From assembly GCF_016786325.1 (NCBI RefSeq), contig NZ_JADWYU010000083.1, positions 71,401 to 107,185 on the forward strand: a DNA stretch of 35,785 nucleotides, in the 5' to 3' direction. Made by a program: the position numbers and the translations under genes. The stretch is from Frankia nepalensis (GTDB lineage Bacteria > Actinomycetota > Actinomycetes > Frankiales > Frankiaceae). Shown one piece after another: positions 1 to 35,785 of the stretch. The notes beneath the pieces are model-generated. The model searched no databases. It saw only the letters and a program-made list of their open reading frames with translations, and was not told the origin of the DNA. Every line of letters begins with the position of its first letter. Position 1 is the stretch's first letter.

Positions 1-546
1 CGACAGACCGATCATCCGCATAACGGTCACCTACATACCGGTCACCGACATACCTGTCGCCCGCCGCCTCACCACCGACATACCGATCACCCACATACCT
101 ATCGTCGGCATACCGATCATCCACATACCGGTCACCGGCATACCTGCCGTCCGCCGCCTCACCACCGGCATACCTATCACCCGCATACCTATCGCCCACA
201 TACCCACCATCGACAGACCGATCATCCGCATAACGGTCACCTACATACCGGTCACCGACATACCTGTCGCCCGCCGCCTCACCACCGGCATACCGATCAT
301 CCACATACCTATCGTCGGCATACCGATCGTCCACGCGCCCACCATCGACAGACCGATCACCCGCATACCGGCTGTCCGCAGACCTATCATCAACATACCG
401 ATCATCTACATAACGGTCACCGGCATACCTGCCGTCCGCCGCCTCACCGCCAACGTGCCGGTCGGCCGCATACCCATCACCGACATACCTGTGGTCCGTA
501 GGCTCACCGCCAACATGCCGGTCAGCCGCATACCCGTCACCGGAGT
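1..546. repeat. 15-bp tandem repeat array (codes pentapeptide repeats)
   Basis: The stretch is built from diverged 15-bp units such as caccgacatacctgt, caccggcataccgat and cgcccgccgcctcac, with no unique spacers between them. There is a higher-order repeat: bases 1-77 recur identically at 211-287, an offset of 210 bp or 14 units, and the cgacagaccgat unit recurs again at 346. The period is a multiple of three, so unit gain or loss keeps the reading frame. The array continues off the left edge. Confidence 0.93.
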
Positions 547-832
547 CGTGCCCGAGATTGACCCCGGCAATGTCCGGCTGCTGGGTTATGATGTTGATAC
601 TCGGTACCAGCGTGAACAGGATCGGCATGAAGCTGCCCGCGACCTGTGGTTCCGCGCTAGCGGCGATAAACGCGTTGTTCGAGTCGGGAGAAGCGACCGG
701 TGAGTTGATGGGAGAAAATTCCCTCCTGCCGACCTCGACTATGGCTAGTGTGGTCCGATCGGGAAGCAGCTCCGCCCACTCCCCGGGCAGTTCCGCCTGC
801 CCGTCCCACCCCTGCGCGCCGACGTCACTCAT
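1..832 (-). CDS. LLPDR-motif protein with long D-R-Y-x-x pentapeptide repeat tail (C-terminus outside window)
   Basis: Function unknown. Reading the minus strand from ATG 832-830, the frame stays open to the left edge (277 codons visible, no stop). GGGAG lies 7 nt upstream of the ATG. Residues 20-31 are A-E-L-L-P-D-R-T-T-L-A-I, and residues 39-49 are F-S-P-I-N-S-P-V-A-S-P; both segments match the neighbouring gene at 1102-1359 in the same register, which is the main evidence that this strand is coding. Residues 50-95 are Asn/Ile/Gln-rich. From about residue 98 the protein becomes a 5-residue repeat, D-R-Y-[AV]-[GD], with G-G-E-A-A inserts every few units. It is rich in Asp, Arg, Tyr and Gly. 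Tyr is mostly TAT, which lowers the local GC. No signal peptide or membrane segment is visible. The opposite strand is also open through the repeat, but only the minus frame has a start, RBS and paralogue. Confidence 0.72.
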   Translation of the reverse strand, partial: MSDVGAQGWDGQAELPGEWAELLPDRTTLAIVEVGRREFSPINSPVASPDSNNAFIAASAEPQVAGSFMPILFTLVPSINIITQQPDIAGVNLGHDSGDGYAADRHVGGEPTDHRYVGDGYAADRHVGGEAADGRYAGDRYVDDRYVDDRSADSRYAGDRSVDGGRVDDRYADDRYVDDRYAGGEAAGDRYVGDRYVGDRYADDRSVDGGYVGDRYAGDRYAGGEAADGRYAGDRYVDDRYADDRYVGDRYVGGEAAGDRYVGDRYVGDRYADDRSV

Positions 833-1101
833 TTTCCATCTCCCAGCTCGATGCCTCCATGACTACCGTCAGTGAGGAGGCTAGTCGCGCCAGGAAGCGG
901 TTCAGAGTATTTCCGTGGGCGTGTCGCGGCCGCCGGAAGAAATTTCAGCTCCATTCAGAACGCGGTCAGGACACGAAGATTCCGACCGGCCAAAGGAATG
1001 CCGGGAAAGCAGCCGCAGGCGGCGGGGAAAGCGGCTCGCACGGGCTGGCCGACGGGCGGGGACGCCCGCGCCCACCGCGCCTTCCGCCCGCCCGGCCCTC
1101 A
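833..1101. other. Intergenic region between the two LLP[DE]R-motif genes
   Basis: This is 269 bp between the stop of the upstream minus-strand gene and the start of the repeat gene. The Shine-Dalgarno GGGAG of the repeat gene is at its left end. I see no further gene or clear terminator. Short frames on both strands here lack supporting starts or recognisable protein sequence. Confidence 0.5.
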
Positions 1102-1359
1102 CTACTGAGCGATGAAGGACTGGCTGTTGATGATGGACTGGATGACCGAGCCGTTGCCGTTGATGGTCTGCGTCTCCGAGGTGTTCACGACGGCGGCGTT
1201 CTCGGCGCCCGGCGAGTTGACCGGGTAGTTGATCGGCGCGAAAGTCTGCCGGTCATACTCCCAGATCGCCAGTGTCATGCGTTCGGGCAGCAGTTCGACC
1301 TGCTCCGCCGCCAGCTCGGCGATATCCATTCCCGGGCGGGCTGTTCCCATCAGATCCAT
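1102..1359 (-). CDS. Small LLPER-motif protein, paralogue of the repeat-tail gene
   Basis: An 85-residue protein of unknown function. Residues 21-32 are V-E-L-L-P-E-R-M-T-L-A-I and residues 40-50 are F-A-P-I-N-Y-P-V-N-S-P, matching residues 20-31 and 39-49 of the gene starting at 832. The C-terminal third is rich in Asn, Ser, Gln and Ile and ends F-I-A-Q. The ATG at 1359 was chosen because it aligns with the paralogue start within one residue and has GGGGA upstream; GTG 1365, ATG 1350 and ATG 1329 are in-frame alternatives. The head-plus-variable-tail layout of a short duplicated gene resembles precursor-peptide genes, but no modifying enzyme, protease or transporter is visible nearby, so that reading is only inference. 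Other options are a small structural protein or a toxin/antitoxin component. Confidence 0.62.
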   Translation of the reverse strand: MDLMGTARPGMDIAELAAEQVELLPERMTLAIWEYDRQTFAPINYPVNSPGAENAAVVNTSETQTINGNGSVIQSIINSQSFIAQ

Positions 1360-2044
1360 TCCCACACCATCCCCACTGCTCGCTCAAGCTGCTTTCTCCC
1401 GGACGGCACCCGCGATGACGTATCCCAGGGCTCCGGCTGGCGGCTTGCGACGGTTCGTGACGCATGAATATCCGGCCGGTGGCGAGGGCTTCACCGTTGA
1501 GGAGTGGGTCAGCCCGGGGCCTGACCATCACCACCCGCGGCGTCCAGCCGGTACGTCTGAACCCTAGGACCGCCCATGACGGACCGCAATGCGATGTTGA
1601 CAGTCGCGCTATCGAGGGTCCCGCCGCGGAGCAGGCGCCGGCCGGCCACGCCCGGTATGCGAGCACCGTCCCGATCAGCGTGACGGCGGCCGTCATGGTC
1701 CAGCCGACCGGCCGAAGTGGCCTACCGCCGACGAACTCGCCGATCTCTGGCGTCTGGACGACCACGACCAGACAGCCGCGGCCACGGGCAGAACGCCATG
1801 GAGGCACCCGGCCGTCGTCAGTGGCAGTCCTCGCGGTCACGGCCGGCCAGCAAGGAGGTTGCGCCGACCATCTGGATCAGGTGGGCGAGGGCCAGCTCGG
1901 GTAGTCACTTTCCGTGTTCGACGATCACAGAGGGTGGGAAGGAGTGGGCCCAGGCGGGCTCAGGGGTCGAGCCGCGCCACTCCACGCGATCCCGGGACGT
2001 GGCCGCTCACCAGGCGGCACGCCCGGCGCAAAGGGGGGAACCCG
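1360..2044. other. Gene-poor stretch
   Basis: About 685 bp without an intact gene. Overlapping frames on both strands show no consistent third-position G/C bias or start signal over their length. The only recognisable element is a short transporter-like fragment on the minus strand near 1640-1790. The Shine-Dalgarno of the DUF4232 gene is at the right end. Confidence 0.5.
1640..1790 (-). pseudogene. Possible remnant of an NRAMP-type transporter C-terminus
   Basis: On the minus strand one frame reads G-E-F-V-G-G-R-P-L-R-P-V-G-W followed by about 20 hydrophobic residues. This resembles the last cytoplasmic loop (M-G-E-F-V-N-x-R) and final helix of NRAMP-family metal transporters. There is no start codon in a sensible place, no upstream transporter sequence in frame, and the frame continues into unrelated sequence. 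I read it as a decayed fragment; chance similarity is quite possible. Confidence 0.25.
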
Positions 2045-2593
2045 GTGCGAAGGATCAGCCAGACCATCCTGACGGCGGCACTTTCCGTCGGCGCGGTGTG
2101 CGGTAGCGCGGCCGGTGCGTCGGCCGGCGGCCCGACCGGGCCGGCCGCCACGTCGCCGGACTCGAAACACCTGCCCGCGGCGTGCCTCTCGCTCGCGCTC
2201 CGCCCGAGCATCGTCGGCTCCGAGGGCGCCGCGGGCAGCGTCTACGTGACGGTCGGCTACAAGAACGTCGGCTTCCGCTCGTGCACCGTCAATGGATTCC
2301 CGTCGGTCGCGTTCGCCAACCGGTTCGGTCTGCGGATCGGCGCGCCGGCCGTGCACCAGAGCGGGCAGGCCAAGCCGGTCGTGCTCGCGCCCGGCAAGAC
2401 GGCGACGTTCCTCGTCCGGCAGGTCCAGGCCGGCATCCAGGAAGGCTGCCTCGAGCCGAGTTCCCACGTGCGCGCGTACGGCCTGCGGATCATCCCGCCT
2501 GGCGGCGGGCTGCCGCGGATCCTGCCCTACGGCGCCGAGGCCTGCCTGCGACCCTCGGTCCAGCAGCTCAGCGTCGGACCGGTCACCAGCTGA
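2045..2593 (+). CDS. Secreted DUF4232-domain protein
   Basis: A 182-residue exported protein of unknown function. GTG 2045 is preceded by a GGGGGGAA Shine-Dalgarno. Residues 1-30 form a signal peptide: V-R-R-I at the N-terminus, then a hydrophobic Ala/Leu/Val core and A-S-A/A-G cleavage-type residues. The mature part starts its globular domain at A-A-C-L and shows the DUF4232 pattern: V-G-Y-x-N-V-G, S-C-T-V-N-G-F-P-S-V, then P-G-K-T-A-T-F-L-V. Cysteines occur near A-A-C-L, S-C-T-V, G-C-L-E and A-C-L-R, suitable for disulfides outside the cell. DUF4232 proteins are common secreted or lipoprotein-type actinobacterial proteins; no lipobox is visible here. It stands alone, about 310 bp before the tellurium-type genes. 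Confidence 0.85.
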   Translation: MRRISQTILTAALSVGAVCGSAAGASAGGPTGPAATSPDSKHLPAACLSLALRPSIVGSEGAAGSVYVTVGYKNVGFRSCTVNGFPSVAFANRFGLRIGAPAVHQSGQAKPVVLAPGKTATFLVRQVQAGIQEGCLEPSSHVRAYGLRIIPPGGGLPRILPYGAEACLRPSVQQLSVGPVTS

Positions 2594-2906
2594 TCTGACC
2601 CACCGGTCCTTCGGCCCGGGATGCGTCGCCCTTGGCGACCTCCCGGGCCGTTGGGCGTGGTCGGACGGGCGATCTGGCGGGTTCGCGCTGGATGTGCCCG
2701 ACACGTCGGCCGCTCGGCCGCCCGGCCGCCCGTGGCGCGCGGAGGCGCTCGCCGCGCCGCCGGTGCGAGTTGTCCAAACACGTCCGCTGTGTCCCCTGCC
2801 TGACTGCTGAATGCGGCGGATCGTCAGACAAGCCGGCGTAGGGTCGAAATCGCTGGTCGCCTTGGATGACCTCGATAGACGGGGCACGAGCGCGGAAAGG
2901 ACCGAC
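2594..2906. other. Intergenic region upstream of the TelA-like gene
   Basis: 313 bp with no supported gene; the frames seen here are GC-driven. It should hold the promoter of the plus-strand stress genes. The bases around 2860-2880 (tggatgacctcgatagac) are locally less GC-rich, but I cannot define a -35/-10 pair with confidence. Confidence 0.45.
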
Positions 2907-4139
2907 ATGTCGGATTCGCTGAATCTGGGCGGGCCGCTGGCTCCGCCCGCCGTGGCGACCGTCAAGCCCCCGGCGGTGGGCACGCTCGAACTCACGCCGC
3001 CGGCGCCGGTCCCCGTCATCCCGGATGACCAGGTCGACAGCATGGTCCCGATCGACGAGGCAACCCGCGCCCAGCTACGAACCCGCGCCGCCGCCTTCGC
3101 CGACGACCTCGCCGCGCAGGACCCGCGCAGCCCCGCGTTCCAGGAGAAGATCAACGACATCACCCGGATGGGTGAACGGGAGATCGTCGCCAGCGCCCGG
3201 GTGTCGAACCGGATGCTCGAGCGCCCGGCCGCCGCGATGCGCTCCAGCCGGGGCCGGGGCGGTCCCGCCGGCGACGCCCAGACGCGGGTCGCGGGCACGC
3301 TCGTCGAGCTGCGCCGCACCGTGACCGACCTCGACCCGGGCCGCGCCGACCTGAAGGGCGCCCGCAAGCTGCTCGGCGTGGTGCCGTTCGGCAACAAGAT
3401 CGCCAGCTACTTCCAGCGCTACCAGTCGGCGCAGAAGCAGCTCGACGCCATCATCACGGCGCTGGGCTCCGGCCAGGACGAGCTGCGCAAGGACAACGCG
3501 GCCATCGAGCAGGAGAAGGCGAACCTGTGGGCCGCCATGGGCAAGCTCACCGAGTACGCGACCCTCGCGAAGGCCCTCGACGGCGCGGTCACCGCGAAGG
3601 TCGAGCAGCTGCGGTACACGAGCCCGGCCGCCGCGGACGCGCTCACCTCCGACGCGCTGTTCCCCATCCGCCAGCGCGAGCAGGACCTGCTGACCCAGCT
3701 CGCGGTCAGCGTGCAGGGCTATCTCGCGCTCGACCTGGTGCGCAAGAACAACCTCGAGCTCATCAAGGGCGTCGACCGGGCGCAGACGACGACCGTCGCC
3801 GCGCTGCGCACCGCGGTGGTCGTCGCGCAGGCACTGGCGAACCAGAAGCTGGTGCTCGACCAGATCAACGCGCTGAACGCCACGACCAACAACATGATCG
3901 TGCAGACCAGCGAGCTCCTGCGCCAGCAGTCCGGCCAGATCCAGGCGCAGGCCTCGGCGAGCACCGTCAGCGTCGAGGCGCTGCAGACCGCGTTCGACAA
4001 CATCTTCGCGACGATGGACGAGATCGACTCCTACCGGGTCAAGGCGGTGGACAGCATGGCCTCGACGGTCGCCGCGCTGGAGACCCAGGTGGGAAGGTCG
4101 AAGGCGTACCTGGAGCGCGCCCGCGCGAACGAGCGCTGA
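2907..4139 (+). CDS. Toxic anion resistance protein, TelA/KlaA family
   Basis: A 410-residue cytoplasmic protein of the TelA (toxic anion resistance) family, found with TerD-type proteins in bacterial tellurite and general stress systems; its biochemical role is unresolved. ATG 2907 follows GGAAAGGA. Residues 1-45 are Pro/Ala-rich and probably disordered. The rest is almost all helical with heptad-like Leu/Ala/Gln patterns. Family features are the L-L-G-V-V-P-F-G-N-K-I segment followed by Y-F-x-R-Y-x-S-A-Q, the Q-E-K-A-N-L-W segment, and the late N-A-T-T-N-N-M-I-V-Q-T-S-E-L-L helix. Length is typical. It is the first gene of a plus-strand run with the 4237 and 4832 genes. Confidence 0.93.
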   Translation: MSDSLNLGGPLAPPAVATVKPPAVGTLELTPPAPVPVIPDDQVDSMVPIDEATRAQLRTRAAAFADDLAAQDPRSPAFQEKINDITRMGEREIVASARVSNRMLERPAAAMRSSRGRGGPAGDAQTRVAGTLVELRRTVTDLDPGRADLKGARKLLGVVPFGNKIASYFQRYQSAQKQLDAIITALGSGQDELRKDNAAIEQEKANLWAAMGKLTEYATLAKALDGAVTAKVEQLRYTSPAAADALTSDALFPIRQREQDLLTQLAVSVQGYLALDLVRKNNLELIKGVDRAQTTTVAALRTAVVVAQALANQKLVLDQINALNATTNNMIVQTSELLRQQSGQIQAQASASTVSVEALQTAFDNIFATMDEIDSYRVKAVDSMASTVAALETQVGRSKAYLERARANER

Positions 4140-4236
4140 CCGGTCGGCTCGCCGGCCCGTCGGGCCAGGGCAGCCGGCGACGCGCGAGCGCGGGCCGGCC
4201 CGCGTGGGATCGGGAGCGTGACGGACAGGAGGGGTC

Positions 4237-4764
4237 GTGATCCGGCGACGGCGATCGGGGTCCGCGGGCGCCGTCGACGCCGCGGACGGAGCGGGCGCGG
4301 CTGGTGACGGGCGAAGGCGGGAGGACACCGAGACCAGCCGCGAGGTGCGGCGGCTGTGGTGGGCGCTCGCCGGGGTCGTCGGCGAGGCCAACGCGGAGGG
4401 CGCGCGGCTCCCTCCGGGAGCGGTGCCGACGGTGCGCGACGTCGACGACGTGCTGCGCCCCCTGCTGGAGCACCTCGAGATCCACCCGCCGAACGGCGAG
4501 GAACTGCGCGGCCTGATCGCGATCATCGACGACTATCTTCCCCAGGCGCTACGGGACTACCTGGCGCTGCCGGCGCGCTACGCCGAGCGGCCCGGCCCGA
4601 CCGGCACCTCGCCGGCCGACGACCTGGTCCGTCAGCTGGTGCTCCTCGACGAGGGGGCGAACGAGCTGGCCGATCTCGTGTACACCGGCGATGCCGCCAG
4701 GCTCGCGGTCCAGGCCCGCTTCCTGGACGCCAAGTTCCGACGTTCCGACCTCGACCTGGAATGA
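4237..4764 (+). CDS. Unknown small protein between TelA-like and TerA-like genes
   Basis: A 175-residue protein I do not recognise. GTG 4237 has a near-ideal AGGAGGGG Shine-Dalgarno. The first 35 residues are Arg/Gly/Ala/Asp-rich and probably flexible. The remainder is soluble and helical: E-V-R-R-L-W-W-A-L-A-G-V-V, a central P-L-L-E-H-L-E-I-H-P-P-N, then I-I-D-D-Y-L-P-Q-A-L-R-D-Y-L-A-L-P and a C-terminal acidic helix ending D-L-D-L-E. There are no cysteines and no membrane segment. It begins 97 bp after telA and ends 67 bp before the TerA-like gene on the same strand, so a role in the same Ter-type stress complex is the best inference. Confidence 0.85.
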   Translation: MIRRRRSGSAGAVDAADGAGAAGDGRRREDTETSREVRRLWWALAGVVGEANAEGARLPPGAVPTVRDVDDVLRPLLEHLEIHPPNGEELRGLIAIIDDYLPQALRDYLALPARYAERPGPTGTSPADDLVRQLVLLDEGANELADLVYTGDAARLAVQARFLDAKFRRSDLDLE

Positions 4765-4831
4765 ACCGGACAGCCGACGACCAGCGGATGGCGACCATCG
4801 TGACCCTCGCGAGTGCCTCGAGCGGCGCCCC

Positions 4832-6565
4832 ATGACCGTCCTCCTGCCGAAGGGCGGCAACGTGCTGCTCTCCGCCGCCAGCCCCGGCCTCGAGCGGGTC
4901 CAGGTGGACCTGGGCTGGCGGGACCGGCCCGGCGACCGCGCGCCCGCCCTCGAGCTGGACGGCCTGGTCGTCGTCGAGCGGGCCGGCGGCGACGGGGCGG
5001 AACCGGCCGCCGAGCTGCTGCTCGCGCATCAGGCGCCCAACCCGGCGGAGAGCCCGCGGCCGCCGGCGGCCACCCACGAGGGCGCGGAACTGGCGACGCT
5101 GGTGGTCACCCTCGCCGCCATACCGGCCGAGGTGAGCCGGCTGCAGCTGGGCGCGGTCATCGTCGACGCGGCGGGCCGCCGGCAGACGTTCCGTTCGGTG
5201 CGAGGGGCCTTCATCCGGGTGTCGAACCCGGCCGGCGACGTGGAGATCGCCCACTACGACGTGGAGCCGGAAACCGGGCAGGAGACGGCGCTGCTGTTCG
5301 GCGAGCTGTACCGCCATCCCTCCGGCTGGAAGTTCCGGGCCGTCGGGCAGGGCTTCACCACCGGGCTCGCCGGCTTCGCCGACCCCCGCCACCACCAGGT
5401 CATGGCCGCGCGCCCCGCCGACGTCGCCGGCTTTCTCACCCGTACCTCCCCCACCCGCTCGCGGCGCAGGGTCACCGACCACCTGCACCCGCCGCCCGCG
5501 CCCGCGGCGATGGCCGCGCCGAACCAGCCGGCCGCCGCCTCCGGCCCGCCGCTCGCGCACCGCCCGTCCACGGCACCGCCGAGGCCGGCTGATCACGGCC
5601 CGCGTGACGCGGCACGAGCACCGGCGCCGCCGGTCCGGCCGGCCCCACCGGTCTCGTCGACGCCGGCTCGACCCGCCGCCCGCTCGCCGCTCGACCTGAG
5701 CGGCGAGCCCGGGCCGCCCGCGCCTTTGCCACCGAGGTCGCCGACTCCGTCGCCGTCACCCGCCGCCGAGCCGGCGCGGCGCTCGCCTCTGGACCTCGGC
5801 GGCGACGGGAGCGCGAAGGCCGCCGCGCGGGCGCCGGGGACACCGGCCGGGCGGTCACCACTCGACCTCGGCGGCGACAGGCCGGCACCGACCCCGGCGG
5901 GAGCCGCCCGCCCGGGCGGCGCCGTGGTCTTCGGGGAGCAGTCGTCGCGGCACCGGCAGCGCCTGGAACACGTCACGGCGCTCGACGACGACCACCCGGC
6001 GACCGCCTGGACAGCCGAGAAACGCGGCTCGGGGTCACTGACCGTCACTTTGCGCTGGACCCAGCTGACCAACCGGAGCGGGCTGCCGCGTCCGAGCGAC
6101 ATCCAGCTGGGCTGCTTCTGGCAGGCGTTCGACGGGGCCGCCGGCGTCCTGCAGACGCTCGGCGGCGCCACCAGCGCGCCCGGTCCCGGCGCCGGCCGGC
6201 AGGTGCTGGCGCTGGCCCCGAGGGACGAACGAGACGGCCAGACGATGTTCGTCGACCTGCGCGCGCTGCCGACGTTCAAGCGGTTCTTCGTCTTCGCCTA
6301 CGGCCTGCACGGCGCCCCGGCGTGGACGGCGCTGCGGCCGGTCCTCACCGTCAGCGCGCGCACCGGGGAGACCCTCACGATCCGGCTCGACGACGCCTCG
6401 CCGACCACGCGGACCTGCGTCGTCGCGTCGTTCCACCTCGCCCAGGACGACCTGGTCATCCGCCGGGAGCACGACTGCCTCGACGGTCCACAGGCCGAGG
6501 CCGCCGCCCGCTACGGCTGGGCGCTCGACTGGAACCCGGACGGGATGACCGTCGCCGACCGGTGA
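4832..6565 (+). CDS. TerA/TerD-type stress protein with proline-rich linker
   Basis: A 577-residue protein of the TerD superfamily, whose beta-sandwich domains bind calcium and act in tellurite, phage and oxidative stress resistance. The N-terminal TerD-like domain is about residues 1-195 (starts M-T-V-L-L-P-K-G-G-N-V; contains V-Q-V-D-L-G-W, then G-A-V-I-V-D and F-I-R-V). A low-complexity Pro/Ala/Arg linker spans about 200-360. A second TerD/TerA-like domain covers about 363-577 and ends G-W-A-L-D-W-N-P-D-G-M, as in two-domain TerA proteins. The linker has three copies of R-S-P-L-D-L-[SG]-G-[ED] near residues 285, 317 and 342. ATG 4832 was chosen because the domain starts there; its Shine-Dalgarno is weak and upstream in-frame codons do not look like protein. 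Confidence 0.88.
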   Translation: MTVLLPKGGNVLLSAASPGLERVQVDLGWRDRPGDRAPALELDGLVVVERAGGDGAEPAAELLLAHQAPNPAESPRPPAATHEGAELATLVVTLAAIPAEVSRLQLGAVIVDAAGRRQTFRSVRGAFIRVSNPAGDVEIAHYDVEPETGQETALLFGELYRHPSGWKFRAVGQGFTTGLAGFADPRHHQVMAARPADVAGFLTRTSPTRSRRRVTDHLHPPPAPAAMAAPNQPAAASGPPLAHRPSTAPPRPADHGPRDAARAPAPPVRPAPPVSSTPARPAARSPLDLSGEPGPPAPLPPRSPTPSPSPAAEPARRSPLDLGGDGSAKAAARAPGTPAGRSPLDLGGDRPAPTPAGAARPGGAVVFGEQSSRHRQRLEHVTALDDDHPATAWTAEKRGSGSLTVTLRWTQLTNRSGLPRPSDIQLGCFWQAFDGAAGVLQTLGGATSAPGPGAGRQVLALAPRDERDGQTMFVDLRALPTFKRFFVFAYGLHGAPAWTALRPVLTVSARTGETLTIRLDDASPTTRTCVVASFHLAQDDLVIRREHDCLDGPQAEAAARYGWALDWNPDGMTVADR

Positions 6566-6668
6566 GCGACGGGCCCGCGCGCGGTTTGGGTGCGTCTGCG
6601 CCGGAACATTGCCAACATTGCTCCCGACCAGGTCGAGCTGGTCGCGGGCAGGGGCGCGGAGGTGGCGG

Positions 6669-7727
6669 GTGAAGGTCGACGGCACGCTGGGCGGGCTGGA
6701 GACGGCGGCGGGCCAGGCACGCGATGCCGAGGCGGCCGGCTACGACGGCGTGTGGACCGGCGAGGTCAGCTCCGACCCGTTCCTGCCGCTGGCGGTCGCG
6801 ACGCCGGCCACCTCCCGGATCGCGCTGGGGACGTCGATCGCGGTCGCGCTGTCCCGCTCCCCCATGTCGCTGGCGTACACGGCGAACGACCTGCAGCGGT
6901 TCTCCGGCGGCCGGTTCTCGCTCGGGCTGGGCTCGCAGGTCAAGGCGCACATCACCCGCCGGTTCTCGATGCCGTGGGGCCGGCCGGCGGCGCAGATGCG
7001 GGAGTTCGTCCTGGCGATGCGGGCCGCCTGGTCGTGCTGGGCCGAGGGTTCGCCGCTCGCCTTCGAGGGCGAGTACTACCAGCACACGCTGATGCCACCG
7101 GCGTTCGTGCCGGCCGCGCACCCGTTCGGCCCGCCGCGGGTGCTGCTCGCCGGGGTCGGCGACGTGATGACCCGGGTGGCCGGCGAGGTCGCCGACGGCT
7201 TCTTCTGCCACTGGTTCACCACCCCGCGCTGGATCCGCGAGCACACCATCCCGGCGCTGGCCGAGGGCCGCCGACGCGCCGGCGCCACCCTGGACGGCTT
7301 CGACATCGTGGTCGGCGGCTTCGTCGCCACCGGCACGGAGGAGGAGATCACCACCGGGCTGGCCCGCATGCGCTCGCAGATCGCCTTCTACGCCTCGACC
7401 CCCGCCTACCGGGCGGTGTTGGAGCTACACGGCTGGGGCGAACTCGGCATCGAGCTGACCATGTTGTCGAAGCAGAACCGCTGGGCCGAGATGGCCGCGC
7501 TCATCGACGAGGATGTCGTCGACGCCTTCGGCATCGTCGCGGATCCCGCGGACGTGCCCGCCCGCGTCGGCGAACGCTATGGCCACCTGGCCACCCGGCT
7601 CACCTTCAATCCACCCGCCTCCTTCACCCCGGAGCAGGTCCAGGAGACGATCGCCGCCATCCAGGCGCTCCCCGGGACGGACCCGGCCGCGCTCACCGCC
7701 GCCGTCCCCGCCAGCGGGGTGGCCTAG
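6669..7727 (+). CDS. LLM-class F420-dependent oxidoreductase
   Basis: A 352-residue flavin/F420-dependent oxidoreductase of the luciferase-like TIM-barrel superfamily, matching the actinobacterial TIGR03617-type group (MSMEG_2256-like). GTG 6669 follows GGAGGTG and starts with V-K-V-D-G. Recognisable segments are A-E-A-A-G-Y-D-G-V-W-T, S-D-P-F-L-P-L-A, the G-T-S-I-A-V-A-L-S-R-S-P block, then R-F-S-G-G-R-F-S-L-G-L-G-S-Q-V-K and the C-terminal R-L-T-F-N-P-P. The substrate is unknown. It follows the TerA-like gene by about 100 bp on the same strand and its stop is only 37 bp from the stop of the opposing NUDIX-TerB gene. F420 use is inferred from the subfamily. Confidence 0.92.
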   Translation: MKVDGTLGGLETAAGQARDAEAAGYDGVWTGEVSSDPFLPLAVATPATSRIALGTSIAVALSRSPMSLAYTANDLQRFSGGRFSLGLGSQVKAHITRRFSMPWGRPAAQMREFVLAMRAAWSCWAEGSPLAFEGEYYQHTLMPPAFVPAAHPFGPPRVLLAGVGDVMTRVAGEVADGFFCHWFTTPRWIREHTIPALAEGRRRAGATLDGFDIVVGGFVATGTEEEITTGLARMRSQIAFYASTPAYRAVLELHGWGELGIELTMLSKQNRWAEMAALIDEDVVDAFGIVADPADVPARVGERYGHLATRLTFNPPASFTPEQVQETIAAIQALPGTDPAALTAAVPASGVA

Positions 7728-7731
7728 AGCC

Positions 7732-7750
7732 GCGGGCCGCGCGTGCCCGC
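7732..7750. terminator. Possible shared terminator hairpin between converging genes
   Basis: GCGGGC (7732-7737) pairs perfectly with GCCCGC (7745-7750) across a 7-nt loop, in the 37-bp gap between the stops of the oxidoreductase and the NUDIX-TerB gene. There is no T tract, which is common in high-GC actinomycetes. Chance pairing is plausible at this GC. Confidence 0.35.
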
Positions 7751-7764
7751 CGCGCAGGCGACGA

Positions 7765-8712
7765 TCACAGGGCCTGGGCGGGGTCGAGGCCGAGCGCCCC
7801 CGCCGCCTCGACCAGGACGGCCTGCTCCACCGGCGGGAAGGCCCCGTCGATGCGGCCGATCACCTCGCCGAGCCGCAGCACGGCTGTCGCCTCGGTGGTC
7901 CGCCCGCGCAGCTTCGCGAGGTCGGCGAGGATCTCGCGCCTGGCCGCGTCGGCGTCGGTCGCGAGCGCCGCCACATGCGCCTCGAACAGCTGCTCCAGCT
8001 CGTCGGCCGGGAAGTTGGTCATGACGGGATCGGTCGCCAGGAAGGCCCGCAGCCCGTCTCGTTCCGCCGGGTCGATCCGGCCGTCGGCGGCGGCCACCAG
8101 CGCGCAGACCGCCACGGCCGCGTCCCGGAACCGCCGGCCCTTCAGCTGGTCGCGGCGGGCGGCGAGCTGGGCGCGCAACGACGCGACCGGGGGCCGGGAG
8201 CCCGACCAGGCCGCGACGGCCGCGGCCGGGGCGAGCCGCCGCCACAGCGGGTGGGGCTCGGCGAGCCAGCGCCGCGTCGCCCAGGCGACCGGCAACGGCG
8301 CGAGCCGGGTGACAACCAGTTCGTCGACGCTCACGGCGCCGACCTCACGATCCCGCCAGGAGGACGGCACCTCGACGCCGTCCGGCCAGTCGGTCGCGAA
8401 CAGCAGCGTCAGGACATGCCGCCCGCCCGGTGTCCCCCGCTCCCAGGACTCGCCGGACGGGTCGACGGCTGGGCTGGCCCCCTCGTCGGCGGCGTCGCCG
8501 GTGTGCTCGACGGCGCCGGCTACGGCCCCGCGCCCCGCCGGGGGCCCGGCGCGCGCGCCCAGTGGCCGGCCGCGCGCGCGCGGGGCGCCCTCGGCGGCCC
8601 CGACCGGGCCGCCCGGCAGCGTGTACCAGGCCTCGGCGGAACGCCGCGTCAGCAGCACCGCCTCGCCCGTCCGCGCGATCAGTCGAACGTCCAGCTGGAT
8701 GGCGGGTGGCAC
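7765..8712 (-). CDS. Degenerate NUDIX domain fused to TerB-like domain
   Basis: A 315-residue two-domain protein. GTG 8712 has GAGAGGAA nine bases upstream. Residues 1-150 are NUDIX-like: V-R-L-I-A-R-T-G-E-A-V-L-L-T-R-R and W-Y-T-L-P-G-G. The NUDIX box (GX5EX7REUXEEXGU) is broken: the G, first E and R are present, but the R-E-U-X-E-E core reads R-P-L-G-A-R, so the metal-binding glutamates are missing and hydrolysis is unlikely. Residues about 190-315 resemble a TerB (tellurite resistance) helical domain: A-V-C-A-L-V-A-A-A-D-G-R-I-D-P-A-E-R, and near the end I-G-R-I-D-G-A-F-P-P-V-E-Q. TerB partners TerC/TerD proteins in stress systems. Here it faces the TelA/TerA genes and is last in the minus-strand run. 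The fusion looks unusual; the family limits are from memory. Confidence 0.82.
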   Translation of the reverse strand: MPPAIQLDVRLIARTGEAVLLTRRSAEAWYTLPGGPVGAAEGAPRARGRPLGARAGPPAGRGAVAGAVEHTGDAADEGASPAVDPSGESWERGTPGGRHVLTLLFATDWPDGVEVPSSWRDREVGAVSVDELVVTRLAPLPVAWATRRWLAEPHPLWRRLAPAAAVAAWSGSRPPVASLRAQLAARRDQLKGRRFRDAAVAVCALVAAADGRIDPAERDGLRAFLATDPVMTNFPADELEQLFEAHVAALATDADAARREILADLAKLRGRTTEATAVLRLGEVIGRIDGAFPPVEQAVLVEAAGALGLDPAQAL

Positions 8713-8835
8713 GGCCGTCGGTTCCTCTCGGTCGTCGGACTGTTCGGGCGTCGAAGCTGTTCGGGCGTCGAGCCTGGGCGGTCGTCGAGCCCGGTCGGTC
8801 GTCGACGCTGTCGGCCGAGGCCGCCGGGAGTCGCG
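8713..8835. repeat. Short direct repeats between the two NUDIX genes
   Basis: The 123-bp gap contains repeated tgttcgggcgtcga and gtcgtcga-type words near 8735-8815. They fall in the 5' leader of the NUDIX-TerB gene if it is cotranscribed. No stem-loop of convincing strength is seen, so the meaning is unclear. Confidence 0.5.
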
Positions 8836-9282
8836 TCAGCCGGCGGGCAGGGTGGTCTGCCAGCCCGATCGGTGCTCCTCGACCCAGCGGAAGATCAGGT
8901 CGGTCAGCGCCGCCGGGCGCAGCTCGAGGTCGGTCACGTCGTCGAGCGCGATCGAGGTGATCCGAATGTTGGGGTCGTGGCTCAGGATCTGAGCCGCCCA
9001 GGGGAGAGGGGCGGCGAAGACCGTGTTCAGCTCATGGACGACGACGCCGTCCTCGGCGTATGTGTGCTCGGTGCAGCCGACGAAGGCGACGTCGTCGACG
9101 TCAAGACCGGCCTCCCGGTCGATCTCGCGGCGCAGCGCGTCCTCGACGGTCTCACCCGGCCGGACCTGGCCACCGGGCAGGAAATACCAGCTTCGTCCGC
9201 GCCGGCTCGCGAGCAGGACCCGGTCGCCATAGACGAGCAGGAGCCGAGCGCTGATCTCGGTGCGGGCGGGAGACGGGGCCAT
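8836..9282 (-). CDS. NUDIX hydrolase
   Basis: A 148-residue single-domain NUDIX protein, expected to hydrolyse a nucleoside-diphosphate-linked substrate using divalent metal in the cytoplasm; the substrate cannot be read from the sequence. ATG 9282 has GGAG six bases upstream. The fold begins I-S-A-R-L-L-L-V-Y-G-D-R-V-L-L and W-Y-F-L-P-G-G. The NUDIX box is nearly canonical, G-Q-V-R-P-G-E, seven residues, then R-E-I-D-R-E-A-G-L; only the first of the paired glutamates is replaced, by Arg. It contrasts with the inactive-looking NUDIX part of the downstream gene. It begins 44 bp after the thioesterase-like gene on the same strand, so cotranscription is plausible. Confidence 0.9.
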   Translation of the reverse strand: MAPSPARTEISARLLLVYGDRVLLASRRGRSWYFLPGGQVRPGETVEDALRREIDREAGLDVDDVAFVGCTEHTYAEDGVVVHELNTVFAAPLPWAAQILSHDPNIRITSIALDDVTDLELRPAALTDLIFRWVEEHRSGWQTTLPAG

Positions 9283-9326
9283 GACGCTCCACGGGGAAGA
9301 CCGATACCGGGTGATCCCCGCCCATG

Positions 9327-10403
9327 CTAGTGCCAGCCGAGCGTGTCCCCGCCTGTGCCACCGGCGCGACCGCCCAGGGGCGGCGGTGGCGCAGGCGGGG
9401 GCGTGGTCGGAGGCACGGGCGGGGGCCCGGACGGCCGCGCTGGCGGCGGCACGGACGGCCACACGGACGGCGGCGCGGACGGCGGGTTGGAGAAGCCCCA
9501 GGCTCCCGGCGCCGGCGGGACGGCGCCTGGCTGGCCGGAGCGGTGCCCGGCGGCGCCGGGTGCCGGGGGGCCGCCGGGGGCGGGAAGGTATCTCTGAAGG
9601 GTCGCCACGACGTCCCAGAGGTGGGGATCCGCGAACAGGCTGAGCCGGTCGGTCGCGAGGACGTGGGTGCGCAGGTCCCCGAGGCGAACCTGCTCCCAGC
9701 CGAGGGCCGGGGTCGTGTGCAGGGCGAGCCGCGACGGCAGGCCCCAGGGATTGGACCAGTCGCGGGCGCGGATCAGCGTCACGGGCAGGTCGGACGGCTG
9801 GGGCTGGTAGGTGGCGTAGGCACGCAGCGCGGCGGTGTAGACGTCGACGGCGGCGAGGATGTGGTCCTCGTGGTGGGCTGGGTCCGTGGAGCCCAGCGCC
9901 CGGGCGATGCGGGTGCCCTGCGTGCTGAGCGGGACGGAGTGGTCGACGCCGCAGCGGCAGGTGCCCTGCCAGCCGCAGGCCAGGTGGCGCATTCTCGCCA
10001 GCTCGCGGATCGCGAGCACCGAGTCGGCGGGTGGCGGCGGCTGGCCGGGCAGGGGCAAAGCGGTGTCGAGGAGGAGGACCCGGCCCACGGGCTGGTTGAG
10101 GTTGCGCAGCAGGCGGCCCAGCTCGTAGGCGAGGATGCCGCCGAAGGCGTAGCCGGCGAGCTGGTAGGGGCCGCCCCCTGGCTGGGCGAGCAGCACGGCC
10201 GGCAGGAGATGGGCGACCATGGCGCGCACGTCGTCCAGGGGCGGGCGTTCGCCGTCCCGGCCGGGAAGGTCCAGGCCGCGGATGGCGATCGAGAGGCTGA
10301 GCGCGCCGGCGAGCGGCAACCCCGGATGAGGCGGGCCCTCCAGCCCGCCGACGAAGAACAGCGGGGCACCACGCGTGCCCCCGGTCAGCGGATCCCGGCC
10401 CAT
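9327..10403 (-). CDS. Thioesterase-like alpha/beta hydrolase lacking the nucleophilic serine
   Basis: A 358-residue protein of the type II / NRPS-PKS thioesterase fold. It begins G-A-P-L-F-F-V-G-G-L-E-G, has G-G-G-P-Y-Q-L-A-G near the elbow, L-L-L-D-T-A-L-P on the acid strand, and T-H-V-L near the expected catalytic histidine. The nucleophile elbow, normally G-x-S-x-G-G, reads G-Y-A-F-G-G at about residue 86; the codon is GCC, so the serine is alanine and normal hydrolysis is not expected. The last 80 residues are a Pro/Gly-rich tail, possibly disordered. ATG 10403 overlaps the end of the upstream gene by 19 bp, so translation is probably coupled; its Shine-Dalgarno is weak. No NRPS or PKS gene is in the window. 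It may have become a binding or scaffold protein within the conservon operon. Confidence 0.82.
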   Translation of the reverse strand: MGRDPLTGGTRGAPLFFVGGLEGPPHPGLPLAGALSLSIAIRGLDLPGRDGERPPLDDVRAMVAHLLPAVLLAQPGGGPYQLAGYAFGGILAYELGRLLRNLNQPVGRVLLLDTALPLPGQPPPPADSVLAIRELARMRHLACGWQGTCRCGVDHSVPLSTQGTRIARALGSTDPAHHEDHILAAVDVYTAALRAYATYQPQPSDLPVTLIRARDWSNPWGLPSRLALHTTPALGWEQVRLGDLRTHVLATDRLSLFADPHLWDVVATLQRYLPAPGGPPAPGAAGHRSGQPGAVPPAPGAWGFSNPPSAPPSVWPSVPPPARPSGPPPVPPTTPPPAPPPPLGGRAGGTGGDTLGWH

Positions 10404-11059
10404 GCGAGCGCGACCCGGCCGGCGGTGGCGAGCAGCGGGCGGCGCAGGAGCCCGTCCAGTTCGGGGTAGGCGGTCTCCTTCCCGACGGCGTGCCGGGCCG
10501 CGGCCAGGAACGCCCGCGCGGCCGATAGCCACTCGTCCATCGGGACCTCGTCCTCGCCCTGGTCGTCCAGCAGCATGGCGATCGCGACCCGCTGGTCGAT
10601 GAGATGGGCGAGCGTGGCCGCCGTGTGCGGTGGCATCCGGGCCACGATGGCGGGCTGGAGCGCGCCGCCGGCCGGGTCCTCGACCCGGATCAGCCGTTCC
10701 CGGTCGACGGCCACCTCCAGCTCGACGACGGGACCGATCTGATGCCCGGGGCGGGCATGCAGCAGGGAGCAGTAGCGTAGGTCGTCGAGCTCGGGGTAGG
10801 CGTCGATGGGGACGGCCTGGCGCGCCGCGCGCAGCAGCCGGCGGGCCGCGGGCTCCCAGCCGGTGGTGGCGCGGTCCAGAAGCCCGCGGATCCCGGCCCA
10901 CTGGTCGACGACATGGGCGAGCCCGGCCGCGGTGTACGCCGGCATCCGCAGGACGACCGCGGGCGCCGGACGTCCGGCCGGCTTGGTGAGGCTGATCGGG
11001 CAATGCCTGTCGATGGACAGCTCGAGCTCGACCTCGACCAGCCGCAGGACCTCGACCAT
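10385..11059 (-). CDS. Unknown protein with two tandem copies of a ~100-residue domain
   Basis: A 224-residue protein I do not recognise. The N-terminal half (D-R-H-C-P-I-S-L-T-K-P-A-G, V-V-L-R-M-P-A-Y-T-A-A-G-L-A-H-V-V-D-Q, Y-P-E-L-D-D-L) is repeated in the C-terminal half (D-R-E-R-L-I-R-V-E-D-P-A-G, I-V-A-R-M-P-P-H-T-A-A-T-L-A-H-L-I-D-Q, Y-P-E-L-D-G-L), so the gene arose by internal duplication. Each copy looks like a short beta part followed by helices. It has no membrane segment or signal peptide. ATG 11059 has GGGGTGG upstream. It lies 132 bp after the GTPase gene and overlaps the thioesterase-like gene, which suggests it works with the conservon. Confidence 0.83.
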   Translation of the reverse strand: MVEVLRLVEVELELSIDRHCPISLTKPAGRPAPAVVLRMPAYTAAGLAHVVDQWAGIRGLLDRATTGWEPAARRLLRAARQAVPIDAYPELDDLRYCSLLHARPGHQIGPVVELEVAVDRERLIRVEDPAGGALQPAIVARMPPHTAATLAHLIDQRVAIAMLLDDQGEDEVPMDEWLSAARAFLAAARHAVGKETAYPELDGLLRRPLLATAGRVALAWAGIR

Positions 11060-11191
11060 GGCTCAGCCACCCCGTGGCGCGCGCCGGACAGGCGCGGTGG
11101 TCACCGCGCCGGGCCGGCGGCCGGCTGGGAGCGGGCGGCGCCGCGGCGGGGTCAAGGCCGGGCCGGCGCCTGGATGAGACCGCGGCATGGG

Positions 11192-11812
11192 TCAGGTCCT
11201 TGTCGGCAGCGCGCTGCGCGCGGCACGGGCCTCTTCGGCGAGGGTCGCCTCCAGGGCATGCCGGACCAGCTCGATGAGCGAGGCGCGCGTGGACTGCTGG
11301 CTGCGGGCGTCGCAGCTGAGCACGGGATGCTCGATGTCGAGCGCCTTGCGCACGTCGCCGATCGGATGGATGAGGGCGCCCTCGAAGTGGTTGACGGCGA
11401 CCACGAACGGCACCCGTCGGTCCTCGAAGAAGTCGATCGCGGCGAAGCTGTCGGCGAGCCGGCGGGTGTCGGCAAGCACGACGGCGCCGACCGCGCCCAT
11501 CGTCAACTCATCCCACATGAACCAGAACCTGTCCTGGCCCGGGGTGCCGAACAGGTAGAGGACGACGTCCTGCTCGGGCAGCGTGATCCGGCCGAAGTCC
11601 ATCGCCACCGTGGTGGTGGTCTTTCCGGCGATCTTGCTGGTGTCGTCGACGCCGACGGACGCAACGGTCATGTGCGCCTCGGTGGTCAGCGGCGGGATCT
11701 CGCTGACCGAACCGACGAACGTCGTCTTCCCGACCCCGAACCCACCCGCGATGATGATTTTCAGGGGGGTTGTGGTGGGCTCGGAGTCTGGACTAGAGCC
11801 GCTGAAGGCCAT
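11192..11812 (-). CDS. Conservon GTP/ATP-binding protein (CvnD type)
   Basis: A 206-residue small GTPase-like protein, the fourth member of actinobacterial conservons. In Streptomyces conservons these proteins associate with the sensor kinase, roadblock and DUF742 proteins at the membrane. The P-loop G-G-F-G-V-G-K-T-T is at about residues 23-31. Switch-region threonines follow (T-T-T-T-V-A-M-D-F-G), then the G3 motif F-G-T-P-G-Q-D-R-F. The usual N-K-x-D is replaced by V-N-H-F-E-G, typical of this family. ATG 11812 lies within the end of the DUF742 gene (20-bp overlap), indicating coupled translation. Confidence 0.95.
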   Translation of the reverse strand: MAFSGSSPDSEPTTTPLKIIIAGGFGVGKTTFVGSVSEIPPLTTEAHMTVASVGVDDTSKIAGKTTTTVAMDFGRITLPEQDVVLYLFGTPGQDRFWFMWDELTMGAVGAVVLADTRRLADSFAAIDFFEDRRVPFVVAVNHFEGALIHPIGDVRKALDIEHPVLSCDARSQQSTRASLIELVRHALEATLAEEARAARSALPTRT

Positions 11813-12170
11813 CGAGCACCTTTCGAAGCAGTTCGGAATCGGGTCGCCAGTCGGGGCGCTCGGGGCGGTGCACCACGACGAGGCCGTCGCGGGCCATGTC
11901 CGCGACCAGCACCTGGGCGACCCCGAGAGGCAGGTCGAGGTGCGCCGAGATCTCCGCCACCGACTGCAGGTGACGGCACAGGAAAGCGATCTCGCGCTGC
12001 TCAGGGGGCATCGCGGGGCTGCGTGCCGTGGACAGGCCTCGGCTCGTCGTGGCCACGAGCGCGACCAGTTCCAGCGCGGCGCTGGGCCGAGTCCGCCCGC
12101 CGGTGACCGCGTACGGCCGCACGACCGGGCCTGCCTCCTCCTCAGGCAGCTCGTCGTATCCCCGGGACAC
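11793..12170 (-). CDS. DUF742 conservon protein (CvnC type)
   Basis: A 125-residue DUF742 protein, the third conservon member, with a winged-helix-like core. It shows V-R-P-Y-A-V-T-G-G-R-T-R-P near residues 16-28, then L-C-R-H-L-Q-S-V-A-E-I-S-A-H-L-D-L-P-L-G-V-A and V-L-V-A-D-M-A, ending W-R-P-D-S-E-L-L-R-K-V-L-D-G-L. All are family hallmarks. GTG 12170 follows AGGGG, which overlaps the TAG stop of the roadblock gene 9 bp upstream. The 3' end overlaps the GTPase gene. Confidence 0.95.
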   Translation of the reverse strand: MSRGYDELPEEEAGPVVRPYAVTGGRTRPSAALELVALVATTSRGLSTARSPAMPPEQREIAFLCRHLQSVAEISAHLDLPLGVAQVLVADMARDGLVVVHRPERPDWRPDSELLRKVLDGLQRL

Positions 12171-12179
12171 CGCGCACCC

Positions 12180-12572
12180 CTACACGTGTGCGCGCATCGG
12201 CGGGGTGAGGACCTGCCCGGCCCGGGTCACCAGTCGCGCCATCTCGAACGCGATCATCCCGGGGTCCGCGGACGCGGCGGCGGCGACCGCCAGGCAGGAG
12301 CCCTCGCCGATCGCGGAGACGAACAGGAACCCGCCGTCCATCTCGACGATGGTCTGGCGGACCTCGCCACCGTCGAGATAGCGCGACGCGCCGAGCGCGA
12401 GCGAACGGAACCCGGACGCGACGGCGGCGATGTGGTCCCCGCCCTCCCGGGTCAGCGCCGACGAGCGGGCCAGCTGCAGGCCGTCCGAGGACAGCGCGAC
12501 CGCCCACCGGACGTCGGAGATCCGGCGCTCCAGGTCGTTGAGCAGGAAGTCGAGATTACCAGTGGGTGGCAT
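12180..12572 (-). CDS. Roadblock/LC7 domain protein (CvnB type)
   Basis: A 130-residue roadblock/LC7 protein, the second conservon member; such domains regulate small GTPases in both bacteria and eukaryotes. It starts M-P-P-T-G-N-L-D-F-L-L-N-D-L and contains A-V-A-L-S-S-D-G-L-Q-L-A, I-A-A-V-A-S-G-F-R-S-L-A, then G-G-F-L-F-V-S-A-I-G-E-G-S-C-L-A-V. ATG 12572 lies 17 bp inside the end of the kinase gene, so translation is coupled; 'gaaagga' lies just upstream. The longer frame beginning at 12626 is entirely antisense-free but overlaps the kinase further and lacks family sequence before the chosen ATG. Confidence 0.95.
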   Translation of the reverse strand: MPPTGNLDFLLNDLERRISDVRWAVALSSDGLQLARSSALTREGGDHIAAVASGFRSLALGASRYLDGGEVRQTIVEMDGGFLFVSAIGEGSCLAVAAAASADPGMIAFEMARLVTRAGQVLTPPMRAHV

Positions 12573-15228
12573 CGCTGATCCTTTCGTGGTCGTTCGCCGA
12601 AGGCAGGCCCTGCTGGAAGCCGGCACGGAAGGAGGTCACCAGGCGTCGGGCCTTCTCCGGGTCCGGCCCGGAGCCGGCCCCGCCGGGGGCGGGGGCCCGA
12701 CGGCCGCCGCGCAACTCGGCCGAGAGGTTCTCGCCACGGCGCCGGTTAGGCAGATGACCTAGCGGCGGCTCGGCCGGCATGGACCGGGCCGGCGGAGCCG
12801 GCGGGACCGGCATGGACCGGGCCGGCGGAGCCGGCGGGACCGGCAGTGCCGGCGGGGACGCCGGAACCGGCGGGGACGCCGAGATCGGCGCGGCCGGCGG
12901 GAAGGCCGGGACCGGCGGGGACGCCGAGGCCGCCGGGGCAGCCGGTGCGGGCGCGGGCATGGGGATGGTCGGCGGGGGCGCGGGCGGGGGCGTGGGGTCG
13001 AACGCCCAGTCGGCGGCCATCGCGTCGAACACCGGCTGGCCGGCCTCCGTCGGCCCCGACGGGCCGGGCCTGGTCCGGCCGGAGCCGGAATCCCGCTCGT
13101 CGCTGGTCGACCACTGCCCCGACGGACGGCTGAAGAAGCTGGCCCGGACCGACTCCACGTCACCGGTCAGCGCGCCGGGCTGCCTGACCGACAGGCCGTT
13201 GTCGGTCACCAGGCTCAGCGGCGCGACGGCTGGCGCCGAAGGCTCGTCGTAGCCGGCGCCGACCATGTCCAGCCGGTCGACGGGACTGATCCTGGCCAGC
13301 GCGGCCCGGATCGGGTCGTCGCCGCCCACCACCCCGACCGGCCCGGCGATCTCGATGTCGGCCAGCACCTCCGACGGCAGCAGCGCGATCGCGGTCACGC
13401 CGCCGTAGGGGTTGCGGGCCAGCTGAACGGTGATCCCGTGCCGGGCCGCGAGGTTCGCGACGACCCACAGGCCGAGCTTGTCGCCCTCGGCCTGGGGGTT
13501 GAACGGCGGCGGGTCGGCCAGCCGGGCGTTGAGCTCGGCCATCGTCGGCGCGGAGATCCCGATCCCGCGGTCCTCGACCTCGACCGCGACCCCTGTCCCG
13601 ACCCGGCTCGCCGTCACGCTCACCGGGGTGTTGTCCGGGGACATCTGGCAGGCGTTCTCGATCAGCTCGGCGAGCAGGTGGATCACGTCGCCGACGACCG
13701 GGCCGACGAGGCGGTCCTCGACGCTGGTCGACGTCTCCACCCGGGTGTAGGACTCGACCTCGGCGGCCGCGGCCCGCATCGTGTCGATCACCTTGACCGG
13801 CGCGCGGAACACCCGGGACGGCCGCCCGCCGGACAGCGCGATCTGGCCCTCCACCTCGCGGCGCATCCTGGTCGCCAGGTGGTCGAGGCGGAACAGCCGC
13901 TCCAGCATGTCCGGGTCCTGCTGGTCCCGCTCCAGGTCGGTGATCAGCTTGAGCTGGCGGTGGATCAGCGTCTGGCTGCGGCGCGCCAGGTTGCGCATCG
14001 ACGCCGACACCGAGTGCTGCGCCGCGACCTCGGTCGCGGACTGCACGGCGGCGGCGTACACGTCGCGCAGCGCCTGGGCGACGTCGCCGATCTCGTCCGC
14101 CTGCTGCAGGCCGTCGCCCACGCCCAGGTCGTCCTCGACGGCACGGCGGTCCTGGATCGCCGCGGTCACGGCGGGCAGCCGCTGCTCGGCGATCTCGAGC
14201 GCGTCCTCCCGCAGAGCGCGCAGTTGCCGGGCCAGCCGTCGCGCGATCACGACCGACACCGCGACCGTCAGCGCCATGACCACCACCGCCAGCACGCCCG
14301 CGAGCCACGCCCGCGTGCTGGCCGCCGACGCCAGGTCGCTGCTCGTCGTGGCGAGGTCCTCGGTGATCCGGTCCTCGACCGCGTGCAGCTTGTCGATCTT
14401 GGCTCGGACCGCCGGGGCCCACTGGTCAGCGGTGACGTCGACGGGCGCGCCGGTCTGGGCCTGGGTCAGCGCCCGGTTCATCAGCTCGTCCACCAGGCCG
14501 AGGGTCGGCCCGGCGACCTGGTCGTAGAGCGCGCGCTGGTCGTCGGTCGCGGCCACCTGGAACTGGCTGAACCAGGCGGCCTCGGCACCGTCGGCGGAGC
14601 GGATCGCGCCGAAGTTCTCCGGGATGATCTGCTTCAGGATCAGCAGGACGCTGACGGAGCCGTACTGCTGGGCGGTCTGCTCGGTGACGTTGCTGATCGC
14701 GGTCAGCGCGGCGACGGTGCGCACGACCTCCCGGTCGCTGGTGCCGACGCCGGACTGCGCCGCGACGACGCTCAGCCAGGAGCGGACGATGCCGTTGAAC
14801 TGGTCGGTCGCCCCGCCCGGCTGCAGGCCGCGCTCGTCGACCTGCTTGCGGATCTCGGGCAGGGTCTGGGTCATCTGCTGCTCGGCGGCGACGACCGCGT
14901 CGTTCAGCCGCGGGTCGTCCGGCAGGCCCGCCGCGACGGCCTGCAACTCGGCGAACGCCTTGTCCACCACGGGACGCGACGCCGCGGTCTCAGCCTCGAG
15001 CGCGTTGTAGCGCGACCCGATGAACGACAAGGTCGCGTACCGCTCCTGCGCCAGTGCGCGCACCACGGAGTTGACCTTGATCGTCAGCTGGGCGGCGGTC
15101 TGGCTACGGGTCGCGGCGCGGGCCGCGTCCACCTGTTGGGACACCAGCAGGGCGGCAAGCCCAGCGAGCGCCAGCAGGGGCACGACAAGCGCCGCGGCGA
15201 GCCGGTAGCGCACCGGCCAACGCTCCAT
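12556..15228 (-). CDS. Conservon sensor histidine kinase with nitrate/nitrite-sensing-type domain (CvnA type)
   Basis: An 890-residue membrane histidine kinase, first gene of the conservon. GGGAG precedes ATG 15228. Helix TM1 is at about residues 9-29, followed by an extracellular all-helical NIT-type sensory region to about 300 (A-Q-E-R-Y-A-T-L-S-F early on), TM2 at about 302-327 and a HAMP-like linker. The phosphoacceptor region shows R-L-D-H-L-A-T-R-M near residue 449. The ATPase domain has E-L-I-E-N-A near 520, D-R-G-I-G-I and G-D-K-L-G-L-W-V-V. The last 200 residues are a Pro/Ala/Ser-rich tail with P-P-A-P-P-A-R-S-M-P repeated exactly. No response regulator is encoded nearby, as usual for conservons, where signalling goes through the GTPase. 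The ligand is unknown. Confidence 0.95.
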   Translation of the reverse strand: MERWPVRYRLAAALVVPLLALAGLAALLVSQQVDAARAATRSQTAAQLTIKVNSVVRALAQERYATLSFIGSRYNALEAETAASRPVVDKAFAELQAVAAGLPDDPRLNDAVVAAEQQMTQTLPEIRKQVDERGLQPGGATDQFNGIVRSWLSVVAAQSGVGTSDREVVRTVAALTAISNVTEQTAQQYGSVSVLLILKQIIPENFGAIRSADGAEAAWFSQFQVAATDDQRALYDQVAGPTLGLVDELMNRALTQAQTGAPVDVTADQWAPAVRAKIDKLHAVEDRITEDLATTSSDLASAASTRAWLAGVLAVVVMALTVAVSVVIARRLARQLRALREDALEIAEQRLPAVTAAIQDRRAVEDDLGVGDGLQQADEIGDVAQALRDVYAAAVQSATEVAAQHSVSASMRNLARRSQTLIHRQLKLITDLERDQQDPDMLERLFRLDHLATRMRREVEGQIALSGGRPSRVFRAPVKVIDTMRAAAAEVESYTRVETSTSVEDRLVGPVVGDVIHLLAELIENACQMSPDNTPVSVTASRVGTGVAVEVEDRGIGISAPTMAELNARLADPPPFNPQAEGDKLGLWVVANLAARHGITVQLARNPYGGVTAIALLPSEVLADIEIAGPVGVVGGDDPIRAALARISPVDRLDMVGAGYDEPSAPAVAPLSLVTDNGLSVRQPGALTGDVESVRASFFSRPSGQWSTSDERDSGSGRTRPGPSGPTEAGQPVFDAMAADWAFDPTPPPAPPPTIPMPAPAPAAPAASASPPVPAFPPAAPISASPPVPASPPALPVPPAPPARSMPVPPAPPARSMPAEPPLGHLPNRRRGENLSAELRGGRRAPAPGGAGSGPDPEKARRLVTSFRAGFQQGLPSANDHERISDATHW
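12778..12843. repeat. Perfect 33-bp tandem duplication in the kinase tail
   Basis: Bases 12778-12810 are repeated exactly at 12811-12843. The copies encode two 11-residue P-P-A-P-P-A-R-S-M-P-type units in the proline-rich C-terminal tail of the kinase. The length is a multiple of three, so the frame is kept. Confidence 0.9.
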
Positions 15229-16099
15229 CTCTCACTCCCATCACCAGCAAAAGCCGCAAAACGGGCATGGCTGCGCCGAGGCCAGGCCTGGGTGATGGTT
15301 ACCCAAGCCCACGGCAGGGATGGATGACGGAGCCGTGGTAGCCAACGCCCCCGCGCGGAGGGGTATCGCGGGGGCGCCGGACCCACTGGCCTCGGCGCGG
15401 TGCTGACCGTAACCGGATACGGAGCGGTGTGAACAGGTCACCGTAGTGGCCACTATTCGCCAACTTTGCGTCACGTGTCCTTACCTGGCCACGGCCGCCC
15501 GGGCCCGGGCGGTGATCGGGCCCGCCTCGGGTAGCCTGCCGGCGGCCATCGCCCGGCACGCCGCGCAAGCCCGGCCGGCGCGTCGGCGAGCGCGTCGCCG
15601 CCTACCGCGCCAGCCCGGTCCCGACGGGCCCGCGCCCCCGTCGTGCCCAGCTCACGGGCTCCGCTCACGGGCTCCGGAACCGCCCGCTTCCCGGGCGCCG
15701 ACCCGCCCCACGCCGCCGGTGATCGGGCGGTCGGCGGACGGCCGATCACTTTCGCGCAACCACCCAAGTCGGGCAAAATATGACCACGCCGGGCGGCCAG
15801 GTGCCGACCTTGCGTGACAGAAAACCCGACCGTCCTCGCGCACCGTCTCCGACCTGATCACGCTTTCTCCACCGGTGTCCGCGCACGCGTCCCCGGATCT
15901 GGCGCGTGAGAGACACCATGTCCTGACTACGCCATTCCGTGCCGTAGCCATCGCAAGGAGCCACAGATTCGGATACCGTCCGCCTTCGCGATATTCGATG
16001 ACAGGTAGCGACGTGGCTACCAGCCAACCCCTGGCCCCGGTGCCTCGACGGCGCGCCACCTAGGCACTCACCCAGCCACGACCGCACGAAGAGCAGAAG
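15229..16099. other. Divergent intergenic region between the conservon and the LuxR-type gene
   Basis: About 870 bp with no supported gene. It should carry the conservon promoter (minus strand) and that of the 16100 gene (plus strand). Visible elements: GTGA-N5-TCAC at 15429-15441, the perfect 12-bp palindrome tagtggccacta at 15444-15455, and the 13-bp tandem repeat gctcacgggctcc at 15650-15675. The stretch 15760-15990 is less GC-rich than its surroundings. Frames here show no coherent codon bias. Confidence 0.5.
15429..15455. promoter_or_regulatory. Two adjacent inverted repeats upstream of the conservon
   Basis: GTGA-acagg-TCAC (15429-15441) is followed three bases later by the perfect palindrome tagtggccacta (15444-15455). 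They lie about 200 bp upstream of the kinase start, in its divergent promoter region. They could be operators; no binding protein can be named. Confidence 0.3.
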
Positions 16100-17122
16100 T
16101 TGAGCGACCTGGACCTGGGCTTCCTCGGACTCAGCCCCTTCGGCCTGACCTGTCACGAGCAACTGGCCCTGCATCCCTACAGCTCCGCCGAGTCCCTCGC
16201 GGAGCTCCTTGGCGCGCCGCTCGACGAGGTGGCCGCCGAACTGGCGGAGCAGGCCGAGCGGGGCCAGGCACGCCAGGTCGGTGGCAGCTGGATCGCCCAG
16301 GACCTCGCCGCCTGGCTAGACGCCCGCCACGCCCGCCAGCACGCCGAACACGCCCAGGCCGCCGCCGAACGCGCCCGTCAACGCTCCGCCCTCCTGCGCA
16401 GCCACATCCCCGCCGTCTATCGCCAGGGCACCCGCAAGCTCGTCATCGCGGGTGGCACGGAGACCATCAACCATGGCGACGTCGCCCTGCGCATCGTCGA
16501 GCTCGTCGAACACGCCACCATCAGCCTGCGCGTCATGCTCACCGACCTCGCCGGCTTCGACCACAACCCCAGGTCAGACCACAACAACCCCGTCGTCGAG
16601 GCGATGATCCGGGCGGCCCTCCGCGGTGTCCGCCTCAGCTCCGTCTGGACCCCCGAGTGCATCGACGCCGCCCGCAGCGGCCCCACCCGCCGCCTGCCAC
16701 CTCTGGGCTGGCTGCGGTCCAACCCCGACGTGCCCTACCGGGCGATCCTCGCCGACGACGAGACCGTCCTCGTCCAACGCGACCCGGACGACATCACTCG
16801 CGGTGCCCTGGTCCTCACCCACCAGCCCACCGTCGCCCTCTACGCCAACCTCATCGACAGCCTCTACGCCGGTGCCCAGCATCTCGTTCCGCCCGATCCG
16901 GCCGACGCCTCCGAAGCCCGGATCCGCCAGCGCGACAGCCAGATCGTCACCCTGATCGCCAAGGGCGCCACCAACGAGATGATCGGCCACCAGCTGCACT
17001 GCTCGACCCGCACCGCCCAGCGCATCGTCAGCAGGCTCATGGACAAGTACGAGGCCCGCAGCCGCGCCGAACTCGTCTCCAAGGCCGCCGATCTCCTTCC
17101 CCCGACCCTGACAGCCTCCTGA
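16100..17122 (+). CDS. LuxR-type HTH transcriptional regulator
   Basis: A 340-residue DNA-binding regulator. The C-terminal 60 residues are a LuxR/GerE-type HTH: R-I-R-Q-R-D-S-Q-I-V-T-L-I-A-K-G-A-T-N-E-M-I, then S-T-R-T-A-Q-R-I-V-S-R-L-M-D-K-Y. The N-terminal 60 residues look like a TrmB/winged-helix segment (L-T-C-H-E-Q-L-A-L-H-P-Y-S-S-A-E-S-L-A-E). A middle domain (about 110-260) contains V-M-L-T-D-L-A-G-F and a late Y-R-A-I-L-A-D-D-E-T-V-L-V-Q-R, as in actinobacterial TrmB/LuxR-type regulators of unknown ligand. TTG 16100 is used with a modest GAAGAG upstream; there is no ATG or GTG before the conserved N-terminus. The gene is single, converging with the dioxygenase gene. Confidence 0.87.
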   Translation: MSDLDLGFLGLSPFGLTCHEQLALHPYSSAESLAELLGAPLDEVAAELAEQAERGQARQVGGSWIAQDLAAWLDARHARQHAEHAQAAAERARQRSALLRSHIPAVYRQGTRKLVIAGGTETINHGDVALRIVELVEHATISLRVMLTDLAGFDHNPRSDHNNPVVEAMIRAALRGVRLSSVWTPECIDAARSGPTRRLPPLGWLRSNPDVPYRAILADDETVLVQRDPDDITRGALVLTHQPTVALYANLIDSLYAGAQHLVPPDPADASEARIRQRDSQIVTLIAKGATNEMIGHQLHCSTRTAQRIVSRLMDKYEARSRAELVSKAADLLPPTLTAS

Positions 17123-17442
17123 CCAGCCGGAACGCCGCTCCCGGGCCCCGCTGAAACGACGACGGCGGCCCGCCCCGGAACGCGGCCGGCGCCGGATCGG
17201 CGCCGTTGCTGAAGTGCCCGGATTTTGAACGTAGTTATTGATCCGGAGCGGCTCCGCCGGGTGTGAGACCGGCCTCGCCCGAGGCGCGCCCAGGGCCATC
17301 GAGGCCCTGGAGACGGGTCCGCCGCCCGCTCGCCACGAGGTCCCACGGAGATCGAGAACCTCGTCCTGGCCGTCACGTCACGTCACGTCGGTGGCACCGA
17401 CCGGACCACCCCCGCCGGCCGGCCAGCGCCGACCCGCTCGGG
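17123..17442. other. Intergenic region between converging genes
   Basis: 320 bp between the stops of the regulator and the dioxygenase. It holds the hairpin at 17187-17205, an AT-richer patch near 17221-17242, and the short iteration cgtcacgtcacgtcacgtcgg-like words around 17372-17392. No gene is supported. Confidence 0.5.
17187..17205 (+). terminator. Possible terminator hairpin after the LuxR-type gene
   Basis: CGGCGCC (17187-17193) pairs perfectly with GGCGCCG (17199-17205) around a 5-nt loop, 65 bp after the regulator stop. It lacks a T tract, so the call rests on stem strength and position. Confidence 0.4.
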
Positions 17443-18387
17443 TCAGCCTGGCTGGCCGCCCGGCGGCCGGCCACCGGGCGCGCCGCCGCCCGCGCCGCCG
17501 CCCGCCGCCGTGGTGGTGTCGACCCCCACGGCGAGGGCGACGGTATACCCGTCGCCAACGCCGCCGGACACCGTGGCGAGCTGGCTGGCGCCGCCGTCGT
17601 CCCCGAAGACGTTGTCGCCGGCAAGGCTGACCCGGGAAAGGTTCCGCGTGGACGCCTCGTAGCCGGGCTGCGCGTAGACCTGGTCGCAGACGTCCTTCGG
17701 CAGCGCGACCTGGGACGTCGCGATGGCCTTGGTGGCGTCGGTGATGCTGGCCTGGTCGGGATAGACCTCGAAGTGGATGTGCGGCCAGCGCCCGCTGTAA
17801 CACGCCGGGAAGACGCTGGTGAAACGCACCGCGCCGGCCGCGTCCGCGATCTGGACGCCGCGGAGGTAGTTCTGGTCGGTGACACCCGCCGAATACATCG
17901 AGTAGCGGCCCTCCCGGTCGCAGTGCCACACGTAGACGGCGGCCCCCGCGAACGCGCCGCCGCCGGCGAGGTCGGTGACGGTCAGCTCCAGCACCATCGG
18001 GACACCCTCGGCGGTGCCGGTCGCCGTCCCGAAGCTGGACCGGATGTCGCCGCGCACGACCCCGCTCTGCTCCAGCACGTCCGGGCCATTGGACCCGTCA
18101 CCCGGGTACGGGCCGGCCGTCTCCTCGGGGATCTCCCCGGACACGTCACTCGCCGCCGAGGACACCGCCGAGCTGGCTGACGCGCCCGACGGCGCCGAGG
18201 AACCGGACCCGCACGCCGACAGGCCGGCCGTCGCCGCGCCCAGGCCCACGAGCGCCAGGATCCGTCGCCTGCTCAGCAGGGTGCCGACATCGAAACCCAG
18301 CCCCTGATCGACGATCTCCTCCGCCGGCCGGGCGAGAGGACGTCCCTCATAGGACGAGACCCCATCCTGCCGCTGGTGCTTTGCCAT
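17443..18387 (-). CDS. Tat-exported lipoprotein, intradiol dioxygenase-like
   Basis: A 314-residue protein of the intradiol ring-cleavage dioxygenase fold, non-heme Fe(III) enzymes that open catechol-type rings. ATG 18387 has a strong GGAGGAGG. After about 37 cytosolic residues comes a twin-arginine signal, S-R-R-R-I-L-A-L-V-G-L-G, with a lipobox L-S-A-C, so it is probably folded inside, exported by Tat and anchored as a lipoprotein. Then a Ser/Ala linker and the catalytic domain: E-T-A-G-P-Y-P-G, V-Y-V-W-H-C-D, Y-S-M-Y-S, and F-P-A-C-Y-S-G-R-W-P-H-I-H-F-E-V, giving candidate Tyr/Tyr/His/His iron ligands. The end is Gly/Pro-rich. Extracellular dioxygenases of this kind may act on plant- or soil-derived phenolics; the substrate is not known. 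Confidence 0.9.
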   Translation of the reverse strand: MAKHQRQDGVSSYEGRPLARPAEEIVDQGLGFDVGTLLSRRRILALVGLGAATAGLSACGSGSSAPSGASASSAVSSAASDVSGEIPEETAGPYPGDGSNGPDVLEQSGVVRGDIRSSFGTATGTAEGVPMVLELTVTDLAGGGAFAGAAVYVWHCDREGRYSMYSAGVTDQNYLRGVQIADAAGAVRFTSVFPACYSGRWPHIHFEVYPDQASITDATKAIATSQVALPKDVCDQVYAQPGYEASTRNLSRVSLAGDNVFGDDGGASQLATVSGGVGDGYTVALAVGVDTTTAAGGGAGGGAPGGRPPGGQPG

Positions 18388-18852
18388 ACGTCCTCCTCCG
18401 CCGACCGGCTGCCTGGGTCCCTCACAGGGTCGCGGGGCTGGCTTTGCTCCCGCTGTCCGTTTCCTGTGTTCAGCCTGTGCGCTTCGGGTCCGCGTCGGCG
18501 GCCGCCGGCGCGGGTGGCGCGGGTGGCGCGGCCGCTCACGGCGGCCCGTCAGGCCGTGGGCGGCACTTCGCCCACGAGCTTCTCGCCCCGGGCGCGCAGG
18601 CGGGCCCGCGGTCGCTGGCCGTGGATCCTGCCGGGGTGGCTCGACCGCCGAACAGCGCGCGCATCCGAGGACTGCTGGCCTCTGGGGGCTGCCGGCTTCC
18701 TTGAACGCGGCAGGGGCCCGAGCGGGCATTCAGACCGGCCCGCGGCGCGATCTTCGAAGGTTGACACGGGAGGAAAGCAACCGGCTGCCTGAGCGTCGCG
18801 CTACGGCCAACCTTGATCAGAAAGATGGCCAAGCGCTGGGAGGCAGGGTTTG
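18388..18852. other. Intergenic region between tRNA and dioxygenase gene
   Basis: About 465 bp without a supported gene. It carries the upstream region of the dioxygenase gene (minus strand) and the 3' side of the tRNA gene. A hairpin GTGGGCG/CGCCCAC with a 6-nt loop lies at 18556-18575. Small frames on both strands lack family resemblance. Confidence 0.5.
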
Positions 18853-18925
18853 TGCGCCCGGCAGGGATCGAACCTGCGACCTGGTGCTTAGAAGGCACTC
18901 GCTCTATCCGCTGAGCTACGGGCGC
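18853..18925 (-). tRNA. tRNA-Arg (anticodon UCU)
   Basis: A 73-nt cloverleaf on the minus strand. The acceptor stem GCGCCCG pairs with CGGGCGC, discriminator A. The D arm is GCTC-AGCGGATA-GAGC. The anticodon loop is C-T-T-C-T-A-A with TCT, reading AGA. The T arm is GCAGG-TTCGATC-CCTGC. The outermost anticodon-stem pair (A/C) is a mismatch; the other four pair. CCA is not encoded. AGA is rare in GC-rich actinomycetes. Confidence 0.95.
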
Positions 18926-19289
18926 TCGTGTTCCATTGTGCGGCCTCGTGTTGGTCGCGCAGTGGGACTGAACGGCCCGCGTCGTCGACAGCATGGCATG
19001 ACGGGTCGCTGAAGGCGGCCGATGCCGGCTGTCGACGGGCGAGAAGGTCGGGTAGAGACGGTTCCGGCACCCCTCGCGCGGGCCACGCCGATGATGCCCG
19101 TGCCAGGAGCCATTCGCCACAGGCTAAAAGTCCCTTCACGGCCCGAAGACTCGCGATCTGGGTCACTTGGTGCCCATCGGGCGACGATGACCGCTCGTGA
19201 GGATGGGCCGCCCGGTGAAGATGGCCGCTCGGCACCGGGCGTTCCGGGCGTCATCCCGCCCGGAATGCCCGGCACCGTCCGCCGGGGGC
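18926..19289. other. Intergenic region upstream of tRNA-Arg
   Basis: 364 bp. It contains the tRNA promoter (AT-richer bases just before 18940) and, at the right end, the strong hairpin of the aldo/keto reductase terminator. No gene is supported. Confidence 0.5.
19235..19272 (-). terminator. Strong hairpin terminator of the aldo/keto reductase gene
   Basis: A 16-bp stem: 19235-19250 pairs with 19257-19272 around a 6-nt loop, with one G-T wobble (19241/19266). It lies 18 bases beyond the stop of the reductase on the minus strand. There is no clear T tract, but stem length makes chance unlikely. Confidence 0.75.
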
Positions 19290-20165
19290 TCAGCCGGCGG
19301 CGGACTCGAGGGACTTGTACTCGTCGTCGGTCAGGGTGATGCCGGCGGCGGCGACGTTCTCCTCCAGGTGGGCGACCGACTTCGTGCCCGGGATCGGGAG
19401 CATCACCGGCGAGCGGCGCAGCAGCCAGGCGAGCGCCAGCTGGGCCGGCGTCGCGCCGTGGGCCGAGGCCACCGCGTCGAGCGGGCCGCCCGGACGGGCG
19501 AGCTTCCCGGTGGCCACCGGGAACCAGGGGATGAAGCCCAGCCCCTCCCGCTCGGAGTAGTCGAGCACGGCCTCGGAGGCACGGTCGGCCAGGTTGTACC
19601 GGTTCTGCACGCTGACGACGTCGACGAGCGTGCGGGCGTGCGCGAGCTCGTCGACGCTGACCTCGGACAGGCCGATGTGGCGGATCTTGCCTTCCTGCTG
19701 CAGCGCCTTCAACTCGCCGAGGGAGTCCTCGACCGGGGTCTTCGGGTCGATGCGGTGCAACTGGAGGAGATCGATGCGCTCCAGCTTCAGCCGGCGCAGC
19801 GACAGCTCCACCTCCTGGCGCAGATAGGCCGGGTGACCTACCGGGACCCACTGCGACGGCCCGGTCCGGACGAAGCCGGCCTTGGTCGCGATCACCAGGT
19901 CCTCGGGGTAGGGATGCAGCGCCTGGGCGATCAGCTCCTCGCTGACATACGGCCCGTACGAGTCGGCGGTGTCGATGAAGTTGACCCCCAGCTCGACGGA
20001 GCGCCGCAGCACCCTGACCGCCCCGTCCGGATCCTCCGGCGGCCCCCACACCCCGGGGCCGGTGATCTGCATGGCGCCGTAGCCGAGCCGGCGCACTGGA
20101 AGGTCACCGCCGAGCCGGAAAGTCCCGCTGGCGGCGGCATTCGGCGTCTGGGTCGCTGTCGACAT
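19290..20165 (-). CDS. Aldo/keto reductase
   Basis: A 291-residue NADPH-dependent (beta/alpha)8 barrel oxidoreductase. ATG 20165 follows AGGGG with good spacing. Catalytic tetrad candidates are visible: Asp and Tyr in N-F-I-D-T-A-D-S-Y-G, Lys in I-A-T-K-A-G, and His in L-L-Q-L-H-R-I-D. The cofactor-binding end has I-P-G-T-K-S-V-A-H-L-E-E-N. The early G-Y-G-A-M-Q-I-T-G segment fits the YdbC/PdxI-like group of reductases, so pyridoxal reduction is possible, but the substrate is not determined. It is divergent from the SSB-like gene and monocistronic, closed by the 19235-19272 hairpin. Confidence 0.93.
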   Translation of the reverse strand: MSTATQTPNAAASGTFRLGGDLPVRRLGYGAMQITGPGVWGPPEDPDGAVRVLRRSVELGVNFIDTADSYGPYVSEELIAQALHPYPEDLVIATKAGFVRTGPSQWVPVGHPAYLRQEVELSLRRLKLERIDLLQLHRIDPKTPVEDSLGELKALQQEGKIRHIGLSEVSVDELAHARTLVDVVSVQNRYNLADRASEAVLDYSEREGLGFIPWFPVATGKLARPGGPLDAVASAHGATPAQLALAWLLRRSPVMLPIPGTKSVAHLEENVAAAGITLTDDEYKSLESAAG

Positions 20166-20534
20166 GCGTATCCCCTCGTTCGTCATCAACATCCCGCCGG
20201 CCTCGTCCCGGCCAGCGGTCCAGACCGGCGCGCTACCGAGGTGCCGCCCGGTCATGTCACCCGTCGAGGTCCATCCACCGGCGCCCGCCACGGCCAAGCG
20301 GCGACGACACCGCCTCGTGTCACCGGGCCCCCGTCGCTGCCAACCCCGCCCCACCGACCGGTGTTCCCGTCCTAATAGATCATTTATGCTCTCGCGACCA
20401 GCCTGTGGACGATGCGCGGTCGTCCACAGCCGGCCGTCGCCGGCTTCCCGGCGCGACCGCCCGCGGCCAATCTGACGGCGCGGCCGGCGCTCGCCGGCCC
20501 GCCCGTCCGCGGAACCCCTGCCCCGGAGGCCAGC
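20166..20534. other. Divergent promoter region of the reductase and SSB-like genes
   Basis: 369 bp. An AT-rich island, taatagatcatttatgct, at about 20372-20390 stands out and may contain a -10 region. The 10-bp inverted repeat at 20403-20429 follows it. The SSB-like gene's GGAGG is at 20525-20529. In-frame codons run upstream of the chosen SSB start, but they do not look like SSB sequence. Confidence 0.5.
20403..20429. promoter_or_regulatory. Perfect 10-bp inverted repeat upstream of the SSB-like gene
   Basis: CTGTGGACGA (20403-20412) and TCGTCCACAG (20420-20429) are exact reverse complements separated by 7 nt. It lies 106 bases before the GTG and just after the AT-rich island. Each arm contains a word one base from the actinobacterial DnaA box consensus (TTGTCCACA), in opposite orientation. 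It may be an operator, a leader hairpin or a DnaA-type site. Confidence 0.5.
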
Positions 20535-21251
20535 GTGCTGGACGCCACCCTGTACCTCGTCGGAAACCTCCTCGAGAACCCCAACCTGAAGGTGACTCCG
20601 ACCGGGCTCTACGTCTGCTCGTTCCGGATCGTGTCGTCGGAGCGCCGCTACGACCGCAAGGAGAACAACTGGGTCGACGGCCCGCAGCTGTTCCTGGACG
20701 TGACCTGCTGGCGCAGGCTGGCCGAGCACGTCGCGGCCACCCTGAGCAAGGGCGACCGCGCGATCCTGATCGGCCGTCTGCGCCAGCGCGAGTTCGAGAA
20801 CGCGCAGGGCGAGAAGCGCCGACGCTACGAGATCGAGGCCGTGGCGGTCGGGCCGGAGCTCGCCTGGCATCCGGCCCGGGTCCAGCGCGCGGTCCGGGGC
20901 GGTGGGACCGTCACGCGGCTGACCGAGCAGCCCGGCGCCGCTGACGGTTCCGCCGCCACACAGGTCGCCGCCGCGCAGATCGCCACCGCTCCGGTCGGCG
21001 GCGCAACCGTCGGCGGCGCGGCTGACGGCCCCGCGCGCGACGCCGGTGCCCGTGACGGCGTGGCGGCGGCCGAGCCCGACCCGTTCGGCGACTCGTCCGA
21101 GCCGTGGGTCGACGGCGAGCCGTTCCTAGAGCCCGGCGCCATCGACGAACTGACCGACGAGACCACGGCCGGCTGGAGCGGTGACGCCGACGGCCAGGGA
21201 GGCGACCGGCGCGTCGAGGGCTCGGTGACGCCTCTTGGCGAAACGCGATGA
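20535..21251 (+). CDS. Single-stranded-DNA-binding-like OB-fold protein
   Basis: A 238-residue SSB-family protein. GTG 20535 has GGAGG five bases upstream and starts right at the OB fold (L-D-A-T-L-Y-L-V-G-N-L). Then come F-R-I-V-S-S-E-R-R-Y-D, Q-L-F-L-D-V-T-C-W-R-R-L-A-E-H-V and K-G-D-R-A-I-L-I-G-R-L, the usual SSB core, to about residue 105. The tail is long, Ala/Gly/Asp-rich and contains D-P-F-G-D-S-S-E-P-W, but it does not end in the acidic D-D-D-I-P-F tip used by housekeeping SSB to recruit partners. It is not beside rpsF/rpsR. It is therefore probably a secondary SSB paralogue, perhaps for recombination, uptake or stress. Confidence 0.88.
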   Translation: MLDATLYLVGNLLENPNLKVTPTGLYVCSFRIVSSERRYDRKENNWVDGPQLFLDVTCWRRLAEHVAATLSKGDRAILIGRLRQREFENAQGEKRRRYEIEAVAVGPELAWHPARVQRAVRGGGTVTRLTEQPGAADGSAATQVAAAQIATAPVGGATVGGAADGPARDAGARDGVAAAEPDPFGDSSEPWVDGEPFLEPGAIDELTDETTAGWSGDADGQGGDRRVEGSVTPLGETR

Positions 21252-21282
21252 GCGGCGGGGGACGAACGGTATGTGACGAACG

Positions 21283-23529
21283 GTGCCGTACCTGCATCCG
21301 GAGCGTCCCAGCTCGGCGGATACGCTCACCCCGGTGACCAGGGCGCGAGGCGATCAGGACCGGCGGGCGGCGACCGTCGACGCTCCCGGGCAGTCCTCCG
21401 GTATCCCCACGGCCCGCCCGGACGACGATCCCGTCGACCGCCCCACCACCGACGCTCCGCCGCCCCGCGGCGGGAGGGCCGGGGGCGGCCTTGGCCGGCG
21501 GATCGCCGCGCGCGCGGCCGCCCGGCTGGCCGCGACCAGCCCGACAGGACGGTACGTGGCCGTGCTGGCGTTCGTCGCCGCCGTGGTCGCGCTGCTGGTC
21601 AAATACCTGCTGTTCCCGCATCTGTCGATCAACAACGACGAGGCGCTGTACCGGCTGCAGGCCCAGACCCTGGCCGCCGGCCGGCTGTTCCCCGTCGCCG
21701 GTGATCCGGCCGCGTCGTACGCGCCCTGGCTCGCCGTCCCCACCGACGGCCACTACGTCCTGAAGTACACGCCGTTCGTCCCGGCGCTGTTCGCGCTCAG
21801 CCTGCTGGTCACGGGCGGCTTCGGCGCCGGGCTCGCGTTGGTAGCCGCCGCGGCCGTCGTGACCACCTACCGGCTCGGGCTCGCGCTGTTCGCCGACCGG
21901 CGGGTCGCGGCGGTCGCGGCGACGCTGTTCACCACGTCGCCGTTGGTGGTGCTGCTCGACGGGATGCTGCTGGCCTACCTGCCGGTGCTGGTGCTGGCGC
22001 AGCTCGCGGTCCTCGGACTGCTGCGCGGCCTGGCCGCGGCACGCGGCGCTCCGTCCGAACGGCGCGGCTGGCGTGACCGACGGGGGTGGGCACTGGCCGG
22101 CGCCGGGCTCGCCGCCGGCACGGCGGTGGCGGTCCGGCCGTTCGACGTGCTGGTGCTGCTCGCGCCGCTGGCCTGCTGGGCGGTGTGGACCGCCCGCGGC
22201 GGGCGCGGCTGGCTGCTCGGGCGGGTCGGCCTCGGGCTCGTGCCACCGGCGGCACTGCTGCTCGCGTTCAACGCGGCGGCGACCGGCTCGCCGCTGCGGC
22301 TGCCGTTCGCCTACCTCGAGTCCGAGGACAAGATGGGGTTCGGGGTTCGCCGGCTCTACCCGACGGACCGGGCACACGACTTCGGCTTCCTCGACGGCCT
22401 CTCGGCGGTCGGCAACCACCTGTTCCTGCTGGGCGGGTGGGCCTGCGGCGGGGTGGTCATGCTCGGCTGCGCGGTCGCGGCGGTCGCGCGTCGGCGAGTC
22501 GGCGCGGCCGGGACCGCGCTGGGCGTCGGCGCGCTGCTGTTCCTCGCCGGCTATGTCGCCTTCTGGGGCGCGTGGAACGCGGCCTTCCTGTGGGGCGGGA
22601 TCAAGTACATCGGGCCGTTCTACCTGCTGCCGGTGCTGGCGGTGCTCGTCCAGCTCGGCGCCCGCGGGCTGGTGGACCTGGCCGCGTGGCGGCCCCGGCT
22701 GGCCGGGGCCGCCGGGGCGGTCGCGGCCGGGCTGACCTGCCTCGTGCTGGCCTTCGCGATCCCGGCGAACGTGACGCTGACCCGTCACGACCGCGATCTG
22801 GACACGATCGTCGACGCGTTGCCAGGTGAGCCGCTGGTGTTCCTGTCGGTGGACCCCGAGTACCTCATGCACCCGACCTCACTGGCCGCGAACCCGCCGG
22901 AACTCGACGGCCGGGTCCGGTGGGCGGTCACCCGTGGCGGCGCCGCCGACCTGGCCGTCGTCGCCGACAACCCCGGCCGGCCCGCCTACCTGCTGCGGAT
23001 CCCGCCCGCGTACAACCGGACACCCGACGCGCCGGCCGGGACCCGGCTGGAACGGCTGGCCGAGCACACCGGAGACGCCGTCACCCTGGACGTGGCCGTC
23101 GACCCGTCACCCGAACGGGCCATCTCGGCCCGGCTCGTCGTCACCGGTCCCACGGGCGACGTCTCGTACCCGATCGACCCCGACCGCCCGGTGACCGCCC
23201 GTCTGGTCATCGACGCCGACGGCGTGACGCTGGGTGCCCTCACCCGCCAGACCGGCCTCACCGGCAACCCGAAGGTCCTGCGCACGCGGACGCCGCCCGC
23301 CAGGGCAGGCAACCGGGTCGTCGCGCTGGCCGTCTACGTCACCCCGGCGGACACCGGCAAGGAGAAGTTCGTGGACCGCCAGCTCGCCCCGACCGTCGTC
23401 AACACCGACGGCACGGTAACGGTCCTCGCGTCGACCGGCCAGGTCGCCGCGACCCCCGGCCGCGAGCCCCCACCCCTGCATCTGGCCGCGCCCGGCAGCG
23501 CCCGCCCGGCCTCCGGGTCGCCGCCGTGA
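21283..23529 (+). CDS. GT-C type membrane glycosyltransferase (ArnT/PMT-like)
   Basis: A 748-residue integral membrane protein. After about 85 hydrophilic residues, roughly ten hydrophobic helices follow up to about residue 500, then an extracellular C-terminal domain of about 240 residues. The first loop has I-N-N-D-E-A-L-Y-R-L-Q-A-Q-T-L, matching the acidic D-E motif by which GT-C enzymes use polyprenyl-phosphate sugars; V-L-K-Y-T-P in the next loop is also typical. The acceptor is unknown. GTG 21283 is used; GTG 21334 is an in-frame alternative and neither has a strong Shine-Dalgarno. It starts 31 bp after the SSB-like gene and its stop overlaps the GNAT start by 4 bp (GTGA), so the latter two are translationally coupled. 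Confidence 0.87.
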   Translation: MPYLHPERPSSADTLTPVTRARGDQDRRAATVDAPGQSSGIPTARPDDDPVDRPTTDAPPPRGGRAGGGLGRRIAARAAARLAATSPTGRYVAVLAFVAAVVALLVKYLLFPHLSINNDEALYRLQAQTLAAGRLFPVAGDPAASYAPWLAVPTDGHYVLKYTPFVPALFALSLLVTGGFGAGLALVAAAAVVTTYRLGLALFADRRVAAVAATLFTTSPLVVLLDGMLLAYLPVLVLAQLAVLGLLRGLAAARGAPSERRGWRDRRGWALAGAGLAAGTAVAVRPFDVLVLLAPLACWAVWTARGGRGWLLGRVGLGLVPPAALLLAFNAAATGSPLRLPFAYLESEDKMGFGVRRLYPTDRAHDFGFLDGLSAVGNHLFLLGGWACGGVVMLGCAVAAVARRRVGAAGTALGVGALLFLAGYVAFWGAWNAAFLWGGIKYIGPFYLLPVLAVLVQLGARGLVDLAAWRPRLAGAAGAVAAGLTCLVLAFAIPANVTLTRHDRDLDTIVDALPGEPLVFLSVDPEYLMHPTSLAANPPELDGRVRWAVTRGGAADLAVVADNPGRPAYLLRIPPAYNRTPDAPAGTRLERLAEHTGDAVTLDVAVDPSPERAISARLVVTGPTGDVSYPIDPDRPVTARLVIDADGVTLGALTRQTGLTGNPKVLRTRTPPARAGNRVVALAVYVTPADTGKEKFVDRQLAPTVVNTDGTVTVLASTGQVAATPGREPPPLHLAAPGSARPASGSPP

Positions 23530-24173
23530 CCCAGCCGGAGCCCACTCTCGGGCCGCTTCGACCGAGCTACCCGATCGAGACCGCCCGGCTGCTGCTGCGT
23601 CCAATCGACCCGGTCGGCGACGTCGACGGCCTGCACGCCTACCGGTCCCGGCCGGACGTCTGCCGCTACATCCCGCCGGAACCCGCGAGCCGCGAGCAGA
23701 TCGCCGAACGGCTCACCAACCCGGACCTCGTCCGGTCGGAGCTGGAACACGAGGGGCAGATGCTCTCGCTCGCCGTCGTGCTCAAAGAGACGGGCGAGCT
23801 GATCGGTGACCTGGTCTTCTTCTGGCGCAGCGCCCAGCACCGCGGCGGCGAGATCGGCTACGTCCTGCATCCGGACCTCCACGGGAAGGGCTATGCCACG
23901 GAGGCGGCCCGGGCGCTGCTCGCGCTGGCGTTCGACGAGTTCGGGCTGCGCCGGGTGACCGCCCGCATCGACGCGGAGAACCACGCCTCGGCGGCCGTGC
24001 TCCGCAAGCTCGGCATGCGCCAGGAAGCGGTGCTGGTGGAGAACGAGTGGTTCAAGGGCCGGTGGAGCACCGAGATCGACTTCGCGATCCTCGAGCGGGA
24101 ATGGCGCGCGCCGCGTACCCAGGACGGCGGCTCAGCCTCGAACGATTCCTCCCTGGGACGCGACCATCCATGA
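23526..24173 (+). CDS. GNAT N-acetyltransferase (RimJ/RimL-like)
   Basis: A 215-residue GNAT-fold acetyltransferase that would transfer acetyl from acetyl-CoA to an amine. GTG 23526 overlaps the glycosyltransferase stop in GTGA. It begins I-E-T-A-R-L-L-L-R-P-I, typical of the RimJ/RimL and antibiotic-acetyltransferase-like group. The CoA-binding region is H-P-D-L-H-G-K-G-Y-A-T-E-A-A-R-A-L-L, followed by R-R-V-T-A-R-I-D-A-E-N-H-A-S-A-A-V-L-R-K-L-G-M and the closing strand near W-F-K-G-R-W. The C-terminal 20 residues are polar. Coupling suggests it serves the same glycan or lipid pathway, for example acetylating a sugar or head group, but that is inference. Confidence 0.92.
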   Translation: MTQPEPTLGPLRPSYPIETARLLLRPIDPVGDVDGLHAYRSRPDVCRYIPPEPASREQIAERLTNPDLVRSELEHEGQMLSLAVVLKETGELIGDLVFFWRSAQHRGGEIGYVLHPDLHGKGYATEAARALLALAFDEFGLRRVTARIDAENHASAAVLRKLGMRQEAVLVENEWFKGRWSTEIDFAILEREWRAPRTQDGGSASNDSSLGRDHP

Positions 24174-24934
24174 TCCGGTCACTCCGCTGTGCCGGCGCCC
24201 AAGGGCTACCACCGACCCCGGCCATGCAAGATCCGCACGGCTGATGAACAGGTCAAGCGCCATTGGCGGATCTTGCCCGGCGGAGAGTCCGATGGTCGAG
24301 ACAAGCCCGCCAGCACCCCGAAGGGATCACGCTAGCCCGGAGCCATGAGAGTCGGTCCTCGAGTCGGCGCCGCCAGGTCAACGGCGTAGACCACGGGGGA
24401 GGTGGAGCACAGGGAGCGTAAAGCGCCGCACACGCCACACGTCGCCCGCGTTCACGGCGTCGGCGCCGGTCGGGTGCGCGTCATCCGCCTCGACGTCCGC
24501 GACCTCACCACCGACGAGCCGCGAACCACCTCGCGCACGTGTTCCAGGACGTCCATCCACTCGACGGCACCGCCGAGGACGACATCCGCGCCGGCTCCGG
24601 CGAAGCCCGCCACGGACCACCGTCCGCCGCTCCTGCCGGGCCTGTGCGGCAGGGGCCGGCCACCGATCCTGACAGTTCCCCAGGTCGGTGACCAGCCACC
24701 GCCGGCCCCCCGTGCCGCGCCCCGAGGTTATCGGCCCAGTGCGCCGCCGCGGCCCTCCGCGCGGCCGCGGGGAGTCCTGGCTGTCCCGTCCCGTCCTGTT
24801 TCGCCCGCCGGGCTGGAAGAATCGCCCCGATCGATCCTGCCCGTGTTCGCCCTGGCGCGCACGGCGACCGGTCAGCGGGGGGACGAGGGCCGGGCAAGAC
24901 CGTCAAGCACGAGCAGCAGGAGGAAGGCGACCTG
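24174..24934. other. Gene-poor region, possibly with decayed coding sequence
   Basis: 760 bp without an intact gene. Past the inverted repeat at 24226-24276, the plus strand from about 24440 to 24510 has strong third-position G/C bias in one frame (reads V-I-R-L-D-V-R-D-L-T-T-D-E). The bias appears to move to another frame to about 24600 (N-H-L-A-H-V-F-Q-D-V-H-P). That pattern suggests a frameshifted remnant; the minus strand gives comparable frames, so orientation is uncertain. The Shine-Dalgarno of the next gene is at 24918-24927. Confidence 0.4.
24226..24276. repeat. Perfect 11-bp inverted repeat with 29-bp spacer
   Basis: GCAAGATCCGC (24226-24236) and GCGGATCTTGC (24266-24276) are exact reverse complements. 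They lie 53 bp after the GNAT stop. The long spacer makes it a modest terminator; alternatively it is a small mobile-element end pair or protein-binding site. Confidence 0.6.
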
Positions 24935-26278
24935 ATGGCGGAGCCGGAGGTTGAGCGGCCGCCCGACCCCGCGTCGGTCTCGACGGAGGCCGAGTTGCGG
25001 GTTGCCGTGCTTCGCCTGCTGGGTGACTCCTACGACAGAGCGGTGGAGCGGCGGACCGGGCTGTCCAAGACGACGGTGAACGACCTGCGCAACGAGCGCA
25101 GACGGCTCACCGCGAAGACGCTCACAATGATCATTGATGCCTACGACCCGTACCGGCGGGAGGCCTGGCTGACGGCCTGGCGAAGGGTCCGCGCACATTC
25201 CGCGCGCTCCCATCCCTCCTCGGCCGCGGACGACGGTCCGGTGGCCGGCCTTGGCCCCGGTCCCGAGGGCTCCGACGCCGGAGAAACCGCCGCGGTCGTG
25301 GCGGCACACGCGGACGGAAGCCCGCCGGTAGCCACGGACGGCAGCCCGCCGGCGGTCATGGCGGCGGGGACGGCCGGGGGTATCCGGACCGGGGGTATGC
25401 GGGAGGACTCCGGCGACGCCCCGGCGCGGCGCGGTCGCCCGGCCGCCGCCGGGACGGGCCGGGACGCGGGACCGCCGGCGCCGTCGGGGCGTCCGCCACG
25501 GCCACGGCCGGCCCCCTGGCGGATGGCCTCCGTGACGGTCGGCGCGGCGTTCGTGGCCGGCGCCCTCGCGAGCCTGATCACCTTCTTCGCCATGCGCGGG
25601 GACACGGTGACCGGCCCCGCTCAGCCCTCAGGGGCGCAGCCCGGGGCGGGCCTGCTCGTCGGCGGGCGCCCGCCGGGGGGCGGTCCCCCTGTTCTCGGGC
25701 CGGGCGGGGCCGGCGGGGCCGGCCCGGTCGGCGGTGCCGGCCCGCCGCGCGCCGACCTGAGCCCGCCGTCCCTCGGCGACGCGCCGCGCGCCCAGGGCTG
25801 CTACTCCATGCCGCTGCAGACCCAGGCCGACGTCGTGGACGAGCATGGCGCGGACCTCGCCGGCATCCGGCTCACCGAGCTGCGTTACGCCTACTACCCG
25901 TCCTGGCACCCGGCGCTGGCTCTCGGTGGTCGGCTCAGCGGGCCGGTTCCGTCCGGCTGGCGACTGGTCGCGGCCGCCTGGAGCGATCCCGCGACGACCG
26001 ACTCCACCATCACCCACAATCGGGGCAACGGCCGTTTCTACCCGGGCGACGAGCTGGTGCCGAGCAGTCAGAACTGCTTCACGGTCCCGCCGTACAGCCT
26101 GGGCTACGGCGGATATTCCGGAATCACGACCCGCGTCTACGTCATGCTCGTGGACGCGACGAAGGTCGTTCCGTTTCTGCGGGCCGCCGGCCAGCTCGCC
26201 GGCCTGACCGAAGCCGACCTCGCGCAATGGGACGTCCGCGTGCTCGGCTATGCCGCCATCCCGTCCGATTCCATGTAG
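24935..26278 (+). CDS. Membrane-anchored HTH protein with extracellular C-terminal domain
   Basis: A 447-residue protein. ATG 24935 has AGGAGGAAGG upstream. Residues about 20-75 form an XRE-like HTH: V-L-R-L-L-G-D-S-Y-D-R-A, then R-T-G-L-S-K-T-T-V-N-D-L-R-N-E-R-R-R-L-T-A. A Gly/Ala/Pro-rich linker leads to one transmembrane helix at about 197-222 (V-T-V-G-A-A-F-V-A-G-A-L-A-S-L). A Gly/Pro linker follows, then a domain from about 285 to the end with only two cysteines (G-C-Y-S-M, N-C-F-T-V), likely disulfide-bonded, and aromatic-rich strands (Y-A-Y-Y-P-S-W). The order suggests a one-component signal transducer with DNA-binding inside and sensor outside. I do not recognise the outer domain. The next gene on the strand is a BTAD regulator, 243 bp away. 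Confidence 0.85.
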   Translation: MAEPEVERPPDPASVSTEAELRVAVLRLLGDSYDRAVERRTGLSKTTVNDLRNERRRLTAKTLTMIIDAYDPYRREAWLTAWRRVRAHSARSHPSSAADDGPVAGLGPGPEGSDAGETAAVVAAHADGSPPVATDGSPPAVMAAGTAGGIRTGGMREDSGDAPARRGRPAAAGTGRDAGPPAPSGRPPRPRPAPWRMASVTVGAAFVAGALASLITFFAMRGDTVTGPAQPSGAQPGAGLLVGGRPPGGGPPVLGPGGAGGAGPVGGAGPPRADLSPPSLGDAPRAQGCYSMPLQTQADVVDEHGADLAGIRLTELRYAYYPSWHPALALGGRLSGPVPSGWRLVAAAWSDPATTDSTITHNRGNGRFYPGDELVPSSQNCFTVPPYSLGYGGYSGITTRVYVMLVDATKVVPFLRAAGQLAGLTEADLAQWDVRVLGYAAIPSDSM

Positions 26279-26521
26279 GCGGCCGGCCAGCGCCAGGCCC
26301 GGCGACGGCGGCGGGCAGGGACCTCGACGCGCCACACCGGGCTGACCCGCGCCGGCTGACCGGCGCGGGCACCCATCATCATGGCTGTCGTCGGCGCAAT
26401 CAGGCCACCCTCGCCGTTAATCCTGTTGATTTCAATCATGCTAATTCCCCGCTGTCTGGATGATGACAAGGGCGGTCGCGCGGGGCTGTCACTATGATTC
26501 GGCGAGCATGGCGGGAAAGAG

Positions 26522-28411
26522 GTGACACGGCCGGTGAAACATCGTCTGGTAGTCGAGCCTGCCCGGCCGGTGACCGGCACGGCACCAGGCGCGGGCACGG
26601 GGCCGATGTCCGTTCATCTCCTGGGAGCCCCCTATGTCATGTGCGGGCCGGATCGGCAGCCGGCGCCGCGCGGCCGCAAGACGTGGGCTCTCCTGGCCTA
26701 CCTGCTCGCCACCGACTCCACGCCCAGCCGCGAATGGCTCGCCGAGCTGCTGTTCTCCGACGCGGATGATCCGCTCAATGCCCTGAGCTGGAACCTGTCC
26801 CAGCTTCGCCGCCTGCTCGGCGTCTCCGCCACGGTCGGTGGCGACCCGGTCGAGCTACGGCTGCCACCCGGCACGTTCATCGACGTTCGCGCCCTTCGGA
26901 CCGGTACCTGGATGCAGGCGCTGGACCTGCCGGGGCTGCGGCGTCAGTTCCTCGAGGGCATGTCCTTTCCCTCAAGCCCCGCCTTCGAGGTGTGGCTCCT
27001 GGCCGAGCGCCGCCACCTGGCGGGCGTGGCCGACGACGTGCTGCGCGAGGCCGCGCGGGCCAGGCTCGCCACGGGGGACGCACGCCGGGCGGTCGAGCTG
27101 GTCAGCGGCCTCGTCGCCTCCAGGCCACTCGACGAGGACGCCCAGGAACTGCTCATCCGGTCCTACGTGAGGGCGGGTGACCGGGGCGCGGCCGCGCAGC
27201 AGCGCGACGCCTGCGTCGCGCTGTTCCAGAAGGAGCTCGGCAGGCTTCCCGTGGAAGCCGTCCTGCGGGCGGCGGACGTCGAGCCCCCGCCCGATCCGCC
27301 AACCCGCATGGCTTCCGAGGTTGGTATCAAGGCGCGTCTGGAGGCGGGGCTCGCCGCGATGGACGCCGGCGCGATCGATTCCGGCGTCGCCTCGCTGCGG
27401 CAGGCCGCCGCGGACGCGCACGAGACCGGCGAGCCGGAGCTCGAGGCCAGAACGCTCGTCACGCTTGGCTCAGCCCTGATCCGCGGGGTCCGCGGGCGTG
27501 ACGGCGAGGGCGCGGAGATCCTTCACCGGGCGGTCGCCGCCGCCGAGCGCGCCGCGGCTCCCACCTACGCCGCGCAGGCCCACCGGGAACTCGGCTACGT
27601 CGAGTTGCTCCGCGCCAGGTACGACCGTGCGTCGCGCTGGCTGGGCAAGGCGGCATCCCTCGCCGCCGACGACCCGGCCGAACTGGCCTGGGCGCGCGCC
27701 ATACAGGGCCTGGTGCTGGCGGACATCGGTCGGCACTCCGACGGGCAGCGCGAGCTGCGCGACGCGGTCCGTCTGGCCCGCCAGGCCCGGGTCCCCACCG
27801 CGGAGACCTGGGCGCTGACCTTCGTCGGGCGCAGCCATCTGCTCCGCCACGAGCTGGCCGACGCCCGCGCCGTCCTGCGGGAGGCGCTGGCCGCGGCGCA
27901 CCGGGCGCGCTGGACAGCGTTCGTCCCGCTCCCCGAGTCGCTGTTGGCCGAGGTGGACCTGATGGAGGGCCACGTCGACGAGGCGGCAGCCGCCTTCGAA
28001 CACGCCTACGCCCTCGGGTCGCAGTTCGGAGATCCGTGCTGGGAGGGAATCTCCGCCCGCGGCCTCGGACTCGTCGCCGACCGGCGCGGTGACCTCGAAG
28101 CCGCCCTGCGGTGGGTGGCCGAGGGGCGCGCGCGCTGCGCCCGCCAGCCCGACGCCTGGCTGTGGATCGAGGGCTACTGCCTCGACACGCTGTGCGCGCT
28201 GGCGAGCAGGCATCCCGCGCGGCTCGCTGGGCCCTGGATCGCCGACCTCGAAGCCCTGGCGACCCGCACGGGTATGCGGGAACTCGTCGCCCGCGCCTAC
28301 CTGCACCGCGGCCGCAACGGCGACCGCGACGCCGCCGAAGCCGCCCGCGTCCTCGCCGCCGAGGTGGACAACCCGGCCGTGCTCACCGTGGAGCGGCCAC
28401 CATTCGTCTGA
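26522..28411 (+). CDS. BTAD-type transcriptional activator with TPR-like C-terminal half
   Basis: A 629-residue regulator related to SARP/AfsR proteins. The N-terminal winged helix is about residues 20-110: G-R-K-T-W-A-L-L-A-Y-L-L-A, L-L-F-S-D-A-D-D-P-L-N-A-L-S-W-N-L-S-Q-L-R-R. The BTAD helical domain is about 120-245 (R-H-L-A-G-V-A-D-D-V-L-R-E-A, A-Q-E-L-L-I-R-S-Y-V-R-A-G-D). From about 270 to 610 there are repeated A/L-rich helical pairs of TPR type. The nucleotide-binding domain of AfsR-like regulators is absent. GTG 26522 is preceded by GGGAAAGAG; GTG 26534 is an alternative. A TATGAT hexamer at 26493-26498 could be a -10. The gene ends at a strong hairpin shared with the converging DsrE-like gene. 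Confidence 0.88.
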   Translation: MTRPVKHRLVVEPARPVTGTAPGAGTGPMSVHLLGAPYVMCGPDRQPAPRGRKTWALLAYLLATDSTPSREWLAELLFSDADDPLNALSWNLSQLRRLLGVSATVGGDPVELRLPPGTFIDVRALRTGTWMQALDLPGLRRQFLEGMSFPSSPAFEVWLLAERRHLAGVADDVLREAARARLATGDARRAVELVSGLVASRPLDEDAQELLIRSYVRAGDRGAAAQQRDACVALFQKELGRLPVEAVLRAADVEPPPDPPTRMASEVGIKARLEAGLAAMDAGAIDSGVASLRQAAADAHETGEPELEARTLVTLGSALIRGVRGRDGEGAEILHRAVAAAERAAAPTYAAQAHRELGYVELLRARYDRASRWLGKAASLAADDPAELAWARAIQGLVLADIGRHSDGQRELRDAVRLARQARVPTAETWALTFVGRSHLLRHELADARAVLREALAAAHRARWTAFVPLPESLLAEVDLMEGHVDEAAAAFEHAYALGSQFGDPCWEGISARGLGLVADRRGDLEAALRWVAEGRARCARQPDAWLWIEGYCLDTLCALASRHPARLAGPWIADLEALATRTGMRELVARAYLHRGRNGDRDAAEAARVLAAEVDNPAVLTVERPPFV

Positions 28412-28493
28412 CGGCGGCTCGTCGGACGGCGGCGTCGCGGGGGCCGGGGCCAGAGAGGCCGGGGCCAGAGAACGGTCCTCCTCCGGAACCAGA

Positions 28494-28526
28494 GCGGCGG
28501 CCTTCCTCGTCGAGGGAGGCCGCCGC
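28494..28526. terminator. Strong bidirectional terminator hairpin
   Basis: A 15-bp stem (28494-28508 with 28512-28526) with one G-T wobble and a 3-nt loop, 83 bp after the BTAD gene stop and 74 bp beyond the DsrE-like stop on the opposite strand. It fits termination for both converging genes. Confidence 0.75.
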
Positions 28527-28599
28527 CTGAATGGGTCGTCCGCTGGACGGATCGTCCGCCGGATCCCGGGGATGACGCCGTGCGCTGCCGAAGGGTGCC

Positions 28600-28965
28600 C
28601 TAGTAGCTGAAGGTGGTGGCGCCCTCGTCGCCGATCCACTGCCACATGGGAATGGTGCCGTTGAGCTCGGCGCCGGCGATCAGGTCGCCCTTGTCGAGCC
28701 GCCTGGCGTCGAAGCAGATCGGGCAGGCCATGAAACGACCGCCGGCCTTCTGGTACCGCTCGACCAGGTCGGGCAGCGACGGGCAGCCCTCACACGCCAC
28801 ACCGACGGCGACCCCGGGCAGGACGAGCCGGACCGCTTCCTTCGTGAGGAACATCAGGGTGGGCCGGCCCAGCTCGGCCGCCCCGACCGCGACCAGGAAC
28901 GCGACGGTCACCTTCTCCGGGTCCTCCAGACCCGTGGTCAAGCTGATCACAGCCTTGCCGGCCAT
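28600..28965 (-). CDS. DsrE/DsrF-like protein
   Basis: A 121-residue single-domain protein of the DsrE superfamily, related to sulfur-relay and peroxiredoxin-like proteins. ATG 28965 follows GAGGAGA. It begins M-A-G-K-A-V-I-S-L-T-T-G, has A-A-E-L-G-R-P-T-L-M-F-L-T-K-E-A-V, and keeps conserved cysteines in A-C-E-G-C-P-S-L and F-M-A-C-P-I-C-F. Four cysteines in these two clusters suit sulfur transfer or redox chemistry. It ends P-M-W-Q-W-I-G-D-E-G-A-T-T-F-S-Y. No other sulfur-relay gene is in view. It may follow lysX in transcription, with 187 bp between them. Confidence 0.9.
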   Translation of the reverse strand: MAGKAVISLTTGLEDPEKVTVAFLVAVGAAELGRPTLMFLTKEAVRLVLPGVAVGVACEGCPSLPDLVERYQKAGGRFMACPICFDARRLDKGDLIAGAELNGTIPMWQWIGDEGATTFSY

Positions 28966-29152
28966 CGTTCTCTCCTCGTCGACGCTGGTTCGTGAACAAG
29001 GCGGAGCGTGCCCGAGCTGGATGTGACGTGGCCTGTGACCGAAGGCCAGCCCCGAGGTCAGGTAACCGACAACTCCCAGGCCGGGTGGGGTGGATGCCAG
29101 GCCTGGTGGGGTACGCGCGGCCTTCGGCCAGGGGCGCGGCGAGCGGCGGCGG

Positions 29153-32100
29153 TCAGCGGCCGGGCGCGGCGGCGGGAAGGGGCGCGGGCCGGACGAAGGG
29201 AAACGCGAGCGTCTGGCGGATGGAGGCCCCGGTGAGCATCATGACCAGCCGGTCGACCCCGATCCCGAGGCCGCCCGTCGGGGGCATGGCGTACTCGAGC
29301 GCGGAGAGGAACGCCTCGTCGACCTGCATCGCCTCCGGATCGCCGGCGGCGGCGAGCAGCGACTGTTCGGTGAGCCGGGTCCGCTGGTCGACCGGGTCGA
29401 CGAGCTCGGAGTAGGCGGTGCCGATCTCGACGCCGAAGGCGACCAGGTCCCAGCGTTCGGCGAGCCGGGCATCTCGGCGGTGGGCGCGGGTCAGCGGGGA
29501 GGTCGCGGCGGGGAAGTCGAGGTAGAAGGTCGGGTCGGTCGTGGCGGGTTCGACGAGTTCGTCGTAGAGCGCCGCGACCAGCGTGCCCGCCGCCGCGTCC
29601 AGCGGCGGGGTGATGCCCCGTTCCCGGCACAGGCCGGCGAGTTCCTCCCTGGGCGTGTCGGCGGTGACGGCGCGACCGACGGCGGCGGAGACGGCGTCGT
29701 GCACGGTGACCGATCGCCACGGCCCCGACAGGTCGACGTCCGCGAGCCGCCCGTCCGGCCCGGGTCTGCGCGCGATTGGCGCGCCGTGCACGGCCGTGGC
29801 GACGGCGATGACCAGCTCACGGGTGAGGTCACGCATCTCCAGGTAGTCGCTGTAGGCCTGGTACGCCTCCACCGACGTGAACTCGGGATTGTGCGTGGCG
29901 TCGGCGCCTTCGTTGCGGAAATTCCGGTTCAGCTCGAATATCCGCGGCATTCCACCGACACAGAGCCGTTTGAGATACAGCTCGGGCGCGATCCGCAGAT
30001 AGAGCGTCGAATCGTAGGCGTTGATGTGGGTGATGAACGGGCGCGCGTTCGCGCCGCCGTGGACCGCCTGCAGCATGGGAGTCTCGACCTCGGTGAACCG
30101 CCGGCTGACGAAGAATCGACGGATCTCACCGACCGCCCGGGAACGACCGACGAGCATACGCCTCGTGTCGGCATTGACGATCATGTCGAGGTGACGCTGC
30201 CGGGCCCTGGCGTCGGGGTCGGTGAACCCGGCGCGGGCGCTCGGCAGCGGCCGCAGGCATTTCGCCGCCATCTGCCACCCGGTCGCCGACACCGACAGCT
30301 CGCCGCGGCGAGAGGTCGTCACCTCGCCGGTCACGCTCAGGTGGTCGCCGAGATCCACGGCCGCGCGGAACAGCCGGTGCAGGGCGGGGTCGAGCCGGGA
30401 ACGGTCGACCATCACCTGGATCGAGGCGTCGCCCTCCCGCAGAACCGCGAAGATCAGCCCGCCGTGGTCACGCAGCGCGTGGACCCGTCCCGTCACCGAC
30501 ACCCGGCGGTCCGTCCGGGTGTCAGGAGCCAGATCCCCGAAACGGCTCCTCAGGTCCGCGATCTCGCTGTCCCGCGCGACCGCCGCCGGGTAGGGATCCA
30601 TGCCCGCGGCCCGCAACCTGTCCAGCTTGGCGTGCCGCACCCGCTGTTGCTCGGCGGGCCGTTGCCGGGGCAGGTCCAGCCGGAACGCCGCCCGGCGCTG
30701 CGCCGCGACCGCCTCGGCGAAGGGCAGTTCCCGTCCGTCGTACTCGACGGCTGTGTCTCGCGCGGGTTCCCGAGGCCTGGCGAAGGTCGGCAGGTATCCC
30801 TCGGCCATTCCCGCCGCGAACGCGACGCGGGTCAGGGTGAGCGTGGAGTCGTAGCACAGGTAGCGCGGCGTCCACCGCGGCAGATAGCGGGCGTTCGAAC
30901 GGTACAGGCTCTCGATCTGCCAGAACCGCGAGGCCGACGTAAGCACCCGGGCGTTCAGCCGCGCGCCTGGCCCCGCGCCGATCCGCTCGGCGGCGCTGAA
31001 CACCTCGCGGAAGATAGCGAAGTTCAGCGAGATCACCCGCACGCCGAGTTCGTCGCGCGCCGCGTCGACGAGAGCGGCGACCATCGCCTCGACGAGCCCG
31101 TTCTCCGCGTTCCTCTCGCGGCGCATCAGGTCCAGGGAGAGTCCACGCGATCCCCAAGGAACCATCGAGAGCACCCCGCGCAGCTGGCCGTCGCCGTCGT
31201 GCGCGAGCACCGCGACGCATGCCTCGTCGGCGGGATCGCCGAGCCGCCCGAGCGCCATGGAGAACCCGCGCTCGGTGTCGTCCCGGCGCCAGTCCTCGGC
31301 GCGCCGTCCGATCTCGGCGAGCTCGCCCGCCGACAGGGCCCCGTGGCGGGTCACGGTGATGGTGTAGCCCGCCCGGCGCACCCGGCGCGCCGCCCGCCGG
31401 ACCGGCTCCATCCGCGCGTCCCTCAGGCTGAACTCGGCGACGTCGATGACGGCCTCGTCGCCGATCGGCAGGGCCTTGAGCCCGGCGGCGACGTAGGCTC
31501 GGGCGCCCTCCTCGCTCGCCGCCAGAACCGCCGGGAACCAGCCGAACAGCCGCGCCTCGGCGAGCCACGCCTCGATCGCGCCCGCCCACGCCGCGCGCGG
31601 GCCGATCGGGTCCGCGCTCGCCAGGCTGACGGCGGCGAGCACCCGGTAGGTCACCGCGGCGTCCCGCCGAGGCGAGAAGACCACGGACTTGTCGTGACGG
31701 GTCGCGAAGTAGCCCAGCGAGTCCCGCTGCCCGGCGCGCAGCAGCAGCCCGCGCACCACCAGTTCGTCGGCCGCGGTGAGGTAGGCCTTGGCCCGGGCCG
31801 ACCTCAGGAAGACCACAGCCGCGGCTATGAGCGAGACGGCGGAGAGCAGGCCGGCCAGCACCGCGATCCAGTGGTAGCCGTGCTGCCCCTGCCAGCCCAC
31901 CTCCGACGAGTTCGGCTCGACGCCGAGCGCCGCCCGCGCTCCCCACACGACCCTGCGCCCCACGCCGGTCAGCTGGGCCGGGAACAACAGGGTCAACGCG
32001 ACCGACAACGCCACCGACGCGGCCAGCCCGCCCACCAGCACACCGAGTGCCCGCCACCGGGCGCCGGGCTCCAGCCGTGAGGAGAACGCCGGCCGGCTCA

Positions 32101-32566
32101 GCCACAGCAACGCCATGACGGCCACCGTCACCGCCGCGTTGGCGACCAGGTACGCGGCGCCGAGGGTCGACAGATCTCGCACGTCCCGCGCGCCGGTCAC
32201 GAAGCGGACCAGCAGCGCGATCAGATAGCCGGCCGCCACCGCCTGGAACGCCAACAGCAGCCAGAGCGCGCCCCGCATCCGCCGCCGGACCGCGCCCGCG
32301 AGGACGAACAACAGCGCGGTCGAGAACAGGCTCGGGCTCACCGGGAGATTGACCAGCCCGAACACGTCGTCGACGCGGCGTGCCCAGTGGACCCGCCGCA
32401 GCGCCAGGCTGACCAGCGACCAGCAGGCCGCCACCAGCAGGATCCGGCCCACGACCGACACGACGGCGTCTCCCCGGCCGTCCATCGGCGCGTCGCGATG
32501 GGACGACGTCCGCGCTCCGCCGGCGGCGCGCGCGGCCGGGACAGCCCACCGGATCACGTTCGTCAC
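29153..32566 (-). CDS. lysX: Bifunctional lysylphosphatidylglycerol synthase / lysyl-tRNA synthetase
   Basis: A 1137-residue fusion that charges tRNA with lysine and transfers the lysine to phosphatidylglycerol, reducing the negative charge of the membrane and protecting against cationic peptides. GTG 32566 has AGGAG nine bases upstream. Residues about 35-270 contain about six membrane helices. A DUF2156/MprF-type aminoacyl transferase domain spans about 270-600. From about 640 comes the LysRS: an OB fold (V-S-V-T-G-R-V-H-A-L-R-D-H-G-G), then class II motif 2 (F-E-L-N-R-N-F-R-N-E-G) and motif 3 (G-L-G-I-G-V-D-R-L-V-M-M-L). The layout matches mycobacterial LysX. A separate housekeeping lysS is expected elsewhere in the genome. 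Confidence 0.96.
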   Translation of the reverse strand: MTNVIRWAVPAARAAGGARTSSHRDAPMDGRGDAVVSVVGRILLVAACWSLVSLALRRVHWARRVDDVFGLVNLPVSPSLFSTALLFVLAGAVRRRMRGALWLLLAFQAVAAGYLIALLVRFVTGARDVRDLSTLGAAYLVANAAVTVAVMALLWLSRPAFSSRLEPGARWRALGVLVGGLAASVALSVALTLLFPAQLTGVGRRVVWGARAALGVEPNSSEVGWQGQHGYHWIAVLAGLLSAVSLIAAAVVFLRSARAKAYLTAADELVVRGLLLRAGQRDSLGYFATRHDKSVVFSPRRDAAVTYRVLAAVSLASADPIGPRAAWAGAIEAWLAEARLFGWFPAVLAASEEGARAYVAAGLKALPIGDEAVIDVAEFSLRDARMEPVRRAARRVRRAGYTITVTRHGALSAGELAEIGRRAEDWRRDDTERGFSMALGRLGDPADEACVAVLAHDGDGQLRGVLSMVPWGSRGLSLDLMRRERNAENGLVEAMVAALVDAARDELGVRVISLNFAIFREVFSAAERIGAGPGARLNARVLTSASRFWQIESLYRSNARYLPRWTPRYLCYDSTLTLTRVAFAAGMAEGYLPTFARPREPARDTAVEYDGRELPFAEAVAAQRRAAFRLDLPRQRPAEQQRVRHAKLDRLRAAGMDPYPAAVARDSEIADLRSRFGDLAPDTRTDRRVSVTGRVHALRDHGGLIFAVLREGDASIQVMVDRSRLDPALHRLFRAAVDLGDHLSVTGEVTTSRRGELSVSATGWQMAAKCLRPLPSARAGFTDPDARARQRHLDMIVNADTRRMLVGRSRAVGEIRRFFVSRRFTEVETPMLQAVHGGANARPFITHINAYDSTLYLRIAPELYLKRLCVGGMPRIFELNRNFRNEGADATHNPEFTSVEAYQAYSDYLEMRDLTRELVIAVATAVHGAPIARRPGPDGRLADVDLSGPWRSVTVHDAVSAAVGRAVTADTPREELAGLCRERGITPPLDAAAGTLVAALYDELVEPATTDPTFYLDFPAATSPLTRAHRRDARLAERWDLVAFGVEIGTAYSELVDPVDQRTRLTEQSLLAAAGDPEAMQVDEAFLSALEYAMPPTGGLGIGVDRLVMMLTGASIRQTLAFPFVRPAPLPAAAPGR

Positions 32567-32936
32567 CGGACGAGTCTCCTACGAGCGACGCCCCGCGCCG
32601 CGGCACAACCTGGGTGGCCCGGGAACTGGCTGGCGTCGCCGAGCGCACGGTGGCGGACGAACGCGACAGCCCACCCAACCGGCCTGAGGAGATCCTCGCG
32701 CGGGTCGAGGAATCATTCGGCTCCCGTCCGCCCAGGACGGCTTCGTCGTCGCCGACATCACTGCCGGCAGCCGGCGCGAGCGGCACACACCGCGGGCCGG
32801 CTCGGTCGGCTCGGCACCGCGGGCAGCCGTGCGACGACCGGTTCTGTTGCGGCTGACCTGCTGGCGACCCGAATCTGGTCCGAGGACACCTGGCCTGCCC
32901 GCGACGGGCTGGGAGCCACTGGGAGGTCAACGACCG
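32567..32936. other. Intergenic region with possible frameshifted coding remnant
   Basis: 370 bp between divergent lysX and the VOC gene. On the plus strand about 32611-32712 reads V-A-R-E-L-A-G-V-A-E-R-T-V-A-D-E-R with G/C-rich third positions; about 32735-32790 in another frame reads Q-D-G-F-V-V-A-D-I-T-A-G-S-R-R. Together they look like one decayed gene with a frameshift. No family is recognised. The VOC gene's GGGAGG is at 32920-32925. Confidence 0.35.
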
Positions 32937-33290
32937 ATGCCGCGCTTCCACCACGCCAACCTGGGTGTGCCGCCGGGCCTCGACGAGGCCGAGGGCGCGT
33001 TCCTCATCGACGTCCTCCGCTATCGGAAGCTGGATCCGCCGCCCGGGCTCGTGGGCATCGCGCGGTGGTACCAGGCTGACGACGGCAGCGAGATCCACCT
33101 CAGCATCGACCCCGAACACCGGCCCGCCGCCCATGCCCACACGGCCATCGAGGTCGACGAAGGTATCGAAGCCCGGCTCGACGCCGCCGGCATCGCCTAC
33201 CGGTCCGGCGGCTTCGGCGACCTCGTGGTGACCTTCTGCGACGATCCGGCTGGCAACCGGTGGGAGTTGCGCCGCCCACAGGGCGCCTAG
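32937..33290 (+). CDS. VOC (glyoxalase/bleomycin-resistance fold) family protein
   Basis: A 117-residue small protein of the vicinal oxygen chelate fold. ATG 32937 was chosen for GGGAGG upstream and because M-P-R-F-H-H-A-N-L-G-V-P-P-G starts the first beta strand. Further on are W-Y-Q-A-D-D-G-S-E-I-H-L-S-I-D, H-A-H-T-A-I-E-V, and the closing F-C-D-D-P-A-G-N-R-W-E-L, a hallmark of the family. Putative metal ligands are the His near the start, the His of E-I-H-L and the Glu of W-E-L. The substrate is unknown; isolated VOC genes often act in detoxification or resistance. In-frame codons upstream to 32829 are not VOC-like. Confidence 0.9.
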   Translation: MPRFHHANLGVPPGLDEAEGAFLIDVLRYRKLDPPPGLVGIARWYQADDGSEIHLSIDPEHRPAAHAHTAIEVDEGIEARLDAAGIAYRSGGFGDLVVTFCDDPAGNRWELRRPQGA

Positions 33291-33337
33291 ACCTCGGCCC
33301 TCGGGTCCGCCGACGGCAATGCTCGACGACCGGCGGC

Positions 33338-33537
33338 TTGGGCACCAACCCCGTCACAGCCGACCTGCGCCGCCAGATCCGCCTGATGCTGCCGCTGCTG
33401 CGCGCCGCCGGCGCGACCGGCCCGGTGCGCGCCGCCGTGGTGAGCGCCATGGCTGACCGCGCGGCCGAGCCGGACGCGGCATCAGTCGATAACGTCCTGG
33501 CCACCCACGCGGACCGTGGCCGCGGGGAAAGACCAGG
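33338..33537 (+). pseudogene. Possible coding remnant
   Basis: From TTG 33338 the plus strand reads V-T-A-D-L-R-R-Q-I-R-L-M-L-P-L-L-R-A-A-G then P-V-R-A-A-V-V-S-A-M-A-D-R-A, amphipathic helix-like, with nearly all third positions G or C up to about 33470. Beyond that the frame runs antisense into the SGNH gene. It may be the front of a decayed or very small gene. No Shine-Dalgarno or family is seen. Confidence 0.25.
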
Positions 33538-34302
33538 TCAGGTCAGCGCGGGCTCGACCAGGGCCCAGGTCCGGTGTTTCGCGTCCCGCCCGTCGCCGGA
33601 CGAGCGCCCGGTGAGTCGTCGGGTCACCCAGGGGCGTACGTGGCGCCAGTAGTAGCTGGCCTCGGCGAACGGGCCGGACCGCCACGGCGCCGCGTCGGCG
33701 GGCGACGGCGAGGGCGAGGGCGGCTGGACGCCCAGGGCGGTGAGGACGAGGCTCGCGACGCGCAGATGACCGAGCGAGTTGAGGTGAAGCCGGTCCTGCG
33801 ACCAGTAGCGCGGCTCGCGGATCTCGTCGTCGGCGAAGACGTTGACGAACAGCACGCCTCTGGCCCGGGCGATGTCGGCGGCCGTGTCGGTCAGCGCGGC
33901 CGCGCGCCGGTGCAGCGTCCGGCCGAACGGAAGCCGGCCGGACGGGTCGGGGCCGGCGAGCAGGACCGGTGTGACGCCCGCCCGCAGGCACCGGTCGACC
34001 GCCCGCGCGGTCAGGGTGGTAAGCCGGCCGAGGTCCGCGCCGGGACGCATCATGTCGTTGCCGCCGCCGTTGAGGGTCAGGATCGTCGGAGCCGGGTCGA
34101 GGGCGAGAGCCGCCTCGAGCTGCTCGGTGATGATCGGTTCGAGCAGCCGGCCGCGGATGGCGAGGTTGGCGTACCAGACCTCCGTCTGGTGGTGGGCGGC
34201 GAGCCCGGCCGCGACGAGGTCGGCCCAGCCGCGCGGGCCGTCCTCGCCCTGCTCGTCGCCGACGCCCTCGGTGAAACTGTCCCCGATCGCGACGTAACGC
34301 AC
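33538..34302 (-). CDS. SGNH/GDSL-family hydrolase
   Basis: A 254-residue SGNH hydrolase, an esterase or lipase of cytoplasmic location (no signal peptide). GTG 34302 has AAGGAGG six bases upstream and starts V-R-Y-V-A-I-G-D-S-F-T-E-G, the block I serine. Block II Gly is in A-I-R-G-R, block III is L-N-G-G-G-N-D-M with the oxyanion Asn, and block V is D-R-L-H-L-N-S-L-G-H with the catalytic Asp and His. All four catalytic residues are present. The C-terminal 60 residues carry a Pro/Ser stretch and a W-R-H-V-R-P-W-V-T-R-R segment. The natural substrate is not known. It converges with the VOC gene. Confidence 0.93.
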   Translation of the reverse strand: MRYVAIGDSFTEGVGDEQGEDGPRGWADLVAAGLAAHHQTEVWYANLAIRGRLLEPIITEQLEAALALDPAPTILTLNGGGNDMMRPGADLGRLTTLTARAVDRCLRAGVTPVLLAGPDPSGRLPFGRTLHRRAAALTDTAADIARARGVLFVNVFADDEIREPRYWSQDRLHLNSLGHLRVASLVLTALGVQPPSPSPSPADAAPWRSGPFAEASYYWRHVRPWVTRRLTGRSSGDGRDAKHRTWALVEPALT

Positions 34303-34532
34303 AGCCGCCTCCTTCGCCTCGCGCCCGGTCGCGCTCTCGCGCCGCGCCCCGCCGCCAGGCTCTCGCCGGCGCGGCCGGCCGTGCCGGCCCCACCGGGAGC
34401 CGATCCGCCGCCAATTCTGCACATCGTGGCCGGAAGACGGCCGGGCCGACGCGCGGCCGCCGCCATCGCGCGGCCGCCAGCACGAAGCTCCGTGTCCGGG
34501 CCACCACGAACCGGGGCTTCGCCAAAAGGTCA

Positions 34533-34547
34533 CCTGTCAGTGACAGG
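34533..34547. promoter_or_regulatory. 15-bp palindrome, possible operator
   Basis: CCTGTCA (34533-34539) and TGACAGG (34541-34547) are exact reverse complements around one central G. Odd-centred palindromes of this length are typical repressor sites. It lies about 180 bp upstream of the kinase and 230 bp upstream of the hydrolase. Confidence 0.45.
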
Positions 34548-34583
34548 CGGGTTTCAACGCCAACTGGTAGGTGATGGTGCACT

Positions 34584-34619
34584 GTGAGACCTGACTACGG
34601 GGTGAGACCTGACTACGGG
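34584..34619. repeat. Perfect 18-bp tandem duplication
   Basis: gtgagacctgactacggg occurs at 34584-34601 and again directly at 34602-34619. It lies about 105 bp upstream of the kinase start, in its probable promoter region. Confidence 0.9.
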
Positions 34620-34723
34620 GGTTTCGTCGGTGACCCTCATCCGCGGGCACACCGGTTCGGCGAGCGCATGATGGCGCCGCCGCGTCGCGGGTCTCGGCCG
34701 GGGCCACGACGAGGAGGTACGCG

Positions 34724-35785
34724 GTGCCGCTGACGCCCCTGACCGACACCGACCCGGCCCGGATCGCCGGGTTCCGGCTGGTGGCCAGGCTGGGCGCCGG
34801 CGGGATGGGCGTCGTCTACGTCGGGGCGGACCAGGCCGGCCGGCCGGTCGCGATCAAGCTGGTGCGCACCGAGTACGCCGAACATCCCGAGTTCCGCGCT
34901 CGCTTCCGTCGCGAGGTGTCCGCGGCCCGCGCCGTCGAGGGAACGTGTACGGCCCGGCTGATCGACGCCGATCCGGACGCCCGCTCGCCGTGGCTGGCCA
35001 CCGAGTACGTGGCAGGCACCAGTCTGGCCGAGGTGGTCGCCGCCGAGGGGCCGCTGCCGCCGGAGCTGCTGCGCGCCTTCGCGGCCGGGCTCGCCGAGGC
35101 CCTGTGCGCCATCCACGCCGCCGGGGTGGCTCACCGCGACCTGAAACCCGCCAACGTGCTGCTCGCCGCCGACGGCCCGAAGGTCATCGACTTCGGCATC
35201 GCCGCGGCGATCGAGTCGACGATGCTCGCCACCCACACCGGTGTCGGCGTGGGGAGCCCAGGCTTCATGGCTCCCGAACAGGTCACCGGGGACGCGCCGG
35301 TCGGAATGCCGGTCGACGTGTACGCATGGGGTCTGACCGTCGTCTTCGCGGCGACCGGTCGGGCGCCGTTCGGCGTCGGCCGTCCCGAAGCGCTCCTCTA
35401 CCGGGCGGTGCACGGCGAGGTGGACCTGGCCGGGCTGCCCCCGGCGTTGGAACCGCTGGTGCGGGCGGCGTTGGACAAGGATCCGGCGCGGCGGCCGACG
35501 GCGGTCGCGCTGCTGGCCCGCCTCACCGGGCCGGCCACCGCGGGCGCCGGCGCCGCCGCGCGCGACGGTGGCGGGACGGTCACGGCCGACGGCGAGGCCA
35601 GGGCCGGTGCCACGGCCGGCGGCGAGGCCGAGCAGGCGCGCGACGCGGGAGACCTTGCCAGCGCCACCCGTCGGCTGCTGCGCGAGGACTGGCGCCCGCC
35701 CCGGGCGGCGGCGGCTCCTCCCCTTCCCACGGCCGCGCTCCGACCGCCGGGCCCGTCCGGCGTACCCGGCGGTGCCGGCCGTCGC
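34724..35785 (+). CDS. Serine/threonine protein kinase, Hanks type (C-terminus outside window)
   Basis: The first 354 residues of a PknB-like kinase; the frame is open at the right edge. GTG 34724 has GAGGAGG upstream. Kinase motifs in order: the glycine loop L-G-A-G-G-M-G-V-V-Y, the ATP lysine in V-A-I-K-L-V, the catalytic loop H-R-D-L-K-P-A-N-V-L-L, D-F-G in V-I-D-F-G-I-A, the activation segment with T-H-T-G-V-G-V-G-S-P-G-F-M-A-P-E-Q, and the D-V-Y-A-W-G-L helix. All catalytic residues are intact. After about residue 270 the sequence becomes Ala/Gly/Pro-rich, a juxtamembrane-type linker; the transmembrane helix and sensor domain, if any, are outside. Actinobacterial kinases of this type respond to cell-wall or stress cues; the signal here is unknown. 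Confidence 0.94.
   Translation, partial: MPLTPLTDTDPARIAGFRLVARLGAGGMGVVYVGADQAGRPVAIKLVRTEYAEHPEFRARFRREVSAARAVEGTCTARLIDADPDARSPWLATEYVAGTSLAEVVAAEGPLPPELLRAFAAGLAEALCAIHAAGVAHRDLKPANVLLAADGPKVIDFGIAAAIESTMLATHTGVGVGSPGFMAPEQVTGDAPVGMPVDVYAWGLTVVFAATGRAPFGVGRPEALLYRAVHGEVDLAGLPPALEPLVRAALDKDPARRPTAVALLARLTGPATAGAGAAARDGGGTVTADGEARAGATAGGEAEQARDAGDLASATRRLLREDWRPPRAAAAPPLPTAALRPPGPSGVPGGAGRR

Follow-up and report, generated by a model that had tools for sequence, protein, structure and literature searches.

A leader-bearing protein with an Asp-Arg-Tyr pentapeptide array in a conserved A-B-M50 gene cassette of Frankiaceae

The array of D-R-Y-[AV]-[GD] pentapeptides at the left edge of the analyzed DNA of Frankia nepalensis (a stretch of 35,785 nucleotides, hereafter the window) belongs to a leader-bearing protein, B, that is encoded together with a shorter paralogue, A, and an M50 metalloprotease. 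The odd low-complexity array thereby gains a specific context, as part of a leader-tagged probable M50 substrate in a recurring three-gene cassette. We consider it somewhat probable that the three genes make up a leader-peptide/RRE-protease cassette (RRE, RiPP recognition element) in which the M50 protein cuts A and B; that the grown tail of B would be a disordered sticky polymer is a more tentative part of this reading. The earlier note on this DNA was right about a real minus-strand gene, and its residues 1-95 have conserved homologs; the leader-sharing pair, the M50 cassette and the lineage-specific growth of the tail had been missed.

Gene B is read on the minus strand from position 832 to position 1 of the window as a single open frame of 277 aa, which starts at an ATG with a ribosome-binding site (GGGAG) 7 nt 5' of it and holds no stop in the window. 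The start, the ribosome-binding site and an array running past the window edge had been described in the earlier note and are borne out. Residues 1-93 are ordinary sequence and a 5-residue array begins at residue 94, the D-R-Y-[AV]-[GD] pentapeptides and their GEAA[DG] or GEPTD breaks occupying positions 1..538 (minus strand) from residue 99 onwards with every copy in a single 15-bp register. The commonest units are DRYVG (6), DRYVD (4), DRYAD (4), and DRYAG (3), and the breaks counted were GEAAD (2), GEAAG (2), and GEPTD (1). The 184 aa of the tail that lie in the window comprise 41 D, 33 G, 28 R, 24 Y, 23 A, and 18 V; all 24 Tyr share one phase of five, which was equalled in none of 20,000 shuffles, and this part is acidic (46 D+E vs. 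28 R+K, pI 4.46). Tandem-repeat rows over the array had a period that is a multiple of 15 bp in 15 of 16 cases and a period of 27 bp in the other, and the array DNA had two matches in its own genome, both at the array locus.

Searches of B and A against Pfam and NCBIfam (E ≤ 1) returned only a chance-level match (DraK_HK_N, E 0.53) and no family above cut-off, so that the description of B as an unrecognized protein stands. The Pfam pentapeptide models gave no match to B at E ≤ 1 and the array is without Leu, in line with the earlier view that B falls outside the classical pentapeptide-repeat proteins. No match was obtained for B, A, and the M50 protein in a PADLOC run, for window positions 200-832 in a plasmid DNA search, or for window positions 1-3000 in Rfam; a PDB sequence search with the profiles A3, A1, and A2 (E ≤ 10) gave no credible match, and a scan of window positions 500-1900 found no promoter or terminator. 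Among the open-access PMC articles listed as matches, neither the titles nor the starts of the abstracts described this A-B-M50 cassette or an array of DRY pentapeptides.

Directly to the left of window position 1 lies a 100-N scaffold gap (locus L003 16801-16900, equivalent to G000:C44:71301-71400) inside the array. When the contig was extended leftwards, as had been proposed, the array resumed beyond the gap for 95 residues with 11 Tyr in one phase and ended at a stop (L003 16511-16513), with the M50 gene downstream. The visible tail residues on both sides of the gap sum to 279, a length that is not reliable in this assembly because the gap lies inside the array, and continuity of the B frame over the gap is assumed. 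An assembly artefact was rejected as the source of the array since the copies have diverged and the array resumes past the gap. The substitution test among repeat copies gave a synonymous fraction of 0.44 in the B frame (0.27 expected) and the same values in another frame; the assignment of the array frame rests on its continuity with the conserved N-terminus of B, and the substitution statistics do not single one frame out. A plus-strand ORF with matches (L003 15560-17398) overlies the array and also the M50 gene, and its matches were taken to come from its part antisense to the M50 gene; plus-strand coding was rejected as an explanation of the array since the N-terminal homology sits in the minus-strand frame. 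The earlier note would have given up its reading had conserved minus-strand homologs of residues 1-95 been absent, and these were found in Frankiaceae genomes.

Gene A (1102..1365, minus strand) encodes an 87-aa paralogue of the N-terminus of B (42% identity over 72 aa, E 6e-17) whose C-terminal half differs. Both proteins carry a leader with the motif E-x2-ELLP-x-R-x-TL (EWAELLPDRTTL at residues 18-29 of B, 746..781, minus strand), which is invariant in the aligned A and B proteins; E17, E20-L-L-P23, R25, T27, and L28 (first-row numbering) are identical in 24 of 24. Behind the leader the two diverge, the C-termini of A being polar and B having a hydrophobic segment of 19 residues (VAGSFMPILFTLVPSINII, residues 64-82, 587..643, minus strand), which is a candidate membrane or cleavage segment (mean Kyte-Doolittle value 1.8, and 1.5-2.2 in three relatives, over the four proteins computed, vs. 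0.5 for the best segment of A). Three genomes (loci L020-L022) hold instead a single peptide of ~60 aa with the leader AELAAEHAELLPER and a Gly/Phe-rich end that adjoins an M50 gene, and the A/B profile covers these peptides only to position 35-43. A fixed leader with an exchangeable downstream part is typical of the precursors of a leader-binding enzyme, and the conserved leader and variable core by which RiPP precursors are generally recognized were found in A and B.

The A-B-M50 cassette was found in 15 of 35 Frankiaceae genomes and amounts to 16 cassettes, with two in Pseudofrankia sp. BMG5.36; the other carriers include Pseudofrankia asymbiotica, Frankia torreyi, F. canadensis, F. tisae, F. 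gtarii, and Frankia spp. QA3, AiPs1, and AgB1.9. The A/B profile, built from 24 sequences, matched 18 of the 35 genomes including our own (15 with A and B, three with one leader-like peptide) and no genome among 395 others sampled across the phylum. A, B, and M50 occurred together in all 11 loci of 20 kb that were chosen for holding A; these came from ten Frankiaceae genomes, our own included, of which one contributed two cassettes. For 18 of 21 A/B loci (L006-L026) the flank that was retrieved contains the M50 gene, and the A loci without it (L016 in G002, L025 in G001, and L026 in G003) are extra A copies in genomes with a full cassette elsewhere. The cassette recurs in several genomic contexts. 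Besides the cassette itself no ORF of at least 90 aa was common to all 11 neighborhoods; flanking genes common to at least two other loci were confined to the groups L035/L040/L043 and L036/L037/L041, one ORF of the former group being matched in L039 too, and there were none in L003, L034, L038, and L042. To the right of the cassette the window holds plus-strand genes for a DUF4232 protein (1859-2593), a TelA-family protein (2811-4139), and a TerD-domain protein (4691-6565), and membership of the cassette in a TelA/TerD gene set was rejected as its flanks vary among relatives. A nitroreductase-family gene (L003 13915-14652, plus strand) adjoins the M50 gene on the opposite strand and has no counterpart common to the other neighborhoods.

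The M50 metalloprotease (559 aa, L003 14603-16282, equivalent to G000:C44:69103-70782) is encoded downstream of B and left of the window, and carries the HExxH and LDG motifs of M50/site-2 proteases as HECGH (residue 237) and LDGYY (residue 332). It matched the daptide metalloprotease model NF041824 over residues 82-372 with 94 bits (E 1e-26; curated cut-off 300) and the YydH/LiaK model NF058609 with 49.2 bits (E 5e-13; cut-off 225), and reached only E 0.072 with Pfam M50, below cut-off. Judged from these matches it is of the daptide/epipeptide M50 type and related to the daptide peptidase, without being a member of that family. The epipeptide precursor EpeX is also called YydF.

The N-terminal regions of 16 of these M50 proteins were compared with NCBIfam and Pfam, and matches were obtained for ApyI ("RiPP maturation protein"; 11 of 16, best E 3.3e-5), for PqqD in NCBIfam (4 of 16, best E 2.6e-4) and in Pfam (2 of 16, best E 5.5e-4), and for a winged-helix model (4 of 16, E 0.062 or worse), all of them below the curated cut-offs, which are set for whole proteins. 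We infer that ApyI model positions 204-243 correspond to the ApyI RRE. In hhalign 63 columns of the M50 N-terminal region aligned with a set of 11 proteins that match PF05402 (E 2e-4, probability 46%), and the A1 profile used as a control gave E 0.15 and a probability of 0.4% with the same set; L158 was left out of the compared rows because of its wrong frame. The M50 N-terminus is probably a PqqD-like RRE according to these profile comparisons. An AlphaFold model of the RRE and M50 region was set aside (pLDDT 42), and one of the RRE by itself was partial, with three helices and no strand (pLDDT 71); fold searches with the latter gave no significant match, with a best E of 7.1 in Foldseek and a best Z of 4.3 in VIA, and PqqD-type structures were absent among the matches listed.

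According to the reading we prefer, the probable RRE of PqqD type in the N-terminal part of the M50 protein would bind the motif common to A and B. The protease would then cut both proteins within the membrane or close to it, and what lies beyond the cut, in B including the array, would be released or displayed at the membrane. Processing of A and B by the M50 protein is likely, and the cut site in B is most plausibly the hydrophobic segment. The M50-type motifs and the membrane-like segment of B might also be read as a signaling arrangement, in which B would be membrane-anchored and the M50 protein a classical site-2 protease that frees a cytoplasmic fragment on a signal, with nothing exported; A has no membrane-like segment, however, neither Pfam nor NCBIfam gave a family above cut-off for A, B, or four distant relatives, and the 11 neighborhoods share no further gene, and we regard this as very unlikely.

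The comparison of B proteins bears on the origin of the array, which is present in one of the 16 cassettes, the other 15 Frankiaceae cassettes being without DRY units. All 8 B proteins examined from the genus Frankia (g6) stop within ~10 residues after the hydrophobic segment and have no tail. The eight Pseudofrankia-type cassettes (g1) have an extra tail behind the segment that is mostly Asp/Gly/His-rich (e.g., DGHVDDAPVNDGHVDDAPVNEGH), and 6 of 8 of these B tails terminate in W[ML]D[FL][IL]R[RK]-x-FG. In the cassette most similar to ours by A (L039; A 74%, M50 80%) the B protein ends in DGSTADPKVGDGLDKG and its only counterpart to the array is GHHADDGSTADPKVGDGLDKG, about two seed units, which in a by-eye alignment with GHDSGDGYAADRHVGGEPTD of our own strain looks like the seed state of the array. 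By these comparisons the array is an elongation, specific to this lineage, of a tail that is absent or short in relatives; about two Asp-rich pentapeptides would have multiplied by duplication of units to the ~50 now visible.

A multivalent sticky polymer, as proposed in the earlier note, is a reasonable fit to the acidic, Arg/Tyr/Asp/Gly-based composition, and a disordered tail with regular Arg and Tyr spacing could act in a matrix or a condensate. Taken by itself this role of the tail is a tentative proposal that we think less likely than not, and as the other 15 cassettes are without a DRY array it has no comparative support in Frankiaceae. Neutral drift is a serious rival to it, if a somewhat unlikely one: a dispensable disordered tail would have drifted by duplication of 15-bp units, and only the ~93 N-terminal residues of B would matter. 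The absence of the array from all other cassettes, the ends of the B proteins in L039 and in the genus Frankia, and the long block duplications among copies (e.g., a 210-bp block duplicated with 83% match) suit this explanation. On the other hand, the 49 units tabulated (35 before the gap, 14 after) contain no stop and never lose register, and a distant genome (G265, below) carries an Asp/Arg/aromatic tail. The codon slots are divided between the two. Six of the 49 units contain GEA/GEP breaks and were excluded from the slot counts. In the remaining 43, the synonymous share of the single-step codon differences was 16 of 19 for the Asp slot (0.17 expected), 16 of 23 for the Arg slot (0.42 expected), and 9 of 18 for slot 4 (0.33 expected), which speaks against neutrality, whereas neither the Tyr slot (0 of 6; 0.17 expected) nor slot 5 (4 of 16; 0.33 expected) showed an excess, as neutrality would have it. 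The excess at Asp and Arg hints at selection on the protein, and the Tyr and fifth slots do not; since the copies are non-independent and another frame scores equally, the slot statistics are not taken as proof.

Related systems were found elsewhere in Actinomycetota. The RRE and M50 profile (E ≤ 1e-15) matched 28 of 198 genomes, our own included; 18 of the matches begin within the first ten profile positions and 10 lie mainly over the M50 part. Of 14 of these loci put through a motif scan (L084-L097), seven have one to three small ORFs upstream that carry a related leader, that of L092 being doubtful, and L096 (G299) has none near the protease; other searches added six further distant RRE-M50 loci with related leader ORFs. 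The distant leader has the consensus ELEAQ-x-GE-x-LPDREEMSLVNANVA (L084-L086), and its family aligned with the A/B leader family of Frankiaceae in hhalign with E 9e-5 and a probability of 59%. The distant-leader profile matched 18 of 396 genomes, in 16 of which an RRE-M50 type protease lies nearby (11 from match coordinates and five from a check of the locus, one of these partial at the locus edge); the matches in G299 and G151 are without such a protease nearby.

The distant leader also precedes longer proteins. Those of ~230-350 aa at the RRE-M50 genes of L108 (G313), L109 (G080), L111 (G352), L112 (G081), L113 (G036), and L115 (G294) have a leader LP[AD]KE and two Ala/Asn/Val-rich domains of the NANVAAPIDAAVAANV type joined by a low-complexity linker of Asp/Gly/Thr type (e.g., PDGTLPDGTLPDGT), and no Pfam family above cut-off was found for the two that were searched. 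A 180-aa leader protein beside the RRE-M50 gene of G265 (L099/L118) has the Asp/Arg/aromatic tail DRDEDGFDDRYEDRDEDGFDDRF, and a 144-aa one in G449 (L100/L119) has Asn/Gln/Phe-rich stretches. Low-complexity elongation behind the leader thus recurs, with a DRY-like tail seen in one distant genome only (G265). Searches of four distant leader relatives against Pfam and NCBIfam gave no family above cut-off, and the matches to DRY_EERY (E 8.6e-4) and Gasdermin (E 0.0057), both below cut-off, were taken as compositional chance. Directly downstream of two distant RRE-M50 genes lie genes for signal-peptide-like proteins (L129:7442-8164 and L133:7764-8453, both minus strand) that are alike by eye, have no Pfam family above cut-off and are a possible further component.

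These loci also bear on a true RiPP pathway, in which enzymes encoded elsewhere or by strain-specific neighbors would modify the cores before the M50 protein removes the leader, the Tyr, Arg, and Asp of the array being the sites. Such a pathway would account for the conserved leader, the variable core and the probable RRE in the leader protease, the own genome holds a separate PqqD-family match, and the nitroreductase-family gene stands next to the M50 gene. Against this, no ORF of at least 90 aa, that gene included, is common to all 11 neighborhoods, none of six neighbors in four distant loci matched a known modifying enzyme in Pfam, and some related substrates are proteins of ~230-350 aa; we consider the pathway quite unlikely. 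The proposal in the earlier note that the array is a repeated substrate for Tyr modification is left unsupported, as no modifying enzyme is common to the neighborhoods examined.

If the leader-guided cleavage that we favor is correct, RRE-guided proteolysis would handle whole proteins too, beyond maturing small modified peptides, and the strain would be a source of a natural Arg/Asp/Tyr repeat polymer whose seed state is recognizable in its nearest relative. A wider speculation, which we think unlikely as a whole, is that RiPP systems have a relative in Actinomycetota that works without modification: an RRE-site-2 protease would read a leader on whole proteins (~60 to at least 370 residues) and release or display them, here, in a Pseudofrankia-type strain, as a natural Asp-Arg-Tyr polymer of a condensate or matrix.

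Several known systems resemble parts of this cassette. With the pentapeptide-repeat (A-D/N-L-x-x) beta-helix proteins the array has a 5-residue period in common, whereas its units are charged and aromatic and without Leu. Resilin-like polypeptides of the type (GRGDSPYS)n, designed from insect resilin, are described in the portion of the source used here as demixing below an upper critical temperature (UCST) (PMC10709347). The array is alike in having short Arg/Asp/Gly/Tyr repeats, a likeness of composition only with no relationship claimed, and its units are DRY[AV][GD] of five residues vs. eight residues with Pro and Ser. In epipeptide systems the M50 protease EpeP is thought, according to a partial text, to cut and perhaps export the small precursor EpeX (PMC10885120). 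An M50 protein and a small precursor are likewise found here, but the cassette has precursor pairs, no radical SAM gene is common to its neighborhoods, and its M50 protein reaches 49 of 225 bits with the corresponding model.

The closest known system is that of the daptide precursors with MpaP, without daptide chemistry. In the excerpt of the daptide study on which we draw, an RRE is fused N-terminally to a site-2 protease and encoded near short ORFs, 2.3 on average, whose N-terminal motif is conserved (PMC10036551). Several leader ORFs beside a gene for an M50 protein with a probable RRE are the same design as that of MpaA1-A3 with the RRE-fused MpaP, as excerpted there (PMC10036551). The leaders differ, with E-x2-ELLP-x-R-x-TL here and ELExMEAP in daptides (PMC10036551, in the same excerpt), and so do the ends, daptide precursors terminating in Thr, A in Q, QW, KW, QR, or QH, and no listed B protein in Thr; B also differs from daptide precursors in its tail, of which at least 279 residues are visible. 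No ORF of at least 90 aa for the daptide RRE accessory protein, oxidative decarboxylase, aminotransferase, or methyltransferase is common to the 11 loci, a comparison that concerns common genes as the neighbors found in single loci are mostly without annotation. By the tests made the cassette is neither a daptide nor an epipeptide system, and it appears from its sequences to be a variant of the known design in which an RRE-fused site-2 protease is accompanied by leader peptides.
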